From Roseovarius marisflavi (lineage in GTDB: Bacteria > Pseudomonadota > Alphaproteobacteria > Rhodobacterales > Rhodobacteraceae), in contig NZ_FRBN01000017.1 of NCBI RefSeq assembly GCF_900142625.1, positions 1 to 64,000 on the forward strand: DNA of 64,000 bases, written 5' to 3'. A model generated the notes under the pieces. It saw only the letters and a program-made list of their open reading frames with translations. It was not told the origin of the DNA and made no database searches. Positions 1 through 64,000 of this stretch are shown here, in pieces (within the stretch, counting starts at the first letter, position 1; the number at the start of each line of letters is the position of its first letter). The position numbers and the translations under genes were made by a program.

Positions 1-244
1 ACTTTGCCCCACAAATAGACCGAATACATAGAAGCAGGGTCAAAGGGACATTAAAAAACGTTTGCAGGGGAAGGCGGTTCATACATGCCGCCCTGAGAGT
101 CCGCTGTTATAGGTTGGCTCTGTTCAGGTTTTGGCTTGCCTTTGACCGGTCAACATTTTCCGCCGGTGTCAAGGCACAGGCCCGATTCTGATGGTTTCGC
201 TTCTCTATCATGGCCCAGCTCGCAACTCTGCGTCGCGCACAGGC
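1..244. other. Left edge, no recognisable gene
   Basis: I see no convincing coding sequence here. The stretch lies beyond the last recognisable residues of the IS110 fragment. It contains a perfect 12-bp palindrome, TTGACCGGTCAA, at 142-153. Its half-sites match the boxes found elsewhere in this region, but the inner spacing is two bases rather than four. Confidence 0.4.
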
Positions 245-646
245 GTGTCCTTTCGGTCACGAGCCGCTTGCGGGCGCGATGCAAGGCCTGAAGATCGAGC
301 TGTTCTTCCGATTAAATCGCGACGAACGACATGGTCGGGCGCGTCGCCGCCTCGGCAATCGCTTCCGCATCACGATCGTCGTTCTTGTGGACTTTGACGT
401 AGAGGCGGACATAAAGCGGCGACATCAATTGAGGTTGGCGCCCGTGTCGAAGGCACAAGCGTCCGATGTGATGCGCCTGCCTCCGCAGGCTTCCATTGCC
501 ACGACACAGAGTCGCAGACCCTCCAGAAAATCCGGCAACCGATGCCGCTGAACGCGCTTGCGAAACACAAGAGCTCGCGCTGCGTCCAATCCTGCAAGGC
601 TGCAAACGGTCTTGCCCGGATCGATGCCCAAAACCACGATATTCAT
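245..646 (-). pseudogene. IS110-family transposase, N-terminal remnant
   Basis: This is the amino-terminal part of an IS110-type (DEDD) transposase, which moves circular IS intermediates. The start reads MNIVVLGIDPGKTV and continues to VVAMEACGG in one frame. The match then shifts to the next frame (AHHIGRLC, LMSPLYVRLYVKVHKND, DAEAIAEAATRPTM), so a frameshift sits near 480. A TAA follows at about 310, and the same frame continues with a helix-like stretch, SEEQLDLQALHRARKRLVTE, before similarity ends. The catalytic C-terminal part is missing. The copy is dead, and no terminal repeats were identified. Confidence 0.8.
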
Positions 647-755
647 CTGAAGGCTCCTCTCTCCACCTATGTCCGCAACAATAGCTGCTGTTTGGTGGGA
701 ACGCAGATCATCCCATTAGCTCAGTTTCAGAATGCCAATGAACTCGATCGTGAAT

Positions 756-769
756 TTGACATGCATCAA
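756..769. promoter_or_regulatory. Crp/Fnr-type box upstream of the cation ATPase
   Basis: The sequence TTGAC-ATGC-ATCAA matches the FNR/FixK consensus (TTGAT-N4-ATCAA) with one mismatch. It lies about 150 bp before the ATPase start, farther than the other boxes in this region. The upstream distance is therefore not the usual class II arrangement unless the leader is about 100 nt. Confidence 0.45.
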
Positions 770-911
770 GTCCTCGGCAGGGGTCCTGGCGCAAAAACGT
801 CAGGGGTTCGGTTTGGTGCTGGCTTGGCGGCCCGTTCCTGCGGTTCTCACCGGATGACCGGGCTCTGAATGCCAGGTTCGCGCCGCCGATCAACCCAGTC
901 TGGGGGAAAAA

Positions 912-3683
912 GTGCACATGCCTGACGAGAACCGTTTGTCGGCGAAGAATGACGTGGTGGGCGGTACTGTGAAGCCCGATGACCTGGGCGGGATTGCTCT
1001 GAAATCCGGCCTTGCATATCCGCATGCAACAAGTGCGACCGACTTGATCGCATTGCTGGAGACCTCAGGAACGACCGGCCTGTCCGAAGCCCAGGCCGCT
1101 GCAAGGTTGGCTGGGCACGGTCCCAACATTCTGAAATTCCGGGAGCGAACCAGTGGGCTGCGCCTTTTGATCCATCAGTTCGAAAGCCCGGTGGTCTTGT
1201 TGCTCGCGGGAGCAGCGGCAATCGCTTTTGCCTTTGGGGAATGGAAGGAAGGCATCGCGATAGGTCTGGTTCTTGTGATCAACAGCCTGATCGGCTTTGT
1301 CACCGAATGGCGCGCGGCGCGGTCGATGGAAGCGTTGCGCGTTCTGGGCAGTCTGGCGACCCGGCTGAAGCGCGACGGTCGCGCCATGATGTTGCCCGCA
1401 ACCAAAATCGTCCCGGGAGATATCGTTTTACTGGAAGGGGGGGATGTGGTCACGGCGGATATCCGTCTGATTGAAGCGTCCAATCTGTCCGCTGACGAAT
1501 CTGCTTTGACGGGCGAATCTGTTGGTGTCGACAAGGCTGTGACCGCCGTCGATGCCGACAGCGCAATCGGTGACCGGCCCTGCATGTTGTTCAAGGGCAC
1601 CTCGATCACCCGTGGCAGCGGAATTGGGGTGGTGGTGGCCACCGGCATGCAGTCCGAACTTGGGCGTATTTCCAAACTTGTCGAACAGGCCATGCCGGAA
1701 CATTCGCCGCTTGAGCGCCAGTTGCAGCGATTGAGCGGACAACTGATCACGTTCACGTTGGGCATTGTCGTGTTGCTGGGGGTCTTGGGCGTTTTGAAGG
1801 GGGGCGACGTTTTCTTGATGATCGAAGCCTCGATTGCATTGGCGGTGGCGGCGATCCCCGAGGGCCTGCCAGTGGTTGCGACAATGGCGTTGGCGCGTGG
1901 CATGTGGCGCATGGCCCGTCAGAATGCGTTGATCGAACGCCTGTCGGCGGTTGAAACGCTGGGGGCGACCACCGTAATTTTCACGGATAAAACCGGTACG
2001 CTGACGGAAAACAAGATGACCGTGCGGGAAATCGGCTGTCCGGGGGCGGTCTACGCGGTTTCAGATAGGGCCATAACTCTGGGCGATGAAACCATCGACG
2101 CCGCGCAAGTGCCCTGTCTGGACAAGATTTTGACCGCGAGCGTGCTGTGCAACAATGCCGAGCTTGGTGAGGGCGACACGCGAAACACGGGTGACCCGCT
2201 GGAGCAGGCCTTGCTGCTTGCGGCAAGCGCTGCGGCAAAAGTCAAATCCGATTATATGCGACACTTTCCAAAGCTGCGCGAGATTGCCTTCGATTCAACC
2301 ACCAAGCTGATGGCGACAATTCACCAAGCGGGCGATCAACCTGTCATGTGGGTCAAAGGTGCGCCAGAGGCCGTGCTGGATGCCTGCACGGAAATTATCA
2401 ACGATGACGAAACGGTGTCAGACCTTTCAGGCGACCTGAAGGATATCTGGCAGGTGCGCACGAATGAAATGGCGGCGCGGGGCATGCGGGTTCTGGCGGT
2501 GGCCACCAAAGGGGTCGATAACGTCGAGGCGGCAGACTATGCGGGGCTTACCTTCCTGGGCCTGATCGGACTGGTCGATCCCCCAAGATCAGACGTGCCA
2601 GGGGCAATTGCAAAATGCAGGTCGGCAGGAATTCGCGTGATCATGATGACCGGCGATCATGCGGTGACCGCAAAGAACATCGCGACCGCCGTGGGGCTTG
2701 CTGACCACGATCCTGCGGTGATCGAAGGTCGGTGCCTGCCGCAGGTAACGCAGATGTCGGATAACGAACTCAATGCCATCAGGTCGGCAGACGTTTTTGC
2801 CAGGGTTAGCCCGGAGCAAAAGCTTTATCTGATTTCGCTCTGCCAGAAAGATGGGGAAATTGTCGCGATGACCGGGGACGGAGTGAATGATGCACCCGCC
2901 TTGCGGCAGGCTGATATCGGTATCGCAATGGGGCTTCGTGGCACGCAGGTCGCGCGTGAGGCGGCCGACATGGTCCTGCGCGACGACGCATTTGGCTCGA
3001 TTGTCGCGGCCATCCGGGAAGGACGGGTCATATTCAGGAACATTCAGAAATTTGTCACCTATCTGCTGTCGTGTAATCTGAGTGAGGTTCTGGTGGTTGG
3101 CATTGCGATTCTTTCTGGCCTGCCGCTGCCGCTTTTGCCGCTGCAAATTCTGTTTCTCAATCTTGTCACGGATGTGTTTCCGGCCTTTGCATTGGGCACC
3201 AGCGAAGGCAGTGACAAGATCCTGCAACGTCCGCCCCGCGATCCCGGCAAACCTATTGTGACACGCGCAATCTGGCTGGCGATTGTGCTTCATAGTCTTA
3301 GCATCACAGCCGCAACCCTCGGGGCGTTGGTGGTCGCGATGAAAATCCTCGACCTGCCGGTTCAGGAAGCCGTGACAGTGTCATTCCTGACGCTTGCATT
3401 TGCGCAGTTGTGGCATGTGTTCAACATGCGCGATCCAAGGTCGGGTTTAATCTTGAACGAGGTCACGCGCAATAAATTTGTCTGGGGGGGCGTCGTCCTG
3501 AGTCTGGGGCTGCTGTTTATGGCCCTGTTCATACCCGTGGCGTCAGAGGCGCTTGAGTTGCACCTGCCGGATGCAACGTCTTGGGGACTTATTCTTGGGA
3601 TGAGCCTTGTGCCGCTGATTTTTGGGCAAACCGGGCTGATAGCCTCCGCGATCCGGCATCGCGGCGCAAGCCGTCAGGTTTGA
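912..3683 (+). CDS. P-type cation-transporting ATPase (Ca2+/Na+ type)
   Basis: This is an ATP-driven cation pump of the inner membrane. The 923-residue protein has the full P2-type order: a cation-ATPase N-terminal domain with the match GLSEAQAAARLAGHGPN, an actuator domain with TGES near residue 200, the membrane motif PEGLP near 316, the phosphorylation site DKTGTLTEN near 358, and the hinge GDGVNDAP near 656, followed by C-terminal membrane helices. PEGLP suggests Ca2+ or Na+/K+ rather than heavy metals; no Cys-rich metal site is visible. GTG at 912 lies 5 nt after a GGGGG tract, and ATG at 918 is an alternative start. CtpF of the mycobacterial DosR regulon belongs to the same family. The substrate is not determined by sequence. 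Confidence 0.88.
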   Translation: MHMPDENRLSAKNDVVGGTVKPDDLGGIALKSGLAYPHATSATDLIALLETSGTTGLSEAQAAARLAGHGPNILKFRERTSGLRLLIHQFESPVVLLLAGAAAIAFAFGEWKEGIAIGLVLVINSLIGFVTEWRAARSMEALRVLGSLATRLKRDGRAMMLPATKIVPGDIVLLEGGDVVTADIRLIEASNLSADESALTGESVGVDKAVTAVDADSAIGDRPCMLFKGTSITRGSGIGVVVATGMQSELGRISKLVEQAMPEHSPLERQLQRLSGQLITFTLGIVVLLGVLGVLKGGDVFLMIEASIALAVAAIPEGLPVVATMALARGMWRMARQNALIERLSAVETLGATTVIFTDKTGTLTENKMTVREIGCPGAVYAVSDRAITLGDETIDAAQVPCLDKILTASVLCNNAELGEGDTRNTGDPLEQALLLAASAAAKVKSDYMRHFPKLREIAFDSTTKLMATIHQAGDQPVMWVKGAPEAVLDACTEIINDDETVSDLSGDLKDIWQVRTNEMAARGMRVLAVATKGVDNVEAADYAGLTFLGLIGLVDPPRSDVPGAIAKCRSAGIRVIMMTGDHAVTAKNIATAVGLADHDPAVIEGRCLPQVTQMSDNELNAIRSADVFARVSPEQKLYLISLCQKDGEIVAMTGDGVNDAPALRQADIGIAMGLRGTQVAREAADMVLRDDAFGSIVAAIREGRVIFRNIQKFVTYLLSCNLSEVLVVGIAILSGLPLPLLPLQILFLNLVTDVFPAFALGTSEGSDKILQRPPRDPGKPIVTRAIWLAIVLHSLSITAATLGALVVAMKILDLPVQEAVTVSFLTLAFAQLWHVFNMRDPRSGLILNEVTRNKFVWGGVVLSLGLLFMALFIPVASEALELHLPDATSWGLILGMSLVPLIFGQTGLIASAIRHRGASRQV

Positions 3684-3939
3684 TGTAGACAGGTGCCCGG
3701 GGGGACTACGCCCGTTGGTGTTGCACCCTTCTTGGCGGGCTTCAGTGATGCCGCTGTAATCGCCAGTAAAAGGCCGCCAGGACAATATGATGGCAGACCT
3801 GCCCAAACAACGACCTCAGGGCAATACGGCGATGACGATACGCGGATGTTCCTCGGGCAGCATTGGTCTGCGTCAGGACCCGGGCCGCGAAAAACCCATT
3901 CGATCCTCAAATGCCAGCAAAACTGCTGTTTCAACCAAC
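3684..3939. other. Intergenic stretch before the exporter operon
   Basis: No supported gene is present. Short open frames exist but have no recognisable content. The promoter box of the downstream operon begins at 3940. Confidence 0.5.
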
Positions 3940-3980
3940 TTGACCTAGGTCAGGTGAAATTACCCCCAAATCACTAGGAT
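3940..3980 (+). promoter_or_regulatory. Crp/Fnr-type box and -10 of the macA-like operon
   Basis: The box TTGAC-CTAG-GTCAG occupies 3940-3953 and contains the perfect palindrome TGACCTAGGTCA. A TAGGAT element at 3975-3980 lies 31 bp from the box centre. That is the spacing expected when an FNR-type activator sits at -41.5 (class II). Transcription would start near 3987, leaving a leader of about 25 nt to the ATG at 4012. Confidence 0.6.
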
Positions 3981-4011
3981 GAAACGAACCCTCCCCTTTC
4001 CCGAGGCAGAG

Positions 4012-5250
4012 ATGCAAAAGACCGAAAGCGATATCGCGGCAACCCTGAAAATAGGTGTGTCTCAATGGTGGCAGGCCCGCTGGATCAAGTATCTGGGTCT
4101 CATCGGGATTGTCGCCGCCGGTGCTGCCTATTGGATGCTGAGCAACGCCAAGCAAGACAACGTGCGGTTTGTGACCGCCGAGGCCGCAATTGCAAGTTTC
4201 AGTGTTACGGTCACCGCAACCGGCACAGTGGAACCAACAAACCTTGTCGAGATTTCCAGTGAGCTGTCGGGAACGCTGGCGAATGTCTTTGTGGATTACA
4301 ATGACCCCGTTGACGTCGGCACGGTTCTGGCCGAACTCGACACCGTCAAACTTGAAGCCCAGCTTGCCGTGCGCAAGGCGGCGCTGGATTCGGCAATTGC
4401 ACGGGTTGCGATGGCGCAGGCAACGCTGGATGAAACCCGGGAGCGGTACGAGACCGGCCTGAGACTGGAACAGCGCGGGATCACCTCGCATCAGGAGTTT
4501 GTTTCGCAAAGGGCCGCATATATTCGCGCGCAAGCCGAATTGCAGTCGGCACAGGCAGACCGGGCCCTGGCCGAGGCCAATCTGGATCTGCAACAGGCCG
4601 AGTTGGACAAGGCCTGCATCTGTTCGCCGATCAAGGGGATCGTGCTTGATCGTGCGGTTGATGCCGGGCAGATCGTGGCCTCTTCCCTGTCGGCGCCGGT
4701 TCTGTTCACGGTTGCCGAAGATCTGACACAGATGGAATTGCGCGTTGACGTGGACGAGGCCGATATCGGTCAGATTGCGGTCGGTAACCGGGCCGAATTT
4801 ACCGTTGATGCCTATGACGAAGAACGGTTCCCGGCAGAGATCGCCGAGATCAGGTTCGCGCCCGAGACGGTTGACGGCGTTGTTACCTACAAGGCGATCC
4901 TGAGCATCGACAATTCCGACCTGCGATTGCGTCCCGGCATGACGGCGACAGCTGATATTACTGTGGCCGAATTAACCGATGTGCTGACTGTTCCCAATGC
5001 CGCCCTCAGATACGCTCCGCCGCTCGCCCCTGACGAAAAGGAGGATCGCAGCGGATTGCTGGGCATGTTGATCCCGTCGGGCGGCGGTGATGTGCGTCGA
5101 GGCGACAGCAAAACGCTTTGGGTTCTGCGCGACGGCGTGGCACAGGAAATCGCCATTCGCGCCGGGCCAAGCGACGGGAATGTCACCGAGATACTGGAGG
5201 GCGCGATTGCACTCGGTGATCTGGTCATCAGGGATCAGACGGATGGCTGA
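4012..5250 (+). CDS. Periplasmic adaptor (membrane fusion) protein, MacA/HlyD type
   Basis: This adaptor links an inner-membrane MacB-type ABC transporter to an outer-membrane channel. A membrane anchor spans residues 20-42. It is followed by the first lipoyl half (around PTNLVEISSELSGTLANV), a long alpha-helical hairpin, the second lipoyl half (IKGIVLDRAVDAGQIV) and beta-barrel regions. I chose ATG 4012 because GAGG sits 5 nt before it. The alternative ATG at 3979 overlaps the predicted -10 element. The stop overlaps the ABC gene by 8 bp, indicating one operon. Sequence alone does not say whether the cargo is a drug, peptide or lipid. Confidence 0.85.
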   Translation: MQKTESDIAATLKIGVSQWWQARWIKYLGLIGIVAAGAAYWMLSNAKQDNVRFVTAEAAIASFSVTVTATGTVEPTNLVEISSELSGTLANVFVDYNDPVDVGTVLAELDTVKLEAQLAVRKAALDSAIARVAMAQATLDETRERYETGLRLEQRGITSHQEFVSQRAAYIRAQAELQSAQADRALAEANLDLQQAELDKACICSPIKGIVLDRAVDAGQIVASSLSAPVLFTVAEDLTQMELRVDVDEADIGQIAVGNRAEFTVDAYDEERFPAEIAEIRFAPETVDGVVTYKAILSIDNSDLRLRPGMTATADITVAELTDVLTVPNAALRYAPPLAPDEKEDRSGLLGMLIPSGGGDVRRGDSKTLWVLRDGVAQEIAIRAGPSDGNVTEILEGAIALGDLVIRDQTDG

Positions 5251-5947
5251 AACCCCGCTTATTCAGCTCAAGGGGATTTCGCGCATCTACGGCGCGGGTG
5301 AGACCGAAGTGCGCGCGCTCGACGGCGTCGATCTGACGATACGCGAAGGCGAATTCGTGGCGATCATGGGCCCCAGCGGATCGGGAAAGTCCACGGCAAT
5401 GAACGTGATCGGCTGTCTCGATGCGCCGACGGGTGGGGAATATTTTTTCAGCGGTGTCGAGGTCGACAACCTGAGCGCCGACCAGCGGGCGCTCCTCAGG
5501 CGACATTATCTTGGCTTTGTCTTTCAGGGCTACAATCTTTTGCCGCGCACAAGTGCCCTTGATAACGTCATTCTGCCGTTGATCTACAAGGGCCTGTCGC
5601 GCGCAGAGCGCGAGGCGCTGGCGATGCAGGCGCTTGAGAAAATGGGGCTTTCTGATCGGGCCGGTCATGACCCTTCGGAACTTTCGGGCGGGCAGCAACA
5701 GCGCGTCGCCATCGCACGCGCGCTGGCCGGGCGCCCGAGGGTCGTGCTGGCGGATGAGCCGACCGGCAACCTTGATACCAAAAAATCCGCCGAGATCATG
5801 GAGGTGCTGCAGCATCTCAACCGGTCCGAGGGGCTGACCATCATCATGGTGACGCATGAAAAGGACATGGCGCAATATGCCGATCGGTTGATCTGGATGG
5901 TCGATGGCCGGGTCGAGCGCGATGCGCCAACGCGAAAGGTGGGCTGA
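5243..5947 (+). CDS. ABC transporter ATP-binding protein, MacB/LolD type
   Basis: This is the cytoplasmic ATPase of the exporter. The 234-residue protein shows Walker A GPSGSGKST near residue 42, the signature LSGGQQQRVAIARAL, and Walker B VVLADEPTGNLD followed by the H-loop in IIMVTHEKD. The sequence NLLPRTSALDNVILPLIYKG is typical of the MacB/LolD/FtsE branch. The start codon lies inside the end of the adaptor gene (8-bp overlap), and the permease follows after one base. In E. coli MacB the ATPase and permease are fused; here they are separate. Confidence 0.92.
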   Translation: MAETPLIQLKGISRIYGAGETEVRALDGVDLTIREGEFVAIMGPSGSGKSTAMNVIGCLDAPTGGEYFFSGVEVDNLSADQRALLRRHYLGFVFQGYNLLPRTSALDNVILPLIYKGLSRAEREALAMQALEKMGLSDRAGHDPSELSGGQQQRVAIARALAGRPRVVLADEPTGNLDTKKSAEIMEVLQHLNRSEGLTIIMVTHEKDMAQYADRLIWMVDGRVERDAPTRKVG

Positions 5948-5948
5948 G

Positions 5949-7160
5949 ATGTTGTGGGAGACGGTCAAACTTGCGCTTCAGGCGATCCTGCGCAATGCGT
6001 TGCGGTCTTTTTTGACCGTGCTGGGGGTTGTGATCGGTGTGGCGGCGGTGATTGCGATGGTCACGGTGGGGCAGGGCTCGGCGCGGCAGGTGACTGCGGA
6101 TGTCGAAAAGCTGGGCAGTAACGTGCTGATGGTGATGCCGGGACAGGACGCCATGCAGGGCGGCCCGGGCAGTTCGGTGGCACCGCTGTTTTCACTGCGC
6201 GACAATGACCGGGTTCAGGATCAACTCAGCGTGGTGGACATTGCGGCACCGCTCAGCGCGACACGCGCGCGTGCGGTTTTTGGCAATGAAAATCACCGCA
6301 CCGATGTGACTGGCACCGATAATCGTTATTTTTCGGCGGCAGGATGGGAGGTTGAGCGCGGGCGCATATTTGAACCGTCAGAGCTTCAATCCGGCAAGCC
6401 GGTCTGCATTCTGGGTGAAACCGTGCGCAAAGAGCTTTTTGGCACGGCTGACCCGTTGGGTGAGACGATCCGGATCAAAACCCTGTCCTGCGAGGTGATC
6501 GGGCTTTTGCGTTCCAAGGGGGCGTCGACCTTTGGCAGCGACCAGGACGATTTCGTGATCATGCCGCTCAAGACCTATCAGCGCCGGGTGGCGGGAAATT
6601 CGGATGTGTCGTTCTTCTATGTGGCCGTACATGACGGTGTATCGACCGAGCGCGCCAAGCAGGAGATCGAGCGTCTGATGCGTGAAATCCGCCGCATTGG
6701 TCAGGGCGAAGAGGATGACTTCACCGTCATGGACATGAAACAGATCGCGACAATGCTGTCTGGCATCACCGATATCCTGACCGGGCTTTTGTCGGCGGTG
6801 GCGGCGGTCAGCCTGTTGGTGGGCGGCATCGGGATCATGAATATCATGCTGGTTTCGGTCACCGAGCGGACGCGCGAGATCGGCATCCGGCTTGCCGTGG
6901 GCGCGCAGGCCCATCAGGTGATGTCGCAGTTTCTGGTCGAGGCCATCGTGCTGTCGCTGATCGGCGGGCTGATCGGGATTGTGCTGGGGTTGATATTGGG
7001 CCTGGTGGGGGCCAATGCCCTGTCGGTGCCGTTCATGCCGGACCCGAAAATTGTCCTGCTGGCCTTTGGTTTTTCGGCGGCGGTTGGTGTGATCTTCGGG
7101 TATTTCCCGGCGCGCCGCGCCGCACGGTTGAACCCAATTGACGCCCTGCGCCATGAGTGA
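5949..7160 (+). CDS. ABC transporter permease, MacB type
   Basis: This is the membrane subunit of the three-gene exporter, 403 residues long. The N-terminal helix is near residues 20-43. It is followed by a large periplasmic MacB core domain with conserved stretches such as GRIFEPSE and GSDQDDFVIMPLKTYQRRV. Three C-terminal helices form the FtsX domain, including the motif GGIGIMNIMLVSVTERTREI. The ATG follows the upstream TGA by one base, so the operon is tightly packed. MacB systems act by mechanotransmission and extrude substrates from the periplasm; the substrate here is unknown. Confidence 0.92.
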   Translation: MLWETVKLALQAILRNALRSFLTVLGVVIGVAAVIAMVTVGQGSARQVTADVEKLGSNVLMVMPGQDAMQGGPGSSVAPLFSLRDNDRVQDQLSVVDIAAPLSATRARAVFGNENHRTDVTGTDNRYFSAAGWEVERGRIFEPSELQSGKPVCILGETVRKELFGTADPLGETIRIKTLSCEVIGLLRSKGASTFGSDQDDFVIMPLKTYQRRVAGNSDVSFFYVAVHDGVSTERAKQEIERLMREIRRIGQGEEDDFTVMDMKQIATMLSGITDILTGLLSAVAAVSLLVGGIGIMNIMLVSVTERTREIGIRLAVGAQAHQVMSQFLVEAIVLSLIGGLIGIVLGLILGLVGANALSVPFMPDPKIVLLAFGFSAAVGVIFGYFPARRAARLNPIDALRHE

Positions 7161-7221
7161 GGCGCAGCAATGGACCGCTTTCAGGACCGCGCAGATGCAG
7201 GGAAGACATTGGTCCCAGCCT

Positions 7222-7392
7222 TTAGCCCGGTCTTGAAATCATCATCCGTGAAAACGCTTCGTCGATCAGATTTCCGCTCTTTTCCTGTGAATTCTCCAGT
7301 GCCAACAGGTTGATCGGAACCCCGCTTGCCGCAGTGGGAGGCGCTGTCAGGATCAGCCCTCCGGGGCGCAGCTGCTTGTGGTAAACCCGCGC
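7222..7392 (-). pseudogene. Possible degraded coding fragment
   Basis: On the minus strand an open stretch encodes QLRPGGLILTAPPTAASGVP, then INLLALENSQEKSGNLIDEA, and ends at TAA 7222. It has protein-like composition, but no start codon precedes it: a TAA at 7393 closes the frame. The adjacent frame upstream also looks coding-like (GLGLLWPDKRGF). I do not recognise the family. It may be the broken 3' end of a lost gene. Confidence 0.25.
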
Positions 7393-7425
7393 TTATCGGG
7401 CCACAACAGACCAAGGCCCAAGCCA

Positions 7426-8042
7426 TTAAGCGCCGTTGTGGCGTTGGTTTTCAGGCATGAGCCTCGCGCTCGGGTTTCGCGGGGCGGTCGCGGGATCTCC
7501 GGATCTATCTAGGGGTGCATCTTCTGGCGTGGCGGGGGCCGGAGCGGGGTCAATCGGTCGCGGGACCTCAGGTGGGGCAGGCACCGGCTGCGGTTCAGTC
7601 GGCTGCGGCAATCCGGATTGCGGGCCTTCTGGCGGGTCACCAACGTAAAGCATCATGGCGTGCTGCAGACCCCGAAGTTTACGTTGAATTTCCCGCTCAT
7701 CCTCCGTCATGAAACCTTCCTCCTTCCCGAGTCCGGGATGGTATCGGAAGTCTCCCGCGAGTCCGTACATATCTACAGTCGTATAGTAGGTGCCGTCGCC
7801 CCGCGCATATGCGCAGCGGCCGGTCGCCGGATTTTGCGCCACGAGCGTACCCGCCGCCGCCGCGGCAAACGCCGCGACGAACCGCCAGTCGTCATCCGCG
7901 CTCAACGCATCCGCAGTGATCAAGCCAGCTGCCGCGCCGCCCGCGACGCCAACCACCGTGCGTGCTCCGGCGTCAGGTTTTTGCAACCGGCTATCACGAG
8001 GAAGCCAATAAGTGTGATCCCAATCAGGGGGGTGGGCCTCAT
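7426..8042 (-). pseudogene. Glycine-zipper lipoprotein gene broken by a -1 frameshift
   Basis: The reading frame starts at ATG 8042 with MRPTPLIGITLIGFLVIAGC, a lipoprotein signal with lipobox ending in Cys 20. At an A5 run just after that Cys codon (near 7977-7981) the frame is lost. The neighbouring frame continues with KPDAGARTVVGVAGGAAAGL, the Gly-rich segment of OsmB-like lipoproteins. It then runs to a Pro-rich tail of repeated PAPAP/PEDAP type and the stop at 7426. One missing A restores a protein of about 205 residues. The cause could be a real mutation, polymerase slippage or a sequencing error. A TTG start for the downstream part alone would lose the export signal. Confidence 0.6.
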
Positions 8043-8103
8043 TTCCCCTGGCTTTGGCTTTGCTTCAGGGATGAGCTGTACCGACCAATTGTTTTGCGGA
8101 GCC

Positions 8104-8523
8104 TCAGGGATGGTGACTCGCAGCTGCATGCAGAAGTTCGCCGGACAAGTCACGGCCGACCGCATGCGAGACGTCGCCAAGGCTAAGCATACCCACGAGC
8201 CTCTTTTTGTCGTCAATGACCGGAAGACAACGTATCTTCTTCTGATCCATCAGGTGAATGGCGTCCTCGACTGTCTCGTTTGTGTGACAGAAAATGATGC
8301 CTTTCGTCATGACCTCTTCGGCCGTGGTTTTCGCCGGAACACGGCCCTCGGCGACAACCCGCAGCGCGATATCCCGATCTGTGATCATTCCGATCAGCTT
8401 GTCGTTCTTGCCGACGGGAATGGCGCCGATATCGCTCTTCATCATGATCTTGGCGACCTCGCTGACAGGTATATCGGCGCTAGTCCAACCGGCCTGACGG
8501 TGCATTGCATCGTTGATCTTCAT
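8104..8523 (-). CDS. CBS-domain pair protein
   Basis: The 139-residue cytoplasmic protein consists of two CBS domains, which bind adenosyl ligands and act as energy or redox sensors. The first covers about residues 8-65 (DIPVSEVAKIMMKSDIGAIP, then GMITDRDIALRVV) and the second about residues 75-130 (VEDAIHLMDQKKIRCLPVID). I chose ATG 8523 because GGAGG lies 7 nt upstream. A longer frame reaches into the end of prs and lacks conserved content. A Crp/Fnr-type box and a -10-like element precede the gene. The DosR-controlled Hrp1 of mycobacteria is a stand-alone CBS pair of the same size. Confidence 0.88.
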   Translation of the reverse strand: MKINDAMHRQAGWTSADIPVSEVAKIMMKSDIGAIPVGKNDKLIGMITDRDIALRVVAEGRVPAKTTAEEVMTKGIIFCHTNETVEDAIHLMDQKKIRCLPVIDDKKRLVGMLSLGDVSHAVGRDLSGELLHAAASHHP

Positions 8524-8554
8524 CTCGTACCCTCCAGCTGAGTTTACTGATTTC

Positions 8555-8595
8555 AATATATCGGTACCGGGACCGGCGTTATTGACGACCGTCAA
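8555..8595 (-). promoter_or_regulatory. Crp/Fnr-type box and -10 for the CBS gene
   Basis: The perfect palindrome TTGAC-GACC-GTCAA lies at 8582-8595, overlapping the last codons of prs. A TATATT element reads leftward at 8560-8555, 31 bp from the box centre. The start codon is 65.5 bp from the box centre. This is the class II FNR geometry. Confidence 0.65.
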
Positions 8596-9584
8596 CCGGA
8601 AGCGTTTCGCGGTCTGATCGAGGCCGCTTGCGCCGACCATGTGTCATGCTCCTGCCGTATGGCATTTTCGATCATCGGGGCGCAGGAGATGCTCCGCAAC
8701 CTGTCGCCAAGCCGTCCGGCCCATGCGGGATCAGGGGCCGTGCTATCGGTGAGGGTGATCGTGTCGACCAGGGATGTTTGCGCGAATGCCGTCACTGCAT
8801 CATTGGTCAGCAATCCGTGCGCGACGATGGCGTGTACCTCTGCCGCGCCGTGCGCGCGTGCCGCTTCGGCGGCCCGCAGGGTCGTGCCTCCGCCACAGAT
8901 CATGTCATCGACGATATAAACAGCGCAGTCGTCAACCTCGCCCGCGAAATGTGTGCCGGAGACCACCCCGGCGCTCCGGCGCTTTTCCATGAACCCGAAC
9001 GGCACGTCCTTGTCGGTGGTTTCCTGCAAGGCCTCGCGAAGCAGTTGCGCGCGCTTCACGCCGCCGGGATCGGGCGAGACGATAGCGACCGGTCGGTCGG
9101 TCGAACGCCCTGCGATCTCTGCGGCGAAGAGGTGTTCGGTGGAAAGGTGCAGCGTCCGGCAGCGATATGCATTCTGGAAAGCCGCCGGGTTGTGGACTTC
9201 GAGGGTCATCACGGTATCGACACCCACTGCCTCAAACAATTGCGCGACATATCGCGTCGTCACCGGATCTTGCGTCTTTGTCAGCCGGTCCTTTCGGGAA
9301 TAGGCAAGGTAGGGGGCGATCGCCGTGACACGTGCTGCGCCGTGATCGCGGCACGCGGCCAGAAAAAACAACAGTCGCAGTAACTTGTCGTTGGCTGACG
9401 CAACGGGTTCTCCGTTCAGGGACTGCAGCACGTAAACATCCTGCCCGCCAACATCCGCAAGCGGACGCGCCTTGTGCTCGCCTCCTTCAAACTCGCGCTC
9501 CTCATGCAGTGCGAGATCAAACCCGCCAGCCTTGGCGACCTTGAGGCCGAGCGTCTTTGATCGGTCGAGTGCAAAAAACAACAT
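8592..9584 (-). CDS. prs: Ribose-phosphate pyrophosphokinase
   Basis: The enzyme makes phosphoribosyl pyrophosphate from ribose 5-phosphate and ATP. The 330-residue protein carries the flexible-loop region (AYSRKDRLTKTQDP), the metal-binding stretch EVHNPAAFQNAYRC, the PRPP-binding loop VDDMICGGGTTLRAA, and the conserved DPGGVKRAQLL. ATG 9584 lies 5 nt after GAGG. An extended frame upstream has no conserved residues. This divergent copy lies within a stress-gene cluster, so it is probably an accessory enzyme next to a housekeeping prs elsewhere. The neighbouring phosphoribosyltransferase could use its product. Confidence 0.9.
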   Translation of the reverse strand: MLFFALDRSKTLGLKVAKAGGFDLALHEEREFEGGEHKARPLADVGGQDVYVLQSLNGEPVASANDKLLRLLFFLAACRDHGAARVTAIAPYLAYSRKDRLTKTQDPVTTRYVAQLFEAVGVDTVMTLEVHNPAAFQNAYRCRTLHLSTEHLFAAEIAGRSTDRPVAIVSPDPGGVKRAQLLREALQETTDKDVPFGFMEKRRSAGVVSGTHFAGEVDDCAVYIVDDMICGGGTTLRAAEAARAHGAAEVHAIVAHGLLTNDAVTAFAQTSLVDTITLTDSTAPDPAWAGRLGDRLRSISCAPMIENAIRQEHDTWSAQAASIRPRNASG

Positions 9585-9590
9585 GACACC

Positions 9591-9632
9591 TCTATACCGC
9601 CTTTCGGCACAGGGCGAATTGACGGCGGTCAA
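9591..9632. promoter_or_regulatory. Divergent Crp/Fnr-type box between prs and the DUF2267 gene
   Basis: A perfect palindrome TTGAC-GGCG-GTCAA lies at 9619-9632. Leftward, TATAGA at 9596-9591 is exactly 32 bp from the box centre and would place the prs transcript start at or beside its ATG. Rightward, the DUF2267 start codon is 70.5 bp from the centre, with a weak AATGCT at the expected -10 position. One dimer could serve both genes. Confidence 0.65.
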
Positions 9633-9695
9633 TGCGCCGTTCCCACGCGCGTGCGAATGCTGAAACAATGGTGCCACCGCAGGAAAGGCCTTCAA

Positions 9696-10118
9696 ATGAC
9701 CATCAAGGAAATCCCGATCTTACATCATGCCCCCCAGGTATTCGCCGAGTGGCTCAACGAACTTTGCGACGACCTTGGTTGGCAGAAGCCGCAGGCGTAT
9801 GTGTTGCTATGTGAAACGCTCCACACGATCCGGGACTTCCTGACCGTCGATGAAGCTGCGGATCTCGGAGCGCAGCTCCCCGTGCTTGTCCGCGGTGTCT
9901 ATTACGATGGCTGGGACCCGTCAAAGACACCGGTCAAACCGCGCAACAAGGCGGATCTTTTGAAACGTGTCCAATCCCGGTTTCAGAGAACGCCGCTCGA
10001 AGATCCCGAACGCGCCGTCGGTGCCGTGTTCGACCTGCTTCGCCGCCATATCTCGTGGGGCGAGTTCCAGCAGGTGAAGCAGTCAATGCGGCGCCCGATT
10101 CAGGAGCTCTGGGATTAA
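9696..10118 (+). CDS. DUF2267 family protein
   Basis: The 140-residue protein matches the DUF2267 family: FAEWLNELCDDLGWQKPQAY, then LLCETLHTIRDFLTVDEAADLGAQLP and LVRGVYYDGWDPSKTP. It also has the helical C-terminal half with AVFDLLRRHISWGEFQQVKQ. DUF2267 proteins are small, soluble and helical; their biochemical role is not established. They often lie next to universal stress, CBS and phosphoribosyl genes. I chose ATG 9696 because AGGAAAGG lies just upstream and the family begins there. The next gene starts three bases after the stop, so the two are probably co-transcribed. Confidence 0.85.
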   Translation: MTIKEIPILHHAPQVFAEWLNELCDDLGWQKPQAYVLLCETLHTIRDFLTVDEAADLGAQLPVLVRGVYYDGWDPSKTPVKPRNKADLLKRVQSRFQRTPLEDPERAVGAVFDLLRRHISWGEFQQVKQSMRRPIQELWD

Positions 10119-10121
10119 TTC

Positions 10122-11183
10122 ATGCATATGTCATCAGCGAGAACCGAGCCGATAAAGGACGCATTGGCGTCCGGCGAGGGGTCGCTGGCAGAACTGCATG
10201 CCTTTTTGAGAAGCGGCGCGCCTTGGCCGGATGAGCCACCTCCGAAGTGCATCGAAACCCACGCCTCGCTGGTCTATCTCACAAGCGACAGGGCATGGAA
10301 ACTGAAGAAGCCGGTCCGCTTGATGCATGTCGATCAGGTGTCTTTCGAAGCGCGCGCGCGGCTTTGCCGGGAGGAGTTTCGGCTGAATCGCGCGCTTTCC
10401 GGCGGCGTCTATCGTAGTTTGACTCCACTTGTCCGGCGCGCCGACGGATCGCTGGCCCTTGGCGGCGTCGGGCGGGTTGTCGACTGGCTGATCGAATCCC
10501 TTCGGCTTCCGGAGCAAGAGATGCTTGATCGTCGCCTTGTCTGTGGCCCCGCACCCGAATGTACCGAGATCGAGGCGGTTTGCGATCTGCTCGTCGGGTT
10601 TTACCGGCGCCAACCGCAATTGCCTGACCCCGGTGCCGTCTTTTATCCTCGCCTGCTCCAAGACGTCGAGACTGCCGCGACACATTTGCGCGAAATGGCC
10701 TCTGCCACCGGTGTTCCCGCACCAGAGCAGACTGTCGACTTCGCGGTTGCTGCACTCAAGACATGCCGAGAAGAAATCGTCGAACGGGCGCGTCTGGGTC
10801 TTGTGGTCGAGGGGCATGGCGATTTGCGCTGCGAACATGTCTGCCTGACCAGGCCTCCCGTCGTCTTTGACCGCCTTGAGATTGATCACGGGATGCGTGT
10901 TCTTGATCCATTCTACGAAATCAACGCGCTCGGTCTCGAATGCGCCTTGCAGGGAGCCGGATGGATTCGCGCGGTGATGCTGGTGAAGATGTCTTACGCG
11001 ATTGCGCCGCCGTCTCTTGCTCTGCTTACCGCTTACGGTGGGGTTGCATTGCTGACGCGGGCGCGCTTGGCCGCAAACCATTTTCGCGACATCGAGGTCG
11101 CGACCCCGGCCAAGTGGCGCGCGAAAACGAAACAGAACGTCGCAGCGGCGGCGCAACTTTTTGCAAAAGCCGGCGAAATCTGA
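10122..11183 (+). CDS. APH-like phosphotransferase-fold protein (COG2187 type)
   Basis: The 353-residue protein resembles the N-terminal half of COG2187/COG0645 proteins. These have an aminoglycoside-phosphotransferase fold and are often fused to a P-loop kinase. Features include ETHASLVYLTSDRAWKLKKPVR (nucleotide-binding lobe with Lys), REEFRLNRALSGGVY, and the Brenner-type motif GHGDLRCEHVCL followed by DRLEIDHGMRVLDPFYEINA. The P-loop kinase half is absent, so this is the single-domain form. The substrate is unknown, and antibiotic resistance should not be assumed. Mycobacterial Rv2004c of the DosR regulon belongs to the same family. No clear ribosome site precedes the start, which fits coupling to DUF2267. 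Confidence 0.8.
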   Translation: MHMSSARTEPIKDALASGEGSLAELHAFLRSGAPWPDEPPPKCIETHASLVYLTSDRAWKLKKPVRLMHVDQVSFEARARLCREEFRLNRALSGGVYRSLTPLVRRADGSLALGGVGRVVDWLIESLRLPEQEMLDRRLVCGPAPECTEIEAVCDLLVGFYRRQPQLPDPGAVFYPRLLQDVETAATHLREMASATGVPAPEQTVDFAVAALKTCREEIVERARLGLVVEGHGDLRCEHVCLTRPPVVFDRLEIDHGMRVLDPFYEINALGLECALQGAGWIRAVMLVKMSYAIAPPSLALLTAYGGVALLTRARLAANHFRDIEVATPAKWRAKTKQNVAAAAQLFAKAGEI

Positions 11184-11209
11184 GCGACGTTGCTCTGCAA
11201 CGACCCGCA

Positions 11210-11890
11210 TCAGTCATGGGGCAGGGCAGGGCGGGACTGCGCGGGCCGCTTGTGTGCGTGACAATCAATAATATCGATGACCGTCGCGTACGAGACGTGA
11301 TCAAAGTGCCGATAGTGCAGCCCCGCAGCCCGGAAGTTCGACGGGCTTTCGAGACAGATCACCTCATCACAATCCTGTTCGATCTCGGCGATCGTGTCGG
11401 GCCGCCCGGCCGACACCGCTGCGATCAGGCGCTTGGGGTCGGTCGCACGCCCGAAACTCAGCACAGCCCGCATGGTTGCGCCCGAGGCGATGCCGTCATC
11501 GACCACCACCGCAACGGTCTTGCCGACCAGCGGTATGGGGGCACGGCCTTTTGGATAGACTTGCCGTCGGCGGCTGATTTCCGGCAATTCACGCTCGGCC
11601 AGCCTTGTGATTTGCGCATCATCTATGCCGACCCGTCGTGCCATGTCTGCGCTGATGGTGATTTGGGGATCGTCCCCGTCTGTCACGGCGGCGATGGCAA
11701 GTTCCGTTTGCCCCGGGAAGCCGGCTTTCCGGACAAGGGCGATATCAGGCGGAACCTCCAGTGCGTCAGCGATCACGTCGGCGACAGGCAGGCCGCCGCG
11801 CGGCAATGCCAGCACCACCGTGGCTTTCGGATCGAGCGGAGGCAGGCGCTCCAAAAGCCTCAGGCCGGCCTCTTTTTCGTCTGTGAACAG
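11210..11890 (-). CDS. Phosphoribosyltransferase-family protein
   Basis: A type I phosphoribosyltransferase fold is visible: the beta strand VVLALPRGGLPVA near the N terminus, and the PRPP-binding motif TVAVVVDDGIASGATMRAV. The expected family start (FTDEKEAGLRLLERL) extends 12 codons upstream of the first TTG (11854) to CTG 11890, directly after an in-frame TGA. GTGAGG lies 6 nt before that CTG. I therefore propose a CTG start giving 226 residues. If wrong, TTG 11854 gives 214 residues lacking the conserved amino end. The gene lies 24 bp downstream of the universal stress gene and is probably in its operon. Rv0571c of the DosR regulon has a related domain. Confidence 0.8.
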   Translation of the reverse strand: MFTDEKEAGLRLLERLPPLDPKATVVLALPRGGLPVADVIADALEVPPDIALVRKAGFPGQTELAIAAVTDGDDPQITISADMARRVGIDDAQITRLAERELPEISRRRQVYPKGRAPIPLVGKTVAVVVDDGIASGATMRAVLSFGRATDPKRLIAAVSAGRPDTIAEIEQDCDEVICLESPSNFRAAGLHYRHFDHVSYATVIDIIDCHAHKRPAQSRPALPHD

Positions 11891-11914
11891 TCAAAGCCTC
11901 ACCTCACCTCTGCA

Positions 11915-12430
11915 TCAGGGTACGATGACGACGGTACAATCCGCATTGTGCAGCACCTTCTGTGAGACACTGCCAAGCAAGACCTCGCGCACGCGGCCCA
12001 GACCTCTGCGGCCCAGCACGAGCACGTCCGCCTTTTCGGCTTCGGCCACATCGAGGATTTCATCGGCGATGTCGCCAGCGCACATCTGGATCGTCACGTT
12101 GCGGGCACCGGCATCCTGAGCGCGCTGCTTGGCATGTTCGGCGATGCGATCTCCGAGCGCCGAGATGGCCTTTGCCATGCTCACTTCGTCGGCGGCACTC
12201 GGAAAGCGCATTGAAAATGCGCTCTGCCTGGTCGCATCATCGGGCGCAACCGGCAACACGATCCCCTCGCTCTCCGCCATTTTTGCGACTTCCTTCGAGG
12301 GCCTGCCGTACATCAGTACATGCACCACGCAGAGATCCTTGCCAAATTTTTCCGACAACGCGGCGGCGAAATCGACCGCCCGGTTTCCCGTGGCAGACCC
12401 GTCTGTGGCGACAATGATTTTACCTGTCAT
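11915..12430 (-). CDS. Universal stress protein (UspA family)
   Basis: The 171-residue protein has a single USP domain. The N terminus IIVATDGSATGNRAVDFAAAL contains the family Asp, and the C-terminal ATP-binding loop reads LGRRGLGRVREVLLGSVSQK, close to the G-2X-G-9X-G(S/T) consensus. USPs are cytoplasmic proteins induced under starvation, hypoxia or oxidative stress. The start has AGGAGG 9 nt upstream. A Crp/Fnr-type box lies 66.5 bp before the start codon, and the phosphoribosyltransferase follows on the same strand. Confidence 0.92.
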   Translation of the reverse strand: MTGKIIVATDGSATGNRAVDFAAALSEKFGKDLCVVHVLMYGRPSKEVAKMAESEGIVLPVAPDDATRQSAFSMRFPSAADEVSMAKAISALGDRIAEHAKQRAQDAGARNVTIQMCAGDIADEILDVAEAEKADVLVLGRRGLGRVREVLLGSVSQKVLHNADCTVVIVP

Positions 12431-12489
12431 GCTGATCTTCCTCCTGTGACCCGAAGGTGGAACGGTTGCATGATTCGCTGTGCAGTCGC

Positions 12490-12503
12490 TTGAGCGCAGT
12501 CAA
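12490..12503. promoter_or_regulatory. Crp/Fnr-type box upstream of the USP gene
   Basis: TTGAG-CGCA-GTCAA differs from the perfect palindrome by one base. Its centre is 66.5 bp from the USP start codon, nearly the same distance as for the CBS and exporter genes. No strong -10 element is evident. The box is over 200 bp from the phasin-like gene on the other side. Confidence 0.55.
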
Positions 12504-12709
12504 TCTGAGCCAAGTTCGCCGGTCCTGTCCGTTGTCTGCCGTCACCGCGAAAGGCCCGTTTTCTGTCAGTGTGGGATTCACATGAAAGCAAGCTTGATAT
12601 GGTTGGAAAACATCAAAGTAATTCCAACCGCCCGAATGCTCCGTCGCACTTTCCCTTTGTGGCTCTTGCGTGGAACAGACATTCGATGGCGCCCTGGTCC
12701 GAGGCTCAG

Positions 12710-13027
12710 ATGATAGGATGCGAGTGCCTGGTTGCCATGACTCAGGAGTTTGTTTCGTTCCTCGGCGAGCGCCTGGATCACGACAAACGGCTCATGAGCG
12801 ACCTTGCGCATTTGCAGACACCCGGGCACGCGCGGTCTTTCCGGGGCGGTTTCTTTGATACCGCGCGACAGGACTATGGCGAGGAGACCCGACAGTTGAC
12901 AGTGCTTTGCGTGGACGGCCTGAGTGATGCCGCCACCGAAATGCAAGACCGGACCGAGGAAACGCTTGCGGTTGCTTTCGGCGGAATGACGGATAAGGCA
13001 GCCTCGAAAACGGCAGAGGCATCTTGA
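12710..13027 (+). CDS. Phasin-like protein
   Basis: The 105-residue protein resembles phasins, which coat polyhydroxyalkanoate granules. It has an amphipathic start (AMTQEFVSFLGERLDHDKRL), a PGHARSFRGGFFDTARQDYG segment typical of phasin family 2, and a helical tail with DAATEMQDRTEETL. ATG 12710 has GAGG 5 nt upstream. ATG 12686 is possible but lacks a ribosome site and adds non-conserved residues. No PHA synthase or depolymerase is nearby. Phasin-like genes recur in low-oxygen stress loci of proteobacteria. The assignment rests on pattern and length only. Confidence 0.6.
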   Translation: MIGCECLVAMTQEFVSFLGERLDHDKRLMSDLAHLQTPGHARSFRGGFFDTARQDYGEETRQLTVLCVDGLSDAATEMQDRTEETLAVAFGGMTDKAASKTAEAS

Positions 13028-13170
13028 AATGCGGGTCAGGACAGGCCTTACATATCGCGATGGCACTCTGCCGCGCCAAGACCCGTTGCGCACAGCGATC
13101 GAGACGACCCCCTTCCTGAGGGCTTGGCTGTGTGGAACAGGGCTTGACGTACAAGGGTTAGCTGGCGAAC
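13028..13170. other. Degenerate non-coding stretch
   Basis: No gene is supported. The minus-strand frame of the IS110 fragment continues a few residues (VRQL) past its stop near 13170 and then loses similarity. Confidence 0.4.
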
Positions 13171-13374
13171 CTAATGGCCCAGCCCGGTCAACTGACGCGC
13201 CCAGTAATGACTTGTGGAACTGGCTTTCATGCCGACGAGGCAAGGACTGAGCCGCGCGAACAACGGCAATAGCTGAGTGCGCGGCGAAGGCAGGTTGAAA
13301 GCGCCCTCGTCACTTTCAGTGATCCCGTAACCCTGAAAGAGGCTCGTGGCGAGATTGATCCCAATTGTCTTGAC
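13171..13374 (-). pseudogene. Second IS110-family transposase remnant
   Basis: The minus strand encodes VKTIGINLATSLFQGYGITE, then LPLFARLSPCLVGMKASSTSHYWARQLTGLGH and a TAG. It matches the start of IS110-group transposases (IGIDLAKNVFQVHG, PCLIGMEACGSAHHWAR, then GHEVRLM). The stop replaces the expected Glu after GLGH. It lacks an obvious start codon and about 250 C-terminal residues. It differs clearly from the fragment at the left edge, so the two come from different elements. Confidence 0.7.
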
Positions 13375-13623
13375 CTGCAGGGGGCGGCTCCTCTGCGCTC
13401 GCAGATCATTAAAGCTGCACCACGGTGCAAAACGACGCCGGTTGGAGCATGAGCAATCCACCCCATCAGCTCTGCGAGAGCCGCACTGCAGCATCGGTTG
13501 ATGATTCAGACAACAGGATTGGCGCTGATTTGATCAATCGCAATCAGAACCACTTGCGAACGTTTACACTGACCGCCGGGAGAGCCTTCATCAAATCGGA
13601 AACTTGGCAGTGTGGCACGCAAT
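13375..13623. other. Intergenic stretch before the aminotransferase
   Basis: The DNA is moderately AT-rich. An open plus-strand frame (13425-13916) overlaps the aminotransferase in another frame and has no recognisable content. No promoter box of the TTGAC-N4-GTCAA type was found here. Confidence 0.4.
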
Positions 13624-14817
13624 ATGGAACAGACGATAATTTCGAAATCGCAATTGATCTCCGACAGATCCTGCAATCTGGAGATGTCGGCGATCAAACA
13701 GATGTCGATCCTGAACGCGAAAGTGCCCGACGCGGCGTCGCTTGCGTGGGGTCTGCCGTCATTCCGGACACCTGCCCCAATTCGGACCGCAACCAAGCAG
13801 GCGCTGGAAAACGATCCAAAGGCCGGCATGTACGCATTGCCCGGCGGACTGCCCGAGCTCTGCGTTGCCGCCGCACGAGAACACGAACACAGAACAGGAC
13901 AATGCGTCGATCCTGACAAGCAGGTGATGATTTCGGCGGGAAACATGGAGGGGCTTCAGACCCTTTTCCACGCAATTGTGGATCAAGGGGATGAGGTCAT
14001 CGTCACTGACCCCGGTTTCGTGTCACATATTTCACAGATCCGGTTCAATGGCGGTGTGCCGGTTTTCTGGCCCATGAAAGAAGCCAGGAGGTGGGACTTG
14101 GACATCGACGCTCTGCCAGAGCTGATCAGCCCGAAAACGAAGGCCATCGTTCTGGTCAATCCGTCGAACCCAACCGGTGCAATACTGTCCAGAAGAACGC
14201 TGCAGGGGGCGGCGCGCATCGCCCGTGCCCATGGTATTTTGATCATTATCGATGACCCATACAGCCACTTTGTCTATGACAACCGCGACCGCTTCTTCAA
14301 TCTTGCCTCCGATCCCTCTGTCGCTGACTGCATCGCCTATCTTTTTACATTCTCAAAAGCCTACGCCATGAGTGGTTGGCGGGTCGGATACATGGTCGTC
14401 CCCGAAGCACTGCGCAATGAGATCGTCAAGATCCACGATCTGACGATGATCTGCACTCCTCGAATAAGCCAGATCGCAGCGCTGGCCGCGCTGGAGAATG
14501 AACCGGTTCACCTGGTCGAGTTTGAACGCATATTGGACCGTCGTCGTGCATTGATTTGTGAGCGGCTTGACCGGTTGCCGCATGTCTTTAGCTATGTCCG
14601 CCCGCAGGGCGCCTATTACGTCTTTCCCCGTGTACTTGTTCGCCATGACAATGCTGATCGGTTTGCGCGCGATCTGCTGGACCAGGTGCATGTGACGGTC
14701 ACGCCAGGCAGCGCATTCGGTCCGTCGGGCGAGAACCATGTCCGGATGGCCTATTGTGTCGAGGACGACGTGATCAACCTGGCATTTGATCGACTGGAGG
14801 CCCATTTTGGGGCCTGA
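13624..14817 (+). CDS. PLP-dependent aminotransferase, class I/II
   Basis: The protein is a fold-type I aminotransferase of about 397 residues. It shows the substrate-region GLPSF and YALPGGLPEL, the cofactor-binding stretch ISAGNMEGLQTLF, NPSNPTG, IIIDDPYSHFVYD and the Schiff-base lysine in FTFSKAYAMSGWRVGY. The arrangement fits the aspartate/aromatic aminotransferase group. The substrate cannot be fixed from sequence. ATG 13624 and GTG 13612 are both possible starts, and neither has a good ribosome site. It sits between two transposon or element scars and may have been carried with them. Confidence 0.85.
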   Translation: MEQTIISKSQLISDRSCNLEMSAIKQMSILNAKVPDAASLAWGLPSFRTPAPIRTATKQALENDPKAGMYALPGGLPELCVAAAREHEHRTGQCVDPDKQVMISAGNMEGLQTLFHAIVDQGDEVIVTDPGFVSHISQIRFNGGVPVFWPMKEARRWDLDIDALPELISPKTKAIVLVNPSNPTGAILSRRTLQGAARIARAHGILIIIDDPYSHFVYDNRDRFFNLASDPSVADCIAYLFTFSKAYAMSGWRVGYMVVPEALRNEIVKIHDLTMICTPRISQIAALAALENEPVHLVEFERILDRRRALICERLDRLPHVFSYVRPQGAYYVFPRVLVRHDNADRFARDLLDQVHVTVTPGSAFGPSGENHVRMAYCVEDDVINLAFDRLEAHFGA

Positions 14818-14978
14818 CGCGACCTTGTTCACTGATAATATGGATCGGTGCGTTGCGTCACTCGACCACGTTTAATGGCCGAGGCTGCCTGAGCGCCACT
14901 CGACTCGATTGGTTGCGTTCGCAGGCGGAATGCTGTGGGCGAAGACTGGTCTTCGCCTGACCGTGACGAACAGGTTTC

Positions 14979-15185
14979 TCAGTCAGGCTTGTCAACAAAA
15001 CGCAGGGTGCTTACGGGGCGCACGAAGCTGGCATGAGGCCCTTCATCGGCATCTCTGACATCGACGCTCAATTCGACGGTGTCACCTTCGTTCAGATCGT
15101 CATATCCATCGTTGGCGACACTATTGCGATGGAAATAGACAAGCCGCCCGTCCGTGGTCGAGATCTGCCCACTGTCCGTGTATCC
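14979..15185 (-). pseudogene. Cold-shock-like domain fragment (HPF/RaiA-CSD type)
   Basis: A minus-strand stretch encodes DGRLVYFHRNSVANDGYDDL, then EGDTVELSVDVRDADEGPHASFV. This is the C-terminal cold-shock-like domain found in fused hibernation-factor (HPF/RaiA) proteins (DGREIYFHRNSV, GDEV, GPQAS). The frame before it has no homology to HPF and overlaps the end of the ankyrin gene in another frame. I read this as the leftover 3' end of an HPF-CSD gene whose front was lost by recombination. Confidence 0.55.
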
Positions 15186-16383
15186 GTTCAACGAGCTGAA
15201 TGGCATATTCCTTGCGCTTTGCTTTGAAACTCTCTGCGGAGTACTGCGCCAGATCGCACGCTTCCCCAAGCTCGCTTCTACCCATTTGATATGCCGTACA
15301 TGCCAATCTCATTTCGAAGATCGTAGCCCGCCCAAATTCTGCGGCAAAAATGGCAGGTGTCTTTCCGGTGTAAGTCTGGAGCGTCGGGTTCGCGCCAGCA
15401 GCAAGAAGAATCTCAAAACATCGATCAGCTCCGACCTTGGCTGCTGAATGCAATGCTGTCCGGCCAAGCGCATCCTGAGCATTGATTCCGTCACGCATGC
15501 GATCATACACGAGGCGATCGACGAGTGCTTTTACCATGTCCACATCATTTCGATCGGCGGCCAACATCAACGCCGTCTGTTTTAGATAGTCACGCGCTTC
15601 CAGAACGTCTCTGGGCAGCAAGCCGACCATCTTCAAATGCGTTGCGGCCATCGAATTGGCCCGTTCAGCGGGTTCTTTGGGGATCCCGGAATGGGTCGGT
15701 ATTTGCCGCTTCACACGCACAAGATCCAGCACCATCTTTGATGTCACAGTGAAGAACGTGTCGCCACGCACATTTCTTAGCTTGCGCTTCAGCTTGCCGC
15801 GAAACTGCTTGATGAACCCGCGCACCTCGTCCTCTGAAGCGCCCGACAGAAGCAAACCTGCGTATGCGCGAATGATCTCGGATTCTTGTTGAAGCGGCAC
15901 TTCGATTTCCACCCCTTCATACGGGCGAACAATGTTGTCCCAGAACCAAGCCGCGTGATCGGCGGCAGCCAACCGCATTGAATAATCGATCGGGCCTTCG
16001 CCGAGTTTCCAGCGAGCTGCATCTTGAGGCTGGACTGATTTGCAAAGAATTCGAAAACTGCGTTCCGCACTGCCACGGTTGAACGCATCCTGAGCAACAG
16101 TCATTGAGAAGTTGAGCTTTGCGATTTTCAGTTTCAATGGCCCGATGGACGACGTCATGCAAAGTTCCAAAGCCTTTTCGGCATGCTGGCGCGCTTCCTC
16201 AAAACTTCCAGACGAAAGAGCGCTAAGGGCAGATAAATAGGCGAGATCCGGTTCAAATTCAGCGATGCTGGGCAATTGTCGAAGCTTCACCAAGCATGCA
16301 GCGACATGGAACTGGCGACTGGGATCATGGCCCCTCCAAGCCACCAGGATTTTCTCGATGGCTATGCGACATGTAGTTTGACA
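15121..16383 (-). pseudogene. Ankyrin-repeat protein, 5'-truncated
   Basis: The frame is open from the junction with the integrase fragment. The first residues are CRIAIEKILVAWRGHDPSRQ, and the first usable start is GTG 16344. It encodes about 410 residues. The N-terminal half is helical and TPR-like (EEARQHAEKALELC). The C-terminal third has ankyrin repeats: QTALMLAADRNDVDMVKALV, then GRTALHSAAKVGADRCFEIL and AGANPTLQTYTGKTPAIFAA. The coding sense before GTG 16344 suggests the true amino end is missing. The last 20 residues run over the cold-shock fragment in another frame. The function is unknown; it may still be expressed from the GTG. Confidence 0.55.
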
Positions 16384-16786
16384 CCGTCTGAGGCGTCACA
16401 CCCGATTTCAGTTTTTCCTTTGCGAAGGCGACGATGTCCGCGCTGTCGATCTCAGCGCAGGGCTTGCCCGCGATGTCGAAATTCTTGATGCTCTTGAGCA
16501 CTTGGGATTTGGTCCGACCGATCGCCTTTGCGCTATCATCGACATATTTATCTATGGCATCGGCGAGGGTTACATCGCGGCGTTTGTGGTCGCCTGCGCG
16601 GAAGTCCTCCAACGCACCGGGTTTCGCCAAGTCCTTCTCGCGTTTCTCGAGCCAGGCCGCCGCGATCGAGCGGCGCTCGAAGGTACGGTTCTCGCGAAAA
16701 ACCGTCTTTCCTGCTCGCCGGATCGCGATTTGGGCGAGCCAGGAAGTGGAGCCGTCTTTCCGCTTTCGCTTGATGATGGTACCCAT
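16372..16786 (-). pseudogene. Tyrosine integrase, N-terminal fragment
   Basis: The frame begins MGTIIKRKRKDGSTSWLAQI, an AP2-like arm-binding domain. The SAM-like core-binding domain follows (LADAIDKYVDDSAKAIGRTK, then GVTPQTVSNYMSH). The similarity stops abruptly near 16372, where the ankyrin frame takes over. The catalytic domain with the R-H-R-Y residues is absent. The open frame itself runs to 16325. Its position just upstream of dusA and facing away from it is that of dusA-targeting islands. The element can no longer move itself. Confidence 0.75.
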
Positions 16787-16790
16787 GGGG

Positions 16791-16858
16791 TTACAACATG
16801 AGGCCTGAGTTGCAACATTTGTTGTAAACTATGCCAAAAATGGGCGAGAATTACAACA
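16791..16858. promoter_or_regulatory. TTACAACA repeats upstream of the integrase (candidate arm sites)
   Basis: The octamer TTACAACA occurs at 16791-16798 and 16851-16858. A near-perfect inverted pair TTGCAACA-TT-TGTTGTAA lies between them at 16810-16827. They fill the gap between the integrase start and the dusA end. They are most simply arm-type sites for the integrase AP2-like domain, or an operator for its expression. Confidence 0.5.
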
Positions 16859-16894
16859 TATGAGACAAGAACGGGACGGATAGCTGAGCGGTAA

Positions 16895-17917
16895 ATGGCT
16901 GATAAAAATAAAAAATATAATGTTCTCAATGGGTCCCGTTTATCCGTCGCGCCGATGATGGATTGGACCGACCGGCATTGCCGGTATATGCACCGGCAAT
17001 TGTCGGGGCGGGCGTTGCTATATACTGAGATGGTGACGGCGCCGGCTTTGGTGCGGGGGAATGCGCTGCATTTGCTGGATCATTCGGTTGCCGAGCACCC
17101 GGTTGCGTTGCAGCTTGGGGGATCGGACCCGAAGGAACTTGCGCAGGCGGCGCGGCTTGGGTTTGAGGCTGGGTATCAGGAAATCAACCTGAATGTCGGC
17201 TGTCCGAGCGATCGGGTGCAATCGGGCACGTTCGGGGCCGTGCTGATGAAGAGTCCGGGCCTTGTCGCCGAGTGTTGCGCCGCGATGATTGCCGCACAAC
17301 CACTTGAAGTAACAGTGAAATGCAGGATCGGGGTGGATGATCAGGAGCCTCAGGAGGTGTTGCCCGAATTCCTCGCGCGGGTGGCAAGCGCCGGGGTTGG
17401 GCGGTTCATAATCCATGCCCGCAAGGCCTGGTTGCAGGGGCTCAGCCCGAAGGAAAATCGCGATATCCCGCCGCTGGATTACGAGCTGGTGCAAGCGATG
17501 CGCGGGCTGTTTCCGGCGCTGCATCTGTCGGTCAATGGCGGGATCACCACGCTCGATCAGGTCGAGGCTTTTCTTGACGCGGGGCTTGACGGGGTGATGG
17601 TGGGGCGCGCCGCCTATCATCAGCCCACTGATATACTGGCGGCCGCCGACCGGCGCATTTTCGGCGACAGCGGCCCGGATGCCACCGCCGAAGGGGCGGT
17701 GCGCGCCATGCTGCCCTATATCGAGGCGCATCTTGTGGCGGGCGGGCGGCTTAACCAGATCACCCGGCATATGCTGGGCCTGTTTGCCGGGCGTCCTGGC
17801 GCGCGCATTTGGCGGCGCATGTTGTCCGAAGGGGTACATCGCCCCGGTGCAGGGCCCGCTCTGTTGGAGCAGGCCCTGGCAGAAATCGAACTGGCGTCGC
17901 GGGCCGCGTCGGTGTAG
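16895..17917 (+). CDS. dusA: tRNA-dihydrouridine(20/20a) synthase DusA
   Basis: The flavoenzyme reduces uridine in the tRNA D-loop. The 340-residue TIM-barrel protein shows SVAPMMDWTDRHCRYMHRQL, the FMN region TEMVTAPALVRG, the catalytic Cys in INLNVGCPSDRVQ, then VKCRIGVDD, IIHARKAWLQGLSPKENR and NGGITT. The first 16 codons are AT-rich and Lys/Asn-rich (ADKNKKYN), unlike the rest of the gene. The composition changes at the conserved SVAPMMDWTDRH codons, so an integrated element probably supplied the present 5' end. The protein looks intact. Confidence 0.95.
   Translation: MADKNKKYNVLNGSRLSVAPMMDWTDRHCRYMHRQLSGRALLYTEMVTAPALVRGNALHLLDHSVAEHPVALQLGGSDPKELAQAARLGFEAGYQEINLNVGCPSDRVQSGTFGAVLMKSPGLVAECCAAMIAAQPLEVTVKCRIGVDDQEPQEVLPEFLARVASAGVGRFIIHARKAWLQGLSPKENRDIPPLDYELVQAMRGLFPALHLSVNGGITTLDQVEAFLDAGLDGVMVGRAAYHQPTDILAAADRRIFGDSGPDATAEGAVRAMLPYIEAHLVAGGRLNQITRHMLGLFAGRPGARIWRRMLSEGVHRPGAGPALLEQALAEIELASRAASV
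16948..16980 (+). other. Candidate attachment-site core within dusA
   Basis: The codons for APMMDWTDRH are a conserved DNA segment used as the core site by dusA-directed integrases. The sharp change from AT-rich DNA to GC-rich DNA falls at this segment, and the integrase fragment and arm-like repeats sit immediately beside it. No second copy of the core was found in the window, so the other end would lie to the left. Confidence 0.5.
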
Positions 17918-17948
17918 GCCGCGTTCATTCTGAGGCTGGAGCATGATT

Positions 17949-18068
17949 ATGGCTGTCCAAAAGGCCGATACGGGCCCTTTATTGCAGATGATGGAGATGC
18001 GCGCGGTGGCCGGGGGCAGTCCCCAGCTGATGGCGTTCAACATGCGGCGCACGGCGCTTGGCTGGTGA
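17949..18068 (+). CDS. Possible small ORF coupled to the PhyH-like gene
   Basis: A 39-codon frame starts at ATG 17949 with GGAG 7 nt upstream; ATG 17943 is an alternative. It ends at TGA 18066, overlapping the GTG of the next gene by GTGA. It encodes MAVQKADTGPLLQMMEMRAV and then a short basic tail. It may be a true small protein, a translational coupler, or the amino end of the next protein after a frameshift. I do not recognise it. Confidence 0.3.
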   Translation: MAVQKADTGPLLQMMEMRAVAGGSPQLMAFNMRRTALGW

Positions 18069-18853
18069 CGGCCTTGCTTGATAAGGGGTGGGCGGTTTTT
18101 GCGCCGGAGCCGGGCGTTCTGGCCTGGGCAGAGCTTGCGCGCAGCGCGGCTTTGATGCGGATCCATGACCCGGAGGAAGCAGCCGAAGGCCTGCAATGCG
18201 AGGGCACATGGTTTGTCGGTGTGGATTGTCTTCCCAATGACACGACCGGGGCGGTGGCGCAAAGCGGGCCCTTGACCGGCGCGGGTTACGGCGTGGCGCA
18301 GGCACTTTATGGCAGGCTACCGCTCCACCATGCGCAGGTTTCGGTGATCTATCCGGGCTATCCCCGGCCACGCGCAGGCGAAAGCGAGGCGGCGTTCCGG
18401 TATCGCCGCATGCGAGATGCGGCGCATGTGGACGGGCTTTTGGCCATCGGCCCCGAGCGTCGCCGGATGCTGCGCGAACGCCATGCCTATATCCTCGGGG
18501 TGTCTCTCACCGATTGCACCCCAGAGGCAAGCCCGCTTGTGGTCTGGGAGGGCAGTCATCACATCATGCGCCGGGCGTTTGAACGGGCCTTTGACGGGGT
18601 GGCGCCACAGGAGTGGGGCGAGGTTGACCTGACCGACATCTATCAGGCCACACGGCGCGAGGTGTTTGAAACCTGCCCGCGCGTGACCCTGCCGGTGCCG
18701 CTTGGCGGGGTTTCCCTGGTCCACCGGCTGGCGTTGCACGGTGTCGCGCCTTGGGGGCGGGGCGCCAAGGCCCCGCCAGAGGGTCGGATGATCGCCTATT
18801 TCCGACCGGAATTTGGCGATCACTCGTCAGCGGACTGGCTCTTGGCCCCCTGA
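18065..18853 (+). CDS. Phytanoyl-CoA dioxygenase-like 2OG-Fe(II) oxygenase
   Basis: The 262-residue protein has a double-stranded beta-helix pattern. The probable iron site is HVDG (residues 119-122), with a distal His in SLVHRLALHGVAPWG and the 2-oxoglutarate Arg in EGRMIAYFRPEFGD. Other conserved parts are AYILGVSLTDCTPEASPLVV and WEGSHHIMRRAF. It probably hydroxylates a small molecule, and no substrate can be proposed. GTG 18065 overlaps the stop of the preceding small frame, and no independent ribosome site is seen. Confidence 0.65.
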   Translation: MTALLDKGWAVFAPEPGVLAWAELARSAALMRIHDPEEAAEGLQCEGTWFVGVDCLPNDTTGAVAQSGPLTGAGYGVAQALYGRLPLHHAQVSVIYPGYPRPRAGESEAAFRYRRMRDAAHVDGLLAIGPERRRMLRERHAYILGVSLTDCTPEASPLVVWEGSHHIMRRAFERAFDGVAPQEWGEVDLTDIYQATRREVFETCPRVTLPVPLGGVSLVHRLALHGVAPWGRGAKAPPEGRMIAYFRPEFGDHSSADWLLAP

Positions 18854-18946
18854 ATGGGATAGGGCGTCAACCACGCCGTTACGGCGTTAACCGAAGTGAA
18901 ATCGGGTGATGTTATGCTTCTCTCGCAGGCAGTGGGAGGCGACTTG

Positions 18947-19564
18947 ATGCCCGGCTATATCTCGGAATACGACCACTACGGGAATTCTCCTGAATTCATC
19001 GAACTCGCGTTTCCTGCGGGTACGGATATCTCGGCCTATGAGGTGGTCATCTACGGGTCCGATGGCCGTGTCGATCACACCATTTCCCTCAGTAGCCTGA
19101 CATTGCAAAGTACGGTTCGGGGGACGGATGTCTATGTGATCGACGCGACGACGCCGGGCTTTTCCGGAATTGAGATGGGTGACTCGACCGCTTTGGCGGA
19201 CGACACCGGCGCCATCGTGCAATTCATCACCCATACCGGCGCGGTCACTGCGGTAGACGGCCCTGCCGCCGGGGAGACCAGCACCTATATCGGCACCGCC
19301 AGTGGCACGACAAATTCGCTGCAATCTGATGACGGTGGTCAAAGCTACTACGTACAGAGCTCGACCAACCCGGGCAGGGCCCTGAACGGCCGCCCGGCGC
19401 GGCCGTGTCTGACGGTTGGCCAGGTAAAGCGGCACATCATGCGGGGGATTTCACCGCAAATGCCGTTACGCTTACGCGCACGGAAGGAATGGGATTTCGA
19501 TGCCATGATCGAACGATTGCACGGCGATCCCGGATCATCCGGCCATCATCGCAAACGCGCATAG
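18947..19564 (+). CDS. Truncated Hint-type protein (N-terminal domain only)
   Basis: The start MPGYISEYDHYGNSPEFIEL and the following beta-rich domain (SAYEVVIYGSDGRVDHTISL, DVYVIDATTPGF, YYVQSSTNPG) match the N-terminal domain of rhodobacteral secreted proteins that normally continue into a Hint (intein-like) domain starting with CF/CFTPGT. Here, after STNPG near 19373, the frame runs into a basic, unrelated tail (RALNGRPARP onward) and stops at 19564. GGGAGG lies 7 nt before ATG 18947. Either a deletion removed the Hint domain or the short form is functional. Confidence 0.55.
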   Translation: MPGYISEYDHYGNSPEFIELAFPAGTDISAYEVVIYGSDGRVDHTISLSSLTLQSTVRGTDVYVIDATTPGFSGIEMGDSTALADDTGAIVQFITHTGAVTAVDGPAAGETSTYIGTASGTTNSLQSDDGGQSYYVQSSTNPGRALNGRPARPCLTVGQVKRHIMRGISPQMPLRLRARKEWDFDAMIERLHGDPGSSGHHRKRA

Positions 19565-19580
19565 GTCGTACAGAATGGCC

Positions 19581-19817
19581 TTACCCGCGCGAAACCCGTG
19601 CCGCGCGTCCACCGCGGCGTTTGCGCAGCATAGACTGGCGGTCGGGCAGGGCGGCCATGATCTCGCGGCGATCCTCGGGGGCCATTTTTGACCAGCGGGT
19701 GATCTCGTCGATGGTGCGCAGACAGCCGGTGCATATCCGCGCCTCGGGATGCACCACGCAGACCTTGACGCAGGGCGAGTCGACCTCATTGCGTTTCCAC
19801 GGGGTTTCATCGGTCAC
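19581..19817 (-). CDS. DUF1289 Cys-rich protein
   Basis: The 78-residue protein has the DUF1289 core: SPCVKVCVVHPEARICTGCL, then RTIDEITRWSKMAPEDRREI. The four Cys probably bind a metal or Fe-S cluster. A basic tail follows (LRKRRGGRAARVSRG). The start is GTG 19817, which overlaps the ruvX stop, and a GAGGG tract lies upstream. Location downstream of ruvX suggests one operon ccmI-ruvX-DUF1289. Biochemical function is not known. Confidence 0.85.
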   Translation of the reverse strand: MTDETPWKRNEVDSPCVKVCVVHPEARICTGCLRTIDEITRWSKMAPEDRREIMAALPDRQSMLRKRRGGRAARVSRG

Positions 19818-20290
19818 AGGGCGGCCCTCATATGTCGCAAACGATCCAATACTCCCTGAAGGATATAGGCCGCGGCGATATTGTCGATCACCTCCTTGCG
19901 ACGCTTTCGGGTCGCATCCGCCTCCAAAAGCGCCCTTTCGGCGGCCACGGTCGACAAGCGCTCGTCCCAGAACCCTATGGGCAGCGGCGTCAGCCGTTCC
20001 AGATTGCGCGCGAAAGCACGGGTTGACTGGCATCGCGGGCCTTCGGATCCGTCCATGTTGCGCGGCAGGCCGAGGATGATCGCGCCGACCTCGCGGCTCG
20101 TCGCAATCTCAAGCAGGCGCGCGGCATCAAGGCCGAATTTCTTGCGCTGCACGGTCTCATGCGGGCTTGCCACCGACAAGAGCCGGTCCGAGATCGCCAC
20201 CCCGATGGTCTTTTCCCCAAGGTCCAGCCCCATGATCGGCTGTCCCTTTGGCAGGGCGGCGCCAAGCTCTTGAATGTCCTCGATAATCAT
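19814..20290 (-). CDS. ruvX: Putative pre-16S rRNA nuclease / Holliday-junction resolvase-like YqgF
   Basis: The 158-residue RNase H-fold protein shows MGLDLGEKTIGVAISD (first catalytic Asp), GAIILGLPRNMDGSEGPRCQ, FWDERLSTVAAERALLE and a C-terminal Asp/Ala stretch in VIDNIAAAYILQGVLD. The family processes the 5' end of 16S rRNA. ATG 20290 overlaps the ccmI stop (ATGA), and the stop overlaps the DUF1289 start. Confidence 0.93.
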   Translation of the reverse strand: MIIEDIQELGAALPKGQPIMGLDLGEKTIGVAISDRLLSVASPHETVQRKKFGLDAARLLEIATSREVGAIILGLPRNMDGSEGPRCQSTRAFARNLERLTPLPIGFWDERLSTVAAERALLEADATRKRRKEVIDNIAAAYILQGVLDRLRHMRAAL

Positions 20291-21519
20291 TCGGCAATCC
20301 CGGCATTGGCTGCGGCGGCGCGCAGGGTGTCGAGCATTGCCGGATTGGCGGCAAACACCACCTGCGCTTCGGTCCAGACCTGCTTGGCCTTGTCGGCCTC
20401 GCCAAGCACGCCGTAAGCATTGATAAGGCGCGCCCATTCCTCGGCGGTCCCGCCGGTTGTCGACAACCGCTCGGCCAGCCCTGCGACCATGCCACGGATC
20501 ATGTCCTGACGGCCCTCGGCGCTCATCCCGGCGGCGTTCTCCATGTCCTCGCTTGTCGGCCCACGCAAGCCGCTCACGGGGGGCAGGGTGTATTTCACCC
20601 CGGCGCGTGCCGCCAGTCCCTCGATCTGAGCGCGGATCGGGGCGACCCATGGCGCGTCGGGCGTGCTTTCCTCAAGCAGCGCTTGCCAGGTGCGAAACGC
20701 GCCGTCGGGGCGGTCGACCTGAATCAAATAAAGCCCAAGATAGAACCGCGCACTGGGTTCGCGCGGATCAAGCCGGAGCGCCTCTCGCAGGGCAGTTTCG
20801 GCCTCGGCCGAGACATAGCCAGCGGCGGCATTGATCATGAGATCGGCCAGCATCGCCTGATCGGCGGCACTGGCCGCGTCGCCCTTGAGCGCGATAAGCT
20901 GTTGCTGGGCGCGGCGCGCGGCGGCCATATTTCCAAGCGCCGCCTCGCTGCGCACCAGAAATTGCAGGCCCTGCTGATCCTCGGGGCGTTCCTTCACGGT
21001 TTTGCGAAGCTGTTCGATCAGCGCGACGTAATCCTCGCTTGTGCCCTCGGGGATGGCCTCTTCGACGGGGCCAAGGCGGGCCTCTGCCGCGTCCTGCGGC
21101 AGGCGCTCGGCGCGGGCCGCATCGGATGCGGCAATTCGCTTGGCAATCGGCAGATCGCCGTACCCCGGCGCGCCGACCTGTCGATAGATCAGCAAACCGC
21201 CCCCCGCGATCACCGCCACGATAAGACCCGCCGCAAGACCCCCGGCAAGGCGCGGCTGGCCGCCATCCTCGCCGCCCATGCGCAATTGCGCATCCGCCGC
21301 CAGAACCCGGCGCGACACCTCAGAGCGCAGGCGCTGTGCCTCATCCGCGCCGATCACACCGCGCGCAAGGTCGCGATCGACCTCCTTGAGTTGATCACGG
21401 TAGACCTGAAGGTCATAGGCCGCCGGCGGTGCATCCCCGACACGCCCCCGCAACAATGTCAGCGCCAGAACCGCCCCGATTGCGATGGCCAAAGCCGCGA
21501 CGATGATCCAGAAACCCAT
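20287..21519 (-). CDS. ccmI: Cytochrome c biogenesis protein CcmI
   Basis: The 410-residue protein has two transmembrane helices (residues 2-24 and about 95-114) separated by a cytoplasmic segment with the typical YRDQLKEVDRDLARGVIGAD. A periplasmic TPR-like domain follows (LIEQLRKTVKERPEDQQGLQ). CcmI holds apocytochrome c during heme attachment by the Ccm system I machinery. The other ccm genes are not in the window. It heads the ccmI-ruvX-DUF1289 operon. Confidence 0.92.
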   Translation of the reverse strand: MGFWIIVAALAIAIGAVLALTLLRGRVGDAPPAAYDLQVYRDQLKEVDRDLARGVIGADEAQRLRSEVSRRVLAADAQLRMGGEDGGQPRLAGGLAAGLIVAVIAGGGLLIYRQVGAPGYGDLPIAKRIAASDAARAERLPQDAAEARLGPVEEAIPEGTSEDYVALIEQLRKTVKERPEDQQGLQFLVRSEAALGNMAAARRAQQQLIALKGDAASAADQAMLADLMINAAAGYVSAEAETALREALRLDPREPSARFYLGLYLIQVDRPDGAFRTWQALLEESTPDAPWVAPIRAQIEGLAARAGVKYTLPPVSGLRGPTSEDMENAAGMSAEGRQDMIRGMVAGLAERLSTTGGTAEEWARLINAYGVLGEADKAKQVWTEAQVVFAANPAMLDTLRAAAANAGIAE

Positions 21520-21733
21520 GGTTTTCCCCCTCTTGCCGGTCCCATGTAACGTCGCAGGCGCGCGGAAAAAAGGGCCAAGTGGTCACGCCCCCGTCAACAG
21601 GCAGCGCCCAGTTGTCGCAATGTCGCAATTGGTGCGCAAATCGCCGCCCAGAGTATCCTTTCCAAGCCGGGCGCGGCGCATTACGGTCGCAGCCGCAGTA
21701 TCGCCTGCGAATCCACTAGACCTGAGGCCGCGC

Positions 21734-22978
21734 ATGAAACGTTATTCCGCCTTTGCCATCGCCCGCGAAGCGCTTCGCCACCATATGGGGTGGGAACGCG
21801 CATGGGCCTCGCCCGAGCCGAAGAAAAAGTATGATGTGATTATCATCGGGGCCGGCGGGCACGGGCTTGCGACCGCCTATTACCTCGGCAAGAACTTTGG
21901 CATCACCAATGTAGCGGTGCTTGAAAAGGGCTGGCTCGGGGGCGGCAACACCGGGCGCAACACCACGATTATCCGCTCGAACTACCTTCAGGACCCTTCG
22001 GCGGCGATCTATGAAAAGTCGCGCGCTCTCTATGAGACGCTCAGCCAGGACCTGAACTATAACATCATGTATTCGCCGCGCGGCGTGATCATGCTGGCGC
22101 AGACCGAACACGAGGTGCGCGGCTATCAGCGCACCGCGCATGCCAATGCCCTGCAAGGGGTCACGACCGAGTTCATTTCGCCCACCCGCGTCAAGGAAAT
22201 CGTGCCGATCATCAATCTGGATGGGCCGCGCTATCCGGTGCTCGGCGGTCTCTGGCAGGCGCGCGGCGGCACGGCGCGCCATGATGCGGTGGCCTGGGGC
22301 TATGCGCGGGCCTGCTCTGACATGGGCATGCATATCCTGCAAAAATGCGAAGTGACCGGCATCACCCGCGACGGCGGCCGTGTCACCGGCGTCAGCACCA
22401 ATCGCGGCGAGATCGCTTGCGACAAGCTTGGCGTCGTGGTGGCGGGCCATTCGGGCCACCTCGCCGATATGGCCGGCTTCCGCCTGCCGATCGAATCCGT
22501 CGCGCTTCAGGCGCTTGTGTCGGAGCCGATCAAGCCCTGCATGGATTGCGTGGTCATGGCCAACACCGTGCATGGCTATATGTCGCAATCCGACAAGGGC
22601 GAAATGGTCATCGGTGGTGGCACCGACGGCTATAACAACTTCACCCAACGCGGCTCTTTCCACCATATCGAGGAAACCGTGCGCGCCCTGGTCGAAACCT
22701 TCCCGATGGTCAGCCGCCTCAAGATGCTGCGCCAGTGGGGCGGCATTGTCGATGTCACGGGTGACCGCTCGCCGATCATCAGCAAAACCCCGGTGGATGG
22801 CATGTTCATCAACTGTGGCTGGGGCACCGGCGGCTTCAAGGCGATCCCCGGCTCGGGCTGGGGCTTTGCCGAAATGATCGCCAAGGGCCACTCGCCCCTG
22901 ACTGACGCCTTCGGCCTTGATCGCTTCCACCAGGGCCGATTTATCGATGAATCCGTCGCCGCCGGCGTCGCGCATTAA
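21734..22978 (+). CDS. soxB: Sarcosine oxidase subunit beta
   Basis: The beta subunit of heterotetrameric sarcosine oxidase oxidises sarcosine to glycine, H2O2 and a one-carbon unit. The 414-residue protein has the dinucleotide motif VIIIGAGGHGLATAYYLGK near residue 36. The sequence RGGTARHDAVAWGYARA near residue 180 contains the His that covalently binds FMN in characterised enzymes. The C-terminal motif is NCGWGTGGFKAIPGSGW. It heads the soxBDAG operon, and soxD follows after 12 bp. Confidence 0.95.
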   Translation: MKRYSAFAIAREALRHHMGWERAWASPEPKKKYDVIIIGAGGHGLATAYYLGKNFGITNVAVLEKGWLGGGNTGRNTTIIRSNYLQDPSAAIYEKSRALYETLSQDLNYNIMYSPRGVIMLAQTEHEVRGYQRTAHANALQGVTTEFISPTRVKEIVPIINLDGPRYPVLGGLWQARGGTARHDAVAWGYARACSDMGMHILQKCEVTGITRDGGRVTGVSTNRGEIACDKLGVVVAGHSGHLADMAGFRLPIESVALQALVSEPIKPCMDCVVMANTVHGYMSQSDKGEMVIGGGTDGYNNFTQRGSFHHIEETVRALVETFPMVSRLKMLRQWGGIVDVTGDRSPIISKTPVDGMFINCGWGTGGFKAIPGSGWGFAEMIAKGHSPLTDAFGLDRFHQGRFIDESVAAGVAH

Positions 22979-22990
22979 GGAGAACGACCA

Positions 22991-23320
22991 ATGCTGATCC
23001 TGGAATGCCCCTGCTGCGGCGTGCGTGGCGAAGAAACCGAATTTCACGGCGGTGGCGAGGCGCACCTCAAGCGCTTCGGCCCCGGCTCGACCGATGATGA
23101 GTTCCACACTTACCTGTTTTCAAAGGAAAACCCCAAGGGTGTGCACTTTGAACGCTGGCGCCACAACAATGGCTGCGGCAAGTGGTTCCTCGCGGCCCGC
23201 GATACCATGACACTCGAGGTCTTCGGCACCTATTCCGCCCAGACCCTTGAGCCGCCAAAACACATCCGCGACGCGATTACCGCCAAACGCCCCGGCTGGA
23301 CCTGGAGAGACTTCTCATGA
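22991..23320 (+). CDS. soxD: Sarcosine oxidase subunit delta
   Basis: The 109-residue protein binds zinc in the sarcosine oxidase complex. It begins MLILECPCCGVRGEETEFH and later has HNNGCGKWFLAARDTMTLEV, giving the Cys/His ligand set of the family. AAGGAG lies 7-8 nt before the start. A 62-bp gap separates it from soxA, which is unusual because these genes often abut. Confidence 0.93.
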   Translation: MLILECPCCGVRGEETEFHGGGEAHLKRFGPGSTDDEFHTYLFSKENPKGVHFERWRHNNGCGKWFLAARDTMTLEVFGTYSAQTLEPPKHIRDAITAKRPGWTWRDFS

Positions 23321-23382
23321 TCCTTCTTCTTGGCACAAATACTCACCTTCTCACCGCAGCCACAGGCACGAGGGTCTAACCC
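23320..23382 (-). repeat. Intergenic repeat copy between soxD and soxA
   Basis: Read on the minus strand, it contains GTATTTGTGCCAAGAAGAAG. This matches the element downstream of lpdA (ATATTTAGAGCAAGAAGAAA). A 20-codon open frame on the plus strand (ATG 23317, overlapping the soxD stop) is created by the insertion and is probably not a gene, though it could couple translation to soxA. Confidence 0.5.
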
Positions 23383-26300
23383 ATGAGCACACGTCTGGCC
23401 ACCGGCGGCCGCCTTCTCGACAAGGCCCGCGCCGTCAATTTTACCTTTAACGGCAAACGCTTGCGCGGTCATGCAGGCGATACGCTGGCCTCGGCCCTGC
23501 TCGCCAATGACCAGATGCTGGTGGGGCGGTCGTTCAAATACCACCGTCCGCGCGGCATCGTCGCCAGCGGCGCCGAAGAACCGAACGCCATCGTCGGCCT
23601 CGGCACAGGCGCGCGCTTTGAGCCGAACCAGCGGGTCACCACGACCGAGCTGTTTGACGGGCTTTCGGCGACAAGCCAGAACCACTGGCCGAGCCTCGAC
23701 TTCGATGTCGGCGCGGTCAACGCCAAACTCGGCCGCTTCATGCCAGCGGGCTTTTATTACAAGATGTTCATCCATCCGCGCCCGTTCTGGAAACATGTCT
23801 ACGAGCCGTTCATCCGTCAGGCTGCCGGCCTCGGCAAGGCGCCGAAAGACCGCGATGGCGACCGCTATGAGCATTTCTATGCCTTTGCCGACGTTCTGGT
23901 GATCGGCGGCGGTGTGGCCGGGCTGCAATCCGCCCTGCGCGCCGCGCAATCGGGTGCCAAGGTGATGGTTCTGGAACAGACCGCCCATTGGGGCGGTCGT
24001 GCTCCGGTCGATGGCGGCACTGTTGATGGCGCGCCGGTCGAGGCCTTCATCGACGCCACCATTGCAAAATTGCAGGACATGCCAAATGTCACCCTGCGCA
24101 ATCGCTGCATGGGTGCGGGGGTCTATGACCACGGCTATGCGCTCGGCTACGAGCGGATCACCGATCACGCGCCTGAACTTGACGCGCCGCGTCACCGCCT
24201 CTGGCGGATTCGCGCAGGCCAGATCATCACCGCCACCGGCGCCATCGAACGCCCGCTCAGCTTTGCCGGGAACGATATCCCCGGCGTCATGCTGGCCTCG
24301 GCAGTGCGCGATTACGCGGTGAACTACGGCGTTTCGATCGGCGACCGCACGGTTGTCGTGACCAACAATGACGATGCTTACCGCACCGCGATCACGCTCA
24401 AATCGCTTGGCCTCGATATCCCGGTGATCCTGGACGCTCGTGCCTCGGGCGGCGGGGCGCTTGCCGACGAGGCGCGCGCGCTTGGTATCCGTGTCGAGAA
24501 TGGCAAGGCCATCGCCTCGGTCAAAGGCGGCAAGCGGGTCACCGGCGTGGCGATCTGTGCGCAAGCCGGCGAAGGCGCCGTGCTTGAGGAAATCAAATGC
24601 GACGCGGTCGCCATGTCGGGCGGCTGGTCGCCGGTGGTGCACCTGTGGTCGCATTGCGGTGGCAAGCTGACCTGGGACGCCGAGCGCGCCCATTTCCGTC
24701 CTGACCCGACCAAACCGCCGCTCGGCGCAAGTGGCGAAGGTTTTGTCATCGCGACCGGCGCGGCCAATGGCGCGGCCGATCTGGCCACGACGCTGGCGGA
24801 CGCCGACGCGGCGGGCAAGGCCGCGGCGAAGGCCACCGGGCACAAGCCAAAGAGCGCCGCCGCGCCGCAAGGCTCGGCAAGTGATGAGGCGCCGCTTATG
24901 CCGGTCTGGCTCATGCCGCAGGGCGCGGGCATCAATCTGCGGATGAAATCCTGGCTGGATTACCAGAACGACGTCAAGGTGTCGGATGTGCAACTGGCCG
25001 CGCGCGAAGGCTTTGAGAGCGTTGAACACGCCAAGCGCTATACCACGCTCGGCATGGCGACGGATCAGGGTAAGTTGAGCAACATCAACGGCTTGGCCAT
25101 TCTGTCGGATGCGCTCAATCAGCCCATTCCGCAAACCGGCACAACCACCTTCCGCCCGCCCTATACGCCGATCTCTCTGGCGGCCATCGGTGGCGAAGCG
25201 CGCGACGAGATTTTCCAACCGTTGCGCAAGACGCCGATCCACGGCTGGCACGAAGACAACGGTGCGCATTTCGAGCCGGTCGGCCAATGGCGTCGGCCCT
25301 ATTGCTTCCCGAAAGGCGAAGAAAGCCACCGCGACGCGGTAAGCCGCGAAATCAACCAGACCCGTGGTGCGCTTGGCCTGCTCGATGCCTCGACCCTTGG
25401 CAAGATCATCGTCAAAGGGCCTGATGCGGGCAAGTTTCTCGACATGCTCTACACCAACATGATGAGCACCCTGAAACCGGGGCGCTGCCGCTATGGTTTG
25501 ATGTGCAGCGAGAACGGCTTTCTGATGGATGACGGCGTGGTCGCGCGGATCGACGACGATACGTTCCTGTGCCACACCACGACCGGCGGCGCCGAGTCGA
25601 TCCATGGCCACATGGAAGACTGGCTGCAATGCGAATGGTGGGATTGGAAGGTCTATACCGCCAATGTGACCGAGCAATATGCCCAGATCGCCGTGGTCGG
25701 CCCCAAGGCCCGCACGGTTCTTGAAAAGCTGACCTCGGATGACATTTCCGCCGACGGGTTGAGCTTTATGGGCTGGAAGGATCTGACGCTGGCGGGCATG
25801 CCTGCTCGCGCCTACCGGATTTCGTTCTCGGGCGAGCTGAGCTATGAAATCGCCGTGCCTGCAAGCTATGGCCGCGCGCTTTGGGATGCTCTGCTTGAGG
25901 CGGGCGCAGAATTCGGCGTGATGCCCTATGGCACCGAAGGCCTGCACGTGATGCGCGCCGAAAAGGGCTTTATCATGATCGGCGATGAAACCGACGGCAC
26001 GGTGATCCCGCAGGATCTCAACATGCAATGGGCGATTTCCAAGAAAAAGGACGACTATCTTGGCAAGCGCGCGCAAGAGCGCAGCCATATGGCCGATCCC
26101 AACCGCTGGAAGCTGGTCGGGCTTGAAACCCTCGATGGCTCGGTTCTGCCGGATGGCGCCTATGCCACGGCCGCAGGGCACAACGCCAATGGTCAGCGCG
26201 AAACCCAAGGCCGGGTCACCTCGACCTATTATTCGCCGACCCTCGGGCGCGGGATTGCCATGGGCCTTGTGCTTGATGGGCCCGACCGGATGGGCGATGT

Positions 26301-26394
26301 GATCGAAATTCCAAAGGTGGATGGCGGGATCGTCAAGGCGAAGATCGTCGATCCGATCTTCTTCGACAAGGACGGGGAGAAGCAGAATGTCTAA
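23383..26394 (+). CDS. soxA: Sarcosine oxidase subunit alpha
   Basis: The 1003-residue subunit carries the NAD+ site and a folate-binding domain. The N-terminal part has a ferredoxin-like segment (VNFTFNGKRLRGHAGDTLAS). A Rossmann motif follows, VLVIGGGVAGLQSALRAA, near residue 170. The C-terminal 400 residues form a GcvT-like aminomethyltransferase domain (ISREINQTRGALGLLD-type sequence, FSGELSYEIAVPASYG) that accepts the one-carbon unit on tetrahydrofolate. The stop overlaps soxG by 8 bp. Confidence 0.95.
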   Translation: MSTRLATGGRLLDKARAVNFTFNGKRLRGHAGDTLASALLANDQMLVGRSFKYHRPRGIVASGAEEPNAIVGLGTGARFEPNQRVTTTELFDGLSATSQNHWPSLDFDVGAVNAKLGRFMPAGFYYKMFIHPRPFWKHVYEPFIRQAAGLGKAPKDRDGDRYEHFYAFADVLVIGGGVAGLQSALRAAQSGAKVMVLEQTAHWGGRAPVDGGTVDGAPVEAFIDATIAKLQDMPNVTLRNRCMGAGVYDHGYALGYERITDHAPELDAPRHRLWRIRAGQIITATGAIERPLSFAGNDIPGVMLASAVRDYAVNYGVSIGDRTVVVTNNDDAYRTAITLKSLGLDIPVILDARASGGGALADEARALGIRVENGKAIASVKGGKRVTGVAICAQAGEGAVLEEIKCDAVAMSGGWSPVVHLWSHCGGKLTWDAERAHFRPDPTKPPLGASGEGFVIATGAANGAADLATTLADADAAGKAAAKATGHKPKSAAAPQGSASDEAPLMPVWLMPQGAGINLRMKSWLDYQNDVKVSDVQLAAREGFESVEHAKRYTTLGMATDQGKLSNINGLAILSDALNQPIPQTGTTTFRPPYTPISLAAIGGEARDEIFQPLRKTPIHGWHEDNGAHFEPVGQWRRPYCFPKGEESHRDAVSREINQTRGALGLLDASTLGKIIVKGPDAGKFLDMLYTNMMSTLKPGRCRYGLMCSENGFLMDDGVVARIDDDTFLCHTTTGGAESIHGHMEDWLQCEWWDWKVYTANVTEQYAQIAVVGPKARTVLEKLTSDDISADGLSFMGWKDLTLAGMPARAYRISFSGELSYEIAVPASYGRALWDALLEAGAEFGVMPYGTEGLHVMRAEKGFIMIGDETDGTVIPQDLNMQWAISKKKDDYLGKRAQERSHMADPNRWKLVGLETLDGSVLPDGAYATAAGHNANGQRETQGRVTSTYYSPTLGRGIAMGLVLDGPDRMGDVIEIPKVDGGIVKAKIVDPIFFDKDGEKQNV

Positions 26395-26956
26395 CGCAGT
26401 CAGCGCATTGGCCGGGGCCAGCTATGATGGTTTTGCCCGGATTGAGGATCAGGGCCTGCACGGCATGATTACCCTGCGCGGGGATCTTGCCAGCAAAGAG
26501 GTCAAGGCCGCCGTCAAATCCGCCACCGGCCTTGGCATGCCGGGCCAGCGTCAGGCGCTGAGCGGCAAGGACACCGCCGCGCTCTGGATGTCGCCGGACG
26601 AATTGCTGTTGATGTGCCCTTACGGCGATGTGGCGGCGGTGATCGAAAAGATCGAAACCGCCCTCGCAGGTCAACATTTCCTGGCCGTCAACGTCTCTGA
26701 CGCGCGGACCTTCCTGCGCATCAGCGGCGCGGGCGCACGCGAGGTTCTGGCCAAGGTCTGTCCGGTCGATCTCTCGCCCGAGGCCTTTACCCCCGGCATG
26801 TTCCGCCGCACCCGCATGGCGCAGGTGCCGGCCGCCTTCTGGCTTGACGAGGCAGGCGCGTTTCATCTGATCTGTTTCCGCTCGATTGCAGATTACGCCT
26901 TTAACCTGTTGAAAACCTCGGCAAAACCCGGCGGCGAAGTGGGCTATTTCGCCTGA
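26387..26956 (+). CDS. soxG: Sarcosine oxidase subunit gamma
   Basis: The 189-residue gamma subunit completes the soxBDAG operon. Recognisable parts are ALWMSPDELLLMCPYGDVAA, ARTFLRISGAGAREVLAKVC and TRMAQVPAAFWLDEAGAFHL. The start lies within the end of soxA. The family is related to the GcvT fold and stabilises the complex. Confidence 0.92.
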   Translation: MSNAVSALAGASYDGFARIEDQGLHGMITLRGDLASKEVKAAVKSATGLGMPGQRQALSGKDTAALWMSPDELLLMCPYGDVAAVIEKIETALAGQHFLAVNVSDARTFLRISGAGAREVLAKVCPVDLSPEAFTPGMFRRTRMAQVPAAFWLDEAGAFHLICFRSIADYAFNLLKTSAKPGGEVGYFA

Positions 26957-27066
26957 TCCCGGTAAACCCGACAGAAAAACTCCGTCAAGCGGGGTTGACC
27001 TTTGACGGATCAGGCCACCATGTATGGGGCATCTGATTTGAACGCACAGAACAGGGGGATAACCCA

Positions 27067-27666
27067 ATGGCTTTTGAACTTCCCGATCTTCCCTATGCCC
27101 ACGACGCGCTTGCCGCGCATGGCATGTCCGCCGAAACGCTCGAGTATCACCACGACCTGCACCACAAGGCCTATGTCGACAACGGCAACAAGCTGATTTC
27201 CGGCACCGAATGGGACGGCAAGTCGCTTGAGGCGATCATTGTCGGCACCTATGACAAGAGTGCCGTGGCGCAAAACGGCATTTTCAACAACATCAGCCAG
27301 CTCTGGAACCACAACCAGTTCTGGGAAATGATGAGCCCGACCAAGACCGGCATGCCCGGCGAGCTTGAAAAAGCCATCAACGACAGCTTTGGCTCGGTTG
27401 ACGAGTTCAAATCGCAGTTTTCGGCCGCTGGTGCCGGTCAGTTCGGCTCTGGCTGGGCGTGGCTTGTCAAAGACACCGATGGCGGCCTCAAGGTCACCAA
27501 GACCGAGAACGGCGTGAACCCGGTTTGCTTTGGTCAGACCGCGCTTTTGGGCTGTGATGTGTGGGAGCATTCCTATTACATCGACTTCCGCAACAAGCGC
27601 CCGGCCTACCTCACCAACTTCCTCGACAACCTGGTGAACTGGGAAAACGTCGCCTCGCGGCTTTGA
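27067..27666 (+). CDS. sodB: Superoxide dismutase, Fe/Mn family
   Basis: The 199-residue enzyme converts superoxide to O2 and H2O2. Metal ligands are visible: His in LEYHHDLHHKAYVDN, His in LWNHNQFWEMM, and Asp and His in CDVWEHSYYIDFRN. The pattern AAGAGQFGSGWAWLV favours the iron form. GGGGG lies 7-11 nt before the ATG, and a factor-independent terminator follows. Placement after the H2O2-producing sarcosine oxidase operon may be coincidental. Confidence 0.95.
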   Translation: MAFELPDLPYAHDALAAHGMSAETLEYHHDLHHKAYVDNGNKLISGTEWDGKSLEAIIVGTYDKSAVAQNGIFNNISQLWNHNQFWEMMSPTKTGMPGELEKAINDSFGSVDEFKSQFSAAGAGQFGSGWAWLVKDTDGGLKVTKTENGVNPVCFGQTALLGCDVWEHSYYIDFRNKRPAYLTNFLDNLVNWENVASRL

Positions 27667-27705
27667 CCTGATCCACCTCGGGGCCGTGTCCGGCCCTTGA
27701 TGATT

Positions 27706-27736
27706 GCCCCGCTGGCGCGTGTCAGCGGGGCTTTTT
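27706..27736 (+). terminator. Intrinsic terminator of sodB
   Basis: A 9-bp stem GCCCCGCTG/CAGCGGGGC with an 8-nt loop is followed by TTTTT. It lies 40 bp after the sodB stop. Confidence 0.85.
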
Positions 27737-27829
27737 CGTGCCTTGGCGGAAATTTGGCCCGTATCGCCTTGCCTTAGCGCAGCGGATCAGGCAGCAGTTC
27801 GAGAGCATTCAAAACCCAAAGGACCCCCC

Positions 27830-28726
27830 ATGCGCGAGGAGACTAAAGGCATCATTGCGATGGTCGCCACCTGCACGGTCTGGGGGCTTTCGGGGATTTA
27901 CTACAAGCTGCTGGATCATATCCCGCCGATTGAAATTCTGGCGCATCGCACGCTCTGGTCCTGTGTCTTTTTCGCTCTGATCCTTTTGGTGCAGGGGCGG
28001 ATTTCGGTTTTGGTTCAAACGGTTCGGGTGCGACGGTCGCTTCTTTTGATCGGTTTTGCGGCGCTTATGATCTCGACCAACTGGTTCGTCTTCATCACCT
28101 CGATTCAGGTCGGGCGCGCGGTCGAGGCCTCGCTTGGCTATTACATCTTCCCGCTGGTGGCGGTGCTCTTGGGCGCGATTGCCTTTGGCGAGCGCCTTGG
28201 CCGGGCACAGATGGTGGCGGTCTCGCTTGCGGTGGCGGCGGTGGTGACACTGACCATCGGCCTTGGCGTGGCGCCATGGATCGCGCTTATCCTGGCCTCG
28301 TCATTCGGGCTTTACGGCCTTGTAAAGAAAGGGCTTCCTGTCGGTCCGGTGGTGTCGGTCACCGCCGAGGTCCTGCTATTGGCACCGATTGCCCTGGCTA
28401 TTTTATGGTGGCTTCACTCGGACGGGCAGGGCGCCTTTGGCACGTCGTTTCGTGACAGCGCGTTGCTGGTGTTTTCCGGCCCGCTGACGGCGGTCCCGCT
28501 GGTCATGTTCAGCTATGCGACCAAGCGTATCCGGCTGGCGACGGTGGGCCTGGTGCAATACCTCAACCCCAGCCTGCAATTTCTGGTGGCAACACTGCTC
28601 TTTCGCGAGGTTTTCAGCTTTTGGCACGCTATTGCCTTCGTGATGATCTGGACCGCACTTGCGATCTATACCACCGCATCCCTGCGTCAGGACAGGGCGG
28701 CGCGCAGGGCGATCATCAAATCCTGA
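27830..28726 (+). CDS. rarD: EamA-family transporter, RarD type
   Basis: The 298-residue membrane protein has about ten helices and a duplicated EamA fold. The N terminus MREETKGIIAMVATCTVWGL and the sequence ISTNWFVFITSIQVGRAVEA, ASLGYYIFPLVAVLLGAIAF, GLVQYLNPSLQFLVATLLFR match RarD proteins (chloramphenicol-sensitivity family). The natural substrate is uncertain. The 3' end overlaps the convergent LOG gene by 40 bp. Confidence 0.9.
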   Translation: MREETKGIIAMVATCTVWGLSGIYYKLLDHIPPIEILAHRTLWSCVFFALILLVQGRISVLVQTVRVRRSLLLIGFAALMISTNWFVFITSIQVGRAVEASLGYYIFPLVAVLLGAIAFGERLGRAQMVAVSLAVAAVVTLTIGLGVAPWIALILASSFGLYGLVKKGLPVGPVVSVTAEVLLLAPIALAILWWLHSDGQGAFGTSFRDSALLVFSGPLTAVPLVMFSYATKRIRLATVGLVQYLNPSLQFLVATLLFREVFSFWHAIAFVMIWTALAIYTTASLRQDRAARRAIIKS

Positions 28727-29238
28727 ACATTAACAATTGGCTGCATGAAGTCCTTAAGAGAGCCGTCGGCGAAACCCTGGTCAATCACATGATCCATCAA
28801 TTGCATGAGGGGCGTCCAGTAGCCTTCTGTACTCAATAGAAAAATCGGCTTTGCATGCAGGCCGAGCTGACGCCATGTCAGAACTTCGAAAAACTCGTCC
28901 AACGACCCGGCGCCGCCGGGCAGAACCACGATGGCATCCGAGTTCATATACATGACCTTTTTGCGCTCGTGCATGTTCTCGGTTACCACGAAACGGGTCA
29001 GGTCCGTCTTGCCGACCTCAAGGCGCATCAGATGGGCCGGGATCACGCCAAAGGTGTCGCCGCCCGCGTTTTGGGCCGCGCGCGCGGTGGCCCCCATAAG
29101 CCCGACATCGCCCGCGCCATAAACCAGCCGCCAGCCGTTTTGCGCCAGCATTTCACCGACGGCGGTCGCGTCTTCGCTATAGCGTGGGTTTTTGCCGGGA
29201 CGTGAGCCGCAAAAGACACAGACGGACAGGACTGTCAT
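28687..29238 (-). CDS. LOG-family nucleotide hydrolase (TIGR00730)
   Basis: The 183-residue Rossmann protein carries SVCVFCGSRPGKNPRYSEDA, VYGAGDVGLMGATARAA, HERKKVMYMNSDAIVVLPGG and GGAGSLDEFFEVLTW. The last two contain the PGG-GT/S-x2-E motif and the active-site Arg of cytokinin-activating LOG enzymes. It is likely a nucleoside 5'-monophosphate phosphoribohydrolase. It converges on and overlaps rarD. Confidence 0.92.
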   Translation of the reverse strand: MTVLSVCVFCGSRPGKNPRYSEDATAVGEMLAQNGWRLVYGAGDVGLMGATARAAQNAGGDTFGVIPAHLMRLEVGKTDLTRFVVTENMHERKKVMYMNSDAIVVLPGGAGSLDEFFEVLTWRQLGLHAKPIFLLSTEGYWTPLMQLMDHVIDQGFADGSLKDFMQPIVNVQDLMIALRAALS

Positions 29239-29341
29239 GAAATCACCCCAAGCCAGGAAATGGTTGCTTTGACCCGTGATAGCCTTGTTGCTATTCTGCG
29301 GCAACCGTGCACTGTGCTGGGGACGGGGCGGAAGGGAAAAC

Positions 29342-30655
29342 ATGAGCAAATTCGCCGGTTTAAGAACTGGGCCCGCGCTTGGCGCAGCGGGGGCCGTGGT
29401 GATTGCATTTGCCGGTCTTGCGATGTATTTCGGCGGTCTGTTTGATCCCGCAGAAGGACCCACTCCGGAGCCAACCGTCGTGGTCCGACCCCAGCCGGTT
29501 TTGCAAGCGCCCGACACGGCGGACACGACAAGCGATGCTGTCGTGTCAGAGGTGGCGCCCGCGCCCGCGATGCCCGATCCGCCGTCAATCGACACCTTCC
29601 GGCTTGACCCCGACGGGCAGATGCTTGTCGCCGGTCAGGGCGCGCCCGGTTGGATGATTTCGATCCTGCTGGATGGCATCACGATTGCCACGGTTTCCCC
29701 TGATAATGCAGGGAAATTCGTGCAGTTTCTGGATCTCCCCACCAGCGACAAGCCGCGTGTTCTGTCGCTGAGCATGGCCGCGTCCGAGGGGGACGAAACG
29801 CTCGCCTCTGTCGATGAAATCATCATCGCGGCCACCCCGATCGCTGTTGCAGAGGTGGCCTCCACCGAGGCCGAACCACCGCTCGCCGTGACGCTGCCTG
29901 CGCCAGAGACAGCCACCTCGGAAAGCGGCGCACTCAAATCCGCAGTCCCCGAGATCGCGACGGGAAATCCGACATTACCAGAGGTCACGACAGTGATCAC
30001 AGAGCATGCGTCGGCGCCTGAGGCGGAGGTGACCGAGGCGGCGCAGCCCGCGGCCTCTGTCGGCACCGTTCCTGCCGTGGTCGCGCCAGAGTCGGCAAAG
30101 CTTGCGGCCTCACCAACCGTTCTTCTGGCTGATGAGTCTGGCGTGCGGGTGCTTCAGGCCCCGGTTGCAGCGGGGGCGGCGCCCGAGGTCATGTCAAGCG
30201 TGGCGCTTGATGCGATCACCTATTCCGACGAGGGCACTGTCCAGCTGTCTGGCCGCGCCGAAGGCACTGGATTCGTTCGCATTTACCTTGATAATGCGCC
30301 GATCACGACGTCGCGTGTGGCGGCGGATGGCAATTGGAACAGCGACCTTCCAGAGGTCGATGTCGGGGTCTATACCCTGCGTGTCGATGAGGTGAACGCC
30401 GACGGCACGGTCATCTCGCGCGTGGAGACGCCCTTCAAGCGCGAAGATCAGGCGATCCTGGCCGTGCAGGACAATGCCGATCAATCGGCCCGCGTGCGCG
30501 CCGTCACGGTTCAGCCCGGATCGACCCTTTGGGCAATTTCGCGCGAGGCCTACGGTGAGGGCATCAAGTATGTGCGCGTCTATGAGGCCAATCGCGACCG
30601 CATCCGCGACCCCGATCTGATCTATCCCGGACAGGTGTTCACCCTGCCGCAATAG
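29342..30655 (+). CDS. LysM-domain envelope protein
   Basis: The 437-residue protein has an N-terminal membrane anchor (residues 12-34) and a long Ala/Pro/Glu/Thr-rich linker. An Ig-like segment follows (YSDEGTVQLSGRAEGTGFVR). A C-terminal LysM domain ends it (VQPGSTLWAISREAYGEGIK to YPGQVFTLPQ) and binds peptidoglycan. GGAAGGG precedes ATG 29342. It is probably exported and wall-associated; no catalytic domain is visible. Confidence 0.88.
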   Translation: MSKFAGLRTGPALGAAGAVVIAFAGLAMYFGGLFDPAEGPTPEPTVVVRPQPVLQAPDTADTTSDAVVSEVAPAPAMPDPPSIDTFRLDPDGQMLVAGQGAPGWMISILLDGITIATVSPDNAGKFVQFLDLPTSDKPRVLSLSMAASEGDETLASVDEIIIAATPIAVAEVASTEAEPPLAVTLPAPETATSESGALKSAVPEIATGNPTLPEVTTVITEHASAPEAEVTEAAQPAASVGTVPAVVAPESAKLAASPTVLLADESGVRVLQAPVAAGAAPEVMSSVALDAITYSDEGTVQLSGRAEGTGFVRIYLDNAPITTSRVAADGNWNSDLPEVDVGVYTLRVDEVNADGTVISRVETPFKREDQAILAVQDNADQSARVRAVTVQPGSTLWAISREAYGEGIKYVRVYEANRDRIRDPDLIYPGQVFTLPQ

Positions 30656-30720
30656 GGCGGGGCTGGCAATTGAGCTATCGGCGGCCTATGTGTGGGACAA
30701 GTGATTGAAAAGGCTTGCCC

Positions 30721-32541
30721 ATGCGCCATGCCCAGGTGACAACTTCTGAAATGCCCAAAAACGGCTGGCGCACCATTCGGCGCGTGGCCCCATACCTGTG
30801 GCCCGCCGATGAGCCTTGGGTGAAGCGGCGCGTCGTGCTGGCGGTCATCGCGCTTTTCGTGGCCAAATTCGTCGCGGTCGGCACGCCTTTTTTCTATAAG
30901 GCGGCGGTGGATGCTCTGGCCGGCGAGGGCCAGTCGGCGGCCTGGATGCTCGGCGCGGGGGCGGTCGGGCTTACCGTGGCTTATGGCATGGCGCGGTTGA
31001 TGAATGTCGGCTTTCAGCAATTGCGCGACGTGATCTTTGCGCGCGTGGCACAGCGGGCCCTGCGCTCGCTTGCGCTTACGACGTTTCGCCATATCCATGC
31101 GATGTCGATGCGCTATCATATCACGCGCAAGACCGGCGGGCTTAGCCGGATTATCGAGCGGGGCGTCAAAGGCGTTGAATTCCTGTTGCGGTTCCTGCTG
31201 TTTTCCATCGGTCCGCTGGTGCTTGAGCTGCTGATGATCGGCATCATCCTCTGGGTATTGTTCGACATCTGGTATCTGGCCGTGGTGATGGGCGTGATCG
31301 CGGCCTATGTGGCCTTTACCTTCAAGGTCACGGAATGGCGCGTACGTTTGCGTAAAGAGATGAACGACCAGGATACCGACGCCAATCAAAAGGCAGTCGA
31401 TAGTCTCTTGAATTTCGAGACGGTCAAGTATTTCGGCGCCGAAGGCCGCGAGGCGATGCGCTATGACGCGGCAATGGCGGGCTATGAGCGCGCCGCGTTG
31501 CAGACCTCCTATTCGCTGGCCTTCCTGAATTTCGGTCAATCCTTCCTGATCACCGGCGGCCTTGTCTCGGTCATGGTGATGGCGGCCATCGGCGTTCAAA
31601 ACGGAGCCATGACCGTAGGCGATTTCGTCATGGTCAACGCCTATATGATCCAGATTACCATGCCGCTCAACTTTCTGGGCACGGTCTATCGCGAGATCCG
31701 GCAATCCTTGGTCGACATGGGCGAAATGTTCGAATTGTTAGAGCAGTCGCCAGATGTCAAGGACAAAAAGGGCGCCCATGTTCTAAAAGTGAAAGGCGCG
31801 TCGGTGCGCCTTGAGGCCGTGGATTTCGGATATGACAGCAAGCGGCCGATTTTGAAGGGGGTTACGCTTGATGTCCCGGCCGGTCAGACGGTGGCCGTGG
31901 TCGGCCCGTCGGGCTCGGGCAAGTCGACCATCGGGCGGCTGTTGTTTCGCTTCTATGATGTGCAATCTGGGGCGGTTTTGATTGATGGCCAGGACGTGCG
32001 CGACGTGACCCAGGAGAGCCTGCATGCGATGATCGGCGTCGTGCCGCAGGATACGGTGCTGTTCAACGATACGGTCGGCTATAACATCGGCTATGGGCGC
32101 GACGGCGCGACCCAGGCCGAGATAGAAGAGGCGGCGCGTGCTGCCCAGATCCATGATTTCATCGTGAGCCTGCCTGAGGGGTACAACACCCAGGTGGGCG
32201 AACGCGGGCTCAAGCTTTCGGGCGGCGAAAAACAGCGTGTCGGGATCGCCCGGACCCTGCTCAAAAATCCTCCGATCCTGCTGCTGGACGAGGCCACCAG
32301 CGCGCTTGATACCCAGACCGAACGTGACATTCAGGGCGCGCTTGCCAAGGCCGCCGAGGGGCGCACGGTGATCACCATCGCGCACCGCCTTTCGACCATT
32401 GCCGATGCCGACAGGATTGTCGTGCTGGAAGAGGGCCGCGTGGTCGAAGAAGGCAGCCACGCCGAACTTTTGGCGCGTCAGGGCCGCTATGCCGGGCTAT
32501 GGCAGCGTCAGGCGCGTGAACAGGACGAGGTTGCGGCCTAG
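30721..32541 (+). CDS. ABC exporter, Atm1/ABCB7 type
   Basis: The 606-residue half-transporter fuses six membrane helices to an ATPase domain. It has the Atm1 hallmarks YHITRKTGGLSRIIERGVKG and NFETVKYFGAEGREAMRYDA, Walker A GPSGSGKST, signature LSGGEKQRVGIARTLL and Walker B ILLLDEATSALD. Atm1-type exporters of alphaproteobacteria move glutathione-derived compounds, persulfides or metal complexes. ATG 30721 is preferred over TTG 30715. Confidence 0.93.
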   Translation: MRHAQVTTSEMPKNGWRTIRRVAPYLWPADEPWVKRRVVLAVIALFVAKFVAVGTPFFYKAAVDALAGEGQSAAWMLGAGAVGLTVAYGMARLMNVGFQQLRDVIFARVAQRALRSLALTTFRHIHAMSMRYHITRKTGGLSRIIERGVKGVEFLLRFLLFSIGPLVLELLMIGIILWVLFDIWYLAVVMGVIAAYVAFTFKVTEWRVRLRKEMNDQDTDANQKAVDSLLNFETVKYFGAEGREAMRYDAAMAGYERAALQTSYSLAFLNFGQSFLITGGLVSVMVMAAIGVQNGAMTVGDFVMVNAYMIQITMPLNFLGTVYREIRQSLVDMGEMFELLEQSPDVKDKKGAHVLKVKGASVRLEAVDFGYDSKRPILKGVTLDVPAGQTVAVVGPSGSGKSTIGRLLFRFYDVQSGAVLIDGQDVRDVTQESLHAMIGVVPQDTVLFNDTVGYNIGYGRDGATQAEIEEAARAAQIHDFIVSLPEGYNTQVGERGLKLSGGEKQRVGIARTLLKNPPILLLDEATSALDTQTERDIQGALAKAAEGRTVITIAHRLSTIADADRIVVLEEGRVVEEGSHAELLARQGRYAGLWQRQAREQDEVAA

Positions 32542-32716
32542 GCGCGATCTGTCACAAAAGCGTTGCAGCAGGTTCCTATGTATTGGCGGCATATGAGCGC
32601 TAGATATCGCCCTTGCCAGTTTTTCAACGCGATATATAGTAAATATTAGGAAGGTGCGGGGGCGCCCGCCCCTGGACCAGTTGCAACCATGATCCGGGTT
32701 AGGGGAAGTCAGTCAG

Positions 32717-33301
32717 ATGGACGGCGATTTCAGAACGGAATTTGTCAGAGAACCGGCCGCGCTACGGAGCTATCCGGCGCTTGTGCTGAACGCCGATTAC
32801 CGGCCACTCTCCTATTATCCTTTGTCGCTCTGGACCTGGCAGGAGGCGGTCAAGGCGGCCTGGCTTGAGCGGGTCGATATCGTGGCGGAGTATGACCATT
32901 GTGTCAGAAGCCCGAGCATGAAAATACGGATACCCTCCGTCATCGTGTTGAAAGACTATGTAAAACCTCAAAAGCGCGTGGCCTTCACGCGCTTTAATTT
33001 ATTTCTGAGGGATGAATTTCGCTGTCAGTATTGCGGCGCAAAGGGCGAATTGACCTTTGATCATGTCGTGCCGCGCGCCAGTGGCGGGGTGACAAGCTGG
33101 GAAAACGTGGTCGCGGCCTGTAGCCCCTGCAACCTGAGCAAGGGCTCCAAGAGCCTCCGGCAAGCGGGGATGAGCCTGCGCAAGGCGCCGCGCCCGCCGG
33201 AGGCAGAACAGCTTCGCAATATGGGACGCAAGTTCCCGCCCAATCACCTGCATGAAAGCTGGATGGATTTTCTCTATTGGGATGCAGAGCTTGACGCCTA
33301 G
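32717..33301 (+). CDS. HNH endonuclease family protein
   Basis: The 194-residue protein contains a treble-clef HNH domain: CQYCG near residue 107, LTFDHVVPRASGGVTSWENV and AACSPCNLSKG. The N-terminal half (LVLNADYRPLSYYPLSLWTW) is typical of the widely conserved chromosomal HNH proteins in alphaproteobacteria. There are no restriction or phage genes beside it. The in vivo target is unknown. Confidence 0.9.
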   Translation: MDGDFRTEFVREPAALRSYPALVLNADYRPLSYYPLSLWTWQEAVKAAWLERVDIVAEYDHCVRSPSMKIRIPSVIVLKDYVKPQKRVAFTRFNLFLRDEFRCQYCGAKGELTFDHVVPRASGGVTSWENVVAACSPCNLSKGSKSLRQAGMSLRKAPRPPEAEQLRNMGRKFPPNHLHESWMDFLYWDAELDA

Positions 33302-33335
33302 AGGGGCGTGGGTTTCACCCACCCTACGCATGTGA

Positions 33336-33370
33336 AAAAGGCGCCGCTGCCGCAGGGCAGGGCGCCTTTT
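33336..33370. terminator. Bidirectional terminator between HNH and bactofilin genes
   Basis: The inverted repeat AAAAGGCGCC/GGCGCCTTTT surrounds a 15-nt loop. It gives a stem followed by a T run on both strands, suited to the two convergent genes. Confidence 0.8.
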
Positions 33371-33397
33371 GCGATAAGGTTTCGTCTGCGCTTCGGC

Positions 33398-33937
33398 TTA
33401 GGCCGGTTTGGCGGCGGCCGATGCCGGGGGCGCGCTGCTTGCGGCGACCGGCTTGGGCGTGTTGGATTTGCCGCTGAGCGGGTCATCCTGACGCTGAACA
33501 GAGCCCTCAAAATGAGCGCCGGATTCGATGGCGATGGTTTTGTGGATAATGTCGCCTTCGACCCGCGCTGTCGAGGTCAGGCGCACCTTGAGGCCGCGCA
33601 CACGGCCCACGATGCGGCCATTGATGACCACATCATCGGCGATGACTTCGCCCTTGACGGTGGCACCTTCGCCGATGGTCAGAAGATGGGCGCGGATGTC
33701 ACCCTCGATCGTGCCTTCAACCTGGATGTCGCCGGTGGTCTTGAGGTTGCCCGTCACATGCAGATCCGACGAGAGCACCGAAGCAGGCGGCTTGGCCTTG
33801 GGGGCCGAGGCCTTGAATTCCGTGCTCGATGCGCCCGATGTGTCGGGGCGTGCGGCATCAAGACGGTTTTCCGTCGGGGTCGGCTTTGCCTCGGTCGGCT
33901 TTTGCGCGGGGTCGTTGATTTTGCTCTTAGAAAACAT
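33398..33937 (-). CDS. Bactofilin (polymer-forming cytoskeletal protein)
   Basis: The 179-residue protein has a central beta-helical bactofilin domain ([20 protein letters not shown], then [20 protein letters not shown]) flanked by disordered Lys/Pro/Ala-rich ends. Bactofilins form filaments and help place cell-wall enzymes. Its start overlaps the stop of the M23 peptidase gene by 11 bp, a common pairing of bactofilin with an LytM hydrolase. Confidence 0.93.
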
Positions 33938-35246
33938 TGTTTGCAGCCTTGATATATATCATGGGGTTGACGGGCTTGCCGCCGACGCGGATTTCATAGT
34001 GTAGATGCGTGCCCGTGGAACGTCCAGAGTTCCCCATATCACCAATCTGTTGTCCGCGCGAGACCCTTTGCCCGACCTCTACGCGAATTTTCGACATATG
34101 GGCATAGCGGGTCTCGATGCCGAACTCGTGCTGGATCTTGACCAGACGGCCATATCCCGACAGCCAGCCGGCATGAATGACCACACCATCGGCGGTTGAA
34201 TGGATCGGGGTGCCATGGGCGGCGGCGAAATCGGTGCCCTGATGCATCCGGCCCCACCGCATGCCATAGCCGGATGTATAGCGGAAGGCGTTTTTGACCG
34301 GGATCGAGAAGGGCGCTTTCTGGGCGGCGATCCGGTAAAGGTTCAGTCGGTCCATCTCACCCAGGATGCGATTGGCGCGCTCGGCGTCGGGCGAGGGGGC
34401 CTCGCCGCGGGTGGAAAACGACAGCGGCGTCAGCGGGCCACCCTGACCAGAATACCCCCGACGCACTGTGTTAATAAGGCTGTCGGTGTTCAGGCCTGCA
34501 TCGCGGAACATCTTGTCGAGGGGCTTGACCGAGATCGTCATCGCGTCTTCAAGCTGGGTAAATATCTGTTCATTCTGGTCCTGCATCAGGCGGATCTGAC
34601 GGGCCATTTCATCGGCATGGACCAGCGCATCCTCGGCGTTGGCAATGGTGTCATCGCGTTGCTGGGCGGCGTCCGACAATGCGGCCGTGAGGAAATCAAG
34701 CGTTCCGTCATTGGAGGCGCCTCCGTCTGACGCGCCCCCTGATGCGTCGTCGTCTTCGAGCGCGAGCGCTAATGCGATGCTTTCTTCGCGCGCGGTTTCG
34801 CGTTCGGTCATGGTGCGGCGCAGGGTGGTCTGGATCACTTCGATCCCGGTTTCAAGCTCGCGGCGGCGGACCTCTGAGGCGAGCAATTCCGATTGCATCG
34901 CCGAAATCTGCGAGAGAGCGGAACTAAAGCGCTCCTGGGCGGCAATCGCTTCTTCGGCGCGTTTGTCGCGCTCATGCGACAGGGAATTGAGGCGGTTTTC
35001 ATAGGTGCGCTGATCGCGTTTGGCCTGTTCGCGGAAATTGCCGGCGCCGATGCTGTCCATCACAAGGATCGAGGTGGCAATGATCGCCCAGGCGACAATC
35101 GCAGCAGCGCCCGAGAAGGCAATCAGCTGAGTGGCGGGGCGCAGCCGGATGAACCGGGTGTCGGTATCAGACCGCAAAAAGACCCGACGTTCGGGAAAGT
35201 AACGCTCTAATATGGCGTGCATTTTGATCGCAAGTCGTGTTCTCAC
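33927..35246 (-). CDS. M23-family murein peptidase with coiled coil
   Basis: The protein of up to 439 residues has one membrane helix (about 42-65) and a coiled coil (about 80-170). A C-terminal LytM domain carries the zinc ligands in [15 protein letters not shown] and [11 protein letters not shown]. The domain order suggests a membrane-tethered DD-endopeptidase of the envelope. ATG 35222 ([10 protein letters not shown]) is an equally possible start. It is co-transcribed with the bactofilin gene. Confidence 0.9.
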
Positions 35247-35422
35247 GCGGTCTCGTCCCTACCTAACCCTTCGCAACGTCTGACGCTCTTTTTACGATCC
35301 CGGCGTCTCACAGAGTGCTTAGCCAGTGCTTAACGTTTGGGCAAGAATTTTGACCAAATGAGGCGTATATTGGGCCGTTTCTCGCCATAGTGGCGAAAAA
35401 CCGCCGATGTCCAAGGGCTTGG

Positions 35423-36250
35423 CTAGCCTTTTGGAGAGGGTATTTCGGTCAGGGGCCAATAGAAATCGGGGGGTATTCCGGCCTCGGCGCGCTTTTCCTC
35501 GTTGAAGGGGGGCTTGAGAAAGCCGTGAAAATAGCGCCGCACCAGGTCGTGAAACACGTCCTTGGGATCAAGGTTGTGACGCCCGCACAGAAAGTGAAAC
35601 CACTTCGAGCCAAAGGCGACATGCGCCACTTCTTCGCCATAGATCACCTGCATTGCCTCGACGGCGGCGGTGTCTCCGGCCTTGGTGAACAGCGCGATCA
35701 TGCCGGGGGTCACATCAAGGCCGCGCGCCTCAAGGACCATCGGCACCACGGCGAGGCGGCCCATGAAATCATCGGCGGTATCCTCGGCGGCGCGCCACAT
35801 GCCGGCATGGGCGGGCAGGTCGCCATAATGGCTTCCCATGGCTTCAAGGCAGTCGCTTATCAGGTTGAAATGCTTGGATTCTTCATCGGCCGACTTGACC
35901 CAGTCGTCGTAGAATCCGATCGGCATTTCGGTATCGGTATAGCGCGCAATGATGTCCCAGTGCAGATCGACAGCGTTCAGCTCGATATGGGCCACCGCAT
36001 GCAGCATGGCGATCCGGCCCTTTTCAGACCCGGGGCGGCGGCGCGGCACGTCGCGCGGGTCAAGCAGTTCCGGTCGCGCGGGGCGGGCCGGTTGCAGGGG
36101 CGGCGAGGTGTTGCCCAGGGGAATGTCCTGCCCGGCGGCGCGGGCGGCGAACCAGGTCTTGGCATGGGCGCGCGACAGGGCGGTTTTTTCATGGCCGTCG
36201 GCGGTGCAAAGCACCTCGACGGCCATTTGCGACAGGGTTTGACCGCTCAC
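35423..36250 (-). CDS. DUF455 ferritin-like protein
   Basis: The 275-residue protein has the DUF455 pattern with likely di-metal ligands: AVAHIELNAVDLHWDIIARY, KSADEESKHFNLISDCLEAM, and VIYGEEVAHVAFGSKWFHFL. The family has a four-helix ferritin-like core; its role is not established. The GTG start overlaps the bcp stop by 4 bp, so it forms an operon with the peroxiredoxin. Confidence 0.9.
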   Translation of the reverse strand: MSGQTLSQMAVEVLCTADGHEKTALSRAHAKTWFAARAAGQDIPLGNTSPPLQPARPARPELLDPRDVPRRRPGSEKGRIAMLHAVAHIELNAVDLHWDIIARYTDTEMPIGFYDDWVKSADEESKHFNLISDCLEAMGSHYGDLPAHAGMWRAAEDTADDFMGRLAVVPMVLEARGLDVTPGMIALFTKAGDTAAVEAMQVIYGEEVAHVAFGSKWFHFLCGRHNLDPKDVFHDLVRRYFHGFLKPPFNEEKRAEAGIPPDFYWPLTEIPSPKG

Positions 36251-36708
36251 AGCGCCTTGACCGCCTCAAGCACCTCTTCGGCGTGCCCCGGCACCTTGAC
36301 CTTGCGCCAGACCCGCGCAATGCGCCCCTCGCCGTCAATCAGGAAGGTCGAGCGCTCAATGCCGAGGAATGTCTTGCCATACATGCTTTTTTCCTTCCAT
36401 ACGCCGTAGGCCTCGCAGGTCTCATCATCGGCGTCCGACACAAGCGGCACGCTGAGCCCCTGTTTGTCGCGAAACTTGTCATGGCTGGCGACGCTGTCCT
36501 TGGAAATGCCAACGATTGTGGCCCCGGCGGCGTCAAACGCGTCCTTGAGGCCGGAAAACGCGACGGCTTCCTTGGTACAGCCCGAGGTGTTGTCGCGCGG
36601 ATAAAAGAACAGAACCACCGCTTTGGGGCGCAGGCTCGACAGGGTGAGGGTGTCGCCACCATCGCGCGGCAGGGTGAAATCGGGGGCGATATCGGATGTG
36701 TCGGGCAT
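36247..36708 (-). CDS. bcp: Peroxiredoxin, Bcp/PrxQ type
   Basis: The 153-residue thiol peroxidase has the peroxidatic Cys in PRDNTSGCTKEA. The second Cys five residues later, used for resolution in many Bcp proteins, is replaced (KEAVAFS). Another Cys lies in DDETCEAYGVW. It may therefore act as a 1-Cys enzyme or use the distant Cys. It is translated ahead of the DUF455 gene and diverges from the AsmA-like gene. Confidence 0.92.
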   Translation of the reverse strand: MPDTSDIAPDFTLPRDGGDTLTLSSLRPKAVVLFFYPRDNTSGCTKEAVAFSGLKDAFDAAGATIVGISKDSVASHDKFRDKQGLSVPLVSDADDETCEAYGVWKEKSMYGKTFLGIERSTFLIDGEGRIARVWRKVKVPGHAEEVLEAVKAL

Positions 36709-36815
36709 GAGTGCTCCTTGTGATGCGAAATTGTGAGTTCCATATTAGGACTCAAAAGGCGAGAATAAAGCCAAGAGGCAGCAAAGGGCGGCACAAAGCC
36801 ACCCAATCGGAACAG

Positions 36816-39800
36816 ATGAGCAATAAAGACAAGCAAGTCACGCGAAAACGGCGGCTCGGGCGATTTGGGCTGGGCCTGTCATTGTGTGTCTGCGTTCTGG
36901 TTCTGGTCGGGGCGGGGCTGGCGATGCTGGCGATTGGCACGCGGCTGACGGCGCCCGAATGGCTGCATCAGAAAATTGCGCAGCGGATCAATGCCGATCT
37001 GCCGGGCGGGCAGCTTGCCTTTGGCGATATGTCGATGGTGGTCAGCGAGGATCTGGTGCCGCGGCTTCTATTGCGCGATGTGGATCTGTCGGCGGATGCC
37101 AGCGGGCAGGTGGCCAATCTGTCCGAGCTTGAAATCACCGTCGCGCCAAATCCGTTGTTGCAGGGCAGGATCCAGGCCTCGTCAATCCGGCTGGCGGGTT
37201 TGCGCCTTATCCTGCGGCGGCGCGCCGATGGCGTTCTGGCGATTGCTTTCGAGGGTGCGGATGGCGCCAGCTTTGCCAGCCTGACCGATCAGATCGACGC
37301 GGTGTTCAGCCGTCCGCAATTCGCCGCACTCAGCCGGATCGAGGCGGGCAACCTGACGCTGCGCTATGAGGATGCACGCGCCGGTCGCGCCTGGAGTGTG
37401 GATGGCGGGCGCGTCTTGCTGACGCGGGAGGGCGCGCAGATCGGCATTCGCGGCGATGTCGCGCTTTTGGGCGCGCGCGACTATGCCACCACGCTGGAGG
37501 TCAGCTATAGCGGTGAGATTGGCAGCAAAGAGGCGGAGTTCGGCGTGAATTTCGACGATATGCCCTCGGGCGACATTTCCGGGCAATCGCCGGCCCTGGC
37601 CTGGCTTGATGCGCTGGATGCGCCGATTTCGGGGGCGCTTCGGGCCTCGGTTGATGGCGAGGGCCGACTTGGGCCGCTGAGTGCGACGCTTCAGATCGGC
37701 GCCGGCGTTCTGCAACCCACCCCCGCCACTGCGCCAATTGCGTTTGAATCGGCGCGCAGCTATTTCACCTATGATCCCAAAGCCAACGAAATCCGCTTTT
37801 CGGAACTTTCCGTCGATAGCGAATGGGTCTCGGCGCGCGCCGAGGGCACCGCCTTTTTGGTGGGGATGGAAGATGGCTGGCCGCGCGAATTACAGGCCCA
37901 GATCAGCGTCAGCGACATCAGCGCCGATCCGGCGGATTTCTATCCCGAGCCGGTCCTTCTTGACCGTGCGGCGGCCGATATCCGGCTTCAGCTTGACCCT
38001 TTTGTGCTGTCGGTGGGCGAACTGAGCCTTGCCGATCAGGGCCAGCATTTTGTGCTGGATGGTACGGTGCGCGGCCAGACGGATGGTTGGGATGTGGCGC
38101 TCAATGGTCGGATGGACGCGCTTGCGCCAGAGCGGCTTTTGGAATTGTGGCCGCTGGCCCTCAAGCCGAAGACGCGCGACTGGATTTCCGACAATGTGCA
38201 GAAGGCCGATCTTCAGAATATCCAACTTGCCCTGCGCGCCACGCCAAATGCGCGCCCCGACGTGTTTCTGGGGTTTGATTTTGAAGGGCTGCAGGCCCGC
38301 TTTCTCAAGGGCGTGCCGCCGATTTCGGAGGGGATTGGCCACGCGTCGATCTATGACAACCGGTTTGTCATCAGCGCGCAAAGCGGTCACGTGGTGGCCG
38401 CCCAGGGCGGCAAGGTCGATATTTCCGGCACCAGTTTCATCATCCCCGATGTGCGCCTGAAAAACGGGCCCGCCCGCGTGCTTTTGCAGACCGACAGCAC
38501 CGTGACAGCCGCCTTGTCGCTGCTTGATGAAGAGCCGTTCCGGTTTCTGAGCAAGGCCGGGCAGCCGGTGACGCTGGCCGATGGCCGCGCGACCCTCAAG
38601 GGGCAGCTTGATCTGTTGCTCAAACCCAAGCTCACTCCCGCCGAGGTGGCCTATGACGTGACCGGAACCCTGACCGAGGTGCGCAGCGAAACGCTGGTCA
38701 GGGACCGGGTGCTGGCGGCCAGCAAATTGAAGGTGGCCGCCAGCAATTCCGGCATCGAGATTGGCGGCGACGCGCGCATCGGGCGGGTGCCGGTCAGTGG
38801 CGCGTGGCGGTTGCCGCTTGGCAATGGCGCGGTTGGCGACAGTAGCGTGTCGGGGGTGATCGAGCTTTCAGAGCAATTCGCCGACGAATTCAACATCGGC
38901 CTGCCGCCGGGCAGCATCTCGGGGGCGGGGCCTGCGGATATCGCGATCAACTTCGCCAGGGACCAGCCGCCGCGCTTCGAGCTAAGCTCTCGCCTTGCGG
39001 GGGTCGGGCTTAGCCTGAAACAGCTGAGCTGGGCCTTGCCGCAGGCCGCCACCGGGCGCCTTGAGGTCGCGGGCACAATCGGCGAGCCGCCCGATATTGA
39101 TCGACTTGAGTTCACCGGCGGCGGGCTTGAGGCGCGCGGCAGCGTTACCCTGAGCGCCAGTGGCGATCTCGATCGCGCGGCCTTTCGCAGCGTCAAAATC
39201 GGCGATTGGCTGAATGCGCCGGTGACACTTGTCGGGCGTGGCGCCGGGCAAAGCCCACGCGTCGAGGTGCGCGGCGGTACGATTGATCTGCGCCAGACCT
39301 CTCTGAGTGGCGAGGGCGGTGGCGGGGCCGCAGACGGCTCTGGAGGGGGGCCGGTGTCGTTGCAGCTTGACCGCCTGCAGGTCTCAGACGGGATCGCGCT
39401 GATGGATTTTCGCGCAGAGCTTGACACAGCGGGCGGCACGGATGGCAATTTTACCGGCAAGGTGAACGGCGCGACGTCGGTCAACGGGCGCGTGGTGCCA
39501 AGGGACGGGCGCAGCGCGTTTCGTATTCAGTCGGCGGACGCGGGCGGGGTACTGCGCTCGGCCGGGCTTTTGAAACAGGCGCGCAAGGGCGAGATGGATC
39601 TCATTCTGACCCCGGCCCCCGAACCGGGCAGCTATGACGGCACGCTTGCCATAGACCAGTTTCGCATCAAGGAGGCCCCGGCACTTGCGGCACTTTTGAA
39701 CACGATCAGCGTGGTTGGCCTGTTGGAGCAGCTCAACGGTGAGGGGCTGCACTTTTCGCGGGTCGATGCCAGGTTCCGCCTGACGCCGGAACGCCTGACC

Positions 39801-40154
39801 TTGCTTGAGGGCAGCGCGGTTGGCGCAGTGCTCGGCGTGTCAATGGACGGGTTTTATTATATGGACACCGGGCGAATGAACATGCGGGGGGTTGTGTCTC
39901 CGGTCTATCTGGTGAATTCGCTCGGCGGCATGTTCAGTCGCGCAGGCGAGGGGCTTTTCGGGTTCAATTACAAGCTGAAGGGCCTTGCCTCTGATCCGCG
40001 TGTCTCGGTAAATCCGCTGTCGGCCCTGGCACCGGGGGCGCTGCGCAACCTGTTCCGCAAGCCGTCGCCGACGCTGGAGGATGCCCCCGCGCAGACACCA
40101 GACACAAACGACACGCAGGAGACACCCCCTGCCAATCAAAGACAGGACAGATGA
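36816..40154 (+). CDS. AsmA-like/DUF3971 envelope protein (YhdP type)
   Basis: The 1112-residue protein has an N-terminal membrane anchor (residues 17-40). The rest is a very long beta-rich region with a DUF3971-like middle and an AsmA-like C terminus ([36 protein letters not shown]). Such proteins resemble bridge-like lipid carriers between the inner and outer membranes. The stop overlaps the queA start (ATGA). ATG 36816 is preferred, because the longer upstream frame lacks conserved residues. Confidence 0.88.
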
Positions 40155-41203
40155 AGCTAAGTGATTTTGATTTTGAACTGCCCGAGGCGCTGATTGCCAC
40201 GCGGCCCGCGCGCCCGCGCACCTCGGCGCGCCTGTTGGTGGCGAATGGCGATGCGATCACCGACACGCGGGTCAGTGCGCTTGGCGACTGGCTGCGGGCA
40301 GGGGATCGGCTGGTGTTGAATGACACCAAGGTCATTCCTGCGCGATTGGGCGGGCTGCGTCACCGCGCTGGCGCGCAGGGGCCGAGTGCCGCACGCATCG
40401 AGGTCACCCTTCTGGAGCCCGGCGCCGATGGCAGCTGGAGCGCGCTTATCAAGCCGCTGAAAAAGATCTCGGAGGGCGAGGTGATCGTGTTTTCTCCCGA
40501 TCTCTCGGCGACACTTGAGGCCAAGGAAGACGGGCAGGGGCGGCTTCGCTTCAACCTTGCGGGCGAAGATTTCGATGCCGCCCTCGCCGAGGCTGGCGCA
40601 ATGCCCTTGCCGCCCTATATCGCGGCGCGGCGCCCGGCGGATGCGCAGGACAAGACCGACTATCAGACCGTCTGGGCGCGCCATGCGGGGGCGGTTGCGG
40701 CGCCCACGGCCTCGCTGCATTTCGACGACGCACTTCTGGCCGAGCTTGCCGGGATGGGCGTCACCTTTAGCCATGTCACGCTACACGTCGGGGCGGGCAC
40801 CTTTCTTCCGGTCAAGGTCGAGGATGTGACGACCCATAAAATGCACGCCGAATGGGGCGAGGTGAGCGCCGAGGCCGCCGCCGACATCGCCGCGACACGT
40901 GCGGCGGGCGGGCGTGTCATTCCGGTTGGCACCACGGCGCTGCGCCTGATAGAGACGGCCGCGCGCGCCACCGGAGAGATTGCGCCGTGGCAGGGCGAGA
41001 CTGACATCTTCATCTATCCTGGCTTTGAATTCCGGGTGACCGATGCGCTTATGACCAACTTTCACCTGCCGAAATCAACGCTGATGATGCTGGTTTCGGC
41101 GCTTGTCGGCCAGGATCGCCTGCGCGAGATTTACCGGCATGCGGTCACTGAAAATTATCGCTTCTTCTCCTATGGTGATGCTTCCTTGTTGATCCCCCGG
41201 TGA
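40151..41203 (+). CDS. queA: S-adenosylmethionine:tRNA ribosyltransferase-isomerase
   Basis: The enzyme makes epoxyqueuosine at tRNA position 34. The 350-residue protein begins [20 protein letters not shown] and has [52 protein letters not shown] and [19 protein letters not shown]. Its ATG overlaps the AsmA-like stop. Two hairpins without T tails follow the stop (about 41195-41219 and 41224-41256). Confidence 0.95.
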
Positions 41204-41305
41204 AACGCTGTCACGGGGGCCGCGCAGGGACCAAAGTGAGTCGCCTTTGGCCCTGCGATCACGGGGCAGTCTGTTAGGCTGATTTAAAGAAACAGGAGAC
41301 GTGCG

Positions 41306-42559
41306 ATGTTCAAGGTGCTGTCGGGGTCATGGGCCCTCTTGCTTGGCATGATGATGTTGCAGGTCGGCAATGGCATGCAAGGCACCCTTCTGGGCGTGCG
41401 CGGCGCGCTGGAAGGGTTTTCGACCTTTCAGATGTCGATTGTCATGTCGTCGTATTTCCTTGGCTTTCTGGCCGGGTCGCGGATGGCACCAGAGATGATC
41501 CGCCGGGTCGGGCATGTGCGGGTCTTTGCCGCGCTTGGCTCGCTGATCTCGGCGGTTCTGATCATGTATCCGACGATTGCCGACCCCTGGGCCTGGGCCG
41601 TTGGCCGGGTGATGATCGGCTTCTGTTTTTCGGGCGTTTATGTGACGGCTGAAAGCTGGCTCAACAATTCGGCCACCAATGAGACACGCGGCAAATCCCT
41701 GTCGCTTTACATGATCGTGCAGATGATCGGCATCGTGTCGGCGCAGGGCATCATGGTGATGGCCGATCCGGCAGGCTATGTGCTTTTCGTAATTCCCTCG
41801 GTTCTCGTGTCGCTTGCCTTTGCGCCGATTTTGCTATCGGTCAGCCCGACACCGGCCTTTGACACGACCAAGCCACTGTCATTGCGTCAGATCATGAACA
41901 TTTCGCCGCTTGGCTGTGTCGGCATGTTCCTGACCGGTGGTGTCTTTGCCGCGCAGTTTGGCATGGCGGCGGTTTACGGCGCTGAAGTGGGGCTAAGCGT
42001 CGCGCAGATTTCAAGCTTTGTGGCGGCATTTTATGTCGGGGCGGTGTTTGTGCAATATCCGCTTGGGTGGTTGTCGGACCGTATGGACCGGCGCAAACTT
42101 ATTGCCGGCGTGTCCGTCATGACCGGGATCGGCGCGCTGATCGGTATGGTGTTCGGAGCCAATTTCTGGATGCTTCTGGTCGCGGCCTTTTTGGTGGGCG
42201 GCACGTCCAACCCGCTCTATTCGCTGCTGATTGCCTATACCAACGACTTTCTGGAGCATGACGATATGGCCGCCGCCGCCGGGGGCATGGTGTTTATCAA
42301 CGGTCTTGGCGCGATCGCCGGCCCGCTTTTGGTGGGCTGGATGATGGGCGCGATGGGGCCGGGTGGCTATTTTCTCTATATGGCGGTGCTTATGTTCATG
42401 CTGGTGGGCTATGCCATCTATCGGATGACACAGCGCGCCGCCCCCTCGGTGAGTGAGACCGACAGTTATACACCGGTTTCCTTCTCGTCTTCGCCAATGG
42501 CTGTGGAGTTTGCGCAAGATTACGCCATAGAGACCGCACAAGAGGCGCAAACTGATTGA
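41306..42559 (+). CDS. MFS transporter
   Basis: The 417-residue protein has twelve predicted helices and the A-like motif GWLSDRMDRRKLI between helices 8 and 9. It resembles the YcaD-type group (SGVYVTAESWLNNSATNETR). The substrate is unknown. AGGAG lies 8-9 nt before the start, and a hairpin separates it from queA. Confidence 0.9.
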   Translation: MFKVLSGSWALLLGMMMLQVGNGMQGTLLGVRGALEGFSTFQMSIVMSSYFLGFLAGSRMAPEMIRRVGHVRVFAALGSLISAVLIMYPTIADPWAWAVGRVMIGFCFSGVYVTAESWLNNSATNETRGKSLSLYMIVQMIGIVSAQGIMVMADPAGYVLFVIPSVLVSLAFAPILLSVSPTPAFDTTKPLSLRQIMNISPLGCVGMFLTGGVFAAQFGMAAVYGAEVGLSVAQISSFVAAFYVGAVFVQYPLGWLSDRMDRRKLIAGVSVMTGIGALIGMVFGANFWMLLVAAFLVGGTSNPLYSLLIAYTNDFLEHDDMAAAAGGMVFINGLGAIAGPLLVGWMMGAMGPGGYFLYMAVLMFMLVGYAIYRMTQRAAPSVSETDSYTPVSFSSSPMAVEFAQDYAIETAQEAQTD

Positions 42560-42663
42560 CAGGCCCGTTTTGTGTCCCTTTTGTAGTAATAAGTTACTGT
42601 GACAAATGGCGTTTTTGCCGTTTACTTGAGATGAACATCATAGGAAAATGAGGAGTTCACCCT

Positions 42664-43242
42664 ATGGTTGCGACCGAAGATGTGCTGAGTTTCTGGTTGG
42701 ATGAGGTTGGGCAGAAGAGGTGGTATGAGGCCTCCGATGCACTGGATCAGATGGTTCGCGATCGCTTTGAGCCCGCATGGCATAAGGCACAAGAGGGGGC
42801 CTATGGGCTTTGGCTGACCTATCCCACGGGCACTTTGGCCTATATTATTCTGATGGATCAGCTTCCTCGTAATATGTTTCGCGGCGATGCACGGGCCTTT
42901 GGCTCTGATCAACCGGCGCTTGCAGCCGCCAAGGTTGCGATCAAGCGCGGTTGGGATATGAAGGTCGATGAGCCGGCGCGACAGTTCTTTTATTTGCCCT
43001 TGATGCATTCCGAAAACCTCTGTGATCAGGAGCGCTGTGTGCGCCTGTTGTGCGAACGGATGCCGGTGCATGGCCCCGAGAACCTGTTGCATGCGCGCGC
43101 GCATCGTGAAGTGATCCGCCAGTTTGGTCGCTTTCCCTATCGCAATGCCGCGCTTTCGCGCCCCTCAACGGCTCTGGAGCGTGACTATGTGGCCGAAGGT
43201 GGCTATGGCGCCACGCTGCGCCGCTTCAAGGAAGCCGCCTGA
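42664..43242 (+). CDS. DUF924 family protein
   Basis: The 192-residue helical protein matches DUF924: EDVLSFWLDEVGQKRWYEAS, ILMDQLPRNMFRGDARAFGS, YLPLMHSENLCDQERCV and FGRFPYRNAALSRPST. The family adopts a TPR-like fold, and its role is not established. It has its own ribosome site (GGAG) and no operon partner. Confidence 0.9.
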   Translation: MVATEDVLSFWLDEVGQKRWYEASDALDQMVRDRFEPAWHKAQEGAYGLWLTYPTGTLAYIILMDQLPRNMFRGDARAFGSDQPALAAAKVAIKRGWDMKVDEPARQFFYLPLMHSENLCDQERCVRLLCERMPVHGPENLLHARAHREVIRQFGRFPYRNAALSRPSTALERDYVAEGGYGATLRRFKEAA

Positions 43243-43379
43243 GCCACGGGCGGTCGTTTTCCAGGATTTTACGACGACGACATCGTGACCGGGTATTTGC
43301 ACAGCCCGTGCGCGTTGCTGCGTTGTGGTCCGTCTAAAAATAGTTTAATACCAAACTAAATTTGAAAACGGAGGGCCGC

Positions 43380-44774
43380 ATGGCGTCTAAGGCTTTTGAC
43401 ATGATCGTAATCGGGGCAGGTCCCGGAGGCTATGTTGCTGCGATCCGGGGGGCGCAACTTGGCCTGAACGTGGCCATTGTCGAGCGCGAGCATATGGGCG
43501 GTATCTGTCTCAACTGGGGCTGTATCCCCACCAAGGCGATGCTGCGCAGTTCCGAGGTGTTTCACCTGATGCACCGCGCCAAGGAGTTCGGCCTCAAGGC
43601 GGAGGGCATCAGCTATGACCTTGATGCGGTCGTCAAACGCTCGCGCGGGGTGGCCAAACAGCTGAATGGCGGGGTTGGGCATCTTCTCAAAAAGCACAAG
43701 GTGACCGCGCTGATGGGCGAGGCGACAGTGCCCGCCAAGGGTAAGGTCACGGTCAAGACCGACAAGGGCACCGAGGAGCTGACGGCCAAGCATATCGTGT
43801 TGGCCACCGGCGCACGGGCGCGTGAATTGCCGGGGCTTGAGGCGGATGGCGATCTTGTCTGGACCTACAAGCACGCGCTTGTGCCGCCAAGGATGCCGAA
43901 AAAGCTATTGGTGATCGGCTCGGGCGCGATTGGCATCGAATTTGCCAGCTTTTACAACACGCTTGGCGCCGATACGACCGTGGTCGAGGTGATGGATCGC
44001 GTGCTTCCGGTGGAAGATGCCGAGATTTCCGCCTTTGCCAAGAAGGCCTTTGTCAAACAGGGCATGAAGATCATGGAAAAAGCCATGGTCAAGCAGCTTG
44101 ATCGCGGCAAGGGCAAGGTCACCGCGCATATCGAAGTGGGCGGCAAGGTTGAGACGCAGGAGTTTGACACGGTGATTTCGGCCGTGGGCATTGTCGGCAA
44201 TGTCGAGGGTCTTGGGCTTGAGGCGCTTGGCGTCACCGTGGACCGCACCCATGTGGTGACCGACGAATATTGCCGCACCGGTGTCGAGGGGCTTTATGCC
44301 ATCGGCGATATCGCCGGCGCGCCCTGGCTTGCGCACAAGGCCAGCCATGAAGGTGTGATGGTGGCCGAGCTGATCGCGGGCGGGCATCCGCATCCGGTCA
44401 AGCCCGAAAGCATCGCCGGCTGTACCTATTGCCATCCGCAGGTGGCCAGCGTGGGCATGACCGAGGCCAAGGCGAAAGACGCAGGTTACGAGATCAAGGT
44501 CGGACGGTTCCCGTTCATTGGCAATGGCAAGGCGATTGCCCTGGGCGAACCCGAGGGCCTTGTGAAAACCATCTTTGATGCCAAGACCGGCGAGCTTTTG
44601 GGCGCGCATATGATCGGCGCCGAGGTGACGGAATTGATCCAGGGCTATGTGGTCGGGCGCCAGCTTGAGACCACCGAAGAGGATCTTATGAATACCGTGT
44701 TCCCGCATCCGACCCTAAGCGAGATGATGCATGAATCGGTGCTTGAGGCCTATGGCCGCGCGATCCATATCTAG
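43380..44774 (+). CDS. lpdA: Dihydrolipoyl dehydrogenase (E3)
   Basis: The 464-residue flavoenzyme reoxidises dihydrolipoyl groups of 2-oxoacid dehydrogenases. It shows FAD motif VIGAGPGGYVAAIRGAQLG, redox disulfide GGICLNWGCIPTKA, NAD motif LLVIGSGAIGIEFASFYNTL and the C-terminal His-Glu pair in HPTLSEMMHES. The E1 and E2 genes are absent. GGAGG lies 6 nt before ATG 43380. Confidence 0.95.
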   Translation: MASKAFDMIVIGAGPGGYVAAIRGAQLGLNVAIVEREHMGGICLNWGCIPTKAMLRSSEVFHLMHRAKEFGLKAEGISYDLDAVVKRSRGVAKQLNGGVGHLLKKHKVTALMGEATVPAKGKVTVKTDKGTEELTAKHIVLATGARARELPGLEADGDLVWTYKHALVPPRMPKKLLVIGSGAIGIEFASFYNTLGADTTVVEVMDRVLPVEDAEISAFAKKAFVKQGMKIMEKAMVKQLDRGKGKVTAHIEVGGKVETQEFDTVISAVGIVGNVEGLGLEALGVTVDRTHVVTDEYCRTGVEGLYAIGDIAGAPWLAHKASHEGVMVAELIAGGHPHPVKPESIAGCTYCHPQVASVGMTEAKAKDAGYEIKVGRFPFIGNGKAIALGEPEGLVKTIFDAKTGELLGAHMIGAEVTELIQGYVVGRQLETTEEDLMNTVFPHPTLSEMMHESVLEAYGRAIHI

Positions 44775-44776
44775 GG

Positions 44777-44848
44777 GGGAATTGGGGGGCGCTGCCCCCG
44801 TCGCGAAAACGCGACTCCCCCGGGATATTTAGAGCAAGAAGAAACATG
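44777..44848 (+). repeat. GC-rich intergenic repeat with hairpins after lpdA
   Basis: The stretch contains GGGGGCGCTGCCCCC, the hairpin GTCGCG-AAAA-CGCGAC (44800-44815), and CCCCCGGGATATTT followed by GCAAGAAGAA. It resembles a repeat family seen between genes in Rhodobacteraceae (from general knowledge). A related copy, in the opposite orientation, lies between soxD and soxA. Confidence 0.55.
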
Positions 44849-44925
44849 AGGGCGCGGGCGGGTGACGCTTGCGCCTTTTTTCATGCGCCTGCACTATTGG
44901 GTGTGCAGAAATCAGGGGGGGGGCA

Positions 44926-45483
44926 GTGGCAAGTATCAATCGGATCGTGATGCAGAAATCCTCGCGACGGTGGATGGCAGCGCTTGACCCGTCGACGATG
45001 GATGCGGCCGAGGTGTCGGGGAAATACGGGCGGCGGTTCGACTTCAAGAGCTATCAGCGGTTCCGCTATCCGAAGTATGACATCTGCGAGGGGCCCTATC
45101 GCGATGCTGAGGGCAACACGCTGAGCTTTGATCTGGTTCTGGCCAATCAGGTCTGGGAGCATCTGGACAGGCCCTATGCGGCAACCCGCCATGTTCTTGA
45201 GATGTTGCGCCCTGGCGGATATTTCTGGGTCGCGGTGCCGTTTTTCATTCCCTATCACGGGGATCCGGTCGATTGTTCACGCTGGACGGCGCGGGGGCTG
45301 AAGAACCTGTTGATCGAGGCCGGCTTTAACGAAAGCAAGATCAACGCGCGCCAATGGGGCAACCGTCATGCGGCGCGGCGCAATCTTGAGGGCGAATGGC
45401 CACCGGTCTATGATCCGGAAACCGATGATCTTACGGATGAGCCGGATTTTCCAATCTGTTCCTGGGCGCTAGCGCATAAATAG
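44926..45483 (+). CDS. Methyltransferase-like protein
   Basis: The 185-residue protein has late motifs of class I SAM methyltransferases: FDLVLANQVWEHLDRPYAAT, VLEMLRPGGYFWVAVPFFIP and the downstream RWTARGLKNLLIEAGF. The usual Gly-rich motif I is missing; the corresponding segment reads AALDPSTMDAAEVSGKYG. The short form may be a recognised subfamily or inactive. The GTG start follows a G9 run, and an ATG in frame lies nearby (MQKSSRRW). Confidence 0.7.
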   Translation: MASINRIVMQKSSRRWMAALDPSTMDAAEVSGKYGRRFDFKSYQRFRYPKYDICEGPYRDAEGNTLSFDLVLANQVWEHLDRPYAATRHVLEMLRPGGYFWVAVPFFIPYHGDPVDCSRWTARGLKNLLIEAGFNESKINARQWGNRHAARRNLEGEWPPVYDPETDDLTDEPDFPICSWALAHK

Positions 45484-45581
45484 GCGCTCGATCACCCATG
45501 TTCACGGTACGTTCGCAAATTTGACTTGGAACTATGGCCACTCTCACCTATTTGTAAGCCACGTGAACCCCGGGGGGCAGA

Positions 45582-48440
45582 ATGGCCGATCTCAAGTATA
45601 TCGAGGTGCGCGGCGCGCGCGAGCATAACCTCAAGAATATCGACGTGGATATTCCGCGCGACCAACTGGTTGTGATCACCGGGCTTTCCGGCTCGGGCAA
45701 GTCGAGTCTTGCGTTTGACACGATCTATGCCGAGGGTCAGCGGCGCTATGTCGAATCGCTCTCGGCCTATGCGCGCCAGTTTCTCGAGATGATGGGAAAG
45801 CCGGATGTGGATCACATCAGCGGCTTGAGTCCGGCGATTTCGATCGAGCAAAAGACCACCTCGAAGAACCCCCGGTCAACCGTCGGCACGGTGACCGAGA
45901 TTTACGACTATTTGCGGCTTTTGTTTGCCCGTGTGGGCACGCCCTATTCGCCTGCCACCGGCCTTCCGATCGAGGCGCAGCAAGTGCAGGATATGGTCGA
46001 CCGCGTGATGGGGATGGAGGAGGGCACGCGCGCCTTTCTTTTGGCACCGATCGTGCGCGACCGCAAAGGCGAATACCGCAAGGAGTTTCTTGAGCTGCGC
46101 AAGCAGGGCTTTCAGCGGGTCAAGGTTGATGGCGCGTTTTACGAGCTTGACGAGCCGCCCACGCTTGACAAGAAATTCCGCCATGACATCGACGTTGTGG
46201 TCGACCGGCTGGTGATCAAGGAAGGCCTTGAAACCCGCCTTGCCGATAGTTTTCGCACAGCGCTTGATCTTGCCGATGGGATCGCGATCCTTGAAACCGC
46301 TCCAAAAGAGGGCGAGCCCGAGCGGGTGACCTTTTCGGAAAAATTCGCCTGTCCGGTCAGCGGCTTTACCATCCCCGAGATCGAGCCGCGGCTGTTTTCG
46401 TTCAACGCGCCGTTTGGCGCCTGTCCCGAGTGTGATGGCCTTGGGGCCGAGCGGTTTTTCGACGAGCGCCTTGTGGTGCCCGATGAGGCGCTCAAGGTCA
46501 GCGATGGGGCGATTGCGCCCTGGCGTAAGGGTAAATCCCCTTATTTTACCCAGACAATTCAATCCATTGCCAAGCATTACGAGTTTGACAAGAACGCCGC
46601 CTGGAGGGACCTTCCGGCACATGTGAAACAGGTATTTTTGCATGGTTCGGGCAAAGAGGAAATTCCGTTTCGCTATGACGAGGGCGGGCGGATTTATCAG
46701 GTGAGCCGCGTGTTCGAGGGAGTGATCCCCAATATGGAACGGCGCTATCGCGAGACCGATAGCAACTGGATTCGGGAAGAATTCGAGCGCTATCAGAACA
46801 ATCGCTCCTGCGGCACCTGCGGTGGGTTTCGTCTGCGGCAAGAGGCATTGGCGGTTCGGATCGCCGATTTGCACGTGGGCCAAGTGGTGCAGATGTCGAT
46901 CCGCGAGGCCTATGCCTGGTGTGAAACCGTGCCTGAGCACCTTGGCAAACAAAAGAACGAAATTGCCCGCGCGATCCTCAAGGAGATCCGTGAGCGGCTT
47001 GGGTTTTTGAACAATGTCGGTCTGGATTACCTGACGCTTAGCCGAAATTCCGGCACGCTGTCGGGCGGCGAAAGCCAGCGGATTCGGTTGGCGAGCCAGA
47101 TCGGATCGGGCCTTACGGGGGTGCTATACGTTCTGGATGAGCCAAGTATCGGGCTGCATCAGCGCGACAATGGGCGGCTTTTGACCACGCTGCGCAATCT
47201 GCGTGATCAGGGCAATACGGTGATCGTGGTCGAGCATGACGAAGAGGCCATTCGCACCGCCGATTATGTGTTCGATATCGGCCCCGGTGCCGGCATTCAC
47301 GGTGGCCAGGTGGTCAGCCACGGCACGCCGGAAGAGGTGACCGCCGATGCCGGATCAATCACCGGGCAGTACCTGTCGGGTGTGCGCGAAATTCCTGTGT
47401 CTGCCAAGCGGCGCAAGGGGAATGGCAAAAAGCTCAAGGTGGTCAAGGCGACGGGCAATAACCTCAAGGAGGTGACGGCCGAGTTTCCGCTTGGCAAGTT
47501 CGTCTGTGTGACGGGCGTGTCGGGCGGGGGGAAATCGACCCTGACCATCGAAACCCTGTTCAAAACCGCAAGCATGCGGCTGAACGGGGCGCGCCAGACA
47601 CCGGCGCCTTGCGAAACCATCAAGGGGCTGGAGCATTTGGACAAGGTGATCGACATTGATCAGCGCCCCATCGGGCGCACGCCGCGATCCAATCCGGCGA
47701 CCTATACCGGGGCCTTCACGCCGATCCGCGACTGGTTTGCCGGGCTGCCCGAGGCCAAGGCGCGCGGGTACAAGCCGGGACGGTTTTCCTTTAACGTCAA
47801 GGGCGGTCGCTGCGAGGCTTGTCAGGGCGACGGGTTGATCAAGATCGAGATGCATTTTCTGCCCGATGTCTATGTCACCTGCGAGACCTGTCAGGGCGCG
47901 CGATATAATCGTGAAACCCTCGAAATTCGGTTTAAAGGCAAGAGCATAGCCGACGTTCTTGATATGACGGTTGAAGATGCTCAGAGCTTTTTCAAGGCGG
48001 TGCCGGGCATCCGAGACAAGATGGATGCGCTTGCGCGGGTCGGGCTTGGCTATATCAAGGTTGGCCAGCAGGCAACGACCCTGTCGGGCGGCGAGGCGCA
48101 GCGCGTGAAGCTCTCAAAAGAGTTGGCCAAGCGGTCGACCGGGCGCACGCTTTATATCCTTGATGAGCCAACGACAGGGCTGCACTTCGATGATGTAAAA
48201 AAGCTTCTAGAGGTGCTGCACGAGCTGGTGGACGGTGGCAATACGGTGATCGTGATCGAGCATAACCTCGACGTGATCAAGACCGCCGATCATATCATCG
48301 ATATCGGCCCCGAAGGCGGCGATGGCGGCGGCGAGGTCGTGGCAGTCGGCACGCCCGAGAAGGTCGCACAAGAACCGCGAAGCCACACCGGGCATTACCT
48401 CAAAGAGATGCTGGCGGCGCGCCGGGTGGCCGCGGAATAG
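45582..48440 (+). CDS. uvrA: UvrABC excinuclease subunit A
   Basis: The 952-residue damage sensor of nucleotide-excision repair has two ABC ATPase modules. Walker A motifs are [10 protein letters not shown] and [10 protein letters not shown], and signatures are [16 protein letters not shown] and [16 protein letters not shown]. Zinc-binding Cys clusters occur in [21 protein letters not shown] and [19 protein letters not shown]. It converges on the GAF-EAL gene with 14 bp between stops. Confidence 0.97.
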
Positions 48441-48454
48441 GTCATGCGCCCCGC

Positions 48455-49708
48455 TCAGGCTATCGAGCGGGCATTATCGGTCGTAAACCAGTCCAGGGCC
48501 GCGCCCAGATCACCGGGCCTGGCCAAGAGGTATCCTTGTGCCAGTGGCACGCCAAGCTTGGTTAGCGCGGCAAGTTCTTCCTCGGTTTCGATACCTTCGG
48601 CGACGATCTGTGCGTCAGTTTCGCTGGAAAACCGCATCAGGGCCGCGGCCAGAGAGCGGCGCACCAGATCCTTGTCGATATCGCGGGTCAGCGACATATC
48701 AAGCTTTATCACATCCGGGTGCAGCTTAATGATATGTTGCAGACCGGAATAGCCCGCGCCGGCATCGTCGATCGCCAGGCGCACACCGGAAAACCGCAGA
48801 TAGGCAAGTTCGCTCAGCAGGGCGTCGTAGTTGTCGACTTTGGAGTGTTCTGTCACCTCAAGCAGGATGCGTTCGCAGGGGTAGGGCGCGAAGACGGTCG
48901 GAAGCCGCCCCGAGGCCACGGTGGCGGGCGAGGCGTTCACCGACAGGTAGATATCGGCAGGCAAGACTTTCAGAGCCTTTAGCGCAACCTCGATCACCGC
49001 GATTTCAAGGTCGGCCTGCATGCCCACCCTTTCGGCGTCCTCAAACCAGAGGTTTGGCGGGCGGTAGGGATCAGAGCGAAAGCGACAGAGCGCCTCAAAC
49101 CCCTTGGGACGACGCTCGATGGCGTCCATGATCGGCTGATAGGCGATGTCGAACTTGCCAGCGGTCATGATCTCGGAGAGGTCGGCGCGGATCTGGCTTT
49201 GGGTTGTTTCGGCAATGATCCGGTCGTCGATCTGGTCCGAGGACAGCTGTGCAAAGGCGCGCATCACGTTCAGGTCGCGCGGCGTCAGGTCCGAGCGGGG
49301 GCTGCGGCTCAGACAGCAGAACATGCCATAAGGCGAGCCGTCGCGCCGCCGGATTGGCACGCTGACGTGTGATTTGATCGGAATCGCGTGGGTCAGCGCC
49401 AGCGACTGACAGATTTCTTCGGTGCCGGTGTCGGGGATAAGCTCGGGCAGGCGCCCGGCAAGGATATGGCGGCAATAAACCTGATCCAGCGGGATCGAGC
49501 CGCCCACATGGCACATGTCCTCGAATCCCGGCGCACTTACGGCGCGAAAGACAAGGTCATCACCAATGAATTCAGACAGATAGGCCACCTCCATGTTCAG
49601 GTGGGTACGCACAAATTCCAGGGCGGTATTGATCATCGCATCGCCGGATTGCCCCGCGATCCCGGTGACCTGAGGGATAAGTTGGGAAATCTGTGGATCG
49701 GTTTGCAT
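48455..49708 (-). CDS. GAF-EAL protein, putative c-di-GMP phosphodiesterase
   Basis: The 417-residue protein has an N-terminal GAF-type sensor (about 20-165) and a C-terminal EAL domain (about 175-410). The main catalytic residues look present: FEALCR for EAL, NASP, EVTEH, LAIDDAGAGYSG for the DDFGTGYS loop, KLDMSL and VAEGIET. Activity is plausible. No membrane helix is seen. ATG 49708 (MQTDPQ) fits; the longer frame adds unlikely residues. Confidence 0.88.
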   Translation of the reverse strand: MQTDPQISQLIPQVTGIAGQSGDAMINTALEFVRTHLNMEVAYLSEFIGDDLVFRAVSAPGFEDMCHVGGSIPLDQVYCRHILAGRLPELIPDTGTEEICQSLALTHAIPIKSHVSVPIRRRDGSPYGMFCCLSRSPRSDLTPRDLNVMRAFAQLSSDQIDDRIIAETTQSQIRADLSEIMTAGKFDIAYQPIMDAIERRPKGFEALCRFRSDPYRPPNLWFEDAERVGMQADLEIAVIEVALKALKVLPADIYLSVNASPATVASGRLPTVFAPYPCERILLEVTEHSKVDNYDALLSELAYLRFSGVRLAIDDAGAGYSGLQHIIKLHPDVIKLDMSLTRDIDKDLVRRSLAAALMRFSSETDAQIVAEGIETEEELAALTKLGVPLAQGYLLARPGDLGAALDWFTTDNARSIA

Positions 49709-49845
49709 GGCGGTCCCTTTCGCGTAATGGATACCGCTCAAGGGATAGTGGCAAATACCGGACAAATCCTTGACGGCGGCGCCTGGCGCCACCGCTATTT
49801 GTTTAGGGTTTTAGACGTCTTGTCTGAAACCCGCCGGGCACCCGG

Positions 49846-50058
49846 TCAGGCGTCGGGCTTGTTCATCGGGCAGGTTCGCAATCCGAGGATCGTGTAAAGC
49901 GGACAGCTTGACAGCAGGCCAGTTACCAGCGGAATGATCCCGATCAGGTAGAGCCAGCTATAGGCCCCGTCGCGATTGAGGAAAAAGCCCGCCAACAGCG
50001 CGAGGCCGACGATGATACGCAGGGCGCGGTCGATTGTTCCGACGTTTTTCTTGAGCAT
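49846..50058 (-). CDS. DUF2892 small membrane protein
   Basis: The 70-residue protein has two membrane helices and the DUF2892 pattern: NVGTIDRALRIIVGLALLAG, IGIIPLVTGLLSSCPLYTIL and GLRTCP. It resembles the C-terminal membrane part of YgaP rhodaneses, with a conserved Cys pair. The function is unknown. Confidence 0.9.
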   Translation of the reverse strand: MLKKNVGTIDRALRIIVGLALLAGFFLNRDGAYSWLYLIGIIPLVTGLLSSCPLYTILGLRTCPMNKPDA

Positions 50059-50169
50059 GATAGCACCTTTGACTGAGTGACGTATCGAGTCGAAATGACC
50101 CGTTATCTACAGACAAATGATATAACGTCGGTGCGTGGCGGTCGGTGATAAGGTCACAAAGCCCGCAAA

Positions 50170-50793
50170 TTATCTGAAATTGCGGCTGTCCCTGATCTGT
50201 TCCCAGGCCCAGACCACCTGTTGAAGCTGTTCTTCCTGGCTACGGTCGCCGCCGTTGATATCGGGATGCAGCACCTTGATCAGCGATTTGTAGGATTTGC
50301 GCAGATCGGCCTTGGTCCAGGTGTCCTCGGCCTCGAGAATCTCGACGGCACGGCGCTCGGTGGGGGGCAACTTGCGGCTTCCGCCACGTTTCTTGCCGGG
50401 GTTCTGCGTGGCATTGCCGCCCAGAACCTGATGCGGGTCCTCGATGCCAAGCCGCGCCCAGGCCCGCGTTTCAGGGTCGGTAAAGGCGCGGGTTTCACGC
50501 TCCCACACCTTGTCCTTCGAGGCCTGCGCGTTGATTTCGGCCTCGGTGGTGCCGTCAAAGAAGTTCCACTTGAGGTTATATTCGCGCACGTGCTGCTGGC
50601 AGAACCAGAGATAATCATCAAGCACATCGGGCGCCTTGGGGGCGCGAAATTTGCCGGCCTCGGTGCAGCCTTCATGCTCGCACACCCGCACCGAAGTTTC
50701 GGAAGCGCCCGACATACCGCGTCGGCCACGCGGGTTTTTCTTCTTGGCTGAAGAAACGGACATATCGAAACCGAAGGGATCTGACTTGGACAT
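50170..50793 (-). CDS. J-domain protein (DnaJ-like, C-terminal J)
   Basis: The 207-residue protein carries a J domain at its C terminus: RRAVEILEAEDTWTKADLRK, SYKSLIKVLHPDINGGDRSQ with the HPD motif, then EEQLQQVVWAWEQIRDSR. The N-terminal half has CEHEGCTEAGKFRAPK and WFCQQHVREYNLKWNFFDG, a Cys/His pattern that may bind metal. It probably acts as a co-chaperone for DnaK on specific clients. Confidence 0.9.
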   Translation of the reverse strand: MSKSDPFGFDMSVSSAKKKNPRGRRGMSGASETSVRVCEHEGCTEAGKFRAPKAPDVLDDYLWFCQQHVREYNLKWNFFDGTTEAEINAQASKDKVWERETRAFTDPETRAWARLGIEDPHQVLGGNATQNPGKKRGGSRKLPPTERRAVEILEAEDTWTKADLRKSYKSLIKVLHPDINGGDRSQEEQLQQVVWAWEQIRDSRNFR

Positions 50794-50960
50794 GGGACTT
50801 ACCTTTTCGAGTCGGAGACGAGAGTGTATGCCAAAACGCGGCAATTTGAAGGGGGCACGGCAAAAAAAATCACCTCACCTTTGCGCGAGGCTGTTGCGCA
50901 GACAGGCGAGGGCGATTGCCTAACCCCATGCTATGAAAAGCAGAACGGTCTTAGGGGCGT

Positions 50961-51323
50961 CTAGGTCTTGTCGGTTTTCGGCGTCTCATCGGCGGGGTCG
51001 CACCTCTGGGCGGTCAGAGGGGGCGCAACAGGCGCGGGCGCGGCCTGTGCGGCGTCGGCGCGCAGGCCCTCGACCACCGGTTCCGACGCGGCGATTGCGC
51101 GGCGGAACACAAGCACCGAGCGATAGACCGTATGGCTTGACGTAAGCCCCTGACGTTCTTCACTGGGCAGGATATCTGCGCGCAGATACTCCCAGCCGTC
51201 GCGACCCATTTCGTTCAGCACCTGTTCAAATCCAAGGGCAAAGCGGGCCTCGGGCGTTTTGACACCGGCAGCCTTGCGGCCACGGGTCGGGGCGGGGACA
51301 ACCTTGTATTCGTAAACGGTCAT
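50961..51323 (-). CDS. DUF4177-like protein
   Basis: The 120-residue protein starts MTVYEYKVVPAPTRGRKAAG and has FEQVLNEMGRDGWEYLRADI followed by SHTVYRSVLVFRR, the DUF4177 pattern. The C-terminal third is Ala/Pro-rich and likely disordered. No function is established. It lies downstream of infC but is separated by a terminator. Confidence 0.8.
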   Translation of the reverse strand: MTVYEYKVVPAPTRGRKAAGVKTPEARFALGFEQVLNEMGRDGWEYLRADILPSEERQGLTSSHTVYRSVLVFRRAIAASEPVVEGLRADAAQAAPAPVAPPLTAQRCDPADETPKTDKT

Positions 51324-51391
51324 GGAACCTTCCGGGTCTTGTAAGAGCGATGCATCCTACGCGACTGGCGGCGCGGCGCAAGGGGGCATGC

Positions 51392-51419
51392 AAAACCCCC
51401 GATCCATGTGGCCGGGGGT
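51392..51419 (-). terminator. Intrinsic terminator of infC
   Basis: On the minus strand ACCCCCG pairs with CGGGGGT around an 11-nt loop, followed by TTTT. It lies about 30 bp after the infC stop. Confidence 0.7.
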
Positions 51420-51447
51420 CATGAAATTTCCAAGGTGGAGGCTGGCC

Positions 51448-51993
51448 TTATTTCGGGCCGGGGCCGATGATCATGATCATCTGGCGGCCTTCCATCTTGG
51501 GCATGTTTTCAACGCGCCCGATCTCTTTGATGTCCGCCGCGATGCGCTCCAAAAGCTGGCGACCCAAATCCTGGTGAGCCATCTCGCGGCCGCGAAAGCG
51601 CAGGGTGATCTTTACCTTGTCGCCGTTGTCCAGAAACTTGACCACGTTGCGCATTTTGACGTCATAATCATGCGTGTCGGTGCCGGGGCGAAACTTGACC
51701 TCTTTCACCTCGATGATCTTTTGCTTCTTGCGCGCTTCGGCTTCGCGTTTCTGGGTCTCGTATTTGAACTTGCCGAAATCCATGATCTTACAGACCGGCG
51801 GGTTGGCGTTCGGCGAGATTTCAACCAGATCAAGCCCGGCGTCTGCGGCCATTTCCATTGCCCGGTCCGGTGTGACCACGCCTACATTTTCGCCATCGGC
51901 GCCAATGAGGCGGATTTCGTCATTGCGGATACGTTCATTGATACGAGGGCCGGTGTCGCGTTGCGGGGGCGCGTTATGAGGTCTGCGGGCTAT
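51448..51993 (-). CDS. infC: Translation initiation factor IF-3
   Basis: IF-3 binds the 30S subunit and rejects wrong start codons. Canonical starts in this frame give only 143 residues beginning [11 protein letters not shown], which lacks the conserved amino end. Upstream the frame continues with [20 protein letters not shown], matching IF-3. The only reasonable start there is ATA at 51993, with GAAGGA 8 nt before it, giving 181 residues. A rare AUA/AUU start is typical for infC and makes its synthesis depend on IF-3 itself. The C-terminal domain is intact ([20 protein letters not shown]). Confidence 0.93.
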
Positions 51994-52204
51994 GGCTTTG
52001 TTCCTTCAATCGTTTTGGTTTTGTGGTGAATTCGAGGGTGCAACGTAAACCTGGCCGGGGCAGCTTTCAAGCGCCAAAATAGGCTGATCTGAGCCGATTG
52101 AAGGGTTATTCCCCCTTGTACCTTTCCTTTTTGCGCTCCATCTGAGAGCAAGAAGCGAAGGGGTGGCGTGATTTGCCGGACCCGCATGTATGAGGGAGTG
52201 GTTT

Positions 52205-53044
52205 ATGAAGAACCTACTATGGATTGTTTTGGCTGCCGTCGTTCTTGGCGGTGGCTATATGCTGTTTACCGGAAAATCGGTGACAGAGGTTGTCGATACG
52301 GTAAGCGAAACCGCAAAAGAGGTCGAGGCCCCGGAAGCGCTTGAAAATGCAAGCGAAGCCGTTGGCGAGGCCGCCGAGGCCGCCGCCGATACCGCGACCG
52401 AGGCCGCCGATGCGGTGGCTGATACCGCTGCCGAGGCCGTGGATGCCGCAACCGAGACGGCAACCGAAGCTGCCGATGCGGTTGCCGATACGGCGGCTGA
52501 AGCTGCTGATGCCGCGTCAGAGGCCGTCGATAGCGCCGTTGAGGCCGCAACCGGCGCCGCAGATAGCGCCGCCGACACGGCTGCCGAGGCTGTAGACGCT
52601 TCGGCCGATACGGCAAGCGAGGCGGCTGATGCCGCCGCGGAGACCGCGACCGAGGCGGCTGATACCGCCACAGAGGCTGCGTCTGATGCCGTTGACACCA
52701 CCACCGAGGCCGTGACCGACACCGCTCAGGATGGGGTTGACGCTGCGCAGGACGCCACCCAAGAGGCCGTCGAGGCCGCCACGGGTGAAAGCGCGGCTGA
52801 CGTTGCCGTAGAAACCGGCGATGCCGCGCAGGCCGCTGTCGAGGCCGCGACCGGCACAGCCGAAGCGCCCGAAGCCCTGACCATGGACGGTTTCAACATG
52901 GAAAGCGCCAAGAGCCTGATCGAAGGCACCGATCTTGGGGCCATGCAGAAGACCCTGCTGCTGCAAACGATCCAAAAGGCGCAGAACAATCCCGAGTTGC
53001 TGAAATCAGCGCTTGAGGCCGCCCGCAGCGCGCTTGGCTACTGA
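52205..53044 (+). CDS. Ala-rich 11-residue-repeat protein with membrane anchor
   Basis: The 279-residue protein begins with a membrane helix or signal anchor (MKNLLWIVLAAVVLGGGYML). A run of about 150 residues follows, built from degenerate 11-residue units, often paired as 22 (TATEAADAVAD and TAAEAVDAATE types). Only Ala, Asp, Glu, Thr, Val and Ser occur, which predicts long acidic amphipathic helices like those of apolipoproteins or LEA proteins. The last 55 residues form a different, more conserved-looking segment (MDGFNMESAKSLIEGTDLGA). ATG 52205 has GGGAG upstream. The function is unknown. Confidence 0.8.
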   Translation: MKNLLWIVLAAVVLGGGYMLFTGKSVTEVVDTVSETAKEVEAPEALENASEAVGEAAEAAADTATEAADAVADTAAEAVDAATETATEAADAVADTAAEAADAASEAVDSAVEAATGAADSAADTAAEAVDASADTASEAADAAAETATEAADTATEAASDAVDTTTEAVTDTAQDGVDAAQDATQEAVEAATGESAADVAVETGDAAQAAVEAATGTAEAPEALTMDGFNMESAKSLIEGTDLGAMQKTLLLQTIQKAQNNPELLKSALEAARSALGY

Positions 53045-53067
53045 TCGGCCGACCTAAGACCAAACAC

Positions 53068-53100
53068 CCCGCGCCGGTCCCCTCCGGCGCGGGTTTTTTT
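53068..53100 (+). terminator. Intrinsic terminator of the Ala-rich repeat gene
   Basis: A 10-bp perfect stem CCCGCGCCGG/CCGGCGCGGG with a 6-nt loop is followed by T7. It lies 24 bp after the stop and abuts the convergent tetR-type gene. Confidence 0.9.
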
Positions 53101-53671
53101 ATGTCTGGCGACAGGCTGCGGCCTCGATCAACAGCTCTGCGGCGGCTTTGGCGTCGAGCGCCGGGGTGGCATTGCCGAGCATCACAGAGGTCACGATCGC
53201 ACCCTCCTTGAGCAGCATCAGCTGGCGCGCAAGCGCCGCCGGGTCACGGGCCCCGGCCCGCACGGCGATCTCGTGCACATATTCAAGCAGCATACGCTTA
53301 TGGGTCGCCGCCTGAATGTGGATCGGATCCTCGGGGTCCTGAAATTCGGCCACCGCCTTGATGAACATGCAGCCCTTGAAACCGGGCGATGCGATCCATT
53401 CGTGGAGCACGTCAAAGGCCGCCAGAAGGCGCTCCTTCGGGGTGTCGGCAATCTCTTCCACGCGTCGGCAAAACCAGTTGCGAAACCGCTCGTCGCGCAG
53501 CCGGAGCACGGCAAGGATCATCTCTTCCTTGGTGCGGAAATGTTTGTACATCGAGGTTTTCGAGATGCCGGTTTCCGCGACAAGCTTGTCCATCCCGGTG
53601 GCGTGAAAGCCGTCGCGATAGAACACCTCAAGCGCGTTTCGCACCAGCTTGTCTCGTTTGTTGGGTCTCAT
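53099..53671 (-). CDS. TetR-family transcriptional regulator
   Basis: The 190-residue regulator has an N-terminal helix-turn-helix (FYRDGFHATGMDKLVAETGI, SKTSMYKHFRTKEEMILAVL) and a ligand-binding domain with a single central Cys in FKGCMFIKAVAEFQ. It is divergent from a three-gene enzyme unit and most likely represses it. A direct-repeat operator covers that promoter. Confidence 0.92.
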   Translation of the reverse strand: MRPNKRDKLVRNALEVFYRDGFHATGMDKLVAETGISKTSMYKHFRTKEEMILAVLRLRDERFRNWFCRRVEEIADTPKERLLAAFDVLHEWIASPGFKGCMFIKAVAEFQDPEDPIHIQAATHKRMLLEYVHEIAVRAGARDPAALARQLMLLKEGAIVTSVMLGNATPALDAKAAAELLIEAAACRQT

Positions 53672-53808
53672 ATTTTACCTTTGTATGTACTGAACTGTCC
53701 ACAATATAGGGTAGGGTAGGTGATTTCTCCAGATAAATAATTCCAAATAAAAGCAACGGTATAATTCGATTGTCGTTGGAATTCTGAGCGTTCAGTAGGA
53801 AAAAAGAT

Positions 53809-53863
53809 TTGACAAGGGTTACCGATCTGTACATTTAAGGTTAACAAAGTGTACCGATCAGTA
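53809..53863 (+). promoter_or_regulatory. Promoter and direct-repeat operator of the DUF1348 operon
   Basis: TTGACA (53809-53814) is a perfect -35. Two copies of TACCGATC[T/A]GTA lie at 53820-53831 and 53852-53863, 32 bp apart (three helical turns). The first falls in the spacer and the second downstream. Each copy is itself a partial palindrome (TAC...GTA). They are the likely binding sites of the divergent TetR protein. Confidence 0.65.
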
Positions 53864-53891
53864 ATCAATCCATGCCCCCAAGGAGCCAGAC

Positions 53892-54356
53892 ATGAGCCGC
53901 CCACCGCTTCCGCCCTTCACCGAAAGTACTGCCATCCAGAAAGTCCGCGCCGCCGAAGACGGCTGGAATGGCCAAAACCCCAAGGCCGTCGCCCAGGCCT
54001 ATACCGAGGATAGCCAGTGGCGGAACCGGGCCGAGTTTCTGACCGGTCACGCCGAAATCGAGGCCTTCCTCACCCGCAAATGGGCGCGCGAACAGGACTA
54101 TCGCCTGATCAAGGAGCTGTGGAGCTGGACGACAAACCGGATCGCCGTGCGCTTTGCCTATGAATGGCGCGATGCGGCGGGGCAGTGGTTTCGCTCCTAC
54201 GGCAACGAGAACTGGGAATTTGCCGAAGACGGCCGCATGCGCCGCCGGATTGCCAGCATCAACGACCTTGCGATCACCCCGCAAGAGCGCCTGTTTCACT
54301 GGCCACAGGGGCGCCGTCCCGATGATCACCCCGGCCTGAGCGACCTTGGCCTCTAA
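53892..54356 (+). CDS. DUF1348 (SnoaL-like) protein
   Basis: The 154-residue protein has the NTF2-like DUF1348 pattern: [60 protein letters not shown] and [20 protein letters not shown]. The family has a cone-shaped pocket for small molecules; catalysis is not established. It is the first gene of the TetR-controlled unit, with AAGGAG 7-8 nt before the start. Confidence 0.9.
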
Positions 54357-54376
54357 TCCCCAGAAAGGAGAGTGAC

Positions 54377-55006
54377 ATGCCCCGCGCCTTTGCCGAAATC
54401 GCCTTTACCCCCAACGTGCGCGCCGCGCAGGCGCGCCACGGGTCTGCGGCGGGTTATGAGAAATTCCTGTCGCCCGATGTGAGTGGCGGCGCGGCGCTTG
54501 GCCCCGACGAGGCCGCGTTCATCGAGGCCCGCGACGGGTTTTACCAAGCGAGCGTTTCCGAAACCGGCTGGCCCTATGTTCAGTTTCGCGGCGGCCCCAA
54601 GGGATTCTTGCGGGTGCTTGACGCGCGCACCATCGGGTACGCCGATTATCGCGGAAACCGCCAATATGTGAGCCTTGGCAATCTTGCGGGCGATAGCCGT
54701 ATCGCGTTGATCCTGATGGATTACCCCAACCGCAGACGGATCAAGATCTGGGGCAGGGCGCGGGTTGTCGAAGGCGAAGCCGCCGCCGAGATCCTTCCGG
54801 CCCTGCACGATCCCGATTATGTCGGGCGGCCCGAACGCGCGATCCTGATCACGGTCGAGGCGTTTGACTGGAACTGTCCCGCCCATATTCCGCAACGCCT
54901 CACCGAGGCCGAGCTTGAACCCTATCTCGCGCAACTGCGCGCGCAAATTTCCGACCTCACCACCGAGAATGCGCGGCTGAGCGATCTGCTTGGCACCGCG
55001 TCCTAA
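54377..55006 (+). CDS. Pyridoxamine 5'-phosphate oxidase-family flavoprotein
   Basis: The 209-residue protein has the split-barrel FMN fold: [40 protein letters not shown] and [20 protein letters not shown], then [20 protein letters not shown]. Such proteins bind FMN or F420 and reduce or oxidise small compounds. A coiled tail ends it. AAGGAG lies 7 nt before the ATG, and it is the second gene of the unit. Confidence 0.9.
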
Positions 55007-55032
55007 GCCCCAAACCCAAAGGAGCCAATCCC

Positions 55033-56001
55033 ATGATCCCCTCTTTCAAACACATGCTACACACCGGTGCGCTCGTCGTGTCGCTTGCCCTTGGCGCGAC
55101 CCTTCCCATGCAGGCGCAGGCGCTTGAACTCGCCTCGCCCGATCATGTGGCCTTTAAGACCGCCAGCATCGACGGCATCGAAATCGCCTATCGCGAGGCG
55201 GGCGATCCGTCGCATCCTACCGTTCTGCTGCTGCACGGGTTTCCGACCTCGTCGCATATGTTCCGCAACCTGATCCCTGAACTGGCGCAGGACTATCACG
55301 TGATTGCCCCCGATTATCCTGGCTTTGGTGCCTCTGCGATGCCGCCCGCCACGGAGTTCGAGTATTCCTTTGCCAATATCGCCGGGATGATGACCGCGCT
55401 TCTGGATCAAAAGGGCGTTGAGGGCTACGTGGCCTATGTGATGGATTACGGTGCGCCGGTCGGATACCGCATGTTCGCCGATGACCCAGAGCGCGTGGAC
55501 GGGTTCGTGATCCAGAACGGCAATGCCTATGCCGAGGGCCTGCGCGAGTTCTGGGACCCGATCAAGGCCTATTGGGCGGCGCCAACGACCGAGAACGGCG
55601 ATGCTCTGCGTGGCTTCTTTGAGCTTGAGGCGACCAAATGGCAGTTCACCGCAGGCGTTCAGAACCCCGAAGCCATCAGCCCCGATAACTATTGGACCGT
55701 GCAATACCTTCTGGATCGCCCCGGCAACCAGGAGGTGCAGCTTGAGCTGTTCCTGGATTACGGCACCAATGTCGGCGAATACCCGAAATGGCAGGCGCTG
55801 TTTCGCGAGCATCAGCCGCCGGCGCTGTTGATGTGGGGCAAGAACGACCCGATTTTCCCGGAAGAGGGCGCGCATCCCTATAAGGCCGACCTCAATGATC
55901 TTGAATTTCATATCCTCGACACCGGCCATTTCGCGCTTGAGGAATTTGGCCCCGAGATGGCGGTCGAGATGCTGGAGTTCCTTGATCGCGTTTACGAGTA
56001 G
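55033..56001 (+). CDS. Exported alpha/beta hydrolase, dehalogenase/epoxide-hydrolase type
   Basis: The 322-residue protein has a signal peptide (residues 1-30, ending MQAQA-LE). The oxyanion region is [20 protein letters not shown]. The nucleophile position is Asp in [13 protein letters not shown], not Ser, as in haloalkane dehalogenases and epoxide hydrolases. The acid is in [10 protein letters not shown] and the His in [10 protein letters not shown]. It is likely periplasmic. The third gene of the TetR-controlled unit, it ends at a hairpin shared with ada. Confidence 0.9.
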
Positions 56002-56021
56002 ATCAGGCAAGGACACAGGCA

Positions 56022-56060
56022 GGGCCGCGCCTTTGAACAGGGCGCGGCCCCTCTGCTTTT
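56022..56060 (+). terminator. Hairpin terminator between the hydrolase and ada genes
   Basis: A 10-bp perfect stem GGGCCGCGCC/GGCGCGGCCC with a 9-nt loop is followed by a pyrimidine tract ending TTTT. It lies between convergent genes. Confidence 0.7.
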
Positions 56061-56071
56061 GGGGCCGTCTG

Positions 56072-57139
56072 CTAGGGCCCTTGATCAAGGCCCCTGTATT
56101 GACGTTCAAGCTCCAAAAGCCGCTGCTTGCGCCAGAGCCCGCCGCCATAGCCGGTCAAAGACCCATCGGCCCCGATGACACGGTGGCAGGGAATGACAAG
56201 CGCCAGTTGGTTGGCGCCATTGGCGTGGGCCACGGCGCGGGTGGCCGAGGGGCGACCGATCTGTTGGGCAATCTGGGAATAGCTTTTGGTGACGCCGGGC
56301 GGAATGCGCTGAAGCTCGGCCCAGACCGCGCGGGCAAAGGGCGTGCCAGTCAGGGCCAGCGGCGCGGTAAAGGTGGCGGATTGACCGGCGAAGAACGCCT
56401 CAAGCTCGGCTCTGATCTGGTCGGTCGGGGCATGCGAGCCAAGGCCAAGCCGACCTTTTACCGCTTTTTCAAGGGTGGCGATCTCGGATTTGAGGGCCTT
56501 GCGGTCGATGAATTCCAAAAGGTGGAGATGCGTGGCACTGCTGATTGCGATCATGTCGCCAAGCGGGGTCTTGATCCAATCGGCCAGCAACACCCCGGTC
56601 GTGCTCAGGCTGCCGGGCGCGCGGCCAATGAGCCTTGCAAAGGCGGCGCGAAAGGCACTGGGCGAAGAGAACCCCGCATCAAGCTGGGCGTCGATAACCT
56701 TGCTGCCTTCGGTAAGCGCCTCGAACCCGTCGCGCAGACGCCGGTGGCGGGCCATGTCAAGGAAGGTCATACCGAACTGGCGCTTGAAACTGCGCCGAAC
56801 GGTCGAGAGATCAAACCCCATGGCCTCGATATCGGTCTCGCGCCAGCGGAATTCGGGGCGCTCTTCAAGGGCGTTCAGGAGGGTCGCGATAGCGGGATCA
56901 GCATTGGCCATGGGCGCCAGCGGATGACAGCGTTTGCAGGCCCTGAAACCCGCCTCAATACAGGCGCCGACCGAGGCGAAAAACCTGCAATTCTCGGGCC
57001 TGGGTTTGCGTGCAGGGCAGGTCAGGCGGCAAAAGATGCCGGTTGAGGTGACGCCAACATAGGCCTGCCCGTCAAAGCGGTCATCGCGCTCGATCAGCGC
57101 GCGGTAGAGGGTGTCATGATCTGGCAGGTCGAACAGCAT
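56072..57139 (-). CDS. ada: Ada-type DNA alkylation response regulator / O6-methylguanine methyltransferase
   Basis: The 355-residue protein has three parts. The first is a zinc Ada domain with four Cys (GIFCRLTCPARKPRPENC, then FRACKRCHP). The second is an AraC-type helix-turn-helix (LSTVRRSFKRQFGMTFLDMA, FSSPSAFRAAFARLIG). The third is a C-terminal methyltransferase with the acceptor in LVIPCHRVIGADG. It repairs alkylated DNA and turns on its own regulon after methylation. No alkB or aidB lies beside it. Confidence 0.94.
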   Translation of the reverse strand: MLFDLPDHDTLYRALIERDDRFDGQAYVGVTSTGIFCRLTCPARKPRPENCRFFASVGACIEAGFRACKRCHPLAPMANADPAIATLLNALEERPEFRWRETDIEAMGFDLSTVRRSFKRQFGMTFLDMARHRRLRDGFEALTEGSKVIDAQLDAGFSSPSAFRAAFARLIGRAPGSLSTTGVLLADWIKTPLGDMIAISSATHLHLLEFIDRKALKSEIATLEKAVKGRLGLGSHAPTDQIRAELEAFFAGQSATFTAPLALTGTPFARAVWAELQRIPPGVTKSYSQIAQQIGRPSATRAVAHANGANQLALVIPCHRVIGADGSLTGYGGGLWRKQRLLELERQYRGLDQGP

Positions 57140-57259
57140 GCCCTCTCAATATCACGCCCGCCGACCCGTGCCGCCGAAAATCGGGCGTGTATTTGAGTGA
57201 CCGCGCTTTTGGCACAGGGCGACCAAGATTTTTCGCAAAAATCTTGTCCCGCCTGCCGA

Positions 57260-58111
57260 TCAGTCGAGAAAGGCCTTTTCGACAACATATTCCTTGGGCG
57301 AGGAATTTGCGCCTTCGCGCAGGCCATAGCCTTCGAGCATTTCCTTGATCTCAAGGTTGAAGGCCAGGTTGCCACAGACCATCGCGCGGTCGGTCTCTGG
57401 CGATAGCGGCGCCACGCCCAGATCGTCAAAGGCCTCGCCCGAACGCATGAGATCGGTGATGCGGCCCATCTTGGGGCTCTGTTCGCGCGTCGTGGTCGGA
57501 TAATAGCGCAGCTTGTCGGCGAAGCCTTCGCCGATCAATTCGGCAAGCATCTCATCCTGGCGGATGTCTTCGATCAGCTTGCGGCCATATTCAAGTTCGC
57601 CCACTTCGCGACAGGTATGCGTGATGATGACCTCGTCGTAATCTTCATAGGTCTGCGGATCGCGCAGCAGCGAGGCGAAGGGCGCAAAGCCGGTGCCGGT
57701 GGCAAAGAACCAGATCCGCTTGCCGGGCAAGAGCGCGTCATGCACCAGCGTGCCCACCGGTTTGGGGCGCAGGATGATTTCGTCTCCGGGCTGGATATGC
57801 TGCAACCGGCTTGTCAGCGGGCCGTCCTGCACCTTGATCGAATAGAATTCCAGCTCGTCATCCCAGGACGGCGAGGCGATGGAATAGGCCCTCAAAAGCG
57901 GCTTTTCACGACCGGTCTTTTCGTCCGTGGACATCAGGCCGATCATCACAAACTCGCCCGAGCGAAAGCGCAAAGAGGCAGGCCGCGTCACGCGGAAGGA
58001 AAAGAGCCGGTCGGTCCAATGGGTGACCTCGGTCACTTTCTGCGCATCGGGCAGGGTGGGCGTCTTGGCCGTCTTTACGGGTGCATCGGTCACTTGGGTC
58101 ATCTCATTCAT
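57260..58111 (-). CDS. fpr: Ferredoxin/flavodoxin-NADP reductase
   Basis: The 283-residue flavoenzyme has the FAD-binding RAYSIASPSWDDELEFYSIK, the NADP motif FFATGTGFAPFASLLRDP and HTCREVGELEYGRKLIED. Its C terminus ends YVVEKAFLD, as in bacterial subclass I enzymes. It is the last gene of the sulfite reductase cluster (76 bp after DUF934), so it likely supplies electrons through ferredoxin to sulfite reductase. Confidence 0.93.
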   Translation of the reverse strand: MNEMTQVTDAPVKTAKTPTLPDAQKVTEVTHWTDRLFSFRVTRPASLRFRSGEFVMIGLMSTDEKTGREKPLLRAYSIASPSWDDELEFYSIKVQDGPLTSRLQHIQPGDEIILRPKPVGTLVHDALLPGKRIWFFATGTGFAPFASLLRDPQTYEDYDEVIITHTCREVGELEYGRKLIEDIRQDEMLAELIGEGFADKLRYYPTTTREQSPKMGRITDLMRSGEAFDDLGVAPLSPETDRAMVCGNLAFNLEIKEMLEGYGLREGANSSPKEYVVEKAFLD

Positions 58112-58187
58112 AGCTTCTTTTGCCAGTCACATAGACCGGCCCCTCTGCATAAACATTGATCTGGGTCAGGGAAAGGGCGCAGGACGT

Positions 58188-58595
58188 TTAGCCGCGCAGG
58201 CGGGCCTGATAATCATGCGCTTGCCAGTTGGCGCGAAATATCCACTGCTCCTCGGGCTGGCGTTTGGCCAGGGCCTCCGAGATTTCGACCTCGTCAAAGC
58301 CCGAGCGGCGCGCCATCGCGTATTGATCGGCGATCACATGACCCCGCGCACGCAACCGCCCGTCGTAGCCCATGAGCCGCAATTGTCGCGCGATGGAAAA
58401 GCCGCGGCCATCGGCGGAGCTCGGAAAATCGACGCGGATCATCGTCACGCCGTCCAGGCGGTCGGCAAGCTCGGCGGGGGTGGTGTCAACCGCCAGATCA
58501 AGCGCCGTCGTGGCGCTTTCGGCCTCGGCAAGCGGGGTGATCGGGGCGTTGAAGTCTTCGGGCGCAAAGCCCGTGTCGCTAACGATGACGGTCAT
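58188..58595 (-). CDS. DUF934 protein
   Basis: The 135-residue protein matches DUF934: IRVDFPSSADGRGFSIARQL, RLMGYDGRLRARGHVIADQY and RRSGFDEVEISEALAKRQ. DUF934 genes almost always accompany sulfite reductase genes, and their role is not established. It overlaps cysH by 4 bp (ATGA). Confidence 0.9.
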   Translation of the reverse strand: MTVIVSDTGFAPEDFNAPITPLAEAESATTALDLAVDTTPAELADRLDGVTMIRVDFPSSADGRGFSIARQLRLMGYDGRLRARGHVIADQYAMARRSGFDEVEISEALAKRQPEEQWIFRANWQAHDYQARLRG

Positions 58596-59326
58596 GCGGT
58601 CACTCCTTTTCGCACCATTTTGCCATTTTCAAAATGGATGCCACATTCGGTTTTACTCTGATCGCGCCAGCGGCCCGATCTTGGGTCTTCGCCGGGCACC
58701 ACGGGGCTAGTGCAGGGCATGCAGCCGATCGAGGGATAGCCCTTGGCGACAAGCGGATGCCGGGGCAGGCGGTTTTCGTCCATGTAGGTCTGCATGTCCT
58801 CGGGCGTCCAATGGGCCAGCGGGTTGACCTTGATCCGGCCGGTGCCCTCTTCGATCTCGAAGAAATCAAGGGCTGCGCGGGTGCCTGATTGATAGCGTTT
58901 GCGTCCGGTGATCCAGCCGTCAAACCCGATCAGGGCGCTTTGCAACGGCGCCGCCTTGCGCAGGGCGCAACAGGCATCGGTGTCGCGCTGATGCAGGGTG
59001 CTGTAGGGGTCCTCGGCGGCCATCTCACCGGGTGCGGCGCGGATGATACGCAGATCGCGCAGGGCAAGCCGCTCGGCCAGTTCCTGCTGATAGACAAGCG
59101 TCTCGGTGAACAACATCTTTGTGTCGATAAAGATCACCGGCGTCGCGGCCCGCGTCACCGACACCATGTGCAAAAGCACCACAGATTCCGCGCCAAAGCT
59201 TGACACAAGCGCCAGCTTGCCGGCCTCCGGGTCGCGCAGCGCGTGCTCGATCACCGATATCCCCGAATGATGGCGATATCGCTGATTGAGGGCGCTGACC
59301 CGGGTTGCAAGATCACTCTGCGGCAT
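58592..59326 (-). CDS. cysH: Adenylyl-sulfate/phosphoadenylyl-sulfate reductase
   Basis: The 244-residue thioredoxin-dependent enzyme makes sulfite. It has LALVSSFGAESVVLLHMV, the Cys pair of DACCALRKAAPL and the second pair of SIGCMPCTSPV, plus KTECGIHF with the catalytic Cys. The CC...CxxC set binds a 4Fe-4S cluster and favours APS over PAPS as substrate. The start ATG 59326 overlaps cysI by 14 bp. Confidence 0.93.
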   Translation of the reverse strand: MPQSDLATRVSALNQRYRHHSGISVIEHALRDPEAGKLALVSSFGAESVVLLHMVSVTRAATPVIFIDTKMLFTETLVYQQELAERLALRDLRIIRAAPGEMAAEDPYSTLHQRDTDACCALRKAAPLQSALIGFDGWITGRKRYQSGTRAALDFFEIEEGTGRIKVNPLAHWTPEDMQTYMDENRLPRHPLVAKGYPSIGCMPCTSPVVPGEDPRSGRWRDQSKTECGIHFENGKMVRKGVTA

Positions 59327-60983
59327 AGGCCCGGGCCTCGGCGTCATAAAGTGCGGCTTTGAACGGGGCCATGCCGACGCGATTATAGGCCTCAAGAAAG
59401 GTCTCTTCCTCGCCCTGGCGCAGGCCAAGATAGGCGAAAATCAGACGTTCAATGGCGGGCACGATTTCGTCATAGGCGAAACCGGGGCCGGTGCGGCTTC
59501 CGATGGCGGTGGTCTCGGAGGGATCGCCGCCAAGTGTGATCTGATAGTTTTCGACCCCTGCGCGATCGAGCCCAAGAATGCCGATATGCCCCACGTGATG
59601 ATGCCCGCAGGCGTTGATGCAGCCCGAAATCTTGATCTGCAAATGCCCGACCTCATGCTCGATCTTGAGTTCTTCAAGCCGCGTGGCGATGCCTTGGGCC
59701 ACGGGGATCGAGCGCGCGGTCGCAAGCGCGCAATAATCCATACCGGGGCAGGCGATGATATCCGAGGCAAGGCCGATATTGCCGGTGGCCAACCCAAGCG
59801 TTTTCAGAGCGGCATGAACCGCCGGGATATCGGCCAGCGGCACATGCGGAAGAACAAGGTTCTGGGCATGGGTGGCGCGGATATCGCCGTGGCCGTATGT
59901 CTCGCCAATGTCGGCGACAAGGCGCATTTGATCGCCCGTTGCATCGCCCGGCGTCGCGCCATGGGCCTTGAGGCTGATGGTGACAATGCCATAGCCCGGC
60001 GTGCGATGCGCGGTGACATTGGTGTCGCTCCAGGCGCGAAACACCGGATCGCTGTCGCGCGCGGCAAAATAGGGCGCCGGATCGGTGTCCTTGAACGCAG
60101 GCGCGGCAAAGGCGGCGGTGATCTCGGCCAAAAGCGCCTGATCGACACCCTCAAAGACGGCACGGCGGCGGGGGAATTCCTCCTCGACCTGGGCGCGGAT
60201 CTCATCAAGGCCGTTTTCATGCACCGTGATCTTGATGCGCGCCTTGTACTTGTTGTCGCGCCGCCCGATCCGGTTGTACGTGGCAAGGATCGCCTCGAGA
60301 TAGGGCAAGAGATCGGCGCGGGGCAGGAAATCGCGCAGCCGCTTGGCCACCATCGGCGTGCGGCCCATGCCGCCGCCAATCCAGACCTCGAAGCCGCGCG
60401 CGCCGTCGCGCTCGACAATGCGCAGGCCGACATCGTGGCTTTTCATCACGGCGCGGTCGGTGTCGCTTGCGATCACGGCGATCTTGAACTTGCGCGGCAG
60501 GAATTGAAACTCGGGGTGGTCGGTTGACCATTGCCGGATCAATTCGGCAATCGGGCGCGGGTCTTCGATCTCATCCGCGGCGGCGCCAGCAAAGTGATCC
60601 GAGGTCACGTTGCGGATGGTGTTGCCGCTGGTCTGGATTGCGTGCATTTCGACCTCGGCCAGGGCATCAAGCATCTCCGGGACATCGCGCAGTTGCGGCC
60701 AGTTATACTGAATATTGGTGCGGGTGGTGAAATGGCCATAGCCCTTGTCAAACCGCTCGGCCAGATAGGCCAGCTGGCGCAGTTTCGCAGGATCGAGCGA
60801 GCCATAAGGGATCGCCACGCGCAACATATAGGCGTGCAGTTGCAGATAAAGACCGTTCATCAGGCGCAGCGGCTTGAATTCATCCTCGGTCAGGCTTCCG
60901 TCGATACGACGCTCGACCTGAGCGCGGAACTGGCGGTTGCGTTCTGCAACAAAAGCGGCGTCGAAATCATTGTAATGATACAT
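59313..60983 (-). CDS. cysI: Sulfite reductase hemoprotein (nitrite/sulfite reductase)
   Basis: The 556-residue enzyme reduces sulfite to sulfide with siroheme and a 4Fe-4S cluster. It shows GHFTTRTNIQYNWPQLRDVP, the siroheme Arg/Lys region, and the cluster motif CPGMDYCALA followed by SGCINACGHHHVG. The presence of cysH and cysG indicates sulfite as substrate. It overlaps cysH, and DUF2849 lies 24 bp upstream. Confidence 0.94.
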   Translation of the reverse strand: MYHYNDFDAAFVAERNRQFRAQVERRIDGSLTEDEFKPLRLMNGLYLQLHAYMLRVAIPYGSLDPAKLRQLAYLAERFDKGYGHFTTRTNIQYNWPQLRDVPEMLDALAEVEMHAIQTSGNTIRNVTSDHFAGAAADEIEDPRPIAELIRQWSTDHPEFQFLPRKFKIAVIASDTDRAVMKSHDVGLRIVERDGARGFEVWIGGGMGRTPMVAKRLRDFLPRADLLPYLEAILATYNRIGRRDNKYKARIKITVHENGLDEIRAQVEEEFPRRRAVFEGVDQALLAEITAAFAAPAFKDTDPAPYFAARDSDPVFRAWSDTNVTAHRTPGYGIVTISLKAHGATPGDATGDQMRLVADIGETYGHGDIRATHAQNLVLPHVPLADIPAVHAALKTLGLATGNIGLASDIIACPGMDYCALATARSIPVAQGIATRLEELKIEHEVGHLQIKISGCINACGHHHVGHIGILGLDRAGVENYQITLGGDPSETTAIGSRTGPGFAYDEIVPAIERLIFAYLGLRQGEEETFLEAYNRVGMAPFKAALYDAEARAYAAE

Positions 60984-61007
60984 TTTATATCTCCTGCGCG
61001 GGATGGC

Positions 61008-61319
61008 TTAGGCGCGTGTCAGGCTGTCGGCCTGCTTGCCATGAAAAAGGTTCGAGGGGCCCTTTCGGCGAAAATCCTCGCGAAAATGCGTGGGCTGTGG
61101 TCCGTCTGCGCCGGGGGCCACATCGGCGAGATAAACGCCAACGGTCAGATGCGTTTGGGCCTGGGCCTGCAACAGGCGCAGATCGGCGTCGGCCTCATCG
61201 GTGAGAACCTCTGCCTCGCCGAGGTGACGGGTCCAGCCGTCCTTGGCGGTAAAGTAGACGACATCGCCCTCGATCAGGGCGTTTGCGGTGATGACCTTGG
61301 GGGTAAAGTCGCGGGACAT
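61008..61319 (-). CDS. DUF2849 protein
   Basis: The 103-residue protein matches DUF2849: VITANALIEGDVVYFTAKDG, WTRHLGEAEVL and VGVYLADVAPGADGPQPTHF, then REDFRRKGPSN. It is a constant partner of cysG and sulfite reductase in alphaproteobacteria, with unknown role. The start lies two bases from the cysG stop. Confidence 0.9.
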   Translation of the reverse strand: MSRDFTPKVITANALIEGDVVYFTAKDGWTRHLGEAEVLTDEADADLRLLQAQAQTHLTVGVYLADVAPGADGPQPTHFREDFRRKGPSNLFHGKQADSLTRA

Positions 61320-61320
61320 G

Positions 61321-62718
61321 TCAGGCAAGCTCCTGTTGCTGAATTTGGGCAAGGCTGGCCTGCGTTTCACGCGGGCTTAGGCCATAAAACATAATGGCGG
61401 GGCCGGTGATATCGGCCTTGCTCAGGGCGCTCGGCAAGGCATCCAGCGTGGTCGCAAGGATGCGTTGATCCGGGCGGCTGGCGTTCTCGATGACGGTGAT
61501 CGGCGTGGCGCGATCCGCGCCTTGCATGATCAGCCGGCCTTGGATGAAACGCGCCGATTTCTTGCCCATATAGATCGCCGCCACCTCGCTGGGCCGGGCC
61601 AGAGCGCGCCAGTCATGGTCGGCAAAGCCCTTCATGTCATGCCCGGTCAAAAGCCGCGCCGAGGCATTGCGCCCGCGTTTCGTCAGGCTTTGACCGATGG
61701 CTGCGACACTGGCCGAGGCGGCGGTGATGCCCGGCACCACATGCCAGCCAAGCCCGGCCTCGGTCACGGCGTCGATTTCCTCGTCAAGGCGACCAAAGAT
61801 GGTGGGGTCACCCCCCTTGAGGCGCACGACCTGCGCGCCGGTTTTGGCGTGGGTCACGATAAGCGCGTTGATCTCGTCCTGGCTCATCGAGGGGCCAAAG
61901 CCCTCTTTGCCCGCATCAATCAGCACGGCTTCGCGCCGCGCAAGCTCCAGTATCTCGGGCGTGACAAGCCGGTCGTGGATCACCACATCGGCCGCGTCCA
62001 GCGCCTTGCGGGCCTTGAGAGTCAATAGCTCGGGATCGCCAGGACCTGCGCCGACAAAGGCCACGTGGCCTTCGCTCTCGGGTATGATTTCATGTTTATC
62101 CAGAAGGACTTGGAGGGTGATCTTGATCTCATCCTCACCGCCCTGTTCAAGCGCGCGGGGGCCGGCGTTGAAATAGTAATCGGCCCAAAAGTCACGCCGA
62201 CGCCGTCCCATCGGCAGGATTTCGACCGCGCGGCGGAACGCCTTGCCAAGGCGGGCCAGCGTGCCAAGGCTGGCGGGCAGGCGCTCTTCCAGATCGGCCT
62301 TGATGGCGCGGGCCAGAACCGGCGCGGCGCCTTCGGTGCCAATGGCCACGGTAACCGGATCACGATCAACGATGGCGGGGGTGATGAACTGGCTATCCCC
62401 CAGATTATCCACGATATTGACCAAGGCCCCATCGGCGCTTGCGATGGCGGCGGTGCGGGCATCCTCGGCCCTGTCCTCGTCGGCGGCGTAAAACAGCTTG
62501 GCGCAGAGGGCATCGCCCGGCTCCATCGCGCGGCGCACAAGGCGGAGGCGACCCGCAGCGGCCCAGGCCTCGATCTCTGGCGCGGGTGTGGGGGCAAAAA
62601 CCGTGAGGTGGGCCTCGGTCTTGAGAAGCAGGCGCAGCTTGGCCAAGGCAGCATCGCCGCCGCCCGAAAGGACGATGCGGCGGCCCTCTACGGCCAGAAA
62701 GATCGGGAAATGCTTCAT
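61321..62718 (-). CDS. cysG: Siroheme synthase (CysG, trifunctional)
   Basis: The 465-residue protein fuses a precorrin-2 dehydrogenase/ferrochelatase half (HFPIFLAVEGRRIVLSGGGD, then VNIVDNLGDSQFITPAIVDR) to a uroporphyrinogen-III methyltransferase half (FVGAGPGDPELLTLKARKAL, VRLKGGDPTIFGRLDEE, GITAASASVAAIG). It makes the siroheme needed by CysI. It heads the cys operon, and a divergent Lrp/AsnC gene lies 145 bp away. Confidence 0.94.
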   Translation of the reverse strand: MKHFPIFLAVEGRRIVLSGGGDAALAKLRLLLKTEAHLTVFAPTPAPEIEAWAAAGRLRLVRRAMEPGDALCAKLFYAADEDRAEDARTAAIASADGALVNIVDNLGDSQFITPAIVDRDPVTVAIGTEGAAPVLARAIKADLEERLPASLGTLARLGKAFRRAVEILPMGRRRRDFWADYYFNAGPRALEQGGEDEIKITLQVLLDKHEIIPESEGHVAFVGAGPGDPELLTLKARKALDAADVVIHDRLVTPEILELARREAVLIDAGKEGFGPSMSQDEINALIVTHAKTGAQVVRLKGGDPTIFGRLDEEIDAVTEAGLGWHVVPGITAASASVAAIGQSLTKRGRNASARLLTGHDMKGFADHDWRALARPSEVAAIYMGKKSARFIQGRLIMQGADRATPITVIENASRPDQRILATTLDALPSALSKADITGPAIMFYGLSPRETQASLAQIQQQELA

Positions 62719-62863
62719 CGCGGGCACCCTCGGATTGGTTTGACTTCGCCCCCAATATAGGAAATATTCCCGCATATACGCTAGATACCGGCGTCGATAA
62801 GAACATTCTTTCCTTATTGCGATAGCTTTGGGTGGGATGTTCCAACGTTGAAGGAAAATTGGA

Positions 62864-63325
62864 ATGGCTGTTCGTTTGGACGAACTGGATCGAAAAATCC
62901 TTGTGCAGCTGCAAGAGGACGGGGGGCAGTCGCTTGACGATATTGCCAAGAACGTTGGCAGTTCCAAGACCCCCGTTTGGAACCGGATTCGCAAGATGCG
63001 CGAGGCCGGGGTGATCAAGCAGCAGACCTATCTTCTGGACGCCGAGGCGCTTGGACTTGAGGCCTGTTTTTTCGTGTTGATCCGGACCTCAGAGCATGAT
63101 GCAACCTGGCAAAAGGCGTTTTTGAAGGCATTGAATGATCGCCCTGAAGTGCAAGAGGCGCATCGCCTTGCGGGGGATATTGACTATATCCTCAAGGTTC
63201 GGGTGGCCAATGCGCGCGCCTATGATGTGTTTTATCAGGCGCTGATTTCAGAGGTGAAAGTCCATAATGTCACGGCGCTTTTGTCGATGGAAGAGATCAA
63301 GTCAACCACCATGCTGCCGCTTTAA
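62864..63325 (+). CDS. Lrp/AsnC-family regulator
   Basis: The 153-residue regulator has a winged helix-turn-helix (LDELDRKILVQLQEDGGQSL, VGSSKTPVWNRIRKMREAGV) and a RAM ligand domain (VQEAHRLAGDIDYILKVRVA). It is divergent from the cysG operon and probably regulates it. The 145-bp gap is AT-rich and contains short inverted repeats (for example GTTCCAACGTTG), but I cannot assign an operator. Confidence 0.9.
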   Translation: MAVRLDELDRKILVQLQEDGGQSLDDIAKNVGSSKTPVWNRIRKMREAGVIKQQTYLLDAEALGLEACFFVLIRTSEHDATWQKAFLKALNDRPEVQEAHRLAGDIDYILKVRVANARAYDVFYQALISEVKVHNVTALLSMEEIKSTTMLPL

Positions 63326-63326
63326 C

Positions 63327-64000
63327 CTATGCTTCCAATGCCTTGATAATAGATGAGAAATCTGCGGATTTCAGGCTTGCGCCGCCGACAAGGGCGCCAT
63401 CGACATTCGAGGTGGCGAAAATCTCCGCGGCATTCTCGGGCTTGACCGACCCGCCGTAAAGCAGGCGAAAATCCTCTGCCGCTTGCCCGCCAAAGCGCTC
63501 GCTCAGGCGGCTGCGGATGAAATCATGCACCTCGCCAATCTGGGCGAGGCTCGGGGTCAGACCTGTGCCGATGGCCCAGATCGGCTCGTATGCGATGACG
63601 GTATTGGCGCCGGTGGTGCCATCGGGGAGGGAGGCGGAGAGCTGATCGGTGATCACATCCAGAGTGCGCGCGCCTTCGCGCTGCGCCAGCGATTCACCAA
63701 GGCAGACCACCGCGATCAGCCCCGCAGCATGGGCGGCGACGGCCTTTTGGGCTACCAAATCACTGGTTTCATTGTGGTCTTCGCGGCGCTCCGAGTGGCC
63801 GAGGATCACGGCGCCTGCGCCGACATCGGCAAGCATGGGCGCCGATATATCGCCGGTATGCGCGCCGGAGGCCGCCGCATGACAATCCTGGGCGCCGATC
63901 ATGATGGGGCTGTTTGCACAAAGGCCGACGGCCTGCGCAATCAAGGTCGCAGGAGGGCAGATCAGGATATCGACCGAGGGCGCGGTATGGAGGGACACAA
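63327..64000 (-). CDS. tpiA: Triosephosphate isomerase (partial, N terminus outside window)
   Basis: The visible 224 residues include the catalytic His in [13 protein letters not shown], the catalytic Glu in [13 protein letters not shown] and the phosphate-binding [11 protein letters not shown]. The first 20-25 residues with the active-site Lys lie beyond position 64000. The stop lies one base from the convergent Lrp/AsnC stop. Confidence 0.93.

Follow-up and report, generated by a model that had tools for sequence, protein, structure and literature searches.

A predicted TetR-controlled operon with an exported alpha/beta hydrolase in Roseovarius marisflavi as a candidate detoxification system for electrophiles or oxidants

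In the window, the whole 64,000-nucleotide stretch of Roseovarius marisflavi DNA that was analysed and with which contig 51 of a 4.08 Mb genome begins, a gene for a TetR/AcrR-type repressor diverges from an operon for a DUF1348 protein, a PPOX-type protein and an exported alpha/beta hydrolase (Table 1). The repeats in front of the operon are very probably operators of the divergent TetR. We read the operon as TetR-repressed and inducible, and as serving the detoxification of an electrophile or oxidant, a reading that we hold with moderate confidence. Comparison between genomes bears out the gene content, the operators following TetR, the predicted export signal and the joining to a larger cluster in some other genomes. 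A previous sequence-only reading had described TTGACA, two repeats at a 32-bp period and the divergent tetR, and all of these lie where it had placed them. The three enzyme families it had assigned are also recovered, with DUF1348/SnoaL_2, PNPOx_N and Abhydrolase_1 each over the Pfam cut-off. Of the relatives found, Roseovarius gaetbuli is the closest: its versions of the four proteins are 92-97% identical, and it shares both repeats.

Table 1. Predicted features of the tetR-operon region in window coordinates.
Feature	Position	Strand	Remark
tetR, TetR/AcrR-type repressor gene, 190 aa	53099-53671	-	TetR_N and TetR_C_13 over cut-off (Pfam)
O1, weak degenerate candidate operator TACTGAACTGTC, over predicted tetR promoter	53688-53699		17 bp from tetR start
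TTGACA, probable -35 element of operon	53809-53814	+	TTGAC conserved near O2 in relatives
O2, candidate operator TACCGATCTGTA, in presumed -35/-10 spacer	53820-53831		site recurs in 28/30 loci
O3, candidate operator TACCGATCAGTA	53852-53863		32 bp after O2; site recurs in 29/30 loci
DUF1348 (NTF2/SnoaL-like) protein gene, 154 aa	53892-54356	+	PF07080, E 2.2e-64, plus SnoaL_2
PPOX-type (PNPOx_N) putative flavoprotein gene, 209 aa	54377-55006	+	PF01243, E 1.9e-10
Exported alpha/beta hydrolase gene, 322 aa	55033-56001	+	PF00561 (Abhydrolase_1); predicted export signal
Possible intrinsic terminator ending operon	56022-56050	+	12-pair stem, then T-rich tail

O2 and O3 are each near-palindromic, with the form TACNGATCNGTA. 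Their description as mere direct repeats was dropped, since each alone is a near-palindrome. Both this near-palindromy and the third, weaker site O1 had been overlooked in the sequence-only reading. Promoter-like hexamers on the minus strand (53701-53672) span O1, and the region holds three promoter-like matches versus 1.0 expected. The -10 element of the operon promoter is weak, and the consensus promoter scan did not list this promoter. Terminator-like matches, among which the possible terminator in Table 1 has to be judged, number 2 versus 3.0 +/- 1.5 expected by chance. With at most one mismatch, the single site TACYGATCRGTA gives 7 forward matches in the host genome versus 8 for the reversed pattern. 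As the reversed pattern is equally frequent, we take the one-mismatch sites elsewhere in the host genome as chance. One stray site of this kind (L082) falls inside a 605-aa open frame. The exact pair TACCGATCNGTA-N12..28-TACNGATCNGTA occurs once in the host genome by pattern search.

Across 295 genomes of the family, the exact pair is found at 6 distinct places in 6 genomes (7 matches, as one place matches in either direction). The reversed-pattern control gives 0, and a homologous tetR adjoins all 6 places. A set of 30 loci, made up of the window and 29 relatives with a TetR identity above 50%, was scanned over the 220 bases after the tetR start. Here, WACNGATCNGTW yields 54 matches in 28 of the 30 loci, compared to 0 for the reversed control and a shuffle mean of 0.022; removal of near-copies leaves 43 sites in 23 of 25 loci. 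With a looser core, O1 is filled in 23 loci (counted as a loose-core site within 40 bp of the tetR start), O2 in 28 and O3 in 29. Distances from the tetR start are near 17, 148 and 180 in most loci, with L002 shifted, and the spacing between O2 and O3 is mostly 29-34 bp. TTGAC overlaps O2 or directly precedes it in 22 of the 30 loci. The operator spacing stays near-fixed although the next gene varies, being DUF1348, PPOX, hydrolase or isochorismatase-like (L005, L016, L026, L058). The operator PWM was derived from exact sites of the same loci and is not independent if taken alone, while the fixed-pattern searches were run with controls.

Outside the company of a related TetR the motif is rare. 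Upstream of hydrolase operons of this kind it occurs at a single site (L012) in 49 loci examined, a count that leaves out L023 and L078, and anywhere in 51 such loci (417 kb) it occurs in three (L007, L012, L056). L127 has an operator site before DUF1348, with no TetR found within 18.9 kb. The two operators for which no TetR was detected (L012, L127) count against the detoxification reading. Control of the operon by TetR, as proposed from the sequence of the window alone, is well supported by this comparison, because the operators follow the related TetR gene across genomes. A precedent for this type of site comes from the TetR-family protein TTHB023 of Thermus, whose target is a palindrome with ACCGATCGGT as its core, bound at about 2 nM (PMC7022988, in part). 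By analogy, such a core can serve as a TetR site; the comparison concerns the core and says nothing on binding by the window TetR. In the open-licence literature, as far as the texts were accessible, matches to the exact operator 12-mers looked unrelated.

Similar sites are also found beside other TetRs. DUF1348 is present in 46 of 200 genomes of the phylum, and 30 loci from these 46 genomes were examined. A near-palindrome of the operator type, recognised by eye, lies just upstream of DUF1348 in 9 of the 30 (L095, L101, L106, L107, L111, L112, L114, L115, L120), 4 of them exact. All nine belong to other families of the same class, and in seven a partial TetR match (24-39% identity) lies within 3.4 kb. 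This suggests that DUF1348 is an old target of TetR control, and it warns that the operator motif may not be private to the window TetR.

The TetR_N helix-turn-helix domain (PF00440) of the repressor scores 50.2 bits against a cut-off of 24 in the Pfam search. Its structural model has a pLDDT of 95.1 and matches E. coli NemR (4yze) at Foldseek rank 6 with an E of 1.3e-7, the ranks above being structures without a described function. A pairwise alignment at 20% identity places Cys101 of the window TetR at Cys106 of NemR. Cys101 sits within a GCxxxKxxxE motif, of which Lys105 and Glu109 are also common to both proteins, and all 31 aligned sequences, the window TetR among them, have this cysteine; we use the 31-row alignment for this figure, as a wider count of 38/38 holds near-duplicate loci and one doubtful row (L066). 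NemR is likewise a TetR repressor and in the NemR-nemA-gloA system governs electrophile detoxification enzymes. It senses reactive chlorine at Cys106 (PMC7464077 and PMC8748444, each in part), and its Lys175 is the sulfenamide partner, although a Lys-to-Ala biosensor variant is still responsive (PMC8748444, in part). The systems differ in their target genes, and at the position of Lys175 the window TetR has Val, so that this lysine is not conserved. The Cys101 motif is also found in an alignment with SCO4454. The cysteine is thus not specific to NemR and may have a structural role throughout a broad subgroup of TetRs.

The alignment of Cys101 with the chlorine-responsive Cys106 would also fit defence against an oxidant of the reactive chlorine type in place of detoxification of a single organic electrophile. 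The repressor would then be a NemR/RcrR-like thiol switch, and the enzymes would serve the repair or removal of products of chlorination or oxidation. This explanation would be suited by the CMD and exported YHS proteins of the larger cluster described below and by a DUF417 gene near a distant hydrolase homologue, DUF417 being the family of RcrB (PMC9600549, in part). However, of 13 plasmid regions viewed only 1 has an annotated DUF417 neighbour, the window operon contains no chlorine-specific enzyme and, as stated above, the sulfenamide lysine of NemR is not conserved. We consider a chlorine-directed system, which would be a special case, improbable.

The model of the hydrolase has a pLDDT of 90.8, with residues 1-27 under 50. 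The predicted active site consists of D138 as nucleophile in the nucleophile elbow, D272 and H299, together with HGFP at residues 68-71. Among 55 aligned hydrolases, D138, Y139, D272 and HGFP 68-71 are invariant and H299 is nearly so, and Y180, Y243 and Y250 are invariant as well. In line with the signal peptide claimed from the sequence, a hydrophobic N-terminus is present in 68 of the 78 loci judged by a simple hydropathy rule rather than a dedicated signal predictor (78 of 80 loci were covered; L068 and L071 were left out). This points to a conserved export signal, and the enzyme is probably sent outside the inner membrane.

The best fold matches of the model, among the matches listed, are haloalkane dehalogenases with Z 30.7-32.9 over about 270 residues and, within the best 50, identities of 20-23%. 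Foldseek with the same model returns the Cif-like Cfl2 (rank 4), fluoroacetate dehalogenases and the epoxide hydrolase CorEH, and by sequence the best solved match is partial (E 3.5e-22). The haloalkane dehalogenases DhaA, DbjA and DhmeA are alike in fold, in the Asp nucleophile and in an HGxPTSS loop. They differ by a halide site of their own, formed by Asn and Trp, while the export signal is a feature of the window hydrolase. At the places of this halide-stabilising pair, which we take to be Asn41/Trp107 in DhaA, the window hydrolase carries Phe70 and Tyr139, both invariant in the 55 aligned sequences. The assignment as a haloalkane dehalogenase was therefore dropped, because the halide-binding Asn/Trp pair is absent. 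In contrast, H68-G69-F70-P71 corresponds to the HGXP motif with an aromatic X that is described for epoxide hydrolases (PMC8244358, in part), and HGFP would fit this group. Epoxide hydrolases further have a Tyr-Tyr or His-Tyr pair for ring opening in the cap, a role for which the invariant Y180, Y243 and Y250 may be candidates. The Asp-nucleophile fold proposed in the sequence-only reading is supported. The activity may be epoxide or ester hydrolysis.

The two remaining proteins appear to lack export signals. For the DUF1348 protein there is a solved homologue, 2imj (E 2.8e-73), while for the PPOX protein a sequence search found no solved relative. NCBIfam gives no family above cut-off for the TetR, DUF1348, PPOX or hydrolase proteins. 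Cercospora 71cR belongs, like 2imj, to the same DUF1348 family as the window protein. When expressed in Neurospora, 71cR raised resistance to the photosensitiser cercosporin, whereas resistance of the Cercospora knock-out was the same as in wild type (PMC4608573, in part). In the accessible open-licence literature, DUF1348 is met in the Cercospora work only, and no description was found there for COG3558.

Within the family, the hydrolase is found in 22 of 290 genomes at 24 places (E up to 1e-60), of which 20 were fetched besides our own; G203, G061:C65 and G039 were left out. At the 15 places with a hydrolase identity of at least 66%, own included, PPOX lies upstream in all 15, TetR is present in 11, LysR in 3 and DUF1348 in 8. 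The 6 more distant fetched places have PPOX nearby in three cases (L138-L140) and not in the other three (L141-L143). A wider set comprises 80 hydrolase loci, 57 close and 23 distant, with partners counted within 3 kb. PPOX is found in 50 of the close loci, TetR in 27, DUF1348 in 25 and all three in 19; for the distant loci the numbers are 6 for PPOX, 5 for DUF1348, 2 for TetR and 1 for all three. PPOX is accordingly missing within 3 kb in 7/57 close and 17/23 distant loci. These gaps speak against the detoxification reading.

In some lineages LysR stands in place of TetR, which speaks against the detoxification reading and in part is the unrelated regulation beside homologous hydrolases that the sequence-only reading had named as evidence against itself. 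On a tree of 55 hydrolases, 30 of them labelled and 25 without a regulator label, the TetR label needs 5 changes, of which at least 3 are forced by well-supported branches; L063, where a TetR at 42% and LysR are both present, was counted as LysR. These changes indicate that regulators were exchanged more than once. We conclude from the gene neighbourhoods that PPOX and the hydrolase represent the core, that DUF1348 is optional and that the regulator is exchangeable. The earlier description of the three enzymes as a closed pathway is not upheld, given the optional DUF1348 and a larger cluster in some genomes. One may ask whether the genes belong together at all, or whether TetR controls nothing but its own gene and merely adjoins genes that serve other ends. 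The gene content varies, as the small share of loci with all three partners illustrates. Against this stand PPOX next to the hydrolase in most close loci and throughout the family sample, O2 and O3 at the operon promoter with conserved spacing, and the fusion of an isochorismatase-like part to the hydrolase in L061, so that we regard an incidental neighbourhood as very improbable.

PPOX relatives (E up to 1e-8) and DUF1348 genes each occur twice in the host genome, as the window pair and as a second pair on contig 80. The order of the contig 80 block is DUF1348, PPOX, AraC-type regulator, isochorismatase-like, YHS, followed by a frame that unites an azoreductase-like (Flavodoxin_2) protein and a CMD domain. 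By eye, the isochorismatase-like protein has a twin-arginine-like leader, and the YHS protein also has a leader. Three other genomes (L155-L157) show no break between the hydrolase operon and the isochorismatase-type block, the order being TetR, PPOX, hydrolase, PhzF, AraC, DUF1348, isochorismatase-like, YHS, CMD; PPOX was not detected in the joined cluster of L157. In L158, a LysR version of the hydrolase operon lies beside the block. The genomes of L155-L158 were chosen because the hydrolase is present. Of 8 isochorismatase regions sampled from the family regardless of the hydrolase (L148-L154, L160), none contains it, 5 have DUF1348 and 3 have PPOX; the missing hydrolase counts against the detoxification reading. 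Among 15 isochorismatase-type regions, the azoreductase-like gene is found in only 2, own L122 and L149. This gene is the most quinone-like clue, and its rarity counts against the detoxification reading. L061, which derives from a metagenome, unites an isochorismatase-like part and the hydrolase in a single 549-aa frame.

The joined order is also carried by plasmid pP30_b of Phaeobacter inhibens, typed conjugative and annotated with TetR, PPOX family, alpha/beta hydrolase, PhzF, AraC, NTF2 family, cysteine hydrolase, YHS (seleno)protein and CMD. The plasmid survey viewed 13 regions of 236 plasmid records. A hydrolase homologue on a Rhizobium plasmid has DJ-1/PfpI and quinol monooxygenase neighbours, a planctomycete plasmid region has TetR plus PPOX, one further region has TetR, NTF2 and RidA, and another has NTF2, DoxX and pirin. 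The region of one distant homologue has CMD, two AraC and DUF417 as neighbours, and several of the rest have no telling neighbour. No description of the cluster was found in the open-licence literature. The terms SnoaL, hydrolase and isochorismatase do not appear in the main text of a study of P. aeruginosa with HOCl (PMC7950407).

PhzF, CMD and isochorismatase-like proteins are also known from catabolic pathways. Their presence in the larger cluster would agree with an operon through which the cell feeds on one specific compound, natural or man-made, such as an aromatic ester, lactone or amide, with TetR binding this compound non-covalently. LysR or AraC regulators in other lineages and the patchy spread over few family genomes, plasmids too, point in the same direction. 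However, the annotation of the Phaeobacter cluster shows neither a transporter nor a CoA ligase nor a ring dioxygenase from TetR to CMD (elsewhere, neighbours were sought by a fixed panel only), and the AhpD-like CMD, DJ-1 and quinol monooxygenase neighbours resemble stress genes. A catabolic function is in our view unlikely, but it is the main alternative to detoxification.

The detoxification reading is considered best in view of three known systems taken together, the MhqR/QsrR regulons, the DUF1348 protein of cercosporin resistance and Cif/CifR. In P. aeruginosa, the TetR protein CifR controls the exported epoxide hydrolase Cif and is released by epoxides; a title in the reference list of the same paper assigns CifR two binding sites (PMC8244358, in part). 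Cif/CifR shares with the window an exported Asp-nucleophile hydrolase and a divergent TetR repressor over the operon. It differs in that the cif operon contains morB and an MFS transporter gene and not PPOX or DUF1348 (PMC8244358, in part). The link to the window hydrolase is made through the Foldseek match to Cfl2, thus by fold and description and without the Cif sequence. MhqR, YodB and QsrR of Bacillus and Staphylococcus are quinone-responsive repressors over azoreductases and the alpha/beta hydrolase MhqD (PMC6798810, in part). These regulons include an alpha/beta hydrolase as the window operon does, whereas their regulators are of the MarR type and for their ring-cleavage dioxygenases the window operon showed no counterpart. 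By gene context, the likeliest purpose is the detoxification of an electrophile, and the earlier framing of it as a small three-enzyme pathway was too narrow.

Under this detoxification reading, a TetR dimer on three pseudo-palindromic operators would shut both promoters, with O1 at the promoter of tetR itself, O2 between the presumed -35 and -10 elements of the operon and O3 downstream of O2 by roughly three turns of the helix. The repressor would be released by a reactive compound that is probably electrophilic or oxidising, for instance a quinone, an epoxide or a species derived from chlorine. Release may come about by modification of the invariant Cys101, as at the aligned Cys106 of NemR. 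The exported hydrolase would then open or hydrolyse the compound or its product in the periplasm, and the PPOX-type flavoprotein and the DUF1348 protein would act on whatever enters the cell. The window operon may further be one block of a modular stress cluster, acting jointly with the block on contig 80. In this extended form, which we put forward tentatively and with more doubt than confidence, it would be half of a modular, partly plasmid-borne defence cluster with two compartments. TetR and AraC (or LysR) regulators, the PPOX flavoprotein and DUF1348 would be inside, and the exported Asp-nucleophile hydrolase, the isochorismatase-like hydrolase and the YHS protein outside the inner membrane, and all of them together would intercept a reactive compound while it is in the periplasm. 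The single-frame fusion in L061 suggests that both exported hydrolases could act in sequence.

The window operon is akin in kind to the Cif/CifR, nemRA and MhqR systems. It offers a regulator-operator pair that is amenable to test, and it provides gene context for DUF1348 and for a clade of exported hydrolases. Should a quinone, an epoxide or a chlorine-derived species prove to be the inducer, the operon would represent a periplasmic defence of marine bacteria against it, at least one example of which lies on a plasmid typed conjugative.

Palindromes of the TGTACCGATCGGTACA type lie upstream of DUF1348 in eight loci from other families of the host's class (L101, L106, L107, L111, L112, L114, L115 and L120). 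Some of them are directly preceded by TTGACT, and most are adjoined by distantly related TetR genes. TetR genes with 45-49% identity to the window TetR are found at L151 and L153, where they are divergent to the DUF1348 gene of DUF1348-led second blocks that contain no hydrolase. A search for the exact operator at these two TetR/DUF1348 sites found none.

The second block of the host genome, on contig 80 (L122), comprises DUF1348, PPOX, AraC, isochorismatase-like and YHS genes, the latter two products predicted to be exported, together with azoreductase-like and CMD parts that share one open frame (436 aa read). A transposase-like ORF and TRAP-transporter-like ORFs, named by eye, are also present on this contig. 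In the metagenome-derived contig L061, a predicted exported isochorismatase-like domain is fused to the alpha/beta hydrolase in a single frame. A 166-aa membrane-like unnamed protein, for which Pfam gives no match, is placed between PPOX and hydrolase in L018, and its homologue (50%) follows the hydrolase in L126.

Coordinates of features in the window and in related loci
Feature	Locus	Positions	Strand	Content
284-aa protein gene	window	52190-53044	+	
Ada-type gene	window	56072-57139	-	Pfam: Ada_Zn_binding, HTH_18, methyltransferase domain
Transposase-like ORF	L122	76-648		
Second block	L122	1615-7189		all genes same direction
TRAP-transporter-like ORFs	L122	7086-10241		
Isochorismatase-like/hydrolase fusion	L061	3284-4933		
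166-aa protein	L018	3432-3932		
YHS protein	L162 (Phaeobacter inhibens pP30_b)	10943-11452		within cluster

Immediately downstream of the operon, and convergent with it, lies the Ada-type gene, an alkylation-damage responder. The 284-aa protein of the window has a hydrophobic start and long degenerate repeats rich in Ala, Glu and Asp, and matches neither Pfam nor NCBIfam. The YHS protein of the pP30_b cluster is annotated as a '(seleno)protein' family member, which suggests a redox role.
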